Source: Antedon bifida (lineage: Eukaryota; Echinodermata; Crinoidea; Comatulida; Antedonidae). Taken from it: a stretch of DNA of 64,000 nt. Below the pieces are notes generated by a model, which was not told where the DNA came from, did not search any database, and worked only from the letters and a program-made list of their open reading frames with translations. The DNA lies in NCBI GenBank assembly GCA_963402885.1, contig OY727097.1:30807401-30871400 (forward strand), in the 5' to 3' direction. Positions 1 through 64,000 of this stretch are shown here, piece after piece (position 1 is the first letter of the stretch; the number at the start of each line of letters is the position of its first letter). The translations under genes were made by a program, and so were the position numbers.

Positions 1-336
1 GTTCCAATACACTCATAAACATTTATTATTTGTATAATATTTAATGATTGGTTTCCAAATTGAGAAGCATATGTTTCTTTTGGTGCCTATTATGAATTGT
101 GTCTTTTACTTGGTAGGGCAGTAATAATAATGAATGAATGTGTTATTGTTACTACAACATCAAAGTATTCATTAACTAATTTATTACATTTACTTTTATA
201 AAATCCTTTAAAAAAGTAATGAAAGGACAATAACAATTTATATAGAAAGGAACATGCCTAAATTGTTTTAAATTGTTATGTTTTTAAATGTGTTGTAGGG
301 CTACCCTACTCAAAGAAAATGAAATAAACAATGTAC

Positions 337-767
337 CTGCATAACTGCATCTGGGAGTGGTCCATTAGTACTGGAGGGGGGTGCAGCAAACGTGTCATTT
401 GGTGTAAAACTACGTCGTATAACATCAGCATCGTCTTGTGTTTGCCGAGGGTCATCTTCAAGGTGGTTATCAAATGTAGGCATGGATCGCCTGTTTTCTT
501 TCTTCGCTTGCCAATCGTTCGCCTTACCATGTTTTGCTCTCATCCTCACCGGTTCCTCGTTCTCGATGTATTTAGAGTTGGGGGCGCTCTCTGTGAAAGG
601 ACTGCTTTCTGAGTTGATTACGGTTTCTTTTTCTAGTACAGGTTCTCGGTCAAGATCAGCTTTGATGTGGTTTGTTGGTGATTCCATGTTTCTTTTCTGT
701 TGGTCAGCTACTCGACGTCGTTCGGCTTCTTGTACCAACCAGTGAGTGTTTCCAGGGGCACTTGAAT
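337..767 (-). CDS. LMO7: LMO7-like exon before the LIM domain
   Basis: 431 nt, phase 0 at its end. It opens with DSSAPGNTHWLVQEAERRR; THWLxQEAE is conserved in LMO7/LIMCH1 shortly before the LIM domain. It ends ...GPLPDAVMQ at a GTACAT donor. No zinc-binding Cys/His pattern follows within the window, so the LIM exons lie before base 1. Confidence 0.87.
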
Positions 768-3700
768 CTATAATACAGTATAAATACATTTAAAGCTCTG
801 TCTACACTATCAAAAAAAGTGTGAGGTGCCCAAAAAAGGTAGTGATATGACATCATCGTGTCCATACATATCACATTTTTTTGATAGTGTAGATCAAATT
901 TTAATATTACTACAAAACAATTGTATGTTTACCTTTATACTTTGACATATACGATTGTTGGGGTTTGTCCTTCTCTGGAATTAACTTATTATCATTGCGA
1001 TCACGTCCATGCCCGTTCTTTCCTTCATGGTCCTTTGGTAAAAATTTATCCTCTAAAGACTCAGTGGAAGCCTTGAAAGGATTGTCCCTTTCCATTGGAC
1101 TTGGTTCTTGACTGATTCCTGCTAGTTGTCGATACTGTGATTTATTCGGCATATGGTGTTGTTGCGATTCTGCACGGGCTTGACGCAACAATCTTTCGCG
1201 TTCGAGATCTAACAACCGCTTCTCTTCTAATTGTTGTTGTTCTAAGCGGTGTCGCTCCTGTCTCAACCGATCTTGCTCAGCTCGTAGCTGATCAAGTCTT
1301 TCACGTTCCTGCCGTTCCCTCTCCTCTTGCATTTCTTTTTCTTTCTGCAGCTCTCGCCATTTTCTGTCTAAATTTTCCTTTTCTTCTTTTAACTTTCTCT
1401 CCATCGCTTCGTGTTCTTTTCGTATAGCTTCATCTCTTCGTTCCTGTTCTAATCTTTCTTTCTCTTGTCTTTCCTTTTTCAGTTTCATTGCATGTTCTCT
1501 TTCCCTTCTTTCTTCTTCTTGTGCTTTCACTCGCTCTATTTCTCTGGCTTCTTCCTCTCGCCTTTCCCATTCTGCCCTATTTGAATATTGCTCTGCTACA
1601 TGATTTTCTTTTAATCTCCTTTTATCTCTAATTTCTTCCTCTTCTAAAAGTCTATCCATAAACTGATCTGCAACGGTACTGTCCATTTCTTCACGAGGAC
1701 TAATAAGTCTTTGAGTCATTTCATCTAATTTTTCATCCTCCATTTTCTTTTTCTTCTTTTCATCTTCCGCTGCTTTTTCTAAAGCTTTTTGGTTTTCAAC
1801 CCTTAGTTTCTCTTGATCTTTTGCGTATCTTTCTTGTCGTAGCCGTTCTTGTTCTTGCTGCCAGCGCTCCAAACGCTTTCTCTCTTCGTCTACGTTGAAG
1901 CTTCTACGACTCGGTTTTGGAGCGGTTACCGGTACTGGTTTTTCTTTCTCTACTGGTTGTTCCACTTGCTTCCATAACTCTTCTACATTTGTATTCTCCT
2001 CATCATCTATAAAAACACAATATCAAAACATTATGACTAAGCTTAGAACATTTTAAACAACACTAATATTTCTTCCTAATGATAACCTCTATTAAGGAGG
2101 AACTTTTCTGTTAAACAAACAAGGGCAATATATTATAGTATATATAACAGTATGGACAATGCCTATTCAGGGAAGATCCTTATTAGGTGTACAACAGACT
2201 GTAAGATAAAACATAATATATTTGTATTGTATTTGTAAATAAATTAATTGTTTAAAGTTTATTTGGCAAAGCATATAAATTAGATGAAAGATGAGTGGTA
2301 ACAGAAATATTAGAAGGAAAGAGTGAGTTTGAAAAAGGAAAACAAAGGTTAGAATTAGATGAGAGTATTTGTTTAAAATATTTACTAAATTGTAACAATT
2401 GTTGCCTTACTTAATGTGAGATGATATGCATGCACTTGTCAATGTTATATTTCAATACTGTTCACTAATAATAATAAGTATTATCTGTAGTACTTTGATT
2501 GGAATTTCTTTGTATACTGTAAATACTTTGAATTCCAAACTATAATAGGTCTATATTCCTAATTAAAAACTCCTAATTAATACATCTACCGATGACTAAG
2601 CAGAAACCATTCAAAGTTCTAAAACCATTAATTTAACACAAAAAATGGAGAAAAATATTTAAATTACGTATAAACAAAATGTGTTACATTGCCCAAGAAA
2701 AACAAACCTATGGTCTAATATAATTATTTCTTAATCAACTTTTCACACTAAAAACTATTTTGTATGTATGAATGAGTTTTCTATATTTCATTCTATTTTT
2801 ATTTCAGAATTTTGTCCAAAAAACTTTTTTTTTATTAATGCTGTACTTCAGTAACATAACTATGGTATTAAAAAAAATCAGAAACATTATAACTACATCT
2901 TATTAAACTTTATGTGACAAAAAAATGTGATGTGCCCATATATGAACATGATGATGTCATATCACTACCATAATTGGGCACATCACACTTTTTTTGTCAA
3001 ACTAGTTTGATAGTGTAGACAGAGTTTCTTTTAGTCTTTTAAATTAAAAATCAATATTATGAATAAACCTTAACAAAACATGCAAAGTAATATTACTGGA
3101 CATGCGCTGTAAGTGACTGGCTATGTCAGGTAGTAGTTGTTGGTATACCATGCTTTTAAGGGTGTGGTTAGGAAAGGTAATTGGGTAAGAGGGAGGATGA
3201 GGTGTGGTAGGGTGAGGGGAGGAGCTTGTTACTTACCAGTTAATGTGATACAGCAATTTATACCAAATGTTATGCTGGGAATTAAATATTACCTGTAGTT
3301 GATAAATCAACTGCTGATGATGAATTGCAATTTTGGAAAGCGACTATTATATTTAAATTTTAAAGACAAAATCACTGAACCGGTTGGCCAAATAATTTGA
3401 AATCGAGTATTGTAGCTTTAAAATAACTTTTGTGGACAATTTTTTTTAATTTTTCAGTTTGCATTATCAAAGTATCCGTATCATGAAGAAAGTAATTGTT
3501 CCTCTGCGCAATACAGTTGATTTAAAAACAACAGACACTATTTTACAGCAGGTTGAGTAGTCAAGTCTTAGACCCCTTAAGTTACCCTTTTCTACCTGAA
3601 TAGCCAAACACCGGCAGGACACTTAAGTCCGGAATCTTACTGAAGAAATCTGATCTGCGTTTTACGAGTTTATCGCGGCCTGGCTCAGGGTCTTTGTGCG

Positions 3701-6700
3701 TTCGTAACGGAACCGAGTGAAACTTGTTTTGAGCTGGTTTAAACGGCTTTGGAAACGAGTACGATGGTGATGATGACCTAATAGGTCTATTCTGTTCTTG
3801 AAAGCGGTCAAAGTTCAAGTTTGGTTCTGGTTTTTTAAAAGTTTGTGATACTGGAGCTTCAGAAGGCTATGGAAATAAATAATAATTAATACAGCATTAA
3901 TTATTATATTATATTCTTTTCAAAATAACAAATTTAAGTGTGTTCAAATAAAAGTAGATATAGAAAATTTTCTTAAATGAACTTACCCTTTCATCTTGTT
4001 CAATCGAGCGATGGCGCTCTTCGCGTTTCCTTTCTTCTTCTTCTTCTCGTTCCATCTGATCCATTATTTCTTCTTCATATTCTTCACGCTCTGTTTCGCT
4101 CATGCTACGTTCATCATCCGCATCCTGGAAATAAGACAAAGTAACGAAACTGAAATTTGATGCAATTTTTGAACAAGTAATGATACAAGCAATGTGTAAC
4201 AATTACTTTAAGTATTCCAATGAATAAACAATAGATAAAGGACGTATAATGTATCCATATTATGCTCCAGTCAAGCATGGGTGAATTTGTAAATTCCACA
4301 AAGGTTTGTGATATAAACTTCTTTAAAGATATATTGTCTCCCTAAAAAAAAGTTTTTGTTAAAGTGAATAACTTTATTAAAACTGCAATATGGCCTAATG
4401 AAAGTCTGATTTTATTAATCTCAATTTTTCATGTTTTTGGGGGACAATACATCTTTAAGCTATTGTATACCAAGTATACTGATGCACTAGATTTGAATGT
4501 TTTTGAGTTTAACATTTTAGCATGAATGGCCCGTGAACAGATTATCACTCACAAAGTCTGTTCACTTCAATACCAAGGAGAGATAAATGATGAAAAGGTC
4601 ACATCTAAGCCACTACACAGTGAAGTAAGTAAAATATCACAAGTTACAAAAAAGAATAACAATCCAAGGCCAGGAGTCAGCAAAACAAAAAATAAACTGA
4701 AAACGATCAGATCAGCAGAAAAATGTAGCCTACAGTGGATTCCTCCCTTGGGGGATAGCTAGTCAAGGGGAAACTTTCTAATGAACGTGAGCTAACCTCT
4801 AGTTAGGAGACACCTCTATTTAGTGGACCCTTTGCTGGGTCATCTCCTAAATAAGTGTTACTATAATTATACCTACTTACTAGAGATGGTGATGGAAGAG
4901 GAACAAACTCCAACTGAAACCACATAGTAATCTAGTTAATAATATCCCAGAACCAAACAAACAACAGTCTATAAACAATCAAATCCTCATAGCACAATTG
5001 TATTGGAGCACATTGAACACAACCCTGGCCTACAAGAAATCCCAATAAACTTGTGTATGCCTACACATTTCTACCACCAATGATAGCTAAGGTATCAATT
5101 CACAGCAGGTGTGGCGAATAAGATGCCCGATACTCTCCCAACTGACCAATCAGATGCTTGCTTAGAGAATGTTAACAGCATGTGGTGATTAGTAAAGTAT
5201 GTAGATAGCTGTTGGCCTCAATTAGTATTTAGTGTAAGTAGAGGGCTTTGAGGCTGATGCCTCCTCCTTCTTCAGTACTTTATGTAACAGGACCCATGGG
5301 ATGGTAGTGAACTACTTTTCATAAACACTGGGCTCATTTTCATTCAGTAAAATTGTTTGTGATGGTGGTGCTCTACAATGATGATGAATGTTGTAATGAT
5401 GACAAATGTGATGCACTGATGATGATGTTGTTAACAATGTTTTTATTGATATATGAAGTATGTATATAAATATGAATACTAAAATTTCCATAACATTTAC
5501 ATACACCACACACTGTATGCCAAAAAAAATAAGTGGAATTGCAACAGCCAGTGGAGCAGTAGCCTTCAACTAAAGAAGACCCCCTATAACTATTTTAATG
5601 ACCAATGCCTCCAATTGAAAAAAATTTGTATTCATATTTTAGAAACTACTGTAATATTTATTTATGAACCACATATAACACTAAGAAATACACAAGAAAG
5701 TATAAACTGTGAACTATATATATATATACTGTACTACTACCACCCAACTATTGTAATCCAATAAACAATAGTGCTGAGGCTAAATCTAAAGATAAGATCA
5801 CCAAAAGCTACTAATAATAATGTTTCTATTGATATTGAAGATGAATTCATCAATTAAGTTGGTACTTAAAAGCAGACTAAATTGATAAGTAAGATGTAGA
5901 TGATACTTATATTGAGTAGCAGAAAATCATCTGAGATGAATGAAGAACTGTGTGTAATGTTGGTTTAACAACAACATAGGACATGGGAAGAAGTGAGAAT
6001 CTTCCCTAATAGAACAGAGCATATTTGAATGTCGAATCATTTGCTTGTTAAGTTGAATAGCTTAATGATAGATGAACAATTCCATGGCAATAGGTTCAAA
6101 TCCTTAAGCTCTGTATACACTATCAAACCTTACCTTATGTCATATGCCCATATAAGGACATGATGTTATATCGCTACCATATTTAAACATATCACTACCA
6201 TATTTGGGCACATCACACTTTTTTTGTCAAACTAGTTTGATAGTGTAGACAGAGCTTTAGTGTTTGTTCTAACATGGCTGAAGAGGGCAGTACACTCAAT
6301 GCATTTATACAATAATTTTATTTTAACAAAGCTATATACTTTTTTTATCAAATAAAAACTGAATATTGAATTGTATTACCAGTATACATGCACTAGACAC
6401 ATTTTATAAAATATTAGAATATTTTGTGAATATATTAAAAGCAATATAAAATGGAAAGGGAAAACTTCAAAATGTTGGAAATAAACATATGAGAATTCTA
6501 TGGAAGTGATGAAATAAATGTTAGAGATTTCTATTAAATATTCATTGTTTACTTTAGTGGTGTATTTTTCAAAGCAAATAAATTAAAGTTGGCATTTGTA
6601 ATTAAATCATCTTGTATAAGCCTACAATTACCAAGATTTTGATCTCTGCGTAAATAAACAATTTCAGTGATATATATATATTTTTTTTTTCTAACGGTGC

Positions 6701-9700
6701 ATGTTGATATGTAAATGAGGCCACTAATTATGCTAATTAGCAGTGAATCAACTACTGTAATAAATCCTGTGTGCAGATTTAAAATGATATATATGATTTT
6801 TAAAAGCCTTTTGATTTTATTTTATACGATACCTTTAACTTTTCGATTCTAATTTTGTCTAACTGAGAAGAAAAGAGGCATGCAAATGTTTAACAGATGA
6901 CAAAGATTACATTTAGAAAGAGCGTCATGCAATGGACAGAAAAATAAACATTTACAACATAAAATACAACAAATGTGAGAATATTCGTTTCTATTGTCTA
7001 AGAAATTTCAACTATAAAATTGAAAAAAATTTTATTTTTGCCTTTAATTTCTACCTAAATGAATTAAGAATGCTTTTGTTTCTTTTTAAATTTCTTTTCT
7101 AATTTTAATTTTGATGAATAAAAAATGGTAAAAACTATAAAATTAACTGCCATGCAATACTGCACCCTATAGTTTACTACATGATCATAAAAATGTCTAA
7201 TATTATTTCATAGCATTTTAGGCATAGCGGTGGCATTCTCACCTTATCGAACAGCTCATCTAAGCCTGGAGCACCCTCATCCTTAGGCTAGTGGAGCAAA
7301 CAAAAAACAGCAAGCAACATTAACACATTCAAGACAAGTTAAACAAAACTATAACGGTCTTTTGAATTAAACACAGCACTGACATGGTTTATGCTCAAGG
7401 ACACTAACCAATGCTTCTAGTTCATCATGAGTAAGTTCATCATGATCAAATCTTAATGTGACCAATTGAACATTTTAGTTATTATTACATAAAAACATTT
7501 GAATCACTTGTGTATAAAAAAACTATAGGTTAGTGCATTAAACAATAAACAGCATCATAAAAAAACAACCACATATCACAAACTACAGAGCAACAGACAT
7601 ACACCATACAAACTTGCGGCTTTTGTAAAAAGAATCTCCTACAATATTTTGATTTACAGAACAAAAACTTACTTAATAATAATTAGTTGATACCAAAAGT
7701 TTTTCCATTTATATTCCATTTTTATATTATTTTAATCTTCTTCTGTTGTTATGCTCATATTATAATGGTTTCCTCAAGACTAAAGGGCAATTTACACAGA
7801 CGTGCGGTAACGGTAATAACAATCTAGAATCTATGTTATTTCTTATGACCAATTAACATAACGCGGAGTGGACGGACAGTTTCCGCTCAGGATAGATACA
7901 GATTCTACGTGGGACAAGCTACACGGTTTTCTGCTTACCGTTACTGTTCGTCTGTGTAAATTGGCCTTACGACTGTGCCTTGTGAGAAACCTCTGAGCGA
8001 AATATTGAAAAAACAAAACAAAACACAACTTACAATGACATGTTGTTGACACGTATCTTCCATGATAGGTCTAAAGACATCAGGGCTGGCAAAAGTCTTG
8101 ACCTCTTTCTTCTCCATCTGGATCATAGGTTCTTCTACAACCATTCCATCCGGCACAGAATCATTATGGTGGTTGGTATGATTCACGTTTGCTGATGGGT
8201 AGTTCCCCCGATGCTCTGTGTGGTTTCGGTTCTTTGGTATTTCTACAGGTGCTTTCGCTGGTTTTTGCATTGGGACATCTCGTACTGGTTGCTCATAATT
8301 GTTTATTTTTCTATTTAAAAAAAAGGTGAAGAAATTAAGATTCCTTACAAAAAAGTGGACAAAAGTAAATTATATTTCAATAGAAACATAACATTCTATA
8401 TGCAAAAAACTTTCCAAATACTGAAGACCTACAAATTCACATTTTTTTAATGTTCTGAAAAGAATTAATGTACATTGTAGCCTAGGCATAAAGCTCTGTC
8501 TACACTATCAAACTAGTTTGACAAAAAGTGTGATATGCCCAAATATGATAGTGGTATGACATCATCATGTCCATATATCGGTGGGCACATCACATTTTTT
8601 TTGTCAAATAAAGTGTGATAGTATAGACAGAACTTAAGAACCTCTGGTTTTATATTATTATTACTCTTCAGTGTTACTATGAAATAAAATGTTTATAGCC
8701 TTTAACTAAAGTTTTAACTGCTTAAGTAAAAAACAGGAGACTAAAGAGAAGTAGGTGTTTGATTTCCTCAGCAATCTTTTAAAGGGTAGTTAACTATTTA
8801 TAGTAAGCTAGGCTGTATTGGTGAAATGATAAACAAAACCCAACTGTAACCAAAACAAACCAACTGAAAATATGCAATGTTTTTAGTAAATGCCAGATGG
8901 CTGAAACATTAGCTCTGTGCAATAATAAATATTACTGGCGAGTGATTGAATGCTATTACATTGTACTTATACTTGTACTTAAATTAATAACAATTAAATA
9001 TCAATTTTTTAAATTAAATGTTTTCTCCCAATTATATTTGTGTTTATCATTAATACATTAATTAAATGGTTTCGTGGGAAATACAATTTTTTTTAAAATG
9101 TTGTACTTATGATGTATTCTTCTATTATTTATTCCTTTCAGTGAAACATAAAACACTGAGGAGAGACAAGAGCTGTCAAAGACAACTATCGCCAGAGGGC
9201 GTGTCTTTCCAACTCCAGACAAACAATACAAGCTACATTCTGCTACAATTGTTAAGGAATACACATTTGTTTGTAGTGATGATGTTTGTTTGTTGTTACT
9301 TTGGGAGTACGGAACCTGAACTCTTGTTATAGTGATTAGGTTCACTTTTAGGTTCCTGCCTACTCCCTTAGTTTCTGTGTTTGTGTATGTTTGTAACTGG
9401 TTTTTGGCAATAAATAATAATAATAATAATAATGACATCATCATGTCCATATATCGGCACATCACATGTTTTTATCACATAAAGTTTGATAGTGTACACA
9501 GAGCATTAGGCATACAAGAGTTTCTGTATCTAAATTTGTGAAGTCTAGGAAACTAAATACTATCAATATTTGTTATATAATTTTTTCTATAAAAGTTAAA
9601 TTTTTTTTATATAATTACTCTAAACAAATAAATAAAATGAAACATATAGAAAGGTCAGGAGAAGGTTGCGACTATTATTACACAAGTTGGGTAAACTTAC

Positions 9701-12700
9701 GGGTCTTTGGAGCGTTTCATTCCCATTAACGATGACGGCGGTGAGATTGCTTCATCTGATAACATAGACTTGAATGGATTATCATCAAGAGGTACACTTC
9801 CTGAATCTGTCGTCAATAAGATAACAAGTGTTATTTGACACTAACATCAAGATTAAATCAGCTATATTGCAGTACTTGGGGGGATACACTTCAACAGAGC
9901 TATTCAAGGAGTTCACAAATTACTTTAGTTACACTATGAAATAACTTGTTTTTCTAATACTGTTGTAAAGAATTGGTTTACCCACTCTTATCTCAAATCA
10001 TGGTTTATTTTAAATAATCTTATTAAAATAAAGTATTAGTATTGCAAAGTTAATTTTACTACAATAAAAGCTATTGTGGAGCTATTTATTCATTTATCTA
10101 TCGACTTTAGAATTTAGATTAGAACATCAGATTTTGTACATGTACATTCCTATAATTAAAACACCACTGGGACACCCTGTGAAATGAAGGGCAATATATA
10201 CCAATACCAATTCAATCTCTTTTATTATTCATCTTCATAAAAAAAACAATACACATAGCAAAAAGGAGTTAACCAAATTAAATGAGGATGAAAGGGACCT
10301 CCAGGAAACCCCAAGGGGCTTTTGTTGATAGGAGGCCCACAAAAAACACTACGAACAACCCCTATTAAGGGGACACTTGGTTGGGTCCTGAAGTATGATG
10401 TAAACTTAACCTGTGTGATACTTATTTATATTTACTTATTTATATTTATTTGTCTAATATGAATATATAAATAGAAACAAAGTTGAACAAGAATTAAACG
10501 TACCTCCTTCATCATATCTTCTTATTTTCAGAGTCATTCTACCAATAAGTACGGCATGACTTATACTGTACTCAATCTCTTCATAAGACGCACTTAGTAC
10601 TTTGTCTCCATTCACTGATACGATGACATCACCGGGTTGAACATCTACGCTTGCCGCTGTTGAACCTAAATATTAGAGTGTAGTGAGCATACGATTGACC
10701 TTTGACCTTCCCATTTACATATCTCTTGGTATGAACGCAGTATGAAAATGAGATGTACTGAGGAAAACTATATTATCAATACTTGATTCTGATAATTATT
10801 TTATTTCAATTTAACTGCTATTGTATTACTTTTGCAACTTTTTTTTTTTTACAAAAATATCTCCGAATGATCTCCGAAGTTGTAGTTCCATAGCCTTAAT
10901 TAAACTATTGTAAATAATGATTTTATCATATAAGTTTTAGCACTCTTTTGATTTGTCATGTTTTAAATTGTTTTATATGTATTTGGACCCTTTAATATCA
11001 AAATTCTTTTGAAATGAAGCACGGATGATCCTCTTTAAAGATGGTTATTGAAAATAAAAAAAGTTAAAAACAAATTTTGGAATGAAATGTTGTAATTGAA
11101 AACCGTAAAATAGAAGGTTTTTAAAAGTGTATAAATAAGAGGGTTGACTAATACAGTAAAAATTATATGAAATGACATCAAGTAAGTCTCACAGACACAA
11201 CATACCTTTCCTAATCTTATCAATCGTCGGTGGCTTCTTGACCTCTGACCCACCACTAAATGAGAATCCAAATCCCTTCTCGTTGCAGGGCCGTTGGTTC
11301 ATCGCGATAGACTTCTCAACGAAAGGTCGATTTTTTGCCTGTGACATTAATAAATATCATGAAAATAATAAATCAAATTTAAGATAAAAAGACGAGAATA
11401 GAGATGCTTATTGTTGTCTTGTAATGAACTTAAAAGTTAAAGTTAATTATTAATAAGATTAATCTTGCGTGAAATATTTATTGTTAAACATTTCCCATAG
11501 GCCTAACATCTCAGAAAACGTTCCCTGTGCTGTCTGTTATAACTGTTAGATAGTTTAGATTTAAAAAAACTGTTAAATCTGTTTTAGTATTGTGTTAAAT
11601 AATTATCAAAACACAAAATTGTGAATATATTATGTTAATAAGCATATTATTTGAACAAATAATTAATATGAATATTACAGTTATTATGCATTTAAAGCAA
11701 GCTTGAAAATATGTACGATCGTTAAATTTCTTAGAATAACTTTCCAAATAAAATAATTGTATATCGAAATGCAAATAATTCATTCGCAGAAATATTGATA
11801 AAAATAATAAGTATTGAAATTCAAATATTAGTTCTGATCAAATAACCAAATATGCACATTGTGGCAAATAATAAACAAACATGTAAACATGTACCAGATG
11901 TGTGCAAGTTATAAATCAAAATTTAAAATAAAATATAAATTTATAAATTTTCATAGTACGTCCAAAAATAAAGTTAAAAGTATCAAATGTGCAGGATTAA
12001 TAGCAAATAGCAATACTTACAAAAAGACGAAACCAGATAGGCTCCCTCTATAGATGAGTAGGTGAATAGAAAGCGGGATAGTTAGTCAAAGGTTAGAGGT
12101 CAGTAATACACAGTGTACCAATATTAGATACCAATGGATATAAAATAAAGTGGATGGGGTAGAAAAATATTGAATAATGAAACATATTTAGTAGACCCAC
12201 AAGATTAAAAAAATGATTGAAGTGATAATGATAATATGATAGTGAATCAGTATCAAAATTGATTATGAACCAGATCAACTATAAAATGAAAATTGTGTGA
12301 CAATAGATAATATGGCATCAACATATGCAATATAATATCAATACAATATATAATCATGTAACACCTGAGTTACTTATAGCTTGGTTCTCATCTAGGAGGC
12401 AACACTACGACGTAAGCGCAACGAGTTGACCAATGGCAAGCGACAGTTCAAATAATCCACCGCCAGTGATTGGTCAACTCACTTACGTTGCGTTACATCC
12501 TTATGTTGCGTCTCTAGTGGGAACCAAGCATTATAGCTTACAATACACATAATATGGTATACAAAAACATAGAGAACAAATTTTAAACATATACACATAA
12601 CTGTACTGTAATGTGAAATTAACACACATCTAGAAAAGCGTATGGCAAAAAGACATAACCGACACAAATAGTGGTATTATTTTGAATATCATAAAAATAA

Positions 12701-15700
12701 ACAAATTACTATATATAAAAGCATATAATTAGATAATAGAAGAAAACTAATAGATATAACTGTAATAAGTTTAAAGTGTAATAAATTATTAATAAAACAC
12801 ATCATCATCTGGCGATTGCGATTTGTTTACAAAGCATTGTAAAAGGAGCGCAAAACATAAAATAGCAAAATATTCTACTGAATAATAATATTGTAGATAA
12901 ATGGAATTACGTTAACATAACATAATGTAGAACAAAAATTGTAAAAATCACAGGTAGTATTAATGCATTTGTATAGTTTAATTTGTGCTCGATTCTGATT
13001 ACATCGCAACCAGAACTGACTAAATCACAGCCGATCCTAAGTGATTATCGCAATGCTAACCATGTATGCATAGTATTAGATCATGTAGAAATAAGATTAT
13101 ATGGTATATAAAAAGTGAACAAAATATGTCAACAACCGAAAATATACAAAATTGATACAAAAAGAATCCCTGACAGAATAAGCCTAAAACCCTTGATGTT
13201 TACACAAAGCTATGGATGAACAGATAGGAATGCAGACGGACAATACAAAAACAACAATAAATGCTCGTATAACAAAAGGCCTCTCATACTTACTTCTGGT
13301 TCGGTTTTTGACTGAAAAGGTTTGGTAGAAAAAGAATTGTGGGAAAGAAACAAGAAATGTTATGAACTAAATTGCATGAACTTGAGAAAGAATGATTTGC
13401 AGATTGTGCTGAATTTTATTTTGCGTCAAAAATATGTTTGAAAAAAAAAAAAATTTCATGATTAGGGAAAAGGGTATGGAATGGGGAAAAAGAATGAAAG
13501 GCATGAAATATTGCTATTTTTTGGGGTAGTGATTGACTTAATTTAATGTTGGCTGGTGGAATAGAATAATAGTTCATTCTTATATAGCGCATCTAAGCAA
13601 GCTCTCAATGCTCTGCACATTATTACCCCGGTTATTTTTGGATCAAACACATATGGAAACATATTCACATAATGCAGGTAGTAATTAGTGCAAAGTTGTG
13701 TCTTGATCTAACCGGGTACCCCATTTTACACATCTGGGTGGAGAGAGGCAAATGTAAGTGTCTTGCCTAAAGGATACAAGCAATGCCGCGAGAGTTGGAT
13801 TCAAACAATCAGTAATCAAACGTCCAACACACTACGCCACACACCCTCACAAACAGGGAGGTGGTAGGACATAAACTGAACAATACACCAAATGTGATCC
13901 CAGACGGCACATTTCATTTTGATTTAGTGTACTTTGCCAAAAAGATTTGATTTCAATGTCATATTTTTTTCTCCTGACATTTAGTACAGTATTTGGTCAG
14001 AGTTGAATAACATTAACACTTTTATTGTGTTAAGTACCCTATTAGGATTGCTTCAATAAAATGCTAACCTTCAATGTGTTATAAAAAACTGAAACATTAA
14101 CCTCATAAAAACGCTAATAACATTATATATTTTATGATTTTGGTTTGATTTTGTAAATTTATCTCAAGGTAGACAATTTAAAAAAAATATGTATTTTAGG
14201 TTTACTCCTTAAACTTCCTCATGTCTGGACGAATAAAGTTACAATTCATCTTTTCTCACTGATTTTTGGTGTACATGCATAAATAACACAAATAGAGATA
14301 CTTAATTAATTGTTGTTTATTTGCATGTAAGCTACAGTATCTATTGGTTGAGTGCAAGTGTTGTTTGTGACAAGTTTAGCAAATGTTAGAACACTAAGTT
14401 GATAGGTTAGATGATAATGATTACAATGCGCTCATGCTAATTAGATCAATTAAATTAATCGAATTAAATAGATCGATTAATTCTGTATGTCTCAATAAAG
14501 TAAGAGAGCTGGTCAAATGGAGAGGTTTGGTATTAAATTGACACTACTGTAGGTACCACCTAAGGCTCTGTCTACACTATCAAACTTTATGCGACAAAAA
14601 AATGTGATATGCCCATATATGGACATGATGATGTCATATCACTACCATATTTGGGCACATCACACTCTTTCAAAGTAGTTTGATAGTGTTGACAGAGCTT
14701 TACACATATGAATCCATTGATTATCATCAAATTGCAGTACTAATAATTGAGGAATGAAAAGGCATTTAAAATATGATTATTTTTAATTATTGGTTATTTC
14801 CTTACCTCTTCATCTTTCTTTGGTTCAGGTTTTTTTGGGACTTGCGAATCTAGGTCTAGACTCTGACTATAAGCAGCCATACGGCTCTTAATTCCCAGGC
14901 TAACACGCCGTTTTTCCGGCTGCCATGCTGTTGAGTTTTTACTGTTTTCTTTTTGCTCTCGCTCACGAGCATTTACAAGTTTACTATTAAAATTTCCACG
15001 GAAATCGTGTGGATTTGATTTCTCCATAATACTGTGTTCTTGTTGAATTGCCGGTTCTTTCACTAATTGCGGCCTTGGTTTGCCCACCTGAAATTAAAAT
15101 TTTAAATATTAACACCATCACTTGGTAGGTCTACAAGTGGTCCCTTAATTTCCAAATGTTCAATTCTCTATTATAAAGAAATTCAACAATTTTTTTGACT
15201 TTTTCTTTTAACAAATGAAATCTAGATGTGCAGAATGAAATGAAAAAACAATGATATTTGCAGTTTTGATGATTTTACGAAGGAGCACAATTTACATGTT
15301 ACTACCATGCTGTTTTTTTGAGTTAATTAACCCTATCACCAGGATATTCTACTGTAATACAATCAACATCTTTCATAAACTGGTGTCAAGAAAATACAGA
15401 TGTTTAACATGAGCAGACCTTGTCTTTTGAGGCTTGGGATCACTCACCTAACACACTCCTAAAATGGCCATGAGAAGTGCGAATTACAGCACACTTAAAT
15501 TCTACACACCAAGATACAAACAGCACACCTACACCACTCCTGAATGTTTTGATAAGTGCAATTTTCAAAAGACAAGGCCTGCATAAAATGACACAGCTTG
15601 GAGAGGTGCATTGGTAGTGTACAGTAACTTGTGGTTAACATGCACACAATTAAGTCCTGGGTTCGAATTCGGCATTTTCTCACTAGCAGGATCTGTAAGC

Positions 15701-18700
15701 CTTTATATAAGATTTAGTTTAGCATGATTTTGTTTCGATCCTCTCACCTCTCGCGTTGAATCACGTCCTTAATGTATATTTTAAGACAAATTTATTACTC
15801 TAGGTAGTCCAGAAGTGAGGAAAAAATGTGTAAAAAAATGGATGATATTGGACAGATAAATGCGAAGGTGATCTTCACGAATCTTCAGAATATAATTCCC
15901 AACAGCACAGAGATAATACATGTGTCTTAAAGGGTAATATTGCATATTCTAAATATTCAAGGCTGCTTTTTAGGTCATTCTTCATCAGGATGAAGCCATT
16001 GGAAAGTACACAAAAAAGTTCAATTTAAATATTTTTAAATTTGAATTGTCCTCTGTTATTTGAATACAATATATTAATATTTCAATTAACGTATTATTGT
16101 TTGATAAAATAAATGCTGGTCAGAACTTGCTAACAAAACTCATATTGGTGTTTATAAAAGAATTTAGAGTTTACAGAATTGTCAATTGTAGAGAATTGAT
16201 TGAATTATGATGACTTTGACAATTGCTGTATGGCTCAATCAAGTAATTTGCGCAAGATAGGTAGAATCGTTTAATTGTCAAACACAACAAAGATCCCAGT
16301 TTACTAGCTGCATGAAAGAAAGCTAAATATTATATATATTTTTAAAATAATTAGTAATCATTTTGTCGATGATAAATACTCTTTTATAATGGTGCTGCTA
16401 GCTTTTGTGTAAAAATAAAGCAGAGTACTTGAAATTAGTTAACCAAATTAAACAGAATATGAGATATTAATAGAACGTTTGTTATGATAAGAGATTATAT
16501 ATGCTAATAAATAAATCAAAACGTGGCCGATTAATGAAAATAAATTAAGCATGATAGGATGATAATTGAGAAATGAAAATGATTTAAAGTAGAAAGAATA
16601 GAATACCAAAAGCATAGAACCGTGCAATTTTCAACCAGAAAAAAATCCAGAAAAGCGGATAAATATAATACTAACGTCGTCAGGTTCGTCAAAAAGGCCA
16701 ATGACGCTCGGCCTGTCGCGGATCGGAGGAGTAGATCGCTCTGACTCCTCAGGAGACTTTTTATGAGCTTGGATTCGGCGCGCAAGTCTTGTGGCTGGTT
16801 TTGGAGCGGTTGGGGGCGGTTCCTTAAATTGGCTCCCAAAACTTTTAGGGAGGGTATTAGAGCGGTATCTGGTCTGGAAAATGAAAAACAAAATGGCATG
16901 CAAACAAAACAAAACATAATATGAAGTTACAGAATTATCTTCGGTAAAAAAAAAACAAAAACAAAAATTATAGTGTTATTAAATTATTAAAAATAAGAGA
17001 TACCAGAAAATAAAATATGTTACATTAGACTGAAAATTAATGAATCAATTTCATTAAAATAAATTGAATGCAAATAATAATAAATTTATAAGCAAAAATA
17101 TATTACTCAAACCAAACCAAATATAGGCATTACATGTATAAAACAAAAATAAAGAATATGATATAGATATAATGTTCAAACTAAAAAAAAAAAGAAAATC
17201 AAGTAAAGAGTACAAGCCTTCCATTGGGACATCCCATAAGTGGACACCTGTATTAAGGGGACACAACTATAACAAAGGTCAATATATTTGTTAAAACTGT
17301 GGCCAATCCTTTTTCAGAGAACCCCCTCTTAAGGGGGCCACTCTCTCATGAATCTGGCAATAGGTAATATGTTTAATAAAACAGCCAGATCATATTTAGG
17401 GGACACCCTTATTCCTGGACCACTCTGTTGGATCATAAAGGTGTTGCATTAATAGAAGTTCTACCATGGTTAGTGATTATTTTAGTATATAAATAAAATA
17501 AGTCAACATGTTAATTGCATTGATTGAATTGTATTTAGGGTTCAATTTTGTTATTATGCTTTTTTAACTGACTGGTAAACCTGGTAAATGACTGCGTATC
17601 ATTGGTAATTATTGATTAATTGATTGGTAATCGTATCAATATATTGTCAAACCTGTTGCAGATCAATAATATTTAGACGTGATGTTAACGTTCAGGTGAC
17701 AAACCTGACTTAATGGTTTATGGATAATATAAATATTACTGACATTTATTTATTTAAACAAAAGTACAAATTATAATTTAATAGTTGTTTTAAGTGTCAA
17801 TCAAATCAGATCATTTTGTTTTAAGCTCTGTCTACACTATCAAACTAGTTTGACAAAAAAGTGTGATGTGCCCAATATGGTAGTGATATGACATCATTAT
17901 ATCTATATTTGAGTACATCACATTTTGTTGTCACATAAAGTTTGATAGTGTATACAAAGCTTTAAATTGAAGGGTGAATATATATCCATTAAAAAAAAAA
18001 ATAATTCGATATTTTTACAATTGGTATTAAATGTCACTTTAAAAACCCCAACTTTTTCTCCAAAAGCAATAACAAGGAGAATTGTCAATTTATCACAATC
18101 ACATTGAATAAAACATACAATCAAAAATGGCAGCAGAGTTTTGAAACATTTTTTTTAGCAATAAAATAATTTTATACTAAAAGACTAATGGTTCCTTGTA
18201 CTTAAAAATACCAATTTTTTAGCAGACAAAAATATTTGTTTAATGAAACAATATCAGCAATTTGAGTGATGTCACCTTTCAGTTTATTGAAGAATTTGTT
18301 TTTATTAAAATATGTGGTTAACACAAATGACAGTGATCAGCTTGAATATTGCATTCAAATACTTCCTACTCTAATCTATTGTTGAGGTCACCTATTGTAC
18401 CACACATTGTCAAAACCTTTCATTAAAATACCAATAAAAACAGCATTTTAGATTTTAATAGGTTAGGTTGAAATTGTATACAGCATTTTGTGTATATTCA
18501 ATAGGCCAAAATGCAGTTTTTTTCAAGTAAAAATTCTGTAATGTTATTGACTATACAAAACTATAAAAAACAAAAATCACTACAATAACTAATTCTGTCA
18601 TACTTATACAGTAAAAAAAAACCTTCTTTGGGACACTAAACAAGCAAGGCAAAATATATGTTTTAATATTGTTAACCCCTAATCAGGGACACCTTTATTA

Positions 18701-21700
18701 AGGGAAAATACTTTCATGTGAAACGAACAAAGAAAAATATGTTTTAATTCTATTTCTAAACCCTAAACAGGGACACCTCTATTAAGGGGACACTTGCTTG
18801 TGAAACCAACAAGGGAAAATATGTTTTAACACTACCGCCAACCCCTATTCAGGGGAAACTCAATTTAGGGGAAACTTTCCTGTCAAACAAACAATATATG
18901 TTTTAACACCAGAGCCAACCCTTATTCAGGAGACAATTTATTATGTGGTCTTTAGTGTGTCCCATAAATAGGGGTTACTTAAATATAGTAAATTATAAAT
19001 ATGTGCCTGACCTTCTCAACTACAGTATCATGCTTTGATGAAAGTCATTTGACCACAAAATATCAAAACAACAAACCACAATACAAAAGAAAGGAATGCT
19101 GTGGTACAAATTAATGTCAAAACTTAATGAACAAAATCTGAACAATGAAGGCATAACCTTCTCAATCAATATAACACTGAATATTGAGTTTTTGCCCACA
19201 AAGTAGCTAAACATGGAACCATTAAAGTGTGGAGACAGGAACATTTAGAGGGTTAAAGAGTATCAAAATTACCCCTAAACAAAATACTGACATCCTTCCT
19301 AAAGGAAGTTCTACTATTTCTACTTCCGAACTAAGTAACAGTTTGTTAAACAACTTTTAAAAGTAAGTTTTTAAGACAATATATCATGCATTGTATACAA
19401 CATGAGGTGTAAACCATTAAACATGATTTAAATAAATCAAATAGTTTATGTTTTAACTACATGCCTACAGTTGAACATAAACATAAGCAAATGTATTTTT
19501 TAATGTTCCAACAATCCTATGGTAAATTCCTACACATACTTCATCTTCTAAAAAAAATATTTCTCATTTTGTTTAAATCAAAATCCAAACATAAACTAAA
19601 GACGCAGCCTAAAAAAGTGGTTTTAAAATCAACAGGTTGGGGAACTAACTGATAAACTGAGACTGTGTTTAATAGTTTAGAAAGGGGTCAATTAGTTAGG
19701 GCATGGAATATCTAGGGGGTTTAAACTCCTTTCAACCTTAAAACATATGTCAAATACAAACATCTCCTATACATACCATAAAAGTAATGACAGTTAAAAC
19801 TTACCTATAAAAATCCAAATAAAAATTCCAAACTATTGAACAGCAATTGTATATTTAAATGAGAAAAGCAGAAAATAACAGTGCTTTTATTATCTGTCAG
19901 TGTCAGCTACTGTAGGCCTTGGCTTCCTATTGACACTCCTTGTCACACAGTAACACTTTATAGTACATTAAACACTAGTTGCAATCACACTACTGCACAA
20001 GTTAGCTATGATTCAGCCCGCCCCCATTAGTCTGACGGCACAATTCACTGCCTTGTTCTGGCTCACTGAGCATGCTCAAATTCACCTAAACTTCTTCCAA
20101 ATACTTCCTTTTATGTCCCTACACTGTTTGTTTTATCCATAACTATCAGACCTTGAATCCTGAATTGATGACAGTGAATTTGGACAGTTATTTCAATAGG
20201 ATTTCAATGTCAATAAAATTAATAGTTTTTAGGTTGTTTTGTAGCTTGTTTTGGTTAATAACAGAATGAATAGGTACTGATAAAAGGCTGTTTTAGTACC
20301 TTTTAAGGATTCGCTTTGCAAGATATTCTGACTAAATGATTGGAATTTGTTAATAAAGATTAAATTACTAAATTCACAGACTTCCAAAATTGATATAAAT
20401 CTATTTACATGTTCAAGACCAAGGTTGTATGTATGTATTCCTTATTGTTATGTAAATATTAATTTAACAAATTTTAATTATATCAATTTTGTTTTCAGTG
20501 TCACTGTCATCATCGGACTTGTGCAATTAACTCAACCATGACTGGAGACGAAAACGAGAATAAATTGAAAACTATTGGGTATAAGATTATGATTTTGGGA
20601 TTTAAGGGAACAGTTAGTATTAGTCTTGATTATTTATTGTTATATTCTATTTGTTATTATTTTGTTTATTTGCTCCTAGTTTACTTGATCAAGTAGGAAA
20701 TGACAAATATGTAATAATAACAATAAGGGCAGATACAGGTGGGTATCGTGTCACCTCCATCTTTCCCCATCCTTTTTTGAACAGCTAAATTGAAATTATT
20801 GTACCTATTTTTGAGACACTTTTTTTAATCATTAGCTCTAACCCACCCCTGGTTATAAAATCCTAGATCCACCCTTACAACAAACACTTTTTAAATCAAC
20901 TTATCAGTAAAACAATTTTTTCCTAATTACAATAACACTCAGTTGTGTGTTTGGGGATCATAAACGTAGGTTGGCATTACATTACATTTGGCAATTTATA
21001 TTAATAACATTTAAGCAACCTTATAACCCAAGGTTGGCATGTAATAGTATCAATGTGTCGTTATGTCACATACATTTATATTATACTATTTTACTAATTT
21101 TGTTTATGGTAATACAAAAACACATCATAAATAAAATAAAAAAACACATTTTGGAGAAATTACAAGAATAAATGTGTGTAGTATGGGTATGTAACTATTA
21201 GCTGAAGAATAAATTATGTCCCTCAACCAAAATGTTAAAATGTAAAATCTAACAAAATAATGTATTGATTGAGTAACAAAAATATGTGCTACATATGTAA
21301 CAATAAATGAAAACATAAAATGAGTTAAGGTGTTCTTAAAATTGTTTAAAAAGGTTTGCATGGCACATAAATACTAGTAAAGTTAGATTTGCAGCAAAAC
21401 AGTTGCAACAACAACAACAACCAAAACTTACTTTATTTCCTTTTGGAATCACATAGTGTACTGCAAACATAACTTTACTATTGGTAGTTCTTGTTATATG
21501 TTTACCAGTCTTTTGTAACAAAAGAAAGGTATTTCCCAGGACAATGTAAGGTGTGATGAGGTCTATGTGTGTAGTGGAATGCTATTATGTTTCATTCAAA
21601 ATAATGATACATTCAATTTTGTTTGGAAATGTAAAGGTTTTTGTGTTGGCCTTAAATTATACTTTGAACAGATCAAATTCATGATGAAAACGTATAACTT

Positions 21701-24700
21701 CAATACACTTCCTTTAAGTGAAATCTAAATTGATATTTTGGGGCCTCTTCTATACACACCTTTTAAGCTATGCTCACTTAATTTATACCTTTTTACATAA
21801 CCTAGAAACACACCGAGGCGTCAATAACATTATTTTTTTACGGTGTGCGCCTCGTGTGTGTAGACTCTTGAGTTTAGACACATCAACATCAGCGTTTTTT
21901 TACGGTGTGCGCCCCAGTGTGTGTACACAAGATGTAAAAAGGAATAAAAGTTTCTTCAAATAACTTTCCTGATAAAAACAAATATGGTTTAAACATAAAC
22001 AACACAATGTCTATCTTAGTACCTGATACAACTTTGAATAAAAATTAATACCTGTGGTTGAAAATCTTCCTCATTGCTGGAAGAATCTTCGTCTGATATT
22101 GTTGAATTTGACTTCATTATGTAATCGATATCGTCGTCATCCACGCTGGCTTTCTTCTTGTATATTTTTTGTAATGCTTTTTCTCGCTTCATTCTGTAAA
22201 ATTACAAAAAGAATTCTGTTTAAATGGATCTTGACAATAGAGGGCATACGCTGTTTCTAAATGCAAAATCTTGCAACAATTTTAGTTTGCATAGAAATTA
22301 AAACAGCTTCAGAAATTAAATAAAACCACTTCAAAACTTACTTTTCTTCAACAATTTCCCGATATGTTTTACTTTTCCTTCTTTGACGTTGTGTTTCAGT
22401 TTGTTCAACTTCGTCCCTTTCAGCTTTACGTCCTCGTTCTGTTGATGTGTGCTGGATACGCTTCGACTTCCAACTACTGAGACTCTGTGAACAAATCAAA
22501 AGAAATTTAACAGTTGAATTAAATTTAGTTAGAAAGCTTAGGAGAATATAAAGAAGGCTGTTAAATCATTGTGTTATCACCTTTAGGTAAATCTGCCTAT
22601 TGTATTAGTATAGCATTTCTAATTGTACTTTAATGACACTAATCCTATACACATAACAGATAATCTAGATAGTTAATCCCTTCATTGTACAGAAAGTATA
22701 ATAAATATATCCATAGGCCATGTTTGAAGAGATTTAAGTATTGAATTTCAAAAAGCATGTTCTATTTATAGATGTTTGATTCTTGTTTATTTAAAAAGAA
22801 ATATGTACTTCATTTCATTAAAGTGTTGCGTCTCAATTAATCCTAAATTAGGGGGTATGATTGTTATACTCAATCATATACTGTATATATAAACATTAAG
22901 CCGGTCTAATTTTTGAAATTGTTTATAGCCCTGATTTTTACTATTACTTAAGCATATACTATTTGAACACTTAGGATCAGCTGGCAGCAAATCCTGCCAC
23001 AAGTCTAGTGCTAACATTTCACTAGTGGAAACAGAGGGAGCTAGACTGAAAGATATTTAGTGTTATTCATTGTTTCCACAAATCCACTTACATTCATCCA
23101 CGCATTAGACCCTTCCTCTGGCTCTTCATCATCATGATTCAGCATACTGCTATCAAATGAACGGCTTAAACCGCCTGTGCGCATTCTATCCATCGCTACT
23201 TTCCGTTTTCTACGAGGGCACACTTTTAAAACCGAACAGTCTGAACTGCTAATAATATCCTCTCTACTGCTCGATAGAAAATTAAAGTCGCTCAAAATAG
23301 TATCCTCGTTATCGCTGCCGTCAGAACTACTGCTTGTGATTCTGTTAGACTGCCAAGAACGTGTTCGGTAATGTTTTACATTGTCCGCATTGTGTATGAA
23401 CACGTCGTCGAGTAATCCTAAAGTGTACTGACTTGTCGTGTCGTTGCTGTCATACGACGAAATACCACTACTTGTCTCCTGTGAAAATAAGTAACATAAT
23501 CTAAAGCTCTGTATACACTATCAAACCTTGTGACAAAAAAATGTGATGTGCCCATATATGGACACGATGATGTCATTTCACTACCATATTTGGGAACATT
23601 AAACACAGCAGCAGTTGTCTGCTACTGTCTTTAAGCAGTAGAAGTCTCTTCATAACTCATTTGTTCTACTGAAGGCTAAGTATTTTTTATACAATATTCC
23701 GTTGCATGGAATTTTAAGTCATTCATCTAATAGACTGATAACCAAAGAAAGTGAAACAGTGCCCTCTATTTTTAGTATACATATAAAATATTGCAAGAAA
23801 AAACCCCATGTGTTAACAGACTTATCATTGAATAGTGTTAACAACAAACAAGATACAACATTTAATTTTTTTCTGATGGAAATTCTCCTCTGTTAGCTTT
23901 CGCTTTAAATCAATTGCTGTCTATAGATTCACATTTTTGTGATCTGGAGGTTGTGGGTTCCAGTTCCAGTACCACCCGAGAATTACTTGCATATTTTTTC
24001 GCAAGTATTCACAATGTACTTAATAGTATAAAGTACAAGTTACGTCAGAGTAGGTCAAAACATCTGACCAATTACTCAACACTCTGAAGCAAAGCTACTC
24101 CACAGTAGTTACTGTACGAACAATTACAATACGTTATATTTATATAAAGATGGAGATAAATTCTTACCTTGTATATTGAACTTGCAAAGCCAAATATTAA
24201 CGGTGCGAAGGCATCAAGGTTTAACTGGGGTCCGAGGTAATGATGCTTCTGTGCAGCGACTCTTCCCAACCAATACAAGGTTGTACACACCTAACAACAA
24301 CACAATAAAATAGTCAATACATACATAATGAAACAGGTTTAAAACACATACAGATACTGTGTGAAGGAGGGAGGGACTACTGTACCAATTGCAGAAGTAC
24401 CATCTATTGTAATCAACCAATTCATGTAATGGATTAAAACTTGTGTCAATTGTAATACAATGTCTGCACCACTAATATGTAATGTAAACTTTGGAATTAT
24501 ACAATTAATAGATTGTTATGTCACTTTTTGCATAATAATTTTTTACATATTTCAGTCAATATTTAAAGAAGACTAGCAACATATGTTGCAGTGATTAAAC
24601 TATATATTGTACAACAATAGTCATTTTAAAATATGTACTGTCTAAAAAAAGCCATTATTATTTAATATGACCTGGCATGACCTTGGAGAGACAGAGTAAG

Positions 24701-27700
24701 AGAATTGGAAGAAGGTTGAAGAATGGAGGATAAAGAGTGTGGATAGAGGGTAAAAAATCTGGAATGAAGAGAAATGTATGAAGGGTATAGAGAGGCAAGA
24801 ATGGAGGTGGAATGAAAGAATGAATGAAGATGAAACAGTGAAGAAGGAAAGGAATGAGTGAAGAATGGAGATGAAAAGAAATACCTTTTTAAGTCTTCTT
24901 TCTTCTTCTATTCTTCGTTCTTCAAGTGTATACCTAAAATAGATGAAAACAAATTACAGATTGTAAGAAACTTTTATCCAGAATAGATTTATTAATTGTT
25001 TCTACATTAATCAAAACTTCAATCTAAAAAACACATTAATTATGTCAATACAGTAATTTGTGAATATCTAAAGCTCTGTCTACACTACTGTATCAAACAA
25101 TTTTGACAAAAAAAGTGTGATATGCCCAAATAATGTATGGTAGTGATATGACATCATCATGTCCATATTGGGCACATCGCATTTTTTTAGCTTTAGACTA
25201 CATTTTCTTGTCAGCTCTAGGTAGCTTACGTACTGCTGCATATTCCAGTATGTATTTTGTAAAACGTTCACAGAGACATCAGGTCTGAGACTTTAAGTAC
25301 ATCTAATTTATCTGATGATAGTATCATTATTATACCAAGAATACGATGTAAAATTGCATTTTTTAAACTTTTGAATTGAACCATTTACAGTAGAAAAAGT
25401 ACAATGTACACTGAAAAAAATAGCAGTTAGTAAAAGTATAGTGAGTTGATGATGTAAGTGTTAAAATATATTCTAACCAGCCAAAATGAAATAGCCTACA
25501 CTGCCTATGTTTATACACTCAAGACTTTTTAAAACATGTGATTAAATTCTGTTAAAATAATTAAGCTCATGGGGATGCCAAGCAGCATTGTACCATTATT
25601 GTCTTTAAAAACACCTTAAATTGTTAGTTTTTAAAATATTTCTTTAAACCATTTAAAAAACCTGTATTCACCTGTATTTATTACTAATCATAGCTTGAAA
25701 ATATGTTACACAAATAATTCACAAGTTAGAGTGCGTTAGCGGAGATGTGGCGCACTCGAAAACAGTTGTGTAGCAGAATTGACAAGATATAAAGTGGTGT
25801 GTGTTTGTTTTTTGTTTTTTTAAAATGGGGCCGCGGTGCAGACAACCTATTCGTGGATCATGCAGCGAGCCTGGTGCGATTGGTATTCTGCAATACGACT
25901 AAACGCAGAGTGCTGTTATGCTTTTTTTGCTGCGCACTATTTGCACTCCAATAAAGAGCACACATGTGACTCATTTCAGCGCGTCTGATTGGCTACATCC
26001 TTGAACCCATGTTATAAAATGTAATAATACATGTTATACCTTAAGTGTCTTAGTCGGTTAAGTGGTATTTTGTGTATCATTACAGAATGGGTTAATTATG
26101 AATTGTAATGCGTTTTGCTAAAGTAGAAAATTGAAGATGGTTTAAATTTCAGCAAAAATTCAAAAGAACTTTTTATATTTTCTCTACTCTAGTGCTAAGA
26201 GGGATGTAGTAGCAGCAGGCTATTAAAAGCATAATTCAGTGTATATTACGTTTTACCAAAGACCACATTGAAAACTATAAAAAATGTACAGTAATTCATT
26301 AGCAAAGTTGTTTACAATACATACTAATCTAAAGAATAATCACTTTTATTTAAAATTTTAAATTCAAAAGAAGGCATGAAATGTATTTAAAAGATTTGTT
26401 TCACTTTTTCTACAGAAAAATGAATGACGTAAAAGTGCAGCACTGTACCTTATTATTGAATGTATAATGGTAATAGATTAGTATCTATATAGTAGTAATA
26501 GTACAGTATTATACAGATAAAAAGTTCAAAGAAAAAATATTCAAATGTTTTGTTTTTGTTTATATATTTAGGCAAATAGTGAAGGATAAGCGCATTCATT
26601 CAGATGCTCTACATACTCCAAGTCTTTGGAAGTGAAGTTGTATTTATTGTCATTAGAAGAAATCCTGATATATGACAGGAACCTAGGACCATTGGATTGG
26701 TAGCCAAACATCAGAACCACCAAGCCACAACTCCACTCCAAATGAAGAATATTTTTTTTTTTTTAAATTCACATTGTTAATCCTAATTGTGAAAGGTACA
26801 GTATTTAAATTTTACTTTGAGATTGTGTCAATATTAGTAAAACCATTCCATTCCTTGTGCACCATTTCACAGCTTCTGTCACAGTTTAGTATACAATAAA
26901 TATATGGTAAAATGAAAATGGAAAAAGCAGTGCAGATGTTATTTAACACCTTTTACCCACATTTTTTTAAATTACATATTTGTTTGTCTTTTATACGCCT
27001 TACCCTAAATCTAACTGCTGAATCAATTTTCTCTGTCTGGAGAAAGTAGAAAAGAAATCGTGCAGCTTTCAAGGTGAGGTATATATCTTGAGGCGATTTT
27101 AATAACAACAATAAAAATACCGGTAGTGTGTTTACTGTATGGAGACTGAGAAGCATCTCCAGGGAATGGACTCATGTATAGAAAAGATGGCGTGCAAATT
27201 CGCTAGTTAGAACACACACAGTAACACATTACAATGAATAAAGAATAACAAATTCTATGAATCATTTAGGGATCAACTTTACTGCAGTTACTGCAGTAAC
27301 TACATTTTTTACTGCATTCAATGTACGGTTTTACTGTAGTTTGTTTCAATGTATAAGTTTATGAGGCAGTCCACAGCAATCCACAATGTGCATGATTCTC
27401 CATGGATTACATTGCAAAGCAAGTATATAATTGTATACATAATTTACACTAGATTAATTAATAACAGTAAAATATCCCTTACTGCAGTACAGTAACTGCA
27501 GTAAAACATCCTTTAAGCTTGGTTCCCACTAGAGACGCAACCTGAGGACGTAACGCAACATACAGTAAGTGATTTGACAAATCACAAGCGATGAATTATT
27601 CCAACAGTGGCTTGGCATTGGTCAACTGATTTGTGTTGCGCATACTATATGTCCTTGCGTTGCGTTTCTTGGGAACCACTCTTTCCTAATTATACATACA

Positions 27701-30700
27701 ATTACAACTACATGGGTATGAAGACATCAACCACCTCTCACAACTACATTCATAGCACTCACTGTACTATAGTGTATTTACTGTACATACACTTCACATA
27801 TTTTGATTGTCAAGATGAAATGTCTAAAGGTGATACTTCAGTTGGTCCCAAGATGCTACTGTACTTTTCAAGTTGTGAAATTTATCAACAGATTAATTTT
27901 GCTTTCAGGTGTTGAATAAGATGCAGTGGGGATTACTCAGATTGACAAAGTAATTTAGAGTTAAAAATAGACTGAAATAATTTAAAACAGCTGATAAAAA
28001 AATAATTTAAAAACTGGCAGCAAAAAATGTTATTTTCTTAAAACAGGTGTTTTCACAGTATTATTGTCCTCTAAAAATAAAAACTGGTGATTTCTACTGT
28101 CAGAAGAAATCTCAAGCTGTTACAGTTATGTAATTTGTTAAGAAAAAATTGGTGGGTTCGCAATATTATTGTCCTTTGTACTGTAAATAAAAACTGGGGA
28201 TTTCTACTGTAAGATGATAAATCAATGCATTTATTATGTAAGTTGTTAGGAAATATTGCTAAAATAGAATGATCTTACAAAGGAATGCTTCATCTAGGCC
28301 TGTAAGGTATCATATCAAAATTCCTGCAGTTACTGCAGTAACTAACTTTATTTCAATAATAATAATGTACAATTTTAGTTTGTTTCAATGCAATCAATCG
28401 CTGTAGCAATCTGACACAATCTTGTTAAATAATTGCAGATTTAAAGAGTAATAAAATGTAGTTACTGCAGTAACTGCAGTAGAATCATTTCACTACAGTA
28501 GGTCCCTACCGTAACTGATAATTAGCCAAGAAGACAGCTGACCAGCGAACCTATCAGCCTCAGGATTAACACTTTCTGATTAAAGGCTTCCTTTTTAATT
28601 ATCAATTAATTTAAACGGAAAGTTTGACATTATTGAAAGTAACTTGTTCACAGTTGCATACAATACCTTGTAAAACTTGACAGCGCTTGTAGATCCCCTG
28701 AATGGAAAAGTTGCGATCGATTCAATCCAAAGTCTTCACAGGCGTCCAAAAATGTTGATAGATTATTCTGAAGAATACAACATTATTAAAAACTATTTAG
28801 TCAAAACAATAACAGCACAGAGAGTACAGTATTCCCATGCATTCATCCAATAAGATATTTTGATGGATGTTAGACCTGAAATGAACCTATTGGTTAAGTA
28901 AGATCAGGTGACGTAGGCCACCAAACAACATCCGACTCTTTCATTGCCACCTTTGTATGCATCAGCGACAACATAAAATTCCAAGACCCTACCCTGTGTT
29001 GGGTTAGCATGCCCATGGGATAAGAGTGCATTCAACATGGGGTTTTAACTTGTTGAATAATGATGCCTCCTGTACATCTAGGCTTACAGATGGAGCTACT
29101 CATTTTATAGCTCTTTGGTTGTTAGTATCCAGTTTTAACACATTGGATTATTGTACTGTACCTTTTTAAAGAGAGGACTAGTCTACTTGATTTATGGGAT
29201 AAATGTACAATTTCAATCTAGGACAGACTTTAGTGTAAAACAATGAACACTGTCATCACAAATAAGAAAATAAAATTTAAAGTTCAAATATGGTTTGTTT
29301 GTAGTTCAGCTATTGTAGACACTGTACGTTAACTATAACAAAATTATCAAAGGACAAGACAAATAGATCATTATCCTCTCTACACAGTAGAATGTTTATG
29401 CCATTTGATTTGACCCATTAAATTAATTTTTTTCTGTGTTCTTTCTAGCATAAATTCCAACACCTGAAGTACAGTAGTTTAGCCTTAGAGCTCTACTTAA
29501 CAGCTACAGTAGTGGCTGATATACAATAAACTGTATTCCACAATGGTCCTCATTCACATTCATCTTATTATGTAATAGGTCAAGCCTCAAGTCCAACTAA
29601 TCAACTCAAGGCCTATTCACAAATATAGTGGGCGGCGGCCAAGTTTGACCATCAAATACAACAATAGCTTTGTGTAAACAATACTGACTTTCATCTAAGA
29701 TGTTTGGCAATTAATAATCATCCTTATTGAATACTCTTTTCAGCTGTAATAATAGTAGAACCATCTTCTAATTAAATTTAATAATAATTGTTAAACTATA
29801 ACTTAAAAAGCTTAGTACAGCTACGCAAGTTAAGTAATGAGTCAATTTTGTACAGTACTGTATACCACAAATTCCTATACAATATTTAATTTAATCTTTC
29901 TTTTTTAAACCTTTAAAAATTATAATATAATTTATGAATTACAATTACATATAATCATTTACAGTACCTTCAATACAGTAACTACTGTAATTAAAATATG
30001 CAGTATATTGGTTACATTATGGAGCAGTATTATAGCTCCATGGTTACATTATTGTAATAATTATTAAGTTATATACAGTAGTTGACAATTCTCAATTACA
30101 TCGCCAGTTCAATTTGAATTCTTCATTAAATTCCAAATACACAGTAGTCACAATACTTGACAGAAGTACTTCCTACTTTATTAATTTACCAAGGTGGCAT
30201 GTATTTCAAGAAAATCCTTCTAGCGTGACAATCGTGCGATTGAAGTGGAATGAGATTCAATGCCAAGAAGAGTCTCAACAATTGCGAATTATCTCCGATA
30301 TGAATGCACGTTGGATTCTTTAATTGTTTTTACAAAATCTATATTATTGTTGCAACTTGGCATCCTGTTGGTGGCCTTCTTCAATTTGGCTTTACAAACA
30401 AATACAAACCAATTATTACTAATTAAAAACATATTTATTCAGTATGTACTTAGTTAAGAGATAACTAGATCGTCTGGTTACAGTGCTAAATATCATTGGA
30501 AGAGCTAGATATGTATCGGAAATAAAAAATAAAACTTGGTTACTTAATACTATAGTACTTTATTATACGACACATTTGTTTTGTATGCTATTGCTAGGCA
30601 GGGCTAAACACACTCAACTGGTAAAAGTACAAATATAGTAATATATGTATGATTACACAGTTATTGTATACACAACAGAAATAGTGCTAATTTTGGGTCC

Positions 30701-33700
30701 ATATAGTAATAACTCTAAAATCCAAATTTAGATAAGTTATAAATAATTATTTAGATGTTTGGGAGGACACACTGTACAGTAGTAATTTTCGTATGATATT
30801 AATTTTTCAAAATTAAATTAAATTTTCCAATATAAGAATAACAATTTTAATCATATCATATCAAGCCATATCAACCCATAGTACTTTACTATACAGAAAC
30901 TTAACCTATAGGACATTTTTTGAGTTATTTTTAGCATAAATTATAGAACAGTCTATCAATGTACAGTATCATTTGTACACATTATAAAACAATAAATTAG
31001 TTTAATGCTAGTATGACTTATGGCAAATATTTGTATTGCCCTTGAACCAGAAAAGAATGAATTTGAAGCCACCAGGGTTTTACTTTACTTTTCCTTGCAG
31101 AGACTGCTTAGGACATCATCAGGGGGGCAGGCGGGGGTCAGGCTCAAGATGCTTAAAAAGCAAAAATGCCAATCTGACACCCATGAGAACATGAATGAAA
31201 GTGAACATTTAACCAAACATGCCCGATCATGCGTTTAAAAGTTCAAATTCACTCGTATGGCATTACTTGTTGTTTGGTATTTTTATCCTGGTATTTAGCG
31301 GCTAACGACATGGCTCAAGTACCACTCATCATTGAGACTTATTTCTCCATGCACTCACTAAACCATCCAATATCATTTTTCGCCAGATTCAACGTGAAAA
31401 TATTGAGTACACAGTATAATTTAATATTTTATTATAACAAATTATAAAATAGTACTAGTAAATAAAATAAATATTAAAACAAATAATAGTTTAACTACAA
31501 AACTAAAGTATTTGATAATTTAAGGCTCTACAGTACAGTATACACAGTATAGAAGAAGTCTGGATTATACAGTAGTACTGTACAGAACTATTGACACTAT
31601 AACAATGCATAATTTACAATTTGTTTTAAAGGTAATAATAATAGGGGAAAATAATTGTATTTTTCTTGTTTGAATAGAAAAGTAAATTGCATAATACAAC
31701 AGTATACAAACCACCAGAAATCAAACTACAGAGTACTGTATACTCACCACAACTAATATTAATATGCTGAATAACAGTTATCACACCTTATACACAATAA
31801 TACTTGTATCACCCTAAATTATCTCCCACAACATTTATTGATCACAGGTATTGATTCTACAGCAAAATAAAATGTAATTTCAAAGTCTTGAGGTTCAGCC
31901 TGTTGAATCTCAAAAGACGTTAGAAATGAATCATGACTCAACCAGGCTAGCAGAGTGAATATATAGACAGGAAATCACAACAATTTATAATAGTCAAATA
32001 GAGAAACGCATCAAAACTTGTTTAAAATGCTATTTCTTACATTTATATTTTCATACTAGTGTAAAGTTCTGTCTACACTATTAAACTTTATGTGACAAAA
32101 AATGTGATGTGCCCATATATGGACATGATGATGTCATATCACTACCATAATTGGGTATATCACTACCATGTTTGGTCACATCACACTTTTTTTTGTCACA
32201 TACATTTTGATAGTGTAGACAGAGCTTTAGAACTTCATTTTAAGTACCTTGATTTTAGTCAGTCAACTAGACAAATGTATCTTGTTTTGAAGTATGTGTT
32301 TTTACAGTATAATATAATTTCCTCAAAGTGTCATTTTCAATTATAATCTTTAAACAAGTTAATTTGTAAATAGATTACTTATTCAGTAATAACCCTAAGG
32401 GAAAACTATTACAACAGAAGGGTAATCTTGTTGCTACTGTAGTTATTGAATTATTTTTTTATATCACTTGTTTTCAAAATTAACCTTTGACCTGCTAATT
32501 AATTAAAAATATAGATTAATGAAATACAGTAATGTGAAGGGTTATTCACCTTGTATGTAGCCAAACCCAAAAAATAAGGATGAATTCAACCACAATGAAT
32601 TTACAGTATTTTTAATGTACTTTTTATATTACTTTTTGTATTGCTTGTTATTGTTAAAAATTACATTGTACAGGCAACAATATCATTTGGTTAGCATTAA
32701 ATTAAAATACAATTAAAGTACAGAATGCCAGTACAGGTAACCACACAGGTGAAAGAACTGTATTGTTATGGGTAAGATAAAGAAATTCTTAGTTTAAAAT
32801 GATTGTATTGGAATTTATCTAAGGTACAGTAAAATAGGCGACAGACGTCTCAAACAATAACAAAACAAACTAATTACAATTTTAGAAGGCATTTTAATGG
32901 TACGTTATGATATTCCTAACAAATCAAGATTTTGTGTTTTAATCTTTTGTTGACCTTTGGATGACATATACAGTACAGTAAGCACGGAATAAAAAATGTG
33001 TAAAAAAATATAAATGGGGTACCGTACTGTATGTACTGTATCACGGTACCTTCACATAATGTACAGTAGGTGTCTTGGATACAGTAATGGGGGGTAACAA
33101 TGAATTCTCACATAACTAGATACTTTTTTTTCAAATTTTTAAACAATATAAAAAACACCCTCACCAACTTTATCTACAAAATTAAATTACTGACTTTAAT
33201 CTAGCCTAGGGATAATGTACACTACAGCATTATTGCATTTGATTTGCTTTGTGTAGACCCTGGTTGTCAATACATTCATGACCAGGGTCATACGGAATGC
33301 TATGCTTCACTGAATCTGATCAATATAGTCAATTTCAGTACAACACTAGCTTAATTACAATATACATACATTTGATATTGAATTTCTAACTGTTTAAAGA
33401 ACCAGTAGGTACTACTCTGTACAATTAGTACACTGTACACTATATCATACCATGTACTGTATATTAGTGGTAAAAAAATAGCTGTTTATCATTACAGAAG
33501 GTTTCTACAGTAACAATTGTCCAATGATTTACCTAACTATAGCTCATACAGTACAATTAAAAGTGCCATTAATTAATTGATTGTGCATTAGATACAGTAT
33601 TTGAATACAGTAGGTTTTATTTTATTGCAACTTTTTGATACAAAATATTAAAGTACTGTACAAAACGTTGGTTTCACTTCTTAATGTCAAACTTTATGAG

Positions 33701-36700
33701 ACAAAAAAAATTGTGATGTGCCCATATTATATATGGACATGATGTCACTACCATATTTGAGCACATCACACTTTTTTTTGTCAAACTAGTTTGATAGTAT
33801 AGACAGAGCTTTAAAAACTAAAATTGCTATGCATTTGATTCTCAACCATGAGTCTCTTTAAAGGTACTTTACAGTTTATGCAAGTTATCTGTATACTGTA
33901 GGTATATATTACAATAATATTAAAACTATTAGGTGTGATTACAACAAAACACCTATCAGGTTTAGACAAGGATGTTTCAATTAAACATCCAAATATAATA
34001 TTTCAAAATATGATATGCTAAAAGAATGTATAGCTTAATATAGTGTTTGTTTAGTGTAAATTATCCTATAAAATAATGCTAATGATCAGATAGAAGGTGC
34101 ATGTGTTATTGTCATTCAAATAATGTGCACATTTTATGCAGTGGAATATTGATGAGTAATAATATACTGTAGTATATTTGAAACAGTTTCAATATGATGG
34201 GGAAAAAAACTACCTACTGTACTAGGTACCAATAAGACTATAGTAATTTGTACAGGGAGTACTAAAAGGAAACTTTGATAGCAAAATTACATTAACTGGT
34301 TGAATGTACTGTACTATGTAGCAGTCCAGCAGTTCATTCTACTAGTAGTATTGGTTGATAAAAATTCAAAACCAGTATTACATTAACAAATCAGATGAAA
34401 ACGTACAAAATACTGTGGTTAGTCTCTTAAAAAGTACTGTGTGTATTTCACAATTATGAAACTGTTTTTCTTTTAATTTTTTATCGGATATTGTGATGCA
34501 AATTAGGTAATAATAATGTTCCATACAGTATTATAGGATTACACTTTTTCCAGACTTTGGCACAATACATTACCTACAGTACTGTGACCCTACCCTTGTC
34601 TTCCAGAGAAACCACAATTGTTATACTGTAACCTGTGACATTGTATGTAGCCCTGTCTACACTATCAAACTTTATGTGACAAAAACATGTGATGTGCCCA
34701 TATATAGACATGATGATGTCATACCATATGTAAGCATACAGTATCACTACCATATTTTGACACATCACACAGTTTGATAATGTAGACAGAGCTTTAGATC
34801 TCTTTCACCTAGTAACCTTAAAACACATTTCAAACAATCACATTGATGCCTATACAGGATGTATTCATTGGTACTTAGTTGTGAATCATGCAATAATAAG
34901 GCATTTTAATAGGCTATGAAGATAACAGATTGAAAAGCAATTCATCAATTAATGTCATAATTAATACTTAATAAATGCCAATAAGGCCCATCTTTTTAGC
35001 TTTAATTGCTCAATTAGAGAACTGTAAACTGTAGGTCATCACATGGGATATGATGATTAAATCAAGAAAGAGATAATACTTTATTATTTACTAATATTAA
35101 GGCAGGGAATATTTAAGGCAGGGAATATTTTAGGCAAGGTGTAGCACACTGATAGCCAAAAGCTACTCAAATGGAATGGTGTATACAGTACTGTATAGTA
35201 AATACAAATGCAGTACAAAACTTTCTTATACCAAATTCAGATTGATCAGCAATTATTGATAATAAAAATGTTTTTTATATGAAAATGTTCCCTGAAAGTA
35301 AAGTATGTTTGTACTGTAGTAATGTAAAGATGTTTAGATTCTGAAGAAGAAACTAACAAAATAGACCAGAATGTTGTATTTCTATTTCATCATCAATTTC
35401 ATCATTTATTTCATTCATATTTTTATATAAATCCATGTTCCAATTTTAGAAGATTATTTTTGTGAGTCATTTTTACTGTTTACAATTTTTAGAGTGTGGG
35501 AAGATATGGCAAGAATGAGTGCAAGCCTGATATGCATGAATTCCGTACAATACAGCACCCTACACCATCACTTTTAGAATACCTTGAAATACACTACAAC
35601 AATTCTGTATGGTTAACAATACAAAGGGCATATTTGCCGAGTCAGATAAAATGGGGTTACCCAATAGAAGCAGCCAACCATTAAACAAATCTCAAACACA
35701 GTACGGTAACGATTTAAGATAAAATGGAAAACATGTTGAATGAGACGTTCTTTATGAATCATAACCTTATACAACAGGATATAAACAATATGTGTATTAA
35801 TAATCTATGATCCATGTTGACAATAGAATATAAAGGATTCATAAATAGGGAACATGTTAACAAAGCAAAGAATCAATATAGGAACACAATATGTGTGGAA
35901 TTTGAGGCTATACCGCAACAAAGCCTGACTAGAATTTAGTGCTGCGCAAAGTGTGTAGTCAATAATGGCTGGTACAGGTACACACTACAGTATATAGCAT
36001 CAACACTGTTTTACTGCAGTAAATGATTACTGGAGTAAATACTTGCTGTATAGTATAGTGAATACAGTGTATTGTATGGCTAAAAATCCAATACTAATTC
36101 TCACATTTGAGGTTATACCACAATGCCTAGCTAGAATTGAATGCAGTCATTAATGGCTGGTAAAGGTATACACTGTCTGTAGCATCAACACTGTGTACTG
36201 CTGCAGTAAATAAATATTGTATTAAATACTTGCTATAGTAAATACAGTGTACAGCTATATACAGTGTAACTGCTAAAAATCCAATATTATTCTCACATTT
36301 CTTTCAACAATTGGCAAACACATGTTGCTGGATGACTTTCATTACCACCAAGATTTACGGCCTAGGATCATGTGAGCTTTATTAATATGATGATTACTTA
36401 CTATAGCATGTTTATAATGATTTAACTGGCAGTAGTAGGAAATAATACATCATTATTTGGCAACAAGAAAACACTTGAACTTTTTTTAAGGAAAACAAAT
36501 GGATTTTTTCAACTTTTAAGATCTGTAATATATATCATTTCCAGACACAATTAATTTGAGCAAGATGGATGACAAATTAAGTCTAAAAGTAAAGTTATTA
36601 TATAAATAAATCTAAATACTGTATTTATTGTATATCAATAATAATATAATCATAAACAAAAGTATGACATTTTTTATATTTTTCAAGACAGAAAAAACCT

Positions 36701-39700
36701 ATAAAAAGTAGTAAAAATATTTTCACAAAATTTAACAAAAAATCATTAACATATTATTTGTCTTCTGGATTAGTTATAAATTAATTTTTGGCATGGCATG
36801 CCATCTAGGCCCTAGTTAGGCCTAGGCCTAATTCGCCTAAAATTATTTATAAAATATAACTTTTAAATTTAAACAGTAAATTCCTTTTAATAAAAAAAAA
36901 TGCTTGTAAATTTAGTGTTCAACAGACTTTTAAAATAAATAGTTATTCTGACTCGACCATGTAGGGCTGGCTGGGCCTACTGAAACTTTAGGCCTAGGCC
37001 TAGTCATTTGTCGTCTGAAATGTCAGGTGTATCGTTTGGCACCATGCTACCGGGGACAAGTGCTCATCTCTCCCTTCTCTTCAAAAACAACGACGTGTGT
37101 GTCATCACTAGAAAGATAGGCCCCTCTCCCACAGACCGAGTGACAGTATAAATATCATACTAATTAATAAATCTAAGCAACAGTACTAGTACTTACAAGC
37201 TTTTAAAATGTACAATAGAATAGATTCCAAACGAAGAAAGTCAATGTGTGATGAAATATTAGGATTCTAGGCCTAACCGACTGAAGCGACGACGCATACA
37301 AAAAAGTGAACTGGCAGCTTCTGTGTTTACAGATGGCATCGTCCACTTTTTAATAGTGATTAGAAAAATTACTTACATTTAATTTCATCAAAAAAGTATC
37401 AACGTATTACTAATACACATTATAATGATATGTGAATGACATATTAATGTTCTGATAAATTATAAAAATATGATTTTCCATTATATTACATTTATTCGAA
37501 TGTGATGAATAATTAATAGACCCTATAAAATAGTACTATGATCTAAGTTGACGACTCGCGGTTTATGTGCATTCCAAACATTCCCAATTTTCCAGGGACC
37601 ACCTTAATTATTTTTTTGTAGGATTTTTTAGCTCCAATTAATTTCTAATTAATGATTAATATTACGCAAAAAATAAATAAAACATCATAATGTTGCCAGT
37701 GCCACTATTAAAAGTGTTAATGACCTACTTTCTCATGTCCTCAAATATTGAAAAACTTAAGTCATAGTAAAATACAACATACAACATGATTAATAAAAAT
37801 AAAATATTACTCATCATAAGTTAACAAAAAGCAAATTTATATATATGTGATGCATATCAAAACCTGATCATAAACACATAGACAATTGTGTTTACTTGTG
37901 TTTTTATTTCCTTAACTTAATGCAGATAGATGGATGCTCCAGGCATGTCAGAGGATCCCAAAGGAAATAGGTATCACAGGCTTCAGGAAGCTGCTGTCAA
38001 AGCAGCACTTAATGCTTATTTTTTTTAAAGTATTCTGTGTTTTGTTTTTGTTCATTCCTATTAGTTTTCTGGTTTGTGTTACTTTATTTCCAATTTATAA
38101 AGAAGAACAACATTAAATGCTGGATTAAATTATTGTTATAGTAAAATTTGCCTATGTTTTTTGTTTGTTTCAGAATATATCCAATATATCAATCAATAAT
38201 CTAGTAAAAATATCATGTATATAAAATATGAAAATAATCATTTTATTGATACATAAAAAAGAAACCAGATAACCACCACTGAATTTTATATTCATCCGGC
38301 ATTATAGATTAGGAGGGGGTGGTGGTGGGAGACAAATATTTCATAAATGATAAAAAACGATCCGTCGGGTTACAGGAAAATATTAATTGTTAGCATTATT
38401 TTATTTGAAAAAGACATGGCTGTTAAATTTTAAGGGGGGCTAAAGCCTGTTTATGTCCCGTCTAAGCCTATTCCTTGTATTCCCAGGGTACTATCCCCTG
38501 AATAAGTACAGTATGTACAAGGTTTTATAAATGTATTTATTTTAAAGAATGTCTTTAAATGGATCAGGATGAGGGAAAAAGTTAAGCATAAAAATAACTT
38601 GTTGAACTTCTAGAACAAACCAGTTTATTATATCAGCATTGAACAATGATTGCGCTGTTCATTGGTATTCGCAAATATTTGTCAGGTTAACCAATTGTCT
38701 GTTGACATTAAAACTTTATCACCAATTCCGCCCAGCAAATGAGAGTACATATATTTATCACACAAGACGTTGACATTTTGATTAACTGTTAGACAACTTC
38801 AGTCACATTTCTCACTAATTATAACCTATTCAAAGAAGCTGTAGTAAAAATTGCCATTTTAAATTCAATTCAACTTTATTTCAGACAAACTGTCCATATG
38901 AAACAAATACATACAATAAAAAAGAAAAGAAATACAAAGCATTATGTGACAACCATCATGGAGAGAGGACTAAGAATTATCTGACATAGTGCCTCTTTCT
39001 ACTTAAAATACAAACTCTAGTACACAATTATTCTCTAGTCCAAGTACAGCTCCAGTGGTGGCTATAACTATAAATGTGCCTCTTTCAATCATCCCAATAA
39101 GTCAATACACTTGAATCTAATTAGCATATTAAGCACATACTAAAAATACTATATTATGTGAACATTCAATTCAAACTATTTATGATACTTACAACTTCAG
39201 CATAAACTGTAGGCAATCGACTGATTTTCTTGATAGAACCTGGTTTCAGACATTGCATCAATCTGATTGGATAAAATTCAGGTTATATTTTTAAAATGTT
39301 ATAATACTGTGTATTACTTGCACTGATGAAAGACTAGTGTTGCTCAAAAGCTGCTAATTTTTCTGGCTGTTTTAATTAAGTTTTGATTTATGTTTTTGAT
39401 TATTTTCATTCTCACAGATTTCCTCATCTTATCATTTCAAATTAACGAATTAAATTTCACTATATCACCGGGTGGTTTAGAATTAATGTTCTGTTCCTGA
39501 TGTGTGCATAAATATCTTATGACATATACATACATTGACAACTGTTGTACAGGCCTACTGTAATGTGGTAATCATTAAACTGTATAAGCATTTATATTGT
39601 CAATCATTATCTATAATAAAATCAATAGTTACTTACTCACAAAGCAGCTCTCCATTCCGAAGTGAACGTCCAAGTGTTTTGTATTGGAATTTTTTACCTG

Positions 39701-42700
39701 TTACGGCCTAAAAAAAAAATTATAAAATATTTGTAGATAATAATAGGCATACTGTACATTTAAATAATACCGGTAATTAAAATATTTGTAAAAATATTAT
39801 TTTAATTATATATATAAATACAAAAGAGTATATAAAAATGTCTCCCAGGGCACTATTTTTCAATAGTTATAAGTATTACTTATTAGCAGTTATATTGTCT
39901 ATACAATAGTACTGTACTTGATGATAGAGTTGGAAAAAAGTTTTTAAACTCTAGGTGGCAGCATTTCAAATTTACCTTTTCCCAGAGAATGATAGCACAG
40001 TACAGTACATAAGAGATACACTAATACAAACATATTAAAAAGATAAATATAAACCTATATTAAAAACCACATTCTAGCTTTTATGGGAATATTTTCCATT
40101 TGAAATTATTAATATGCAAGTTGAGATAAAACATGAATTTATAGCCAATCAATTTGGTGTTTACTTTAAGCTTTACAATAAAATTTAATGCCAAACATTT
40201 TTTAAACATAATTTTTTTTGTCAAATGATATCAAAGCTTAAAAAGAACATTAACCAGTAAAAATACAATACCTTTATTTTTAAAAGATACTAACTATTAT
40301 TTGCAATATTTTATTTTATAGAGCGAGATATGAAGCTACATTTTAATGAGCATAATTAAATATAAAGTACATTTTCGACAATACCAATTATTTCAAATAA
40401 AATAGGGTAGAGCCACGTTGCTAAACAGCATACAGGTATTTTTCTTGACTATTTTTACTGTGTTTAATCCTCTTTAAGTTTTGTAATTAGTCTCGCTTAC
40501 TGTATAGCTATTTAGCTGCTTCAATTAACAATGTTATTTCATGCAAAGGAATTCCTTTTACAGGGAGTAAACATAAGACTAGTATTTACAGTGAAAACTT
40601 TCCGCTATTGTTCTGATTGTTCCACCTTATTGTCAAAACTCTTGAATACAATACAATTTTTTTTACACAAAAATATTCAGAATTCTAAAGGTATTAAAAA
40701 CCAATCGTCTGGAATATGGCTGGATACATTTTAATTTCACAGAAATAATCCGATAATTTTAACATGACAAGAGAGTGTGCGCTGAATTAAGCTTCCGTCT
40801 GAGTGGATATTCAAAGTGTAAAAATAAAGTGATTTTGCAATTTTATGATACCTATAAGAATTTTAATGGAAAAATAAATGCCAGTCAAAGAATTTATAGG
40901 ACAAAAATTGCATAGGGATAATAAAATCGTTAAAAAGTTGACCATGCCAAATTATTGTACTGCAGTTACTGCAGTATAACTACATTTTTAAAACCTGTTC
41001 AATTATTCACCAATACCTAGGCAATCATACACACTGTTTATTGCAGTGGTTGCCTCATAAACTTGTACAAAAAACAAACTCAAATCAAACGTTATTGCAT
41101 AAAAAAAAACTTTTAAAAAGTCTTTACTGCAGTAACTTTACTGCAGTAGAATAACTTGGACAGTTTTAATTTATACTGTATGTTTTTTTTCTTGACTCTA
41201 CTGCACCCAATAAATTAAACATTTCTCAATTGTTTACACAGAACAGTACTGGTTACATACAGGTACTTATTATGAGTCCCAAGATGCTTATACTACCTGC
41301 TATTATTATATATCACAAACACATTCACAAAAATACACAAAATAAATAACACACAATGAGAAAGAAGTGGGCTTGTAGTATCACAATAGCATCAAGGGAA
41401 ATCATTAGAGAACAGTGCATGAAGAACTAGAGGCATGGACATTTGCCGATACGGTTGTTTAACGGTGCATGTGTTGATATGGGCATACGTTCCCCTGGGT
41501 CAGGATGTGCCTTAGGGTGTGCCTGAAACCTAGATAAGTGTAGAAGTCATCGTTTGGTTCCAGTTTAATACCTTAGTCTCACGTAACAAAATATCAATTA
41601 TTATATTTCTAGTATTTATTCGCTCAAAACGTTGCTGTTGACATCAATATATTGTATTAGTGTATATTATTATTTTGATATGTGAATGAATACATTCAAT
41701 CAATGTACAGTAAATGCCTTTTATTATTTTCTATTTATATTTATTGACACTTTGTTCACTCTTCACTGATTTTCCCATCTTTACTGCTTTAATATTCACA
41801 TGCAACAAATTATATCATGGTTTAGTGTCACTTCTTTTATGCCCTAATATTACATTTGATTGTACAAATTATTCATAGGTGTCCATGGGAGTGTTCGGAC
41901 CACACCCCTCTAAATTTTACAATTTTGTTCCAGATGTTTTTTTTTTTGGTGCACATCACTATGTACGGTTGATAATGTTTCAACCTGACCACTTTTTCAC
42001 AGAGGCCTTTGACAACACTGTAGCTTGAACCGGACCACTTTATTTCTTGTGGCTACATCACTGTTATGCGCATTATTAGATCTTAGTAGTATTGTCATAC
42101 AGATGTCACAAGTCCCTGTGAAAACTACAATGACACACTTGATTGGTGCGATATACAGTAAATACATACAACCTTCATAGCCAAGTGCTAATCCAATTCA
42201 ACTGTTTACAATCTTTAACTAACTCATTGTTAAACATTTAAAATCTCAATTATCTACCTTAGTCACTGTAAACCGTGATTGTAAACTCATCTAAATTATT
42301 GTCAATAAAGCTATACACGCCTTCAATTATATAGGCATTAGTGTGAATCACTTGTTGTATATTATCACCAATAGGCTATGCATATAAACATCTATCAAAT
42401 GTGCTTCTTTCCCACCAATGCTATAACTCCTATTCAGAGAACACTTCTTTTGTATTTTTCCTGAAAGACGTGTTCCTTTAAAGATGTACTGTCCCTCAAA
42501 ATCATGAAACATAAAGATTATAAAATCAGACTTTTAATAGCACATTTTGCAGTTTTAATGAAGTTATTCACTTCTAAACCCATTGACTGAGTCAATTTGA
42601 CATTAAATTACAGTTTTTTCACGAAAATAATTTATTTTTTCAATCCAATTATTGGTCAAAGTGAATAACTATTATATGACATTAAAATGGCGTATTCAAA

Positions 42701-43729
42701 AAATAAATTTACAAAATTATTTTTCAGGGAGACGTCTTTAAGGGGACACTTTCTTGTGAAACAAAGGTGACAATTATGGTTAATGGTTTAAAATTTATAT
42801 GTTTGAATATACAATATGAAAAACCACTATTCAGAAAACACTGTTTTGTGTGTGTCCTGAAAGACATGTCCCCTTAATAGAGGCTCTACTTTACAATAAT
42901 ATAAAATTCTTTGTATTTATTTTTCTTTAAAAATAATTGTACCATTACATTTTTTTTTATCCAATCTGAATAAAAAAAAAAAAATTTCAAAATACAGATT
43001 CTGCGAATTTATATATATAATGTATCTAAAACACTAGAGGCAACTAACATCTTCTTTAAAATTAACATAATCATTTCTTGAACTGGCTCTGTGACATCTT
43101 TCTATATTGCAGAGCATACCTATTTGATCTTTCCATATTTCTTCCGCTTTTACCAACATTTAATATTTAAATCAAAAAATAAATTAGGTAATCGTCTTCG
43201 GTAGATCTATTAAATATTTGTTCATATTCGTATTTATTATGCTAATATTAATCTGTAGCATAATACTAATCCGGTTTATGGTAATTTAATACCAAGGAAT
43301 ATTGAATATTATTGTAAACAAAATATTCTGTGCACTCTACCACAATACAGAGCAGTCATTATATCTACAATGGGATATACAGTAATGAAATTCATAGGAC
43401 ATATAAACATTGCATAAACACAATATGTAGAACAAGTTTGAAATATGAATATGGAAATATATAAGCCAATTATATACAAACCCATTATAAAAATGACTCA
43501 TATATACCACTTAATAAAACCCAGCTAATGAGCTGTTGTGGGAAACGCCAACAATAGTACAATAGCCTTGCGTTGCCTGGGGCTAGTAACTACCCTCGGG
43601 CAAGTATCACTCAATGACTCACCTCTATCCATCTTCTTGATTCAACTAACGCGTCTTGTAAGTGTCTGTAACGTTCTCTAATCTCGGACCAGCGTCTAGT
43701 ACGTACTATATTATCCATACTTGAATCCA
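337..43729 (-). CDS. LMO7: LMO7/LIMCH1-family protein (CH, PDZ, coiled coil), spliced, 3' end outside window
   Basis: Reading the minus strand gives 21 exons whose GT/AG borders and codon phases agree: 43623-43729, 39637-39707, 39193-39262, 28667-28767, 24885-24933, 24168-24290, 23092-23478, 22342-22484, 22052-22193, 16676-16873, 14806-15087, 13294-13311, 11206-11338, 10504-10665, 9701-9806, 8034-8310, 7243-7287, 3987-4124, 3596-3866, 933-2006, 337-767 (4328 nt, about 1442 codons). Domain order is CH, linkers, PDZ, charged coiled coil with an SRRSFNVDEERKRLE block, and a HWLVQEAE block, as in LMO7. Known family members link actin and cell junctions and end in a LIM domain; that exon must lie before base 1. 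PDZ favours LMO7 over LIMCH1, but an invertebrate may have one pro-orthologue of both. The first exon found has an acceptor, so a further 5' exon is probable; an in-frame ATG at 43716-43718 is the alternative start. Confidence 0.9.
793..894. mobile_element. MITE family A copy 1
   Basis: Starts AAGCTCTGTCTACACTATCA after TA; right end TTGATAGTGTAGA is truncated. Lies in the intron between the last two coding exons of the LMO7-like gene. Confidence 0.85.
933..2006 (-). CDS. LMO7: LMO7-like coiled-coil exon (DUF4757-like region)
   Basis: 1074 nt, the largest exon. After NVEELWKQVEQPVEKEK it carries SRRSFNVDEERKRLERWQQE, a block highly characteristic of LMO7 and LIMCH1, then about 250 residues of Glu/Arg/Lys/Gln heptads (long coiled coil or single alpha helix), then a polar tail ending SYMSKYK. 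Ends one base into a codon. Confidence 0.93.
2905..3027. mobile_element. MITE family A copy 2
   Basis: Contains the ACTTTATGTGACAAAAAAAT, TGTGATGTGCCCATATAT core and a complete right end GATAGTGTAGACAGAG; the left terminus is missing. Confidence 0.88.
3596..3866 (-). CDS. LMO7: LMO7-like basic exon
   Basis: 271 nt. It encodes PSEAPVSQTFKKPEPN ... SSSPSYSFPKPFKPAQNKF ... DLSVLPVFGYS. Rich in Pro, Ser and Lys. Ends one base into the Asp codon that opens the next exon. Confidence 0.82.
3987..4124 (-). CDS. LMO7: LMO7-like Glu-rich helical exon
   Basis: 138 nt, phase 0 at both ends. It encodes ADDERSMSETEREEYEEEI and a Glu/Arg-rich run. Predicted as a charged single helix or coiled-coil start. 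Confidence 0.8.
4327..4454. mobile_element. piggyBac-like MITE family D copy 1
   Basis: AGATATATTGTCTCCC ... GGGGGACAATACATCT, inverted ends, flanked by TTAA at 4323-4326 and 4455-4458, the target site of piggyBac elements. Confidence 0.85.
6107..6257. mobile_element. MITE family A copy 3
   Basis: Both terminal inverted repeats present (AGCTCTGTATACACTATCAA and TTGATAGTGTAGACAGAGCT) with TA on each side. A short internal CATATCACTACCATATTT duplication is present. Confidence 0.92.
7243..7287 (-). CDS. LMO7: LMO7-like 45-nt exon
   Basis: 45 nt, phase 0 at both ends, encoding PKDEGAPGLDELFDK, between a CCACTAG acceptor and GTGAGA donor. Small acidic exon, probably skippable without frame change. 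Confidence 0.6.
8034..8310 (-). CDS. LMO7: LMO7-like linker exon
   Basis: 277 nt, donor GTAAGT. It encodes a His/Asn-rich, probably disordered segment (NHTEHRGNYPSANVNHTNHH) followed by VKTFASPDVFRPIMED. Ends phase 0. Confidence 0.78.
8491..8634. mobile_element. MITE family A copy 4
   Basis: Complete, TA-flanked: AAGCTCTGTCTACACTATCA to GATAGTATAGACAGAACTT, in inverted orientation relative to copy 2 by its asymmetric core. Confidence 0.92.
9432..9506. mobile_element. MITE family A copy 5 (half)
   Basis: Right half only: GACATCATCATGTCCATATA to AGTTTGATAGTGTACACAGA, following an (AAT)n run at 9411-9431. Confidence 0.8.
9701..9806 (-). CDS. LMO7: LMO7-like linker exon after PDZ
   Basis: 106 nt. 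It encodes SGSVPLDDNPFKSML and EAISPPSSLMGMKR. Phase fits the PDZ exon upstream and the exon at 8034-8310 downstream. No fold recognised. Confidence 0.78.
10504..10665 (-). CDS. LMO7: LMO7-like PDZ exon b
   Basis: 162 nt. It encodes GSTAASVDVQPGDVIVSVNG, then DKVLSASYEEIEYSI and MTLKIRRYDEG. The QPGDVIVSVNG core and the terminal strand are typical PDZ elements. Together with the preceding exon this gives a complete PDZ domain of about 90 residues. Confidence 0.92.
11206..11338 (-). CDS. LMO7: LMO7-like PDZ exon a (carboxylate-binding loop)
   Basis: 133 nt. It encodes NEKGFGFSFSGGSEVKKPP; GFGF is the canonical PDZ carboxylate-binding loop. Ends one base into a Gly codon completed by the next exon. 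Confidence 0.9.
12021..12047 (-). CDS. LMO7: possible 27-nt optional microexon of the LMO7-like gene
   Basis: 27 nt (REPIWFRLF) between ATCTATAG and a perfect GTAAGT, in frame with both phase-0 neighbours. The acceptor has a weak pyrimidine tract. Could be a tissue-specific microexon or chance. Confidence 0.35.
12377..12532. mobile_element. MITE family B copy 1
   Basis: Inverted ends AGCTTGGTTCTCATCTAGG and CTCTAGTGGGAACCAAGC around internal GTTGACCAATGGC and GATTGGTCAACTC. TA-containing flanks. Confidence 0.88.
13294..13311 (-). CDS. LMO7: LMO7-like 18-nt microexon
   Basis: An 18-nt in-frame exon (SKTEPE) lies between a CCTTTTCAG acceptor and a perfect GTAAGT donor. Both flanking exons are phase 0, so it can be included or skipped without a frame change. 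Confidence 0.55.
13567..13850. repeat. dispersed repeat, SINE-like
   Basis: Contains TTCTTATATAGCGCATCTAA, CTCAATGCTCTGCACATTAT, GGGTGGAGAGAGGCAAATGT, CTTGCCTAAAGGATACAAGC and GGATTCAAAC. I recognise this as a repeat type common in echinoderm and other invertebrate genomes, but cannot name the family. No flanking duplication found. Confidence 0.5.
14563..14700. mobile_element. MITE family A copy 6
   Basis: 138 bp, complete, with TA at 14561-14562 and 14701-14702. The cleanest example of the TA target duplication, which points to the Tc1/mariner superfamily. Confidence 0.93.
14806..15087 (-). CDS. LMO7: LMO7-like basic linker exon
   Basis: 282 nt, phase 0 at both ends. It encodes VGKPRPQLVKEPAIQQ ... 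KRRVSLGIKSRMAAYSQ ... VPKKPEPKKDEE. KRRVSLG is a basophilic-kinase-like site. A disordered linker upstream of the PDZ domain. Confidence 0.8.
15605..15680 (+). mobile_element. possible tRNA-derived SINE fragment
   Basis: TGCATTGGTAGTGTACAG resembles an A box and CTGGGTTCGAATTCGG is a close B-box match. Lacks a tRNA cloverleaf, so a SINE head is more likely than a tRNA gene. Confidence 0.4.
16676..16873 (-). CDS. LMO7: LMO7-like proline-rich exon
   Basis: 198 nt, phase 0 at both ends. It encodes SFGSQFKEPPPTAPKPATRL and RDRPSVIGLFDEPDD. The EPPPTAPKP stretch is a candidate SH3-type ligand. Low-complexity linker; no fold is recognised. Confidence 0.78.
17215..17450. repeat. GGGGACAC-type repeat units
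   Basis: Contains GTGGACACCTGTATTAAGG, GGGGCCACTCTCTCATGAA and GGGGACACCCTTATTCC, the same family as 18615-18975 but more diverged. Confidence 0.65.
17824..17962. mobile_element. MITE family A copy 7
   Basis: Complete, TA-flanked, with AGCTCTGTCTACACTATCAA at left and a slightly diverged right end (GTATACAAAGCTT). Confidence 0.9.
18615..18975. repeat. tandem repeat of a GGGGACACYT-type unit, period about 77-84 bp
   Basis: Units begin CCCTA-TTCAGGG at 18676, 18760, 18842 and 18919 and share TATTAAGGGGACACTT, GTGAAACAAACAAGG and ATATGTTTTAAC. Single or paired units of the same sequence occur at about 2085-2200, 4775-4855, 10300-10395, 17215-17450 and 42420-42900. Confidence 0.85.
21795..21935. 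repeat. two-unit repeat of a GC-rich motif
   Basis: TTTTTTTACGGTGTGCGCCTC and TTTTTTTACGGTGTGCGCCC are each followed by GTGTGTGTA within 70 bp. GC-rich in an AT-rich intron; origin unknown. Confidence 0.5.
22052..22193 (-). CDS. LMO7: LMO7-like linker exon with acidic tail
   Basis: 142 nt. It continues the helix with MKREKALQKIYKKK and then runs into an acidic tract (SVDDDDIDYIM, SDEDSSSNEEDF). Phase 0 at its end. The next accepted exon is 5 kb downstream. Confidence 0.82.
22342..22484 (-). CDS. LMO7: LMO7-like linker exon
   Basis: 143 nt, acceptor GTTCACAG, donor GTAAGT. It encodes SLSSWKSKRIQHTSTER and then RRKSKTYREIVEEK, a basic, helical stretch continuing into the next exon. It ends two bases into a Lys codon. 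Confidence 0.82.
23092..23478 (-). CDS. LMO7: LMO7-like Ser/acidic linker exon
   Basis: 387 nt, phase 0 at both ends, acceptor TTTTCACAG and donor GTAAGT. It encodes a Ser/Asp/Glu-rich linker (SSSSDGSDNEDTILSDF) with a basic patch (CPRRKRKVAMDR) and an SRSFDSS motif that could be a phosphorylation site. No fold is evident. The position after the CH domain matches the disordered linker of the family. Confidence 0.8.
23504..23598. mobile_element. MITE family A copy 8 (3' truncated)
   Basis: Left end and core present up to ACCATATTTGGGAACAT; the right inverted repeat is lost. Lies 25 bp upstream of the exon at 23092-23478 in the transcript direction. Confidence 0.85.
23935..23990 (+). mobile_element. 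B-box-like sequence, possible SINE fragment
   Basis: GGAGGTTGTGGGTTCCAGTTCC resembles a tRNA B box with its arm, next to ACCACCCGAGAATTACTT. Only a fragment is recognisable. Confidence 0.3.
24168..24290 (-). CDS. LMO7: LMO7-like CH-domain exon 6 (last helix)
   Basis: 123 nt, phase 0 at both ends. VCTTLYWLGRVAAQ and YLGPQLNLDAFAPLI match the strongly conserved VLITLYWLGRKAQ...YNGPHLNLKAFENLL of LMO7. This closes the CH domain. Confidence 0.93.
24885..24933 (-). CDS. LMO7: LMO7-like CH-domain exon 5
   Basis: 49 nt exon encoding YTLEERRIEEERRLKK, the charged bridge before the last CH helix. Phase fits both neighbours. It is more Glu/Arg-rich than the vertebrate bridge. Confidence 0.82.
25071..25193. 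mobile_element. MITE family A copy 9 (deleted right end)
   Basis: AAGCTCTGTCTACACT at left, core GACATCATCATGTCCATATT, then a right end reduced to AGCTTTA. Confidence 0.82.
26655..26745 (-). mobile_element. possible tRNA-derived SINE fragment
   Basis: Minus strand contains GTTGTGGCTTGGTGGTT (A-box-like) and GGTCCTAGGTTCCTGTCAT (B-box-like) spaced as in tRNA-derived elements. No convincing cloverleaf is formed. Confidence 0.4.
27279..27506. mobile_element. MITE-like palindromic element family C copy 1
   Basis: Ends TTACTGCAGTTACTGCAGTA and TACAGTAACTGCAGTAAAA are inverted. The body contains TTGTTTCAATGTATAAG and a TGAGGCAGTCC/GGATTACATTGCA palindromic part. Superfamily unknown. Confidence 0.75.
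27514..27683. mobile_element. MITE family B copy 2
   Basis: Starts AAGCTTGGTTCCCACTAGAG and ends CTTGGGAACCA, with GACAAATCACAAGCGATG and internal palindromy to CATTGGTCAACTGA. Directly follows family C copy 1. Confidence 0.87.
28323..28482. mobile_element. MITE-like family C copy 2
   Basis: Ends CCTGCAGTTACTGCAGTAA and TTACTGCAGTAACTGCAGT. Lies 185 bp downstream (in transcript direction) of the CH exon at 28667. Confidence 0.75.
28667..28767 (-). CDS. LMO7: LMO7-like CH-domain exon 4
   Basis: 101 nt. It encodes NNLSTFLDACEDFGL then NRSQLFHSGDLQALS, which is the CH-domain segment corresponding to NVFLKACEQIGL...LFHPGDLQDLS in LMO7. Ends with two bases of an Arg codon. Confidence 0.9.
32064..32227. 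mobile_element. MITE family A copy 10
   Basis: Complete and TA-flanked; longer than average because the ATATCACTACCAT unit is repeated. Confidence 0.92.
33684..33811. mobile_element. MITE family A copy 11
   Basis: Left terminus shortened (starts TGTCAAACTTTATGAGAC); right end complete (AGTTTGATAGTATAGACAGA). Confidence 0.88.
34650..34794. mobile_element. MITE family A copy 12
   Basis: Both ends present (GCCCTGTCTACACTATCAAA and TTTGATAATGTAGACAGAGC), TA-flanked. Confidence 0.9.
37197..37340 (-). promoter_or_regulatory. possible alternative first exon or promoter inside the LMO7-like gene
   Basis: A locally more GC-rich patch on both sides of 37000-37340 is followed on the minus strand by a perfect GTAAGT donor after 37197 and has no obvious acceptor. 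The segment has only short ORFs. It would give a transcript that skips the first CH exons and joins at 28767. This is inference from one donor and base composition. Confidence 0.28.
39193..39262 (-). CDS. LMO7: LMO7-like CH-domain exon 3
   Basis: 70 nt, donor GTAAGT. It encodes LMQCLKPGSIKKISRLPT, aligned with the conserved LINKLKPGVIKKINRL of the family. Ends phase 0; the next exon is more than 10 kb away. Confidence 0.9.
39637..39707 (-). CDS. LMO7: LMO7-like CH-domain exon 2
   Basis: 71 nt, acceptor after a T-rich tract, donor GTAAGT. It encodes AVTGKKFQYKTLGRSL followed by RNGELLC, the CH-domain core found as AVTEKNFETKDF...NGVLLCD in LMO7. It ends with two bases of a Glu codon completed by the next exon. 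Confidence 0.9.
40958..41150. mobile_element. MITE-like family C copy 3
   Basis: Ends TACTGCAGTTACTGCAGTA and TACTGCAGTAACTTTACTGC. The middle has the GCAGTGGTTGCCTCATAAAC piece shared with copy 1 (as GTTTATGAGGCAG). Confidence 0.75.
42482..42737. mobile_element. piggyBac-like MITE family D copy 2
   Basis: AGATGTACTGTCCCTCA ... CAGGGAGACGTCT flanked by TTAA. It is inserted in or next to a GGGGACAC repeat unit (42440-42900). Confidence 0.82.
43623..43729 (-). CDS. LMO7: LMO7-like exon 1 found: start of CH domain
   Basis: 107 nt between an AG acceptor and a GTGAGT donor, ending phase 0. It encodes a basic segment ending DALVESRRWIE, which matches the helix that opens the CH domain of LMO7/LIMCH1 (compare SEAQKWIE in LIMCH1, from memory). 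The two leading bases imply an upstream exon I could not find; ATG at 43716-43718 is in frame. Confidence 0.82.
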
Positions 43730-44999
43730 CTACAATAAGAATCCTTTTTATATTTGCAAGACTAAAGCATAGCAAATAAACAACAGCTATAAATAATGCT
43801 ATTTCCTTCTTCCTCGTTGAAATCTCCCAATGGAATATAAAACCAGCTTAACTTGATTCACAACATACCAGTATTTCTTAAGCAATGAATAAACTATCTA
43901 GATTACCAGAGAGAAATTAATGCTCTGCCAGGAAGCAGTCAACAGTCGCTCTGAGTTGATTGCATGTGAAATTATTCAACCATATCGCTGTAGGAAGGAT
44001 TTTACTTTTTTTGTTAAATTACAATAGGAATAGAGGTATTGGATTTACTTTGTAGGCGGCTTTGTTCGCTTGGCACGAATAGTTTTAAATGCAATGTCTC
44101 ACAAATATTGGATTAGATACTTTGAGGTAATGGCGAAGGTTGGCATGTAGTGATATCAACTAGAGTAATGAACTTTTTAATAATATTGCACTACATTTTT
44201 ACTATTATTTATGCAAGCACTCTTAGTCTTAAATGTTATCTGTATTGATTTAATTCCAGTACTGTATTTTGATTTCCTTGTTTGGGGATTAATACCAATT
44301 TAGTCAATAAAAATTGGTAGGCTTGGAATTCTAGTTGTAGTACAAAAACTTTCTTACCTAATTTATAGGTTCATGGAACTATAATTATATGGAAATATAT
44401 ATACTGTATATACTTTGGTTCCAGCAGTGTTTATTCTTCTGAAACAGTGGCAGATCCAGGATTTTGAAATAAGAGGACCCATGGCCTAAAAATGGCAACT
44501 TTTAGGTGCTGAACTGAAATTAGTGTCTTATCTTTTGCATTACAATTTGCAAAATTTTAGACTGGGCCCCCTTTGAATCCGCCTATGTGATAAACATGAT
44601 TTCATTCATTGCATTGTTGTGTCAATGCGCCATGAGCATCTAATTTGTGATGGAATCCGGCGCAAAACCAATATAAAATTTCCTTATTAATAAACTGGAC
44701 CATGTGCAACCCAAGTTAGTCACAAGTCTGCAAAAACCTTTCCTTTACACTACACATGTGATCTATAAGCACTGCTTGAATAGAAACAGAGTGTTTGACA
44801 GATTATCAGGCCAGTTGAATACACCTATTCTGCACATGCTCAGAAACAAACGAGTACAGTATATGCAGACCGTTGGGACTCAATAGATGCAGAGTCACAT
44901 AGCGAAACAAAACCATGCAATAGTACACATACTTCAAATCACTTGAAATAGACATTTTTCATTCAAAAACACAAATTATACAAAATATTTTGTTTTTAC
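43730..44999. other. space between the LMO7-like gene and the snoRNA host
   Basis: Apart from the hAT-like remnant at 44443-44590 I see no feature. A missing 5' exon of the LMO7-like gene could lie here or upstream of the host gene. Confidence 0.5.
44443..44590. mobile_element. degenerate hAT-like element
   Basis: Starts CAGTGGCAGATCCAGGA and ends GAATCCGCCTATG, a poor inverted repeat of the hAT type (CAGTGGCGGATCC). Internal TGGGCCCCCTTTGAATCC is common in such elements. Diverged, and no target duplication was identified. Confidence 0.4.
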
Positions 45000-45341
45000 A
45001 CTTTATATTATTTATTCATTTGCTCACAAAACACTATTTGTAGATTATTTAAAAAATATTAACATTATAAACATTTTTTGAAATTAATATCAGCAAAAAG
45101 ACTGCTGTTTTGGACAAATTATGTCACTGTCCAACATTCACTATAGACATTCATCAAATAAGAAATGTAAACAGCAGCTCACATTTACTTTATCTTCTTA
45201 AATCTAAGCAGTTTCTGTAAGACAAAAATATGGTTAAAGAATTAATCTATGCGGAGGAGTGAAAAGCACAATGAATGAGCTGGTATTGGTTTTCTTTTTA
45301 ATTTAACATATTAGACATAAAAACAAGGAACCAGTCCTGGC

Positions 45342-45442
45342 GTTTGTTTACTCAGATTTGGTTTGGCTTAAGCATATAGCATTGATAGTCAGCACATATC
45401 GATAAGCTGGGGAAAAAAGTTAAATCATCATCGTGAACAAAC
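45342..45442 (-). ncRNA. C/D-box snoRNA, type Y copy 1
   Basis: Minus strand: C box ATGATGA, D box CTGA (45352-45355), D' box CTGA, imperfect terminal stem GTTTGTTCAC/GTAAACAAAC. Conserved with the other two copies: the 5' part (TTTTTTCCCCAGCTTATCGA) and AGCCAAACCAAAT before the D box. I do not recognise either guide. Host intron 8, next to a family A MITE. Confidence 0.83.
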
Positions 45443-45471
45443 TGTATAGCAGAAAATTCCAACTAAATTCA

Positions 45472-45650
45472 AAGCTCCATCTACACCATCAAACTTTATG
45501 CGACAAAAAAATGTGATGCACCCATATATGGACATGATGATGTCATGTCACAACCATATTTAAGCATGTCACGACCATATTTAAGCATATTACTACCATA
45601 TTTATTTTACTTTTTTTTGTCAAACTAGTTTGATAGTGTAGACAGAGCTT
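45472..45650. mobile_element. MITE family A copy 13, in the last intron of the snoRNA host
   Basis: Complete element with an expanded internal tract of CATATTTAAGCATRTCAC-like units. It sits between the last small exon and type-Y snoRNA copy 1, lengthening that intron. Confidence 0.92.
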
Positions 45651-45778
45651 TAGGATGCTATAGACCAAAAATACTTACAGCTTCACAACTTTATTGTTCC
45701 GTTTCTGAAATATAAATAAAAATTATTTATTTACTAAAATGATATATGCAAGATACACAAAAATGTTTATTTAATACA

Positions 45779-45870
45779 CATGTTCAGATTTGGTTTGGCT
45801 TATGCTAATAGCAAGAAACGTCATCATGTATCGATAAGCTGGGGAAAAAAGATTAAATCATCACAACATG
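45779..45870 (-). ncRNA. C/D-box snoRNA, type Y copy 2
   Basis: C box GTGATGA, D box CTGA (45784-45787), perfect terminal stem CATGT/ACATG. Shares the D guide and 5' block with the other copies, but the D' CTGA is replaced by an ATGATGACG sequence, so its D' guide may have changed or been lost. Host intron 7. Confidence 0.85.
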
Positions 45871-46090
45871 CGTCTTACTTATTACATAATTACTTATGTT
45901 TATTTATTATATAATTGTTATTACTTTATCAAAACAAAAACTTACTTTACACAATCCCATTTGATGTTTCCCATTGAGTTAAAAATTGAATCGGCTGTTG
46001 AGATAGAAAACAGAATATCAACATAAAAATGCATAGAAAGCAACCATTCCTAATCTAGGAGTTAGAGGTTAAAGGACTGTATGGTAGAAA

Positions 46091-46181
46091 CAAGCTCAGA
46101 TTTGGTTTGGCTTATGCTAATAGCAAGAAAGTCAGCATTTATCGATAAGCTGGGGAAAAAAGATTAAATCATCATTGCCTG
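46091..46181 (-). ncRNA. C/D-box snoRNA, type Y copy 3
   Basis: C box ATGATGA, D box CTGA (46096-46099), D' box CTGA, terminal stem CAGGC/GCTTG. The D guide and 5' block are the same as in copies 1 and 2. Host intron 6. Confidence 0.84.
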
Positions 46182-46289
46182 CCTACCAAACATATAAAAC
46201 GTATTAATTGTAAAACATTGAAATTTACCTGTAATTACAGATTCTGGAAGTATAGGTACGGTCTCCGAGACACTAGACTGTGTCCAGCT

Positions 46290-47329
46290 TTACCATTTTA
46301 TGGTCTTCCTCCCAGTGTTCATATCGTTACACTTTCCGTATTCACATTTAAACGATGCTATTGAAATGAAAAATAAATGCATCATTACTGTCAATTTCCT
46401 ATCCCAGCAAATTGACCCCTGACCTTAACTGATACATGTCAAATCAAGCAAGCCTCAGTTCTCCAAGGTATTGTGTACTCATCACTGTGACCGTGGTCAC
46501 TATGGTACCCAATTTACCTTCTCATCATAACTTGCATGTTTTACTAAATTTCAAGCACTCAAAATCCAGCTAAATTTCCTAGTTACCCCATTTGAATATT
46601 TTAATACTTCTAGTTAAAGAAAAAAAGTTTTTACCTTTAGGTCGGCCACACTTGGGGTCGTCAAGATTTTCCAAAATCTGAAAAAAGGATTACAAACTTT
46701 ATTTTGCAGCAAAGACAAGTTTAGTTATATTAAATAATGGTGTATTCTTTATTTAGTCAGCTCAGACATCCAAGGAAGGTTAAATGCCATCACGAGAGAC
46801 AAGCTCTTATGGTAGAAACTGCGGATTGGAGGTCAAGTTATCATCATTGCTGACAAGACATTATAAAGACTTTACATTATATTCTGGAGTACAACACAAT
46901 CTTCAAATTCAGTAGTACAGATTTTCAATTACAGCATGCGTAACAATCATAATTAAACAGACTATTACCTTTGTAATACACAAATTGTCTTTAATGTCAT
47001 CTTTCAGCTGTACAGCCTGCAAACAGAATGTAAATCAAGTTAGGGACTGTATAATAGTGTAGATACAATAAATTAAAATGAATTTTAGTTTCTTTTGTTA
47101 GCTCAGACATCCAAGGAAGGTTAAATGCCATCATGAGAGACAAGCTCTTATGGTAGAAACTGCGGATTGGAGGTCAGATTATCATCATCGCCAACAAAAC
47201 AACTGCGAATGCCAAGTATCCACTCCCAAAACATACATTGGTATAAAAACGCATACATTTATCAGTCTCCCTACCCTCATTTGGATAGTTTTGCAGAAAA
47301 AAATTAAGCGTACCATTTAAAGTTACCAT
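46290..47329 (-). CDS. 53-codon ORF spliced over four exons of the snoRNA host RNA
   Basis: If the host exons are joined, ATG at 47327-47329 opens MAVQLKDDIKDNLCITK, continues through exons 46969-47016 and 46635-46677 (LDDPKCGRPK) and stops at 46290-46292 in exon 46229-46357 after KCEYGKCNDMNTGRKTIKW. It contains four Cys in the second half. Two shorter upstream ORFs precede it. Host transcripts of this kind are usually noncoding, so it could be chance; no family is recognised. Confidence 0.3.
46448..46535 (-). ncRNA. C/D-box snoRNA, type X copy 1
   Basis: Minus strand: terminal stem GCAAG/CTTGC, C box ATGATGA (46522-46528), D box CTGA (46555-46558 region of the plus numbering is not used; the box is at 46455-46458), internal hairpin GTGACC/GGTCAC next to a C'-like GTGATGA. 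The 10 nt before the D box, CCTTGGAGAA, would pair with TTCTCCAAGG; from memory LSU rRNA has TCTCCAAGGTGAAC, which makes LSU a candidate target. I cannot assign a SNORD number. Host intron 5. Confidence 0.85.
46756..46854 (-). ncRNA. SNORD14: U14 (SNORD14) C/D-box snoRNA, copy 1
   Basis: Minus strand: C box ATGATGA (46841-46847), D box CTGA (46762-46765), terminal stem GTCAGC/GCTGAC. It carries both U14 hallmarks: CGCAGTTTCTACC (complementary to 18S GAAACTGCG) and CCTTGGATGT directly before the D box (18S 2'-O-methylation guide). Lies alone in intron 4 of the host gene. Identical to the copy at 47741 over its whole length. Confidence 0.95.
47093..47199 (-). ncRNA. SNORD14: U14 (SNORD14) C/D-box snoRNA, copy 2
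   Basis: Same boxes and both 18S-complementary parts as copy 1, with a few substitutions. The terminal stem is different but paired: TTTTGTTGGC with GCTAACAAAA. Changes in both arms relative to the other copies support a selected RNA structure. Lies in host intron 3. Confidence 0.93.
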
Positions 47330-47440
47330 TTTGAATGAATATAGAACCAAACCATTGATCAACACCTGGAATAAAAAATATAATCTATCATAAATAATTA
47401 ACTATTAAAATAATTTGTAATTAAATGGCTGTCAAATAAT

Positions 47441-47528
47441 GCAAGCCTCAGTTCTCCAAGGTATTGTGTACTCATCACTGTGACCGTGGTTACTATGGTA
47501 CCCAATTTACCTTCTCATCATAACTTGC
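47441..47528 (-). ncRNA. C/D-box snoRNA, type X copy 2
   Basis: 88 nt, differing from the copy at 46448 by a single base (in the internal hairpin). Same stem, C box, D box and guide. Alone in host intron 2. Confidence 0.86.
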
Positions 47529-47740
47529 ATATTGTGAGTATTAAATTAAGTTATGTCATATTTTACAAAATTTTATTATGTTAATTTTATTTAAACATAC
47601 TAACCAAAAACATTTTCTCTTAACCACCCAACCATATCAGTTTAGAATGTTTAACAACTGCACACCTGAAATAAAAATGGAATGTTTGAAAATTAGCATG
47701 AGGAGGATTTTAATTCAGTTAATGACAAAACATTATTTCA

Positions 47741-47839
47741 GTCAGCTCAGACATCCAAGGAAGGTTAAATGCCATCACGAGAGACAAGCTCTTATGGTAG
47801 AAACTGCGGATTGGAGGTCAAGTTATCATCATTGCTGAC
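47741..47839 (-). ncRNA. SNORD14: U14 (SNORD14) C/D-box snoRNA, copy 3
   Basis: Same as copy 1 base for base from stem to stem: C box ATGATGA, D box CTGA, GTCAGC/GCTGAC stem. Lies in the first host intron. The identity points to recent duplication or gene conversion. Confidence 0.95.
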
Positions 47840-48389
47840 ATCATATAGGCCTAGGCTAGATTCATTTAAGTAGGGATTTTGTGAAATATTGTTTGAAAAT
47901 CATTGCCAGAATTCTTTTTTTATATTCTGCATAATTAATCTAGCTTCAATCAATTATTAAAAGCTAGATGATGGTTAATGTTAGAAGTTTGAGGTACATA
48001 AAATTAAAAATGGAATTTCAAAAAATAAAAAATTACAAATTGTACATTTATTAAATAATCAAATTAAATAACAATTGGTTAAACATTCTTTTTATTCTAA
48101 AGAATATCATGTGTAAGCCTTTCTAGGCTCTGTCTAGTTAGGCCTAACATCTACAACCACCACCACGTGGCCGCCAATGCCCTCTACTGGGCTGCTGGCA
48201 CGTGTTCATTTTCCATCATGCACGTCCGGCTTCCTTTCGTCAGTAGTGGTTCGACTTTATTTGTAATTAAAACCGTATAAAATGTGGATTTTAAATATTG
48301 TTGTATAACTGTAGAATTATACCTAAAATATATTGTAAAATAGTGATATTAGGACAAATTACTTATACAAATAGGCACCCCCTAAACAA

Positions 48390-48550
48390 AACCTCACCTC
48401 GAAGTCAACGGCAGAACACAAAAGGGTTATAAAAAAAATCTCATTTCGTTTTTATACCGTCAAACAATGAGGGCAGACTTTAACATTAAATGAGGGCGCG
48501 CTGCTAGTTGCTGCTAAAAAATCAAAAGCTTTACGTTGCCAAGGTAAACC
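48390..48550. promoter_or_regulatory. putative bidirectional promoter: snoRNA host (-) and DNAAF6 (+)
   Basis: The minus-strand host exon 1 starts near 48426 with a pyrimidine-rich CCCTTTTG. On the plus strand a noncoding DNAAF6 first exon is suggested by the donor GCCAAG/GTAAAC at 48543/48544, whose acceptor is at 48885. The two start sites are thus probably 30-120 bp apart. Start sites are inferred, not observed. Confidence 0.55.
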
Positions 48551-48918
48551 TGAGGAAAAAAACACTAATATTATAAGGTATAAGGAGTAGAATACTGATA
48601 CATTATTAGTTACATGGGTTATTATCATTTCAATATTCAAATTAAACCATTCTTTAGGCCTAGATGTTTGGTTTCTGATACGCAAGGCTAGGAGAAATAT
48701 AATCGTTTTTCTTCGAGCCTCCAAAAACGCTGTAGGACGGTGGTTTGGCCTGCTGGGAGTCATTTCGCCCCATCTAACAAACATTTTTAATAACTTTATG
48801 TTGTATGATAGATCGGTTCTACTATTATAATTAAGCAAGGTTTTTGTTGTTACGTTTTGCAATCAGTTTTATTTTCTTTTTTCAGCAGGTTTTTTTTAAT
48901 TAAAATTTGTATTTACGG

Positions 48919-50530
48919 ATGATGGAAACTTCATTAGGACTCGCCGGTATTTCTGCATTGTCTCAACTTCTTAAACCTCCTGAATCTGACAGTGATAGTG
49001 ACGAGGACAAAGTAAGATTGCAGTAATTATTTATAAACTAAAAGGCTGAGTCTGGGAGTATATTTGTTGTACTTCTCTTTCAGCTTTACAAATTTATAGT
49101 GGACGATGGAGAATTGATTGATTTTTTTTTTTTAAATTAAGGGTGTAGCCTATTTAATATTATTCAATATTTCAATATTCAACAGCCAGTATCTAGGACA
49201 CAGCAAATGGGGCCAGGAAGCATTGGACCACCTAAGAAAGTACATACAACACCTGCACAAGGTAATGTGTGTATGCCTAGCATAATGATCTAAACAAACT
49301 AAATTACTGTTTATTACTACTAAATAGTAATACAGATTTATTTGGTTACGTTACACAGATACTAAGCCAGCATCAACAAAAAACTGCAAAGATATTTGGG
49401 ATGCAGATGAGGTGCAGGAAGGAGGAGAGTTTGATGATTTAGATGATCCAAGACCTGAACCAGAGTAAATGAATAAAACTACACTTAAACACTATTGCAC
49501 AATCAAGCACTGCGCTATTGCATAATCAAACACTATTGCACAGTCAGGCACTGACGTACTATTGCACAATCAAACGCTATTGCACAATTAACACAGTCAA
49601 TGAGTCTAAAAACTATTTTTATCTTTGTAGGTATGAGATTATTTTCAAGCAAAAAGTTGCAACAGAAGACATGTTCCTAGGGATGGGCAACAAAACAAAT
49701 GCTACATCATCTTGTGAAGACATTGTTGTAAGTTTTTAAAAATCAGAAAATAAATACATTTTTTTTAGGTGACTACAACACAACATTGTATACCATATTT
49801 GCAAATTGTTTGCAGTATACCATATTATTGTTTATCTTTTAAGGTGAAAATAACTTTACCAAACACCAAATATGGAGATGTTACTCTAGATGTCAATGAC
49901 AAATTTTTAAGTTGTGCAACACCGAATTAGTGAGTATATAAATCAACTAAATATGTCTTGAAGAGCACCCTCTATAATGACACTCTGGTACAATAATGAA
50001 CGTAATAAATGTCTTTAAAAATGTCTTCTAGTTTCTAAAACATGAAGAGCACCCTCTATAATGATACTCTGGTATAATAAAATGAACGTATTAAATGTCA
50101 TCCATCTAGATTCTAAAATATGAAGAGCACCCTCTATAATGGCACTCGGGTACACAAGGAACATTTTCGCCAGTGTAGCGTAGCAAAAAGCTATACAAAA
50201 CAACCTTATTGCTACACATTTTGAAAATTGTGTAGCAAAAAATACAATACAAAACTATGTTTCTCGACTTAAAAATCAGTTTGATTAGCAATATTGCTAA
50301 ACAAAATTTTTAAATGAAAATTTTCCCTGGTACAATAAAATGCACGTAGTTATGGCCCTTTCACACCTAACAATTAAACAAAATTATTTCTTAAATTTTT
50401 TAGTAAACTTAGTTTGCATCTACCTCACCCAGTTGACAGTAAAAATGGAAGAGCTAAATGGGACGCAGAAAACTCATTGTTGACAGTTACCATGCCGATG
50501 GTAAGAGATTACGACTTCCTGAACTTTTGA
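48919..50530 (+). CDS. DNAAF6: DNAAF6 (PIH1D3), dynein axonemal assembly factor
   Basis: Six coding exons with matching phases: 48919-49011, 49186-49261, 49359-49464, 49631-49727, 49844-49929, 50404-50530 (194 aa plus stop). Recognisable blocks are SALSQLLKPPESDSDSDED, GPGSIGPP, DIWDADEV, YEIIFKQKVATEDMFLG and the CS-like ending ITLPN ... DVNDKFL ... LSLHLPHPVD ... LLTVTMPM. Human PIH1D3 is about 214 aa, so this is full length. The known role is cytoplasmic, HSP90-linked pre-assembly of axonemal dynein arms. A 5' noncoding exon ending at 48543 is likely, with the coding exon starting at acceptor 48885. Confidence 0.95.
49491..49590. repeat. short tandem repeat in DNAAF6 intron
   Basis: Irregular units of about 19-30 bp with CTATTGCACAATCAAACA, five to six copies. 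Lies between exons 49359-49464 and 49631-49727. Confidence 0.75.
49960..50160. repeat. tandem repeat in last DNAAF6 intron, period 78-84 bp
   Basis: GAAGAGCACCCTCTATAATG starts at 49960, 50044 and 50122, followed by CACTCTGGTACAATAA and ATGAACGTA. Two full units and one partial. Confidence 0.88.
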
Positions 50531-53485
50531 AGAAATAACCATTTTTCATGAAGTGAGAACAACTTTTTGTGATGCGGAGATTATTACAAAGCATGCCATC
50601 ATTTGAGATGAGAAAAGATGCAAGAATGATGGTATTAATGATATACAAGCTGGTGTACATAGATGAGGAGGAAGAAGAAGAAAGCTGGCAATAAGAAGAC
50701 TGTAGATTGAGCTATGACATTTTATACAGTTATTGAATATACTATGCTTCATAATGAAAGAAGGATAAATATTAATTTTTATTAATTTATGAATTATTAA
50801 ATGAATTATTGTTAAAAATTCCCCAAACCTGTTTCCACCAAAATCAATATTAATGAAAGAATGTGTGAATGCACCAACAAGACAATTTAAAAATTGTCCT
50901 GCAATTTTAAATATTAATATAAATTTGAGTAATTTTATTTATGGAAACATACACCATTTTATGATAAAATTTATTTATATTTGTTTCAATTATTGTTTTA
51001 CCCTGTACAGTATTTAATTCACCTCCTACACACATATAGCTTAGACAAATATATTTTATACAATGCACTTTTAATTTTAACAACAGGCCATCTTATAATA
51101 TAAGTTATATATTTATTCATCCAAACAATTTTGGAAATTTTCCTTGGCATTGACACATTAAAATGTATTGAAATAAATACTGTATTGAAATAAGTACTCA
51201 GAGGTATACTGTATTGTTTTCCAACCTAACTTCCAGATTAAAACATCATAACATTTTAGAAATTATTTTCAGCAATAAAATGATGGACATTTACTGATGT
51301 AAAGATTTGAGCTAACCCGATTTGTACATCTACAGATAGTTTATACGTTACTCAATATTTATTATTAACATTAAATTGAAGGGGGATCTATTAGCTAAGC
51401 AAACAGCGTCGACTGACCCCGACGAGCTAACATATCGAGTTGTCTGAACAACCCAAGTGCACCACTCAAGAATTTCATATTGACATTGATATCGCCTATT
51501 GAGCAAATAGACTTGAATAGATGGAGTTTGACCAAGGAGAAATGCTTTAAACGCTGTGTTTGTTTCATTCAGTATGGTATCTTTGGTGTGAATATCTATG
51601 TTTGCTTAATATATAATAATATAATTAGCCAGAATATACAATATAAAACACAACCAGAGGATGAATTTCAGCCCTACAATAAAGATTATACTGTACTCTA
51701 TTAAAATTGAATATAATATCAAAATTCTATTTAAAATTCCATAGAGACAACAGACACTTGAAGTTTTATAATAAACGTAAGGTAATGTATATGAAATAAC
51801 CCTAATTTTAAACGCTCTTTAAATATTTATAACCATACAATGATATAAAGACTAAAGTTATAAAATGCCGACACATGACCCCATAACTTGGTAACAATGC
51901 ATTTGATGTCTTTAGAAAAGGAAGTTATTTCAAATAATAAAAATAATACTAAAAAGCTCACATGGTTTGAATTACTTGTTGTAACAGAAATGGTTTGACT
52001 TTGTATGTTAGTTTGCACACAAGAAACAGAAATATTGCGCATGCATATGATAAGCCACAATCATAAGTTTAAAACGCGCTCGCCAAAGTATGCGTCGTTG
52101 TTGTGACTGGGAGACATGTCTCACCCGAGTCATCATCGCATGTCTCACCGTTACATAACAATAAATTACGCGCTCCGCTGATTGGTGGTAGACTTTACTT
52201 AATTATTACTTATTAACTGTCATTTTTGTAATTCGATAATCCAATACCGTGTGTCGATATATAATATGTATGTTACTTAAGCTTAGACAATTGTAATCAA
52301 TCAACAACCATCGATTTCGTCTTAAACTAACACAACATTATTGTATGCGTGCCAATAACAACGTAAACTCAATATGACGACTGATGATGATGATAAGTTC
52401 GAAATTTAAATTGGTTAATCCAATTATTTCATCTATAAGTAAACATGCTCAAAGGGCATATTTTTTGTAACCCCACAGCAACAATGGACTCGTCGTTTTG
52501 TGTAAATCATCATAGGAGGATTAGGCTATAATACAATAATAAAAACAGAACAGAATTCCCTAAAAGGGATGTATTATTACAAAACAGATAAATAAGCCCG
52601 GGAGGTAAACGTATTTTTCACTAGACAGAGGCCTATTGTACGATGAAAATGACGAATGACCATCAGGCCTAGGAACCTTCATCATTTATTCATTTTATTG
52701 GGCAGTCGGAATTAAGAGGTAAGCTCATGGATGTTTGTCATAATCTGGTATTTTTTGTATACATCAATAAAGCTTGGTTCCCATTGGACGCCAACGCAAC
52801 GACTAGGCGCAACGCAAGTGAGATGACCAATCACAAGCGGCAGTTTGAATGATCTATCAAATTACTTGCGGCGCGCTTACGACCTTGCGTTGCGTCCAAG
52901 TGGGAACCAAACTTTATGACAAGGAAGTTTTTTTTTCAAACAACTGAACATACAAGAGACGAAAAGACGAAAAGTCCAACTTTCACTTTCATCAAAATTA
53001 AATATGACTTGTAGGCCTAATATTAATTTCAGGAAATACATTAAAGGTTGTATTCATTTACCTATATTTAGACAATTTATCCTGTTCATAAACCGAAAAA
53101 ACCCCGATAACTAACTCTCAATGAAATGAAAAAAATATTGTTTATTCTCTATTGTTCTTTCAGCATATTTGGATCACAGAGACGCCATGTGGAACAGTCT
53201 ATTCAAGCTCCATGGAAACGAACAGCAATCGAGCGAGTTTGACATGAGGACCTATTGTTAAAGAGGTTTGTGGCTATACGGTCGACTTATTTGAGGTAAA
53301 TGCCAGATAAATGACAGATAATAAACGATGTAATACCAGTTTTATTATCTAATAATAACGCTTATTTTGTATTGTTAAAATACACATTGAAATAACATTT
53401 GAATGGATTCGTTTTACTATTTCAACTTATCAGTTTAAGGTAATAATACAACTTGTTTGAATCATTGGAAAGCAGGTAATACAAA
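50531..53485. other. 3' region of DNAAF6 and intergenic space
   Basis: DNAAF6 3'UTR is followed by AATAAA at about 51274; MITE B copy 3 is at 52770-52914. A splice acceptor TTCTTTCAG near 53163 and a donor near 53266 may delimit a 5'UTR exon of the next gene. No ORF of note. Confidence 0.5.
52770..52914. mobile_element. MITE family B copy 3
   Basis: 145 bp with inverted ends AAGCTTGGTTCCCATTGGAC and GTCCAAGTGGGAACCAAACT, flanked by TA on both sides. Confidence 0.92.
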
Positions 53486-55690
53486 ATGAGTAGTGTCGCT
53501 AGAAGGAAGTCTCTCAAAACTGTAAATTTGAAAAAATTAAATTCGGATGATATCGGACAGTTAAAAGACACCAGAGCTTCTGAGCTTGGTACGATTGTGA
53601 AATGTCACAATCATGCGTACGCGGTGTCAGTGAAGAGAGAGGTCGCTCAATGGTACAACGAACAGAATATTGCTGTCACAAAGTTATCACATGGACAGCA
53701 AAAAGTTTACAAGAACTTGTTGAAATTTCATCAAATCAAGAAAGACATCAAAAGAAAAGCGTATATTAATAAACAAATTGAAATACAAGAAAAACTTCGA
53801 GAAAAAGCAGCGTTTGAGAAGAGGGAAACAGAACTAAAGAAAATATCTGAAAAGAAAGCGAGTAATGTGAAGAAGAAAAGAGATCTTGACCAAATAAGGA
53901 AAGAGAAAAGTATTTTGAGATCAAAATACCAGGTTCTTCCTGGAATTGGAGAAGAAAAAGAAATCGAAAATACTGACACAAAAAATCATCAGACACACAT
54001 GTTGACAGAAAAGTCAAACACACAAGTAACATTTGAAGATGAACAGGATTCTATACTTCCACCCACAAGAGCGTCTTTGATACTAACACCAGAACTATCT
54101 GATCTAAGTGGTAGAATATCAGTACCAACCTATTCTATCCAGCCACCGAACAGGAAAAATGAAAACTTTCCACATAGGTACATCGAACCCCCGCAAAATA
54201 TAAGTCGGGCGAATTCGTTTACGGTTCCAAAAGTATCTCCAACTACAAGTCCAGTGAAGGAACATAGTTTTGTTGACGTGATTCAAAGGACTGGTTCACT
54301 AGTTATTCAGAAACCATTGGACTCTGATGCATCATTAATTGAAGTTGTTAACAAAGTGAACAGTGTTGGATTATCAAGGAACGATTCGTTTACTAAAATG
54401 AAAATGACTCCGCCACATTTTAGTCGCAAACCCTATAAATCTAAAAGTAATGAACTCGGAGATGATTCTGGAGTTGATTCAAGGACGTCCAGATTGTCTG
54501 AAGAATCAAACTGCCTTCACATCTCATCATCTCCACATAAAAAAGATTTAAACCCCCATACAGTGCTACCATCAATCTCGAACGTTTTAGTAGTAGATGA
54601 CACATCTTGCAAAGACTTTGATGCTGTCGATGCAACTAATAGTTTGCTTAGAACAACAGGAAATGGAAAATTAAAACGTAAGAAACGTCTAGACCAGAAG
54701 TCTAAACTTCTCGACGACATGAATAAATACCACGTAGGCATCCTTAACAGAACGTTTAGACTGCCTAACTATCAAGTACCCCAGATACATCATGTTACAC
54801 GTTATACAAAGAACAGTCAAGGTAGTTTAGTACCGAGTGAGCTGACAGTGAAACCGGCCTCAGAAGAATTCAAATTGCCATCAAACAGAAAGGCGTATAT
54901 GCTTAGAAAGGCGTTGACAACCGAACGAGCAAACGAGCCAGAAAGAGAAAGAAAACTCAAGGAATTCTTCGGCAAGATGTCCGACATGGGTATGTTGTTT
55001 AGGCCTAAATATTGCTTATAACAAAACAAAGATAATTTGTTTAATTTTGGGTAATTATAGGTCTATATAGGAGGCACAGTCTCTGAATACGATTTACACT
55101 TTCTTTACTCTCACCGTACGTTACAGTATTGTCATAAACACACAGAAAACAAATAATACACAGAACAAAAACAAAATATAAATGTTTACACGAAAAATCA
55201 ATCCCGAATGTAAGTACTGTAATAAGCCTGCTGTTGGACTTCAACCAGCACAATCATCTAACTTAGTAACAGTAATATGTAATTCATTATTGAAACTCTA
55301 ATTATTTGTTTTAGTTTGCTTCTTGAAGGAAATGTTTGAATAGGACTTGACACATTTTTGTCTGACGTGGTCTGAGTGACAAATGGTTACAGCCAACGTA
55401 TTAGCCAATATTTAAACAATACAAAAATGATAATTTTGTTTTTTGCAGATAGAGAAGTTCAAATAACTCGTAGCAAATCGAAGACAATGAGCGGTCGAAG
55501 GGAACCATTTCGTCATCATAAACCAGACGACTTTTCCCATTCGAGCCCTATGAGAAACAACGTGTATGGGTACATATTAGGCACAGCACAGGGAGATGTT
55601 ACGGATGTAAAGAACTGCCGCTACCTTCGAACAAATGAACACATGGGCTCAAGACGGGGCAAAGTTTCTAGTTGGGGAAAACATTATTAA
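53486..55690 (+). CDS. unknown basic coiled-coil protein, two coding exons
   Basis: Exons 53486-54989 and 55449-55690 join in phase (GACATGG plus ATAGAG), giving 581 aa. Residues about 60-150 form a Lys/Glu-rich coiled coil (KRETELKKISEKK, KSILRSKYQVLPGIG). The middle is Ser/Thr/Pro-rich and probably disordered (SNELGDDSGVDSRTSRLSEE). The C-terminal exon is basic and compact (RREPFRHHKPDDF, NVYGYILGTAQGDV). A 5' noncoding exon may lie near 53170-53262 after TTCTTTCAG. I do not recognise the family. Without the second exon the ORF ends after the donor in RPKYCL. Confidence 0.85.
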
Positions 55691-55951
55691 ATGAGATATA
55701 TATAGGTAATATGTATACACATTAATGCAAATAAAAGTTGAATTGAAACCAAATATTTATATCGTGTGGGACATTATGCACTCGTGTAAATGCGAGTACC
55801 CGAAAGGCCTACTCAAGAAAAGGGTGCAAAATGTCAAGTTAAACCAAGGCATATTTTTTGTTAATACTTTTAAAATGAATAAATGTAATAATATAAAGTT
55901 GGTTGTTTTCTAGTTTGTTCACCCATAATCTCATTAACTAATCCATCTATT

Positions 55952-56003
55952 CAATTCCTATAAAGCTTCGTTTAATTCAATTCATATAAAGCTTCGTTTA
56001 AAT
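55952..56003. repeat. 27-bp direct duplication
   Basis: TTCAATTCCTATAAAGCTTC and TTCAATTCATATAAAGCTTC occur back to back, each followed by GTTTAA. Confidence 0.8.
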
Positions 56004-56054
56004 TTGATTGTTTGAGTGTGAACTAATTCAGTCTTTTGTTCGATGTTTCGTTCA

Positions 56055-56165
56055 CTTGATTGTCTCTATGTCTGTCCGCACGATTGTCTCTATGTCTATT
56101 CGCACGATTTCCTCTATGTCTATTCGCACGATTGTCTCTATTATTATGTATGTCCGCATGATTGT
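56055..56165. repeat. 24-bp minisatellite
   Basis: GATTGTCTCTATGTCT plus RTYCGCAC is repeated about four to five times, in the space between the two unknown genes. It stays open in one frame (24 is divisible by 3) but has no other sign of coding. Confidence 0.85.
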
Positions 56166-56717
56166 AGTTTATCACATTTGCCGTTCATGAGTAACTAATG
56201 ATCTTGAACTTATTTCGAAAACCAATAGCATTGATCTTCGGCATTTCTTTGAACAAAGCATTTACAAATTCAAAACAATGGGAGCTTATTGAAATTGTAT
56301 GGGTCACGAAATACGTGTCCGTCTTCACCCTGAGCTATTTATACAGCAACGTATATTCTATTACAAGTTCACCAAGGATAGGTTGACCTACAGACTATGA
56401 ACGATCAATAATGTTGTTTGTTCTTTAGCTTTCGTGAAAATGACATTATCCTTGTTTAAATTCGTAAACCGACTTTGAAAAGAAACGCCAACAACAATGG
56501 AATCGTTAAACCAACACAATCATAAAGGGTCGTTCATCAAACGACAAAGTTACAGCAAGTTCTGTACGTTGCACACTAATCGATATCTGACTGAAAGGCG
56601 AGTAAACAGTCGGTTCATAGCAACCAAAGCGCTCGGTATGGTGACCAAGTTTGTAATGCAGAGAGTACACATATGCAGTGTTATGAAATGATACCATTGG
56701 GAAAATATTAAACGATT

Positions 56718-58259
56718 ATGTCTCGAAAATCGGATAAAAATGGCACACTTGTCGGTGAGAAATCTCAAGCAGTTTATTCTGCTAATTGGAAACTGGATAC
56801 GCTGCTTGGGAAACGACTTAGCATGTTAGATACATCGAAACGAAGAGTGTCTCATAGTATAACGATAGATCAAAGGATTGTGAACAAACGGTTTCAACTG
56901 AAGCTTCATCAGTCTAAAGTATACAATGCTAGAATGACTGGGAACCGGGATTTACTAAGACAGCTTACACATCGAGATAACTTTTCAAGTTTTAATACTT
57001 CGGTAGGCCAAGACGATAAGTATGCCGTTAATTTTAATAGGAATTCGGCGTCTGCACCTCCCGGTACTCGTCGTCGGTCTGAGAGCAATGATTATCAAAA
57101 AGAACCTGCAACTAGGGATATATCATCAACGTCTAGACAGGTTGAATCTGAACAAGAGTTGACAACGAAAAGAGAAAGCGCTCTTAAAGCATTGCAACGT
57201 CGAATGTCTTCGAGAAATATGCTCATTAATAAGACACCGAGTGAGCTGTTAAAGGTATCTTCTGGACAACTTCCAGTTATTGAATGCGAAGATGAGGATT
57301 CTAGCGAAGTTAAAAGTAAGAAAAAGGTTGTCACGTTCCCACAGGAGAGAACAACATATTCTAAAGAGGATTTAACTGACACTGATTATCAGACTACTGT
57401 TGATTGTCTGCTAGCTAAGCGACGACAACGACCAGTAACAGCTGCTACCCGATCTGTGAGCCATACTAAAGAATTAGAACATGGCATGGTTGCAGATTTA
57501 AATAATAATAATTACACATTACCGACTACTAAGCCTAAAAGACGGCCTAAATCGTCTACCGTACCTGGTCTCGAAACAACAAGTACTCGATCTATATCTT
57601 CAAGTGATAAACAACTAAAATCGATTGATTCGTCTGTTTTAGATAGTAAAACAAATATGAACGATTCTAGGGTAACGGAAAATGATTCTCCACAGTTGAA
57701 AATCACATCCAGCTCTACAAATGAGAAATTATCTGAAGAGATTCTTCCGATAACGATACAGGAATCAAGTATTAAACATCTTGAACAATTAGAAACCAAA
57801 TTACAAAGTAAGAGAAAATCAATTTCGACCAATCCTAAAAACAAACTTATTCCTAGTATATTTGGGGAGCAACGAAAAGTAACAATATTTGATGTAAATC
57901 AGGAACGAATTGACTCTTCTAATTTTCCTTGCCGTTTTGATAACTTTTTCGAAAGTCTAAAAGGTCTGGAAAACGATCAAGATCACTGTGCTGACTACTA
58001 CACAATGCGGTTACAGCAGACTTGTAATAAAAACGTCTCAAGACAAGAGCATCAACAGACCGAAGAGGAGAAGTTACACTCCATCAAAAGTGTTGGTAAT
58101 GTTGCCGCTAAAAACATGACATTCAGCGAGTTGAATCATGACTTTAGTGACTATCCATCCCAGTACTATCTTAACCCACGTTCATCATCAAACGTTGCCA
58201 GGAATGCAGGTAGTTTTTCTGTAAAAAATGCATGGGATGTTGCAGATCAATTACAATAA
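56718..58259 (+). CDS. unknown Ser-rich protein, 513 aa, single coding exon
   Basis: One open frame of 513 codons. The N-terminus is basic (MSRKSDKNG, WKLDTLLGKRLSMLDTSKRR, FQLKLHQSKVYNARMTGNRD); the rest is Ser/Thr-rich with KKKVVTFPQERTTYSKEDL and KPKRRPKSSTVPG. No domain or signal peptide is seen. It follows the 53486 gene on the same strand, 1.0 kb downstream. Both proteins have a basic N-terminus and Ser-rich body, so a distant relation is possible but not shown. A 42-bp palindrome begins three bases after the stop. Confidence 0.8.
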   Translation: MSRKSDKNGTLVGEKSQAVYSANWKLDTLLGKRLSMLDTSKRRVSHSITIDQRIVNKRFQLKLHQSKVYNARMTGNRDLLRQLTHRDNFSSFNTSVGQDDKYAVNFNRNSASAPPGTRRRSESNDYQKEPATRDISSTSRQVESEQELTTKRESALKALQRRMSSRNMLINKTPSELLKVSSGQLPVIECEDEDSSEVKSKKKVVTFPQERTTYSKEDLTDTDYQTTVDCLLAKRRQRPVTAATRSVSHTKELEHGMVADLNNNNYTLPTTKPKRRPKSSTVPGLETTSTRSISSSDKQLKSIDSSVLDSKTNMNDSRVTENDSPQLKITSSSTNEKLSEEILPITIQESSIKHLEQLETKLQSKRKSISTNPKNKLIPSIFGEQRKVTIFDVNQERIDSSNFPCRFDNFFESLKGLENDQDHCADYYTMRLQQTCNKNVSRQEHQQTEEEKLHSIKSVGNVAAKNMTFSELNHDFSDYPSQYYLNPRSSSNVARNAGSFSVKNAWDVADQLQ

Positions 58260-58261
58260 TT

Positions 58262-58303
58262 AAACTTTCACTTTCTGGTAAATTTACCAGAAAGTGGAAG
58301 TTT
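58262..58303. repeat. 42-bp near-perfect palindrome just after a stop codon
   Basis: Two 21-bp arms meet with no spacer at GGTAAA/TTTACC and differ at one position (T against G, which still pairs in RNA). In RNA this makes a long hairpin starting 3 nt after TAA. Could be a 3'UTR structure, a histone-like or small-RNA-generating hairpin, or the remains of a palindromic element. Confidence 0.85.
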
Positions 58304-58914
58304 GTGTAGGATTGGAAAATGGAGAATTGTGTAGGAACAATAATGACATGTTGATAATATTCTATTGGCGTGAAGAAAATATGCCTAACAATTGATTTCA
58401 GGTTTCCTCAACTTATTTAATACTTTACGGTATTGAAAAAACCCGAAAGTTTAAGTTACTAAAATTAAGTACTATTTGTTTAATATTCTAGATAAAGAAT
58501 TTAACGATGATCATGTGATCAGGCACCGGAAAATAAACAAACTAATTAAATAACGTTTTTTTGACTCATTGTTGGAGAACAATACATCATTGTAAGTCTC
58601 CCTTGACTTCTATTTAATTAAGATACAATTTCAAAGTATGTGCTATAAATACACCAGACCAATTGAACACATGGCGGCTCAACGAAGCCTCTCATGTTCT
58701 TACAAATCAAGATGAATACTCGATGGATTAAATGTATGTAAATTGCAATTGTATCTGTGAGTTTAATCCTTATACATCTTATACTTAGGCCTATACTTTT
58801 TTTACTTTATTTGTTATACAAAAGAAAGTTTGGTTGGCATGCGGGACCATTAGTGCACAGAATAGATCCGAATCATATTTTTGATTGCATGGGAAATATT
58901 ACATGACGCTACGC

Positions 58915-59072
58915 AAGATTGGTTTTCACCAGGACACAACATAATATGACGTACGCACAACGTCAAAAAGTAAATTGACCAATTACAAGCGATCCGATGG
59001 ATAATGTCGTTTATGATTGGTCGAATCATTAACATTGCGTGCACGTCCTAGTTGAAACGAGCCAATAAGCTT
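58915..59072. mobile_element. MITE family B copy 4 (degenerate)
   Basis: GATTGGTTTTCACCAGGAC and GTCCTAGTTGAAACGAGCC are diverged ends; the CAATTACAAGCGATC core matches copies 2 and 3. Confidence 0.75.
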
Positions 59073-59488
59073 AAAATAAAATGAAATAATGCTAATCTTA
59101 ATTTCATAAGATCAGAGAAAACCAATAATGTTAACTTTAATCGTAAAATTGTTACATGTATTATTTGTTGAATATATTTTATATTTTGCTGTTTATTAGT
59201 TTAAATTAAACTCATGATTGGTATATTACGTCATCACTATGTGAACACCTTAATTACAAATTACTGATGTTTAATACCTCACGAACTCAATGTCTTTCAA
59301 TGTTATAATACTGTAGTTCATTCATGTGGTTTATAGTAAATTATTATATTTATGTAAATAAAAATGAGAATTATAAGCAATAACTCGGAGTTTTGATTTC
59401 TTTTTTAAATATTCGATTATTTATTTAAATTAGGCAAAAGGAAGAAGTATTGTCACAGTATATTGTATATTAAATGAAGTTGTTCCAG

Positions 59489-59621
59489 TGCTCTGTCTAC
59501 ACTATCAACCTAGAAAAAAAGTGTGATGTGTCCAAATATGGTAGTGATATAACATCATCATGTCCATTATTATAAGCACATCACATTTTTGTTGTGACAT
59601 CAAGTTTAATAGACAAGGCTT
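59489..59621. mobile_element. MITE family A copy 14
   Basis: Left GCTCTGTCTACACTATCAA, core with GACATCAT-like palindrome, diverged right end AGTTTAATAGACAAGGCT. Confidence 0.8.
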
Positions 59622-60549
59622 GAGAAGGTTTAAATTGACCAGCCATTGTTGTACGGATGGACAACCTTTGACCTGTTTTCTAACTTTTAAATGATCAACC
59701 ATCTGAACTAAAACCTGGGTTTACGTGTACAGAGTTTCCATATAAGGAAAAATAAGAATTGGTTATAAAACATGTTTAAACTAGTTAACAATTTGATCAG
59801 CATCTAAAACAAAGTTTTTGTCTCAAACGCTCACCAAATTTCAAATGGAATATATAACCAGGCCTATTATTTTCCGTTCCTTTCACAATTTAAAGAGTAG
59901 GCCTAACTCTTTGCGAGATCATAGAGTGCCAATGTCGTCAGCATTCCTCGGGGAAAAGGGCACGTAATCATTGTTCACATTTTTTATTATAACACTTAAC
60001 TACTTGTTAATAAAAAGCTGTAACTTTACGAAAGCATACTTTCGTAAAGTATACATTTCTGTTACAAGTAAATTTAAATGGTACAATAAATAAATGGTAC
60101 AATTTTTTCTTTTTATTTATTTATTTATTTATTTTATTTATTTAACAACATATTTATACAGGATAATACACAATCAAGTAGAAATAAACTTGTTTTGCAT
60201 TGTGGTCCTGTCGACAAAAACGGATACAAATTTAAATCTTATACAATTACGATTAATAATAATAGCAACAAAAAATATAAACTGGAAGTTAAATGTTATA
60301 AAAAGAAATGAGATCTGTATCTAGCTTTAAAGGACATAATCGTGGGTGAATTGATTATGTTTGTTAAGGTTTCCATTAAGTTTAAGTTCAACAGAATCAA
60401 TATTATCAATTATTTATTGCATTATTGTTCTGGTTATATCGACTTTGGTGTAAATTTAGCCTAATGAATCAATACTTATCATTTTGCATTATTTGAGATG
60501 GGGGTTCATAGTGGTAAACTAATCCAACCAATGAAACTATCATTTTGTA

Positions 60550-60850
60550 TGATGTATCGATAGTTTGAACAGGGGCTTAAGGTGGTCACGTTAATGAATC
60601 AATATAAAAATAATTTTGCATGATGTATTGCCGCCTGTCTAAACAGGGGCTTAAGGTGATAGCGTCAGTGAATCAATATAACATTCATTTTGCATGATGT
60701 ATTGCCCCCTGTCTGAGCAGGGGCTTAAAGTGATAACGTCAGTGAATCAATATAACAATCAATTTGCATGATGTATTGCCGCCTGTCTGAACAGGGGCTT
60801 AGGGTTATAACGTCAGTGAATCAATATAACAATAATTTGCATGATGTATC
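60550..60850. repeat. minisatellite, period 73-74 bp
   Basis: The core ATGATGTATTGCC starts at 60620, 60694 and 60768, with a further partial unit at 60841 and a diverged one before. Units share CAGGGGCTTA and GTCAGTGAATCAATATAAC. It ends about 35 bp before the ATG of the SUEL gene, so it lies in its promoter or 5'UTR. Confidence 0.9.
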
Positions 60851-60884
60851 TCCAGTTTTAACAAGGCACTGTGGTGGTAAGGAC

Positions 60885-63527
60885 ATGTTTTTCAATATGT
60901 CTTATTGGTTGCTTGTCTTTGTGATATATCTTGCAATAAACTCAAATGAGGGTAAAGTATTATTTTTTTAACCAAATTCAGTGACGTGTATAATTGTTAT
61001 ACATTCGACCGCCGATGTACAGTTTTATTTATTTATATTTTTATACGCTTAACTCGCCAATTACTAGATGGATACACTATTTAAAGATGTATTGTCCCTT
61101 TGACTAATTAAAAAAAAAAGATTTTTTTTTATATTTCGAAAAAAAGTGGGTCATTTTGAAGTATCATAATAACTTTCACCAAAAATTAGTCGAAAAAAAA
61201 ATTTATTTAACCGAAATACAGAAGTTTTTTGTTCAAAAAAAAACTTCCTCGCGATCTGTGTGAAAACATCTTATCAACCGCGACGAGTTGTAAAAATTCC
61301 TAATTAGCATCATGCATAATGCATACTCGTGGCTTGAAATCTTTGTTTACTTTCGCTTGTGACGATTTTCCAGACGAAATGTAATCAAATTAATTTACCT
61401 GTTAATTACGTAAACTTGTTGTTTTTGGCTCAAATTTTCGACTTATTACTATGATATGAATATTACTTTGATATGGCCAATTTAAATTTAGAATATTTTT
61501 TTTTTCATTTTTTGTGTTTCAAGGGACAATACATCTTTAATAGACCTAATGGATAAACTATTTATTAAATTTTATTTCATGACTAACAATTAAGACCTGA
61601 TACCACTCATTAGATGCATTAGATAGTTCTTATCGTTGTATTATTTTTGTATTTTAGGCAGAATAATTATACTTTGCGAAAATCAATCTGGTGAACTTGC
61701 ATGCGAATCTGGAATTGATAAGCCGACATTGAACATAATATCAGCAGAGTACGGGCGAACACAACCAGGAGTAGAAGGAGGACCGTACTGTTACCATCAG
61801 ACAGCTTCTAGCCAAACGAATTGCTATAATGACGTCTTAGATTATGTGGTTGCAGACTGCGAAGGACTCTACACATGCCAGGTGACAGCTTCACATTCTC
61901 TGTTTGGTGGTGACCCTTGTTCTGGGGTTTACAAGTACCTGGAAATTGAGTATGACTGTCCGGAACCCGAAGGTATGTATACACCATGAAGTGAGCATTC
62001 CAAATGTCGCCCGTCAATACATCAGTGGCGCAAGGCAGAGGCCTGAGGCCCATGGTTAAAAGACGCTAAGTGGCCCTCCACGCTGGAAAACTGTAATAAA
62101 GCAAAAAACTGGTTTTGGTTGAATTAACCGTTCAGTTTGGGTTGAAAGGTGAAAACTGTTTTAATTTTTTTCCTACGGAAGTAGTGAAAACAATATTTAA
62201 AATAAAATAAATAAAAATATTAAAATTTAATCTTCATTTTGTATGTTTCTTGGCGGGACAATACGTCTTTAAGTTCTTATTTACTTAATTGTCTATGACA
62301 TATTGTCGACAATATTTTTATCTCATCGTTTGGTTTTTGTACGGTGTGACAAATTCAATACGAATTATCCAATATTGTACCATATTTAGGCATATCACTG
62401 CCATATTTAGGCACATCACACTTTGTTTTGTCAAACTAATTTGGTAGAGCTTTAGATGATTGTTGTCTACGTTACATTGATCAGAAGTATGTTTATATCG
62501 AGTTTTTATCCCAATTGATTTTGTCACAATGTATGCCTCACATCTCAAGATAGGTTTCATACGGTAATATACACGGATAATGTCTAGTTTAATTTTTATA
62601 CTTTTAATCTTATCAGCAAGTGGTTCAGGTATCATTTTTCAATATCATTTTTTATTTAAATCTATATCGTTAAAAAAGCCTGATTATGCTTATAGAACAG
62701 ATAGGGCAACGTATTGTGTAGACTTGCCCCAAGCCTGTATTTATTGTCTTTTTTTATGTTGGTCCACCAGTCGACGTATGAAACGCCATATGTGCAAAAA
62801 TATTTATCTTTATTAATTACGGGCTAGAACCTGGTCTACGTATTGTATATGATACCGTATTATTTGAGACGTAGACGCAACGCAAGTCTAGTATCTTCAG
62901 TCCTGTCATTCTTTCTTCTTCCTCAAAATGATAACCCAGCATCATCAGCCAGTCTAACAGTGAGTCTCTCACTTTATACTCGTTTGTATGTTTAGCTATA
63001 ATATTAACACACACTCTGACAAATATTTTTAGTGTTTGGTACTGAAACGTGTCCAGTCACCCATGGCCCTGCACTTATCACTCGATCTCTATCGGATAGT
63101 GGTTCATCAACTCTAATCAATACCGGAAACCCGATTCCGTGCTCTGGATACATCAGCGGATGGAGGTTTATTCCATCCCAAACTGCCGAATTAATTGCAC
63201 TCGTGTTTAGACCAACGCCAAACAACGACGGCTGGATTTATTATACTGTCGGTAGAACAGTTATTCCTGCAAAAGATGTTTTAGATAAAGTACAGGAATA
63301 TAAACTTAGTGAATCGGATTGGATTCCCGTGTTACGTGGTGATATTATTGGTTTTCACCACAGCAGTGGATTGTTGAAACATGATGATCAAGATCAGACT
63401 GTTGCCACTAGTCAATATCTTCTGAAGGATGGCGCAGAAACACTGACGGCTTTTGTGACGTCAGAAACTGTATTGTTTTCGTCTGATGCTGTATGGCGCG
63501 CGTATTCTCTGCAGTCATTATTTACAG
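60885..63527 (+). CDS. secreted SUEL-type lectin (rhamnose-binding) domain protein, 3' end outside window
   Basis: Exons 60885-60951, 61658-61972 and 63033-63527 all begin and end in phase 1. Exon 1 gives a signal peptide, MFFNMSYWLLVFVIYLA. Exon 2 is one SUEL/Gal_Lectin domain: IILCENQSGELACESG, the AEYGR motif, then CQVTASHSLFGGDPCSGVY and KYLEIEYDC, with the family's YGR and DPC landmarks and conserved cysteines. Exon 3 (165 residues) is a Cys-poor module with GWRFIPSQTAELIALVF, VIPAKDVLDKVQEY and RGDIIGFHHSSG; I do not recognise it. It ends at GTAATT, so more exons follow. Expected to be extracellular and carbohydrate-binding, perhaps in immunity or coelomic fluid. Whether exon 3 joins exon 2 or the signal exon at 62580 is open. 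Confidence 0.82.
61085..61536. mobile_element. piggyBac-like MITE family D copy 3
   Basis: 452 bp between AGATGTATTGTCCCTTTGA and TTTCAAGGGACAATACATCT, flanked by TTAA at 61081-61084 and 61537-61540. Lies in the first intron of the SUEL gene. Confidence 0.9.
62021..62100. mobile_element. hAT-like end fragment
   Basis: Begins CAGTGGCGCAAGG, like the end of the MITE at 63814, followed by a similar GAGGC/TGAGGCC body. No second end or target duplication was found. Confidence 0.4.
62155..62268. mobile_element. piggyBac-like MITE family D fragment
   Basis: One clear end (CGGGACAATACGTCT followed by TTAA at 62269-62272). The opposite end is not recognisable, so the left limit is approximate. Confidence 0.5.
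62372..62452. mobile_element. MITE family A copy 15 (fragment)
   Basis: Right part only: CATATTTAGGCACATCACAC, TTTGTTTTGTCAAACTA, then GGTAGAGCTTTA. Lies between the SUEL exon and the alternative signal exon. Confidence 0.75.
62580..62628 (+). CDS. alternative signal-peptide exon
   Basis: 49 nt from ATG to a TTCAG/GTATCA donor, encoding MSSLIFILLILSASGS and ending in phase 1, exactly the phase needed to join 63033. It has a textbook hydrophobic signal core. It could be the first exon of a separate gene starting here, or an alternative promoter of the SUEL gene that leaves out the lectin domain. Confidence 0.5.
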
Positions 63528-63570
63528 GTAATTATTGAAACTAATACATAATGTAATGATATTTAGACAA

Positions 63571-63779
63571 TTAAGCGACGTTGGGCCCGGTTAGAGCTTG
63601 GATGGGAGACCATCTGGGAATGCCGGGTGCTATATATGGAGCTGGGGTCCCATTAGGCATTGAAATCAGCACTGCTCACTCTTATGGCAGCCCTTGCATC
63701 TAGTATCTGCCTCAGACGTATTGGCTTATGCCTCTCCTCTGGTTTAGGTGGGCACTGCCACTTAATTTTAAAAAAAAAG
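63571..63779 (+). mobile_element. 5S-rRNA-derived SINE (SINE3-like), 5' truncated
   Basis: 63571-63634 matches the 3' two thirds of 5S rRNA: TTGGGCCCGGTTAGAGCTTG, GATGGGAGACC, CTGGGAAT and CCGGGTGCT, covering the internal promoter region. A non-5S body follows, ending in an A-rich tail (AAAAAAAAAGA). The body and tail suggest a SINE and not a functional 5S gene. Confidence 0.85.
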
Positions 63780-63813
63780 ACAATTAAATTAAACTACCTA
63801 GGCCTATTGCAGG

Positions 63814-63981
63814 CAGTGGCGTAACGCAGAAGGCTGAGGCATTTGGTTTAGGAACTCTAAGCTGGAGGTCTTGGATGTTTTTAGCCTTTTTCGACATATT
63901 GCAATGCTTTTTTCCTCTGGTCACTGCTCAGGGGCCCCTATAAGCTCCGGGGCAGCTGGGTTTATAGCAGTTACGCCACTG
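63814..63981. mobile_element. hAT-type MITE, complete, with 8-bp target duplication
   Basis: 168 bp with terminal inverted repeats CAGTGGCGTAAC and GTTACGCCACTG, flanked by the direct repeat ATTGCAGG at 63806-63813 and 63982-63989. The CAGTGGCG end and 8-bp duplication are typical of hAT elements. There is no coding capacity. Confidence 0.93.
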
Positions 63982-64000
63982 ATTGCAGGAGGTTTACTAT

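Follow-up and report, generated by a model that had tools for sequence, protein, structure and literature searches.

A candidate dedicated host gene for U14, SNORD12-like, and a third type of C/D snoRNA in the crinoid Antedon bifida

Introduction

GAS5 has short exons and carries one snoRNA per intron, the Uhg1-Uhg8 genes of Drosophila are dedicated hosts, and HSPA8 is a chaperone gene. A chicken gas5-like host with no apparent protein product is described as carrying 10 intronic C/D snoRNAs, some of them duplicated, and duplicated host snoRNAs in zebrafish and frog are also mentioned by its authors (PMC2653536). The same study places three U14 copies in introns 5, 6, and 8 of chicken HSPA8 (PMC2653536), bearing out for chicken a U14-HSPA8 link that a preliminary description of the present locus had noted. 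Human ZFAS1, a lncRNA host, contains three SNORD12-family snoRNAs (SNORD12, 12B, and 12C; PMC7243338). In Neurospora, cluster V is reported to combine the U14 homologue CD37 with CD16, and the ORFs of its UHG-like host are described as short (PMC2780460); the Drosophila loci Uhg1-Uhg8 are given as invertebrate loci with clustered intronic snoRNAs (PMC13228274).

The locus analyzed here lies within a window of 64,000 nt from the genome of Antedon bifida, and judging from its sequence it is very probably a gene of UHG/GAS5 type that hosts multiple snoRNAs. It shares with GAS5 and gas5-like hosts the presence of intronic C/D snoRNAs duplicated within the host, but with a different cargo. As in ZFAS1, three SNORD12-like copies reside in one host, here in the consecutive introns 6-8; unlike in ZFAS1, the host also contains U14 and a further C/D snoRNA, designated X. 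The three U14 copies in one gene resemble the arrangement in chicken HSPA8, whereas the short exons are too small to encode a chaperone. The presence of U14 in a UHG-like host having just short ORFs is shared with Neurospora cluster V, which differs in being fungal and has two snoRNAs named for it, and the clustering of intronic snoRNAs in an invertebrate locus is shared with Uhg1-Uhg8. The preliminary description had regarded a dedicated host with re-duplicated snoRNAs as a different solution, a view countered by the precedents among the gas5-like, ZFAS1, and Neurospora hosts. The gene would rather be of a known kind with an unusual cargo, as three types of guide (U14, one of SNORD12 type, and a third) occur in one dedicated host. 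Among the matches listed from the open-access literature, none described this host or any echinoderm snoRNA host, which is weak evidence of absence.

Gene structure

On the minus strand, from position 48426 to approximately 45000 of the window, nine short exons with GT...AG borders are predicted, with eight introns between them. Exon 1 (48398..48426) begins with the 5'TOP-like sequence CCCTTTT, and its start was placed from the sequence. It is followed by intron 1 (47666..48397), exon 2 (47605..47665, with the donor after 47605 or alternatively after 47601), intron 2 (47604-47366), and exon 3 (47327..47365, with the donor after 47327 or alternatively after 47314). The downstream portion includes intron 3 (47326-47017), exon 4 (46969..47016), intron 4 (46968-46678), exon 5 (46635..46677), intron 5 (46634-46358), exon 6 (46294..46357), intron 6 (46293-45995), exon 7 (45946..45994), intron 7 (45945-45705), exon 8 (45679..45704), and intron 8 (45678-45215). 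Exon 9 (45000..45214) contains an AATAAA beginning at 45016, and its 3' end is approximate. The introns had been described as short, which holds for six of them (239-310 nt) and does not hold for intron 1 (732 nt) and intron 8 (464 nt).

A TATA box (TATAAA, 48451..48456, minus strand) is located 30 nt upstream of the proposed CCCTTTT start. Since five of the 154 minus-strand TATAAW sites in the window have a C and six pyrimidines 26-33 nt downstream, this combination provides modest support on its own. Host genes of snoRNAs usually initiate at a pyrimidine (TOP/YC; PMC6954239). As features of the sequence, the three snoRNA types, the pyrimidine-rich start, and the dedicated multi-snoRNA host of the preliminary description all withstood the analysis, with the position of the start predicted.

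Coding potential

The exons had also been described as nearly ORF-free, which was too strong: once spliced, they contain a 72-codon ORF in exons 2-7, or 57 codons from a later ATG. The host could be a protein gene whose exons 2-7 encode a small protein of 72 or 57 residues, MFLVLINGLVLYSFKMAVQLKDDIKDNLCITKILENLDDPKCGRPKASFKCEYGKCNDMNTGRKTIKCRFNF, with intronic snoRNAs like those of ribosomal-protein genes, a reading that we consider unlikely. It would account for a single frame that is open through exons 2-7, for the strong AAAATGG context at the start of the 57-residue form, and for the survival of this shorter frame in all four tested combinations of alternative donors; the longer form, of 72 residues, requires one particular combination. 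Among 5,000 dinucleotide shuffles, an ORF as long was found in 1.7% (P 0.0174) for 72 codons and in 7.1% for 57 codons. Codon usage, however, scored no higher than random codons of equal base composition (p 0.48, with training on three unverified ORFs of the window). A Pfam search with the 57-residue form found no family, and a PDB search with the 72-residue form gave nothing convincing (best E 0.13). In addition, an earlier ATG starts an overlapping frame of 29 codons, and short ORFs also occur in UHG-like hosts, such as those of 159-267 bp reported for Neurospora clusters I-V (PMC2780460).

A gene with two products, where the exons of a TOP message would encode a small, possibly lineage-specific microprotein and the introns would supply eight ribosome-building guides, appears quite unlikely. 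The putative microprotein of 57 or 72 residues has five cysteines, with a hydrophobic start in its longer form. If true, this reading would mean that U14, the SNORD12-like guide in three copies, and what is probably a 28S guide belong to a single unit under growth control.

It is highly improbable, though compatible with the other explanations, that the gene model is partly wrong and that the snoRNAs derive from independent units or from a transcript that is longer or spliced in another way. The donors of exons 2 and 3 are ambiguous, and both the start and the polyA site were placed by inference, but all modelled introns begin with a GT donor and end with an AG acceptor preceded by a pyrimidine-rich stretch.

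Intronic snoRNAs

Consistent with a UHG/GAS5-type host, each of the eight introns of the model contains a single C/D snoRNA, and the three types are those described previously (U14 three times, X twice, and Y three times). From intron 1 to intron 8, their order is U14, X, U14, U14, X, Y, Y, and Y. A C box, a D box, and a terminal stem of its own were found in all eight, as in box C/D snoRNAs. Each stem scored better than random intronic pairs (p 0.0001-0.0047), and among 42 mismatched stem pairings the highest score was 19, equal to true ones. The distance from the end of the D box to the 3' splice site was 79-101 nt in seven introns and 137 nt for Y copy 3 in intron 8. The former spacing matches where splicing-coupled assembly would be expected, in line with a review that gives about 50 nt upstream of the branch point as the optimal snoRNA position (PMC8162545).

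None of the eight snoRNAs reached the Rfam gathering cut-offs (64 for SNORD14 and 43 for SNORD12/106). Because gathering scores gave no matches, searches were performed in E-value mode with the 4.5-kb region, the whole window, and a 116-base query for X. Copies were compared from the C box to the D box over 74-86 aligned bases, and flanks of 75 nt were compared against shuffles.

The U14 copies, all on the minus strand, are copy a in intron 1 (47743..47837; RF00016, 60.4 bits, E 1.5e-11; stem GTCAGC/GCTGAC), copy b in intron 3 (47099..47193; RF00016, 58.6 bits, E 4.5e-11), and copy c in intron 4 (46758..46852; RF00016, 60.4 bits). In the whole-window scan, the SNORD14 model matched the three copies with E of 2.1e-10 to 6.4e-10. 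All three fall short of the gathering score by a small amount with their functional elements intact: the conserved elements CGCAGUUUC and CCUUCCUUGGAUGUCUGAGC and the C/D boxes are present in each. Pairwise identities between the boxes are 83/86, 86/86, and 83/86, where copies a and c are identical, and the stem of copy b is altered on both sides relative to the other two. These copies, and likewise those of X, are too similar to reveal constrained parts.

X is present in intron 2 (copy 1, 47443..47527, minus strand, with the C box starting at 47521 and the D box ending at 47448) and in intron 5 (copy 2, 46450..46534, minus strand), with 73/74 identical bases and with C, C', and D boxes in both. 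The 116-base search identified no significant Rfam family, the best being Afu_294 (E 0.046), and RF00157 was absent from its matches at E 2 or better. However, 15 nt covering the guide end and the D box are identical to plant snoZ101 (RF00358) and fungal Afu_294, with ACCUUGGAGAACUGA common to both, pointing to the SNORD39/55 clan for X. This clan (CL00057) is listed as guiding LSU Cm2791 in human numbering (PMC3511168, Table 1).

The Y copies, also on the minus strand, reside in intron 6 (copy 1, 46087..46185; RF00581, 29.2 bits, E 0.0055), intron 7 (copy 2, 45776..45873; 34.4 bits, E 2e-4), and intron 8 (copy 3, 45343..45441; 40.1 bits, E 5.6e-6). Every copy misses the gathering score and has an upstream guide, CUUUUUUCCCCA, that matches the consensus at all positions, so Y is designated only as SNORD12-like. 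In the whole-window scan, the SNORD12 E was 0.0029, 0.073, and 0.079, values similar to those reached by miRNA-family matches to a repeat element; as these scores are weaker than those of SNORD14, the assignment leans also on the guide held in common and on the presence of three copies. Pairwise identities are 77/80, 72/79, and 70/79. The boxes and both guide stretches, including the second (D-box) guide AAGCCAAACCAAAU, are invariant, and the middle is variable. The three stems differ and each pairs well only with itself, with own scores of 15-18 and scores of 4-9 for the six swaps. The 19 bases ending with the D box are also invariant, and ahead of the box they depart from the SNORD12 consensus, which suggests a triplication separate from that of SNORD12 in ZFAS1.

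Flanks of U14 and of Y aligned no better than shuffles (p 0.11 or more), and a slight similarity was found between the X flanks (p 0.027 and 0.003). The order U14-X-U14-U14-X suggested a block duplication of a U14 and X pair (introns 1-2 and 4-5), which was unsupported because the U14 flanks are dissimilar and exons 2 and 5 appear unrelated by eye; the weak resemblance between the X flanks also bears on this question. That all eight, or some of them, are retrocopies (pseudogenes) inserted into introns of an unrelated transcript has only a very remote chance of being correct: U14-U14 and Y-Y similarity ends near the snoRNA termini, as expected of retroposition, and the subthreshold Rfam scores would fit pseudogenes, but the C and D boxes are intact in all eight, the differing Y stems each self-pair, and there is one copy per intron at a near-constant distance to the acceptor in seven of eight.

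The whole-window scan also produced matches to mir-3912, mir-2011, MIR4371, mir-4796, and mir-43_2, which were rejected as miRNAs since they coincide with repeat-element copies, and to mir-3914, MIR530, sR7, and sn2841. A hairpin in intron 1 (48252-48158) had a z of -2.36, with 4 of 200 shuffles as good. It was considered as an H/ACA RNA, for which no Rfam family and, by eye, no clear H box were found.

Discussion

As a UHG/GAS5-type host, the gene appears to serve mainly as a source of eight ribosome-building guide RNAs, one per intron. RNA polymerase II would initiate at the TATA-positioned, pyrimidine-rich start, and splicing would join the nine small exons. Trimming of each excised intron would then leave one C/D snoRNA, shielded by the C/D proteins assembled on its boxes and its own stem. 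U14 would aid the processing and methylation of 18S. The conserved upstream guide of Y would direct a methylation in 28S, and the D-box guide of X would direct a further one, probably also in 28S, with the targets of Y and X drawn from Rfam consensus or papers. The RNA of the joined exons is probably a by-product. Under the favored model, the first ATG opens only the 29-codon frame, which stops in exon 4 with five junctions downstream, and nonsense-mediated decay of the exon RNA would therefore be expected. The UHG and GAS5 RNAs are reported to be stabilised when this decay is blocked (PMC6954239).

The locus would add a case in which a single dedicated host carries U14 together with a SNORD12-type guide and one other. 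It would also provide a test case for host switching, as U14 occurs three times in chicken HSPA8 and SNORD12 three times in human ZFAS1, and here three of each occur in one gene. If the same guides were triplicated repeatedly in hosts unrelated to each other, this would, on the few data available, suggest selection on copy number rather than on the host.

Gene model of the proposed snoRNA host

The host region was inspected directly on the minus strand at 44500-49000, where the gene model placed exons 1 to 5 at 48426-48398, 47665-47605, 47365-47327, 47016-46969, and 46677-46635, and exons 6 to 9 at 46357-46294, 45994-45946, 45704-45679, and 45214 to ~45000, all on the minus strand. Every one of the eight introns (732, 239, 310, 291, 277, 299, 241, and 464 nt, respectively) starts with GT and ends with AG after a pyrimidine-rich stretch, and a second possible donor was found at exon 2 and likewise at exon 3. 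An AATAAA begins at 45016 in exon 9, and a TATAAA begins 30 nt upstream of the CCCTTTT of exon 1. Because a pyrimidine stretch of this kind follows five of the 154 TATAAW sites on the minus strand of the window at a distance of 26-33 nt, this pair is supportive, not decisive, for the predicted host start.

Much of the length of intron 8 is due to a MITE-like repeat of ~185 nt (45651-45470), whose inverted ends pair over ~25 bases. Many partial copies of it occur within the window, such as those at 32230-32063, 14663-14562, 34757-34656, 6260-6147, 23591-23503, 17874-17968, and 8530-8635, and weak Rfam matches to mir-3912, mir-2011, MIR4371, mir-4796, and mir-43_2 coincide with its copies. Additionally, intron 1 contains a GC-rich hairpin (48252-48158, minus strand; -33.2 kcal/mol, z -2.36), for which neither a second copy in the window nor an Rfam family was found.

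snoRNA boxes and families

Eleven RTGATGA boxes were found in the minus strand at 44500-49000. Eight of them form the C boxes of the proposed snoRNAs. The other three are C' boxes in the interior, two of them in X, the third C/D snoRNA type (introns 2 and 5), and one in copy 2 of Y, the SNORD12/106-like type (copies 1-3 in introns 6-8). A CTGA D box is present in all eight snoRNAs, and the span between the start of the C box and the end of the D box measures 74-86 nt.

The three U14 copies matched SNORD14 over its full length and contain both of its conserved elements, with scores (60.4, 60.4, and 58.6 bits) below the gathering score of 64. Similarly, the Y copies scored 40.1, 34.4, and 29.2 bits against SNORD12/SNORD106, below the gathering score of 43. 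When the whole window was scanned, their E-values were 0.0029, 0.073, and 0.079, a range in which spurious miRNA-family matches were equally strong, and the match of copy 3 spanned only 55 nt. The main sign of kinship is CUUUUUUCCCCA upstream of the internal box, letters common to Y and SNORD12/SNORD106. The D-box guide of Y, AAGCCAAACCAAAU, is invariant before all three D boxes (upstream of 46099, 45787, and 45355, minus strand) and departs from the SNORD12 consensus. For human SNORD12C, 28S Gm3878 is reported as a guided site (PMC7243338).

No significant family match was found for the two X copies. Their end, ACCUUGGAGAACUGA, consists of 11 nt of the guide and the D box, and it is identical in Afu_294 and, with case ignored, in snoZ101 (RF00358). 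In Table 1 of PMC3511168, RF00358 and human U39/U55 (RF00157) are assigned to clan CL00057 with LSU Cm2791 (human numbering) among the targets, and an SSU target is also given for RF00358. Judged from this shared guide, X may direct modification of the LSU site (Cm2791, human numbering).

Terminal stems, possible copying, and intron position

Stems and alignments were used to distinguish functional snoRNAs from look-alikes. The flanks of every snoRNA copy outpaired random 10-mers of the same introns in 20,000 draws (p 0.0001-0.0047). The mean stem score was 17.1 for own flanks versus 8.2 for 42 cross-type pairings, among which the best single score was 19. The three Y stems are unrelated to one another, with scores of 15-18 for own pairing versus 4-9 for six swaps, and both sides of the stem of U14 copy b (intron 3, 47099-47193) differ from those of copies a and c. 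The aligned Y copies vary in the middle and agree fully in the boxes and in both guide stretches; the U14 copies, and likewise the X copies, are too alike to reveal which parts stay invariant. U14 copies a (intron 1, 47743-47837) and c (intron 4, 46758-46852) are identical over the 86 bases between boxes, whereas the sequences on either side are no more similar than shuffled controls. Recent copying of the snoRNA only, or gene conversion, would account for the pattern.

According to a review (PMC8162545), a snoRNA is best placed ~50 nt ahead of the branch point. From D box end to 3' splice site, introns 1-8 measured 81, 82, 86, 84, 97, 101, 79, and 137 nt, respectively. Branch points generally lie ~25-35 nt from the acceptor, and given this spacing the distances fit the optimum in seven of the eight introns. 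Branch-point-like motifs were found in most host introns, but intron 4 had none and those of intron 7 were too close to the acceptor to be plausible, and the motifs were given little weight.

Coding potential of the exons

The preliminary description had the exons as nearly ORF-free, which is too strong: the preferred spliced model includes an ORF across exons 2-7 of 72 codons, or of 57 codons if translation starts at a later ATG, whose context is strong. That the exons encode a microprotein is a live alternative. Among four combinations of alternative donors, the 57-codon frame was kept in all and the 72-codon frame in one. The respective lengths were reached by 7.1% and 1.74% of 5,000 shuffles. 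Codon usage, trained on a small, unverified set of three long window ORFs, gave no coding support (p 0.48), no Pfam match was found for the 57-residue form, and no PDB match for the 72-residue form was convincing (best E 0.13). Additionally, the first ATG of the spliced host begins a frame of 29 codons, which stops in exon 4 and overlaps the starts of the 72- and the 57-codon forms. A non-coding host appears to be the better reading.

Neighboring genes

A divergent plus-strand gene begins with an ATG at 48922, ~0.5 kb from the host start, and extends to ~50530. Its protein, a peptide joined by eye from ORF pieces, has a match to PF18201, the CS-like domain of PIH1 (E 3e-11), and its start resembles DNAAF6/PIH1D3, which the gene presumably represents. 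Proteins of the PIH1 type have links to the assembly of snoRNPs and dynein arms, which makes the pairing with a snoRNA host curious, though it may be due to chance. Farther along the plus strand, a SUEL-type lectin domain was found at 61627-61989 (PF02140, E 9.9e-17).

Comparison with known hosts

Among the matches listed from the open-access literature, no prior description of the A. bifida host or of echinoderm snoRNA hosts was found, nor of three U14, two X, and three Y copies mixed in one gene. Dedicated hosts whose introns carry snoRNAs, and which have a TOP start and duplicated cargo, are already established. Duplicated cargo is established in gas5-like hosts (PMC2653536), and ZFAS1 is described with three SNORD12 copies (PMC7243338). 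TOP/YC initiation is reported for snoRNA host genes (PMC6954239), clusters of intronic snoRNAs are described at Uhg1-8 in Drosophila (PMC13228274), and Neurospora has UHG-like clusters with U14 among their cargo (PMC2780460). Uhg1-8 are likewise dedicated hosts.
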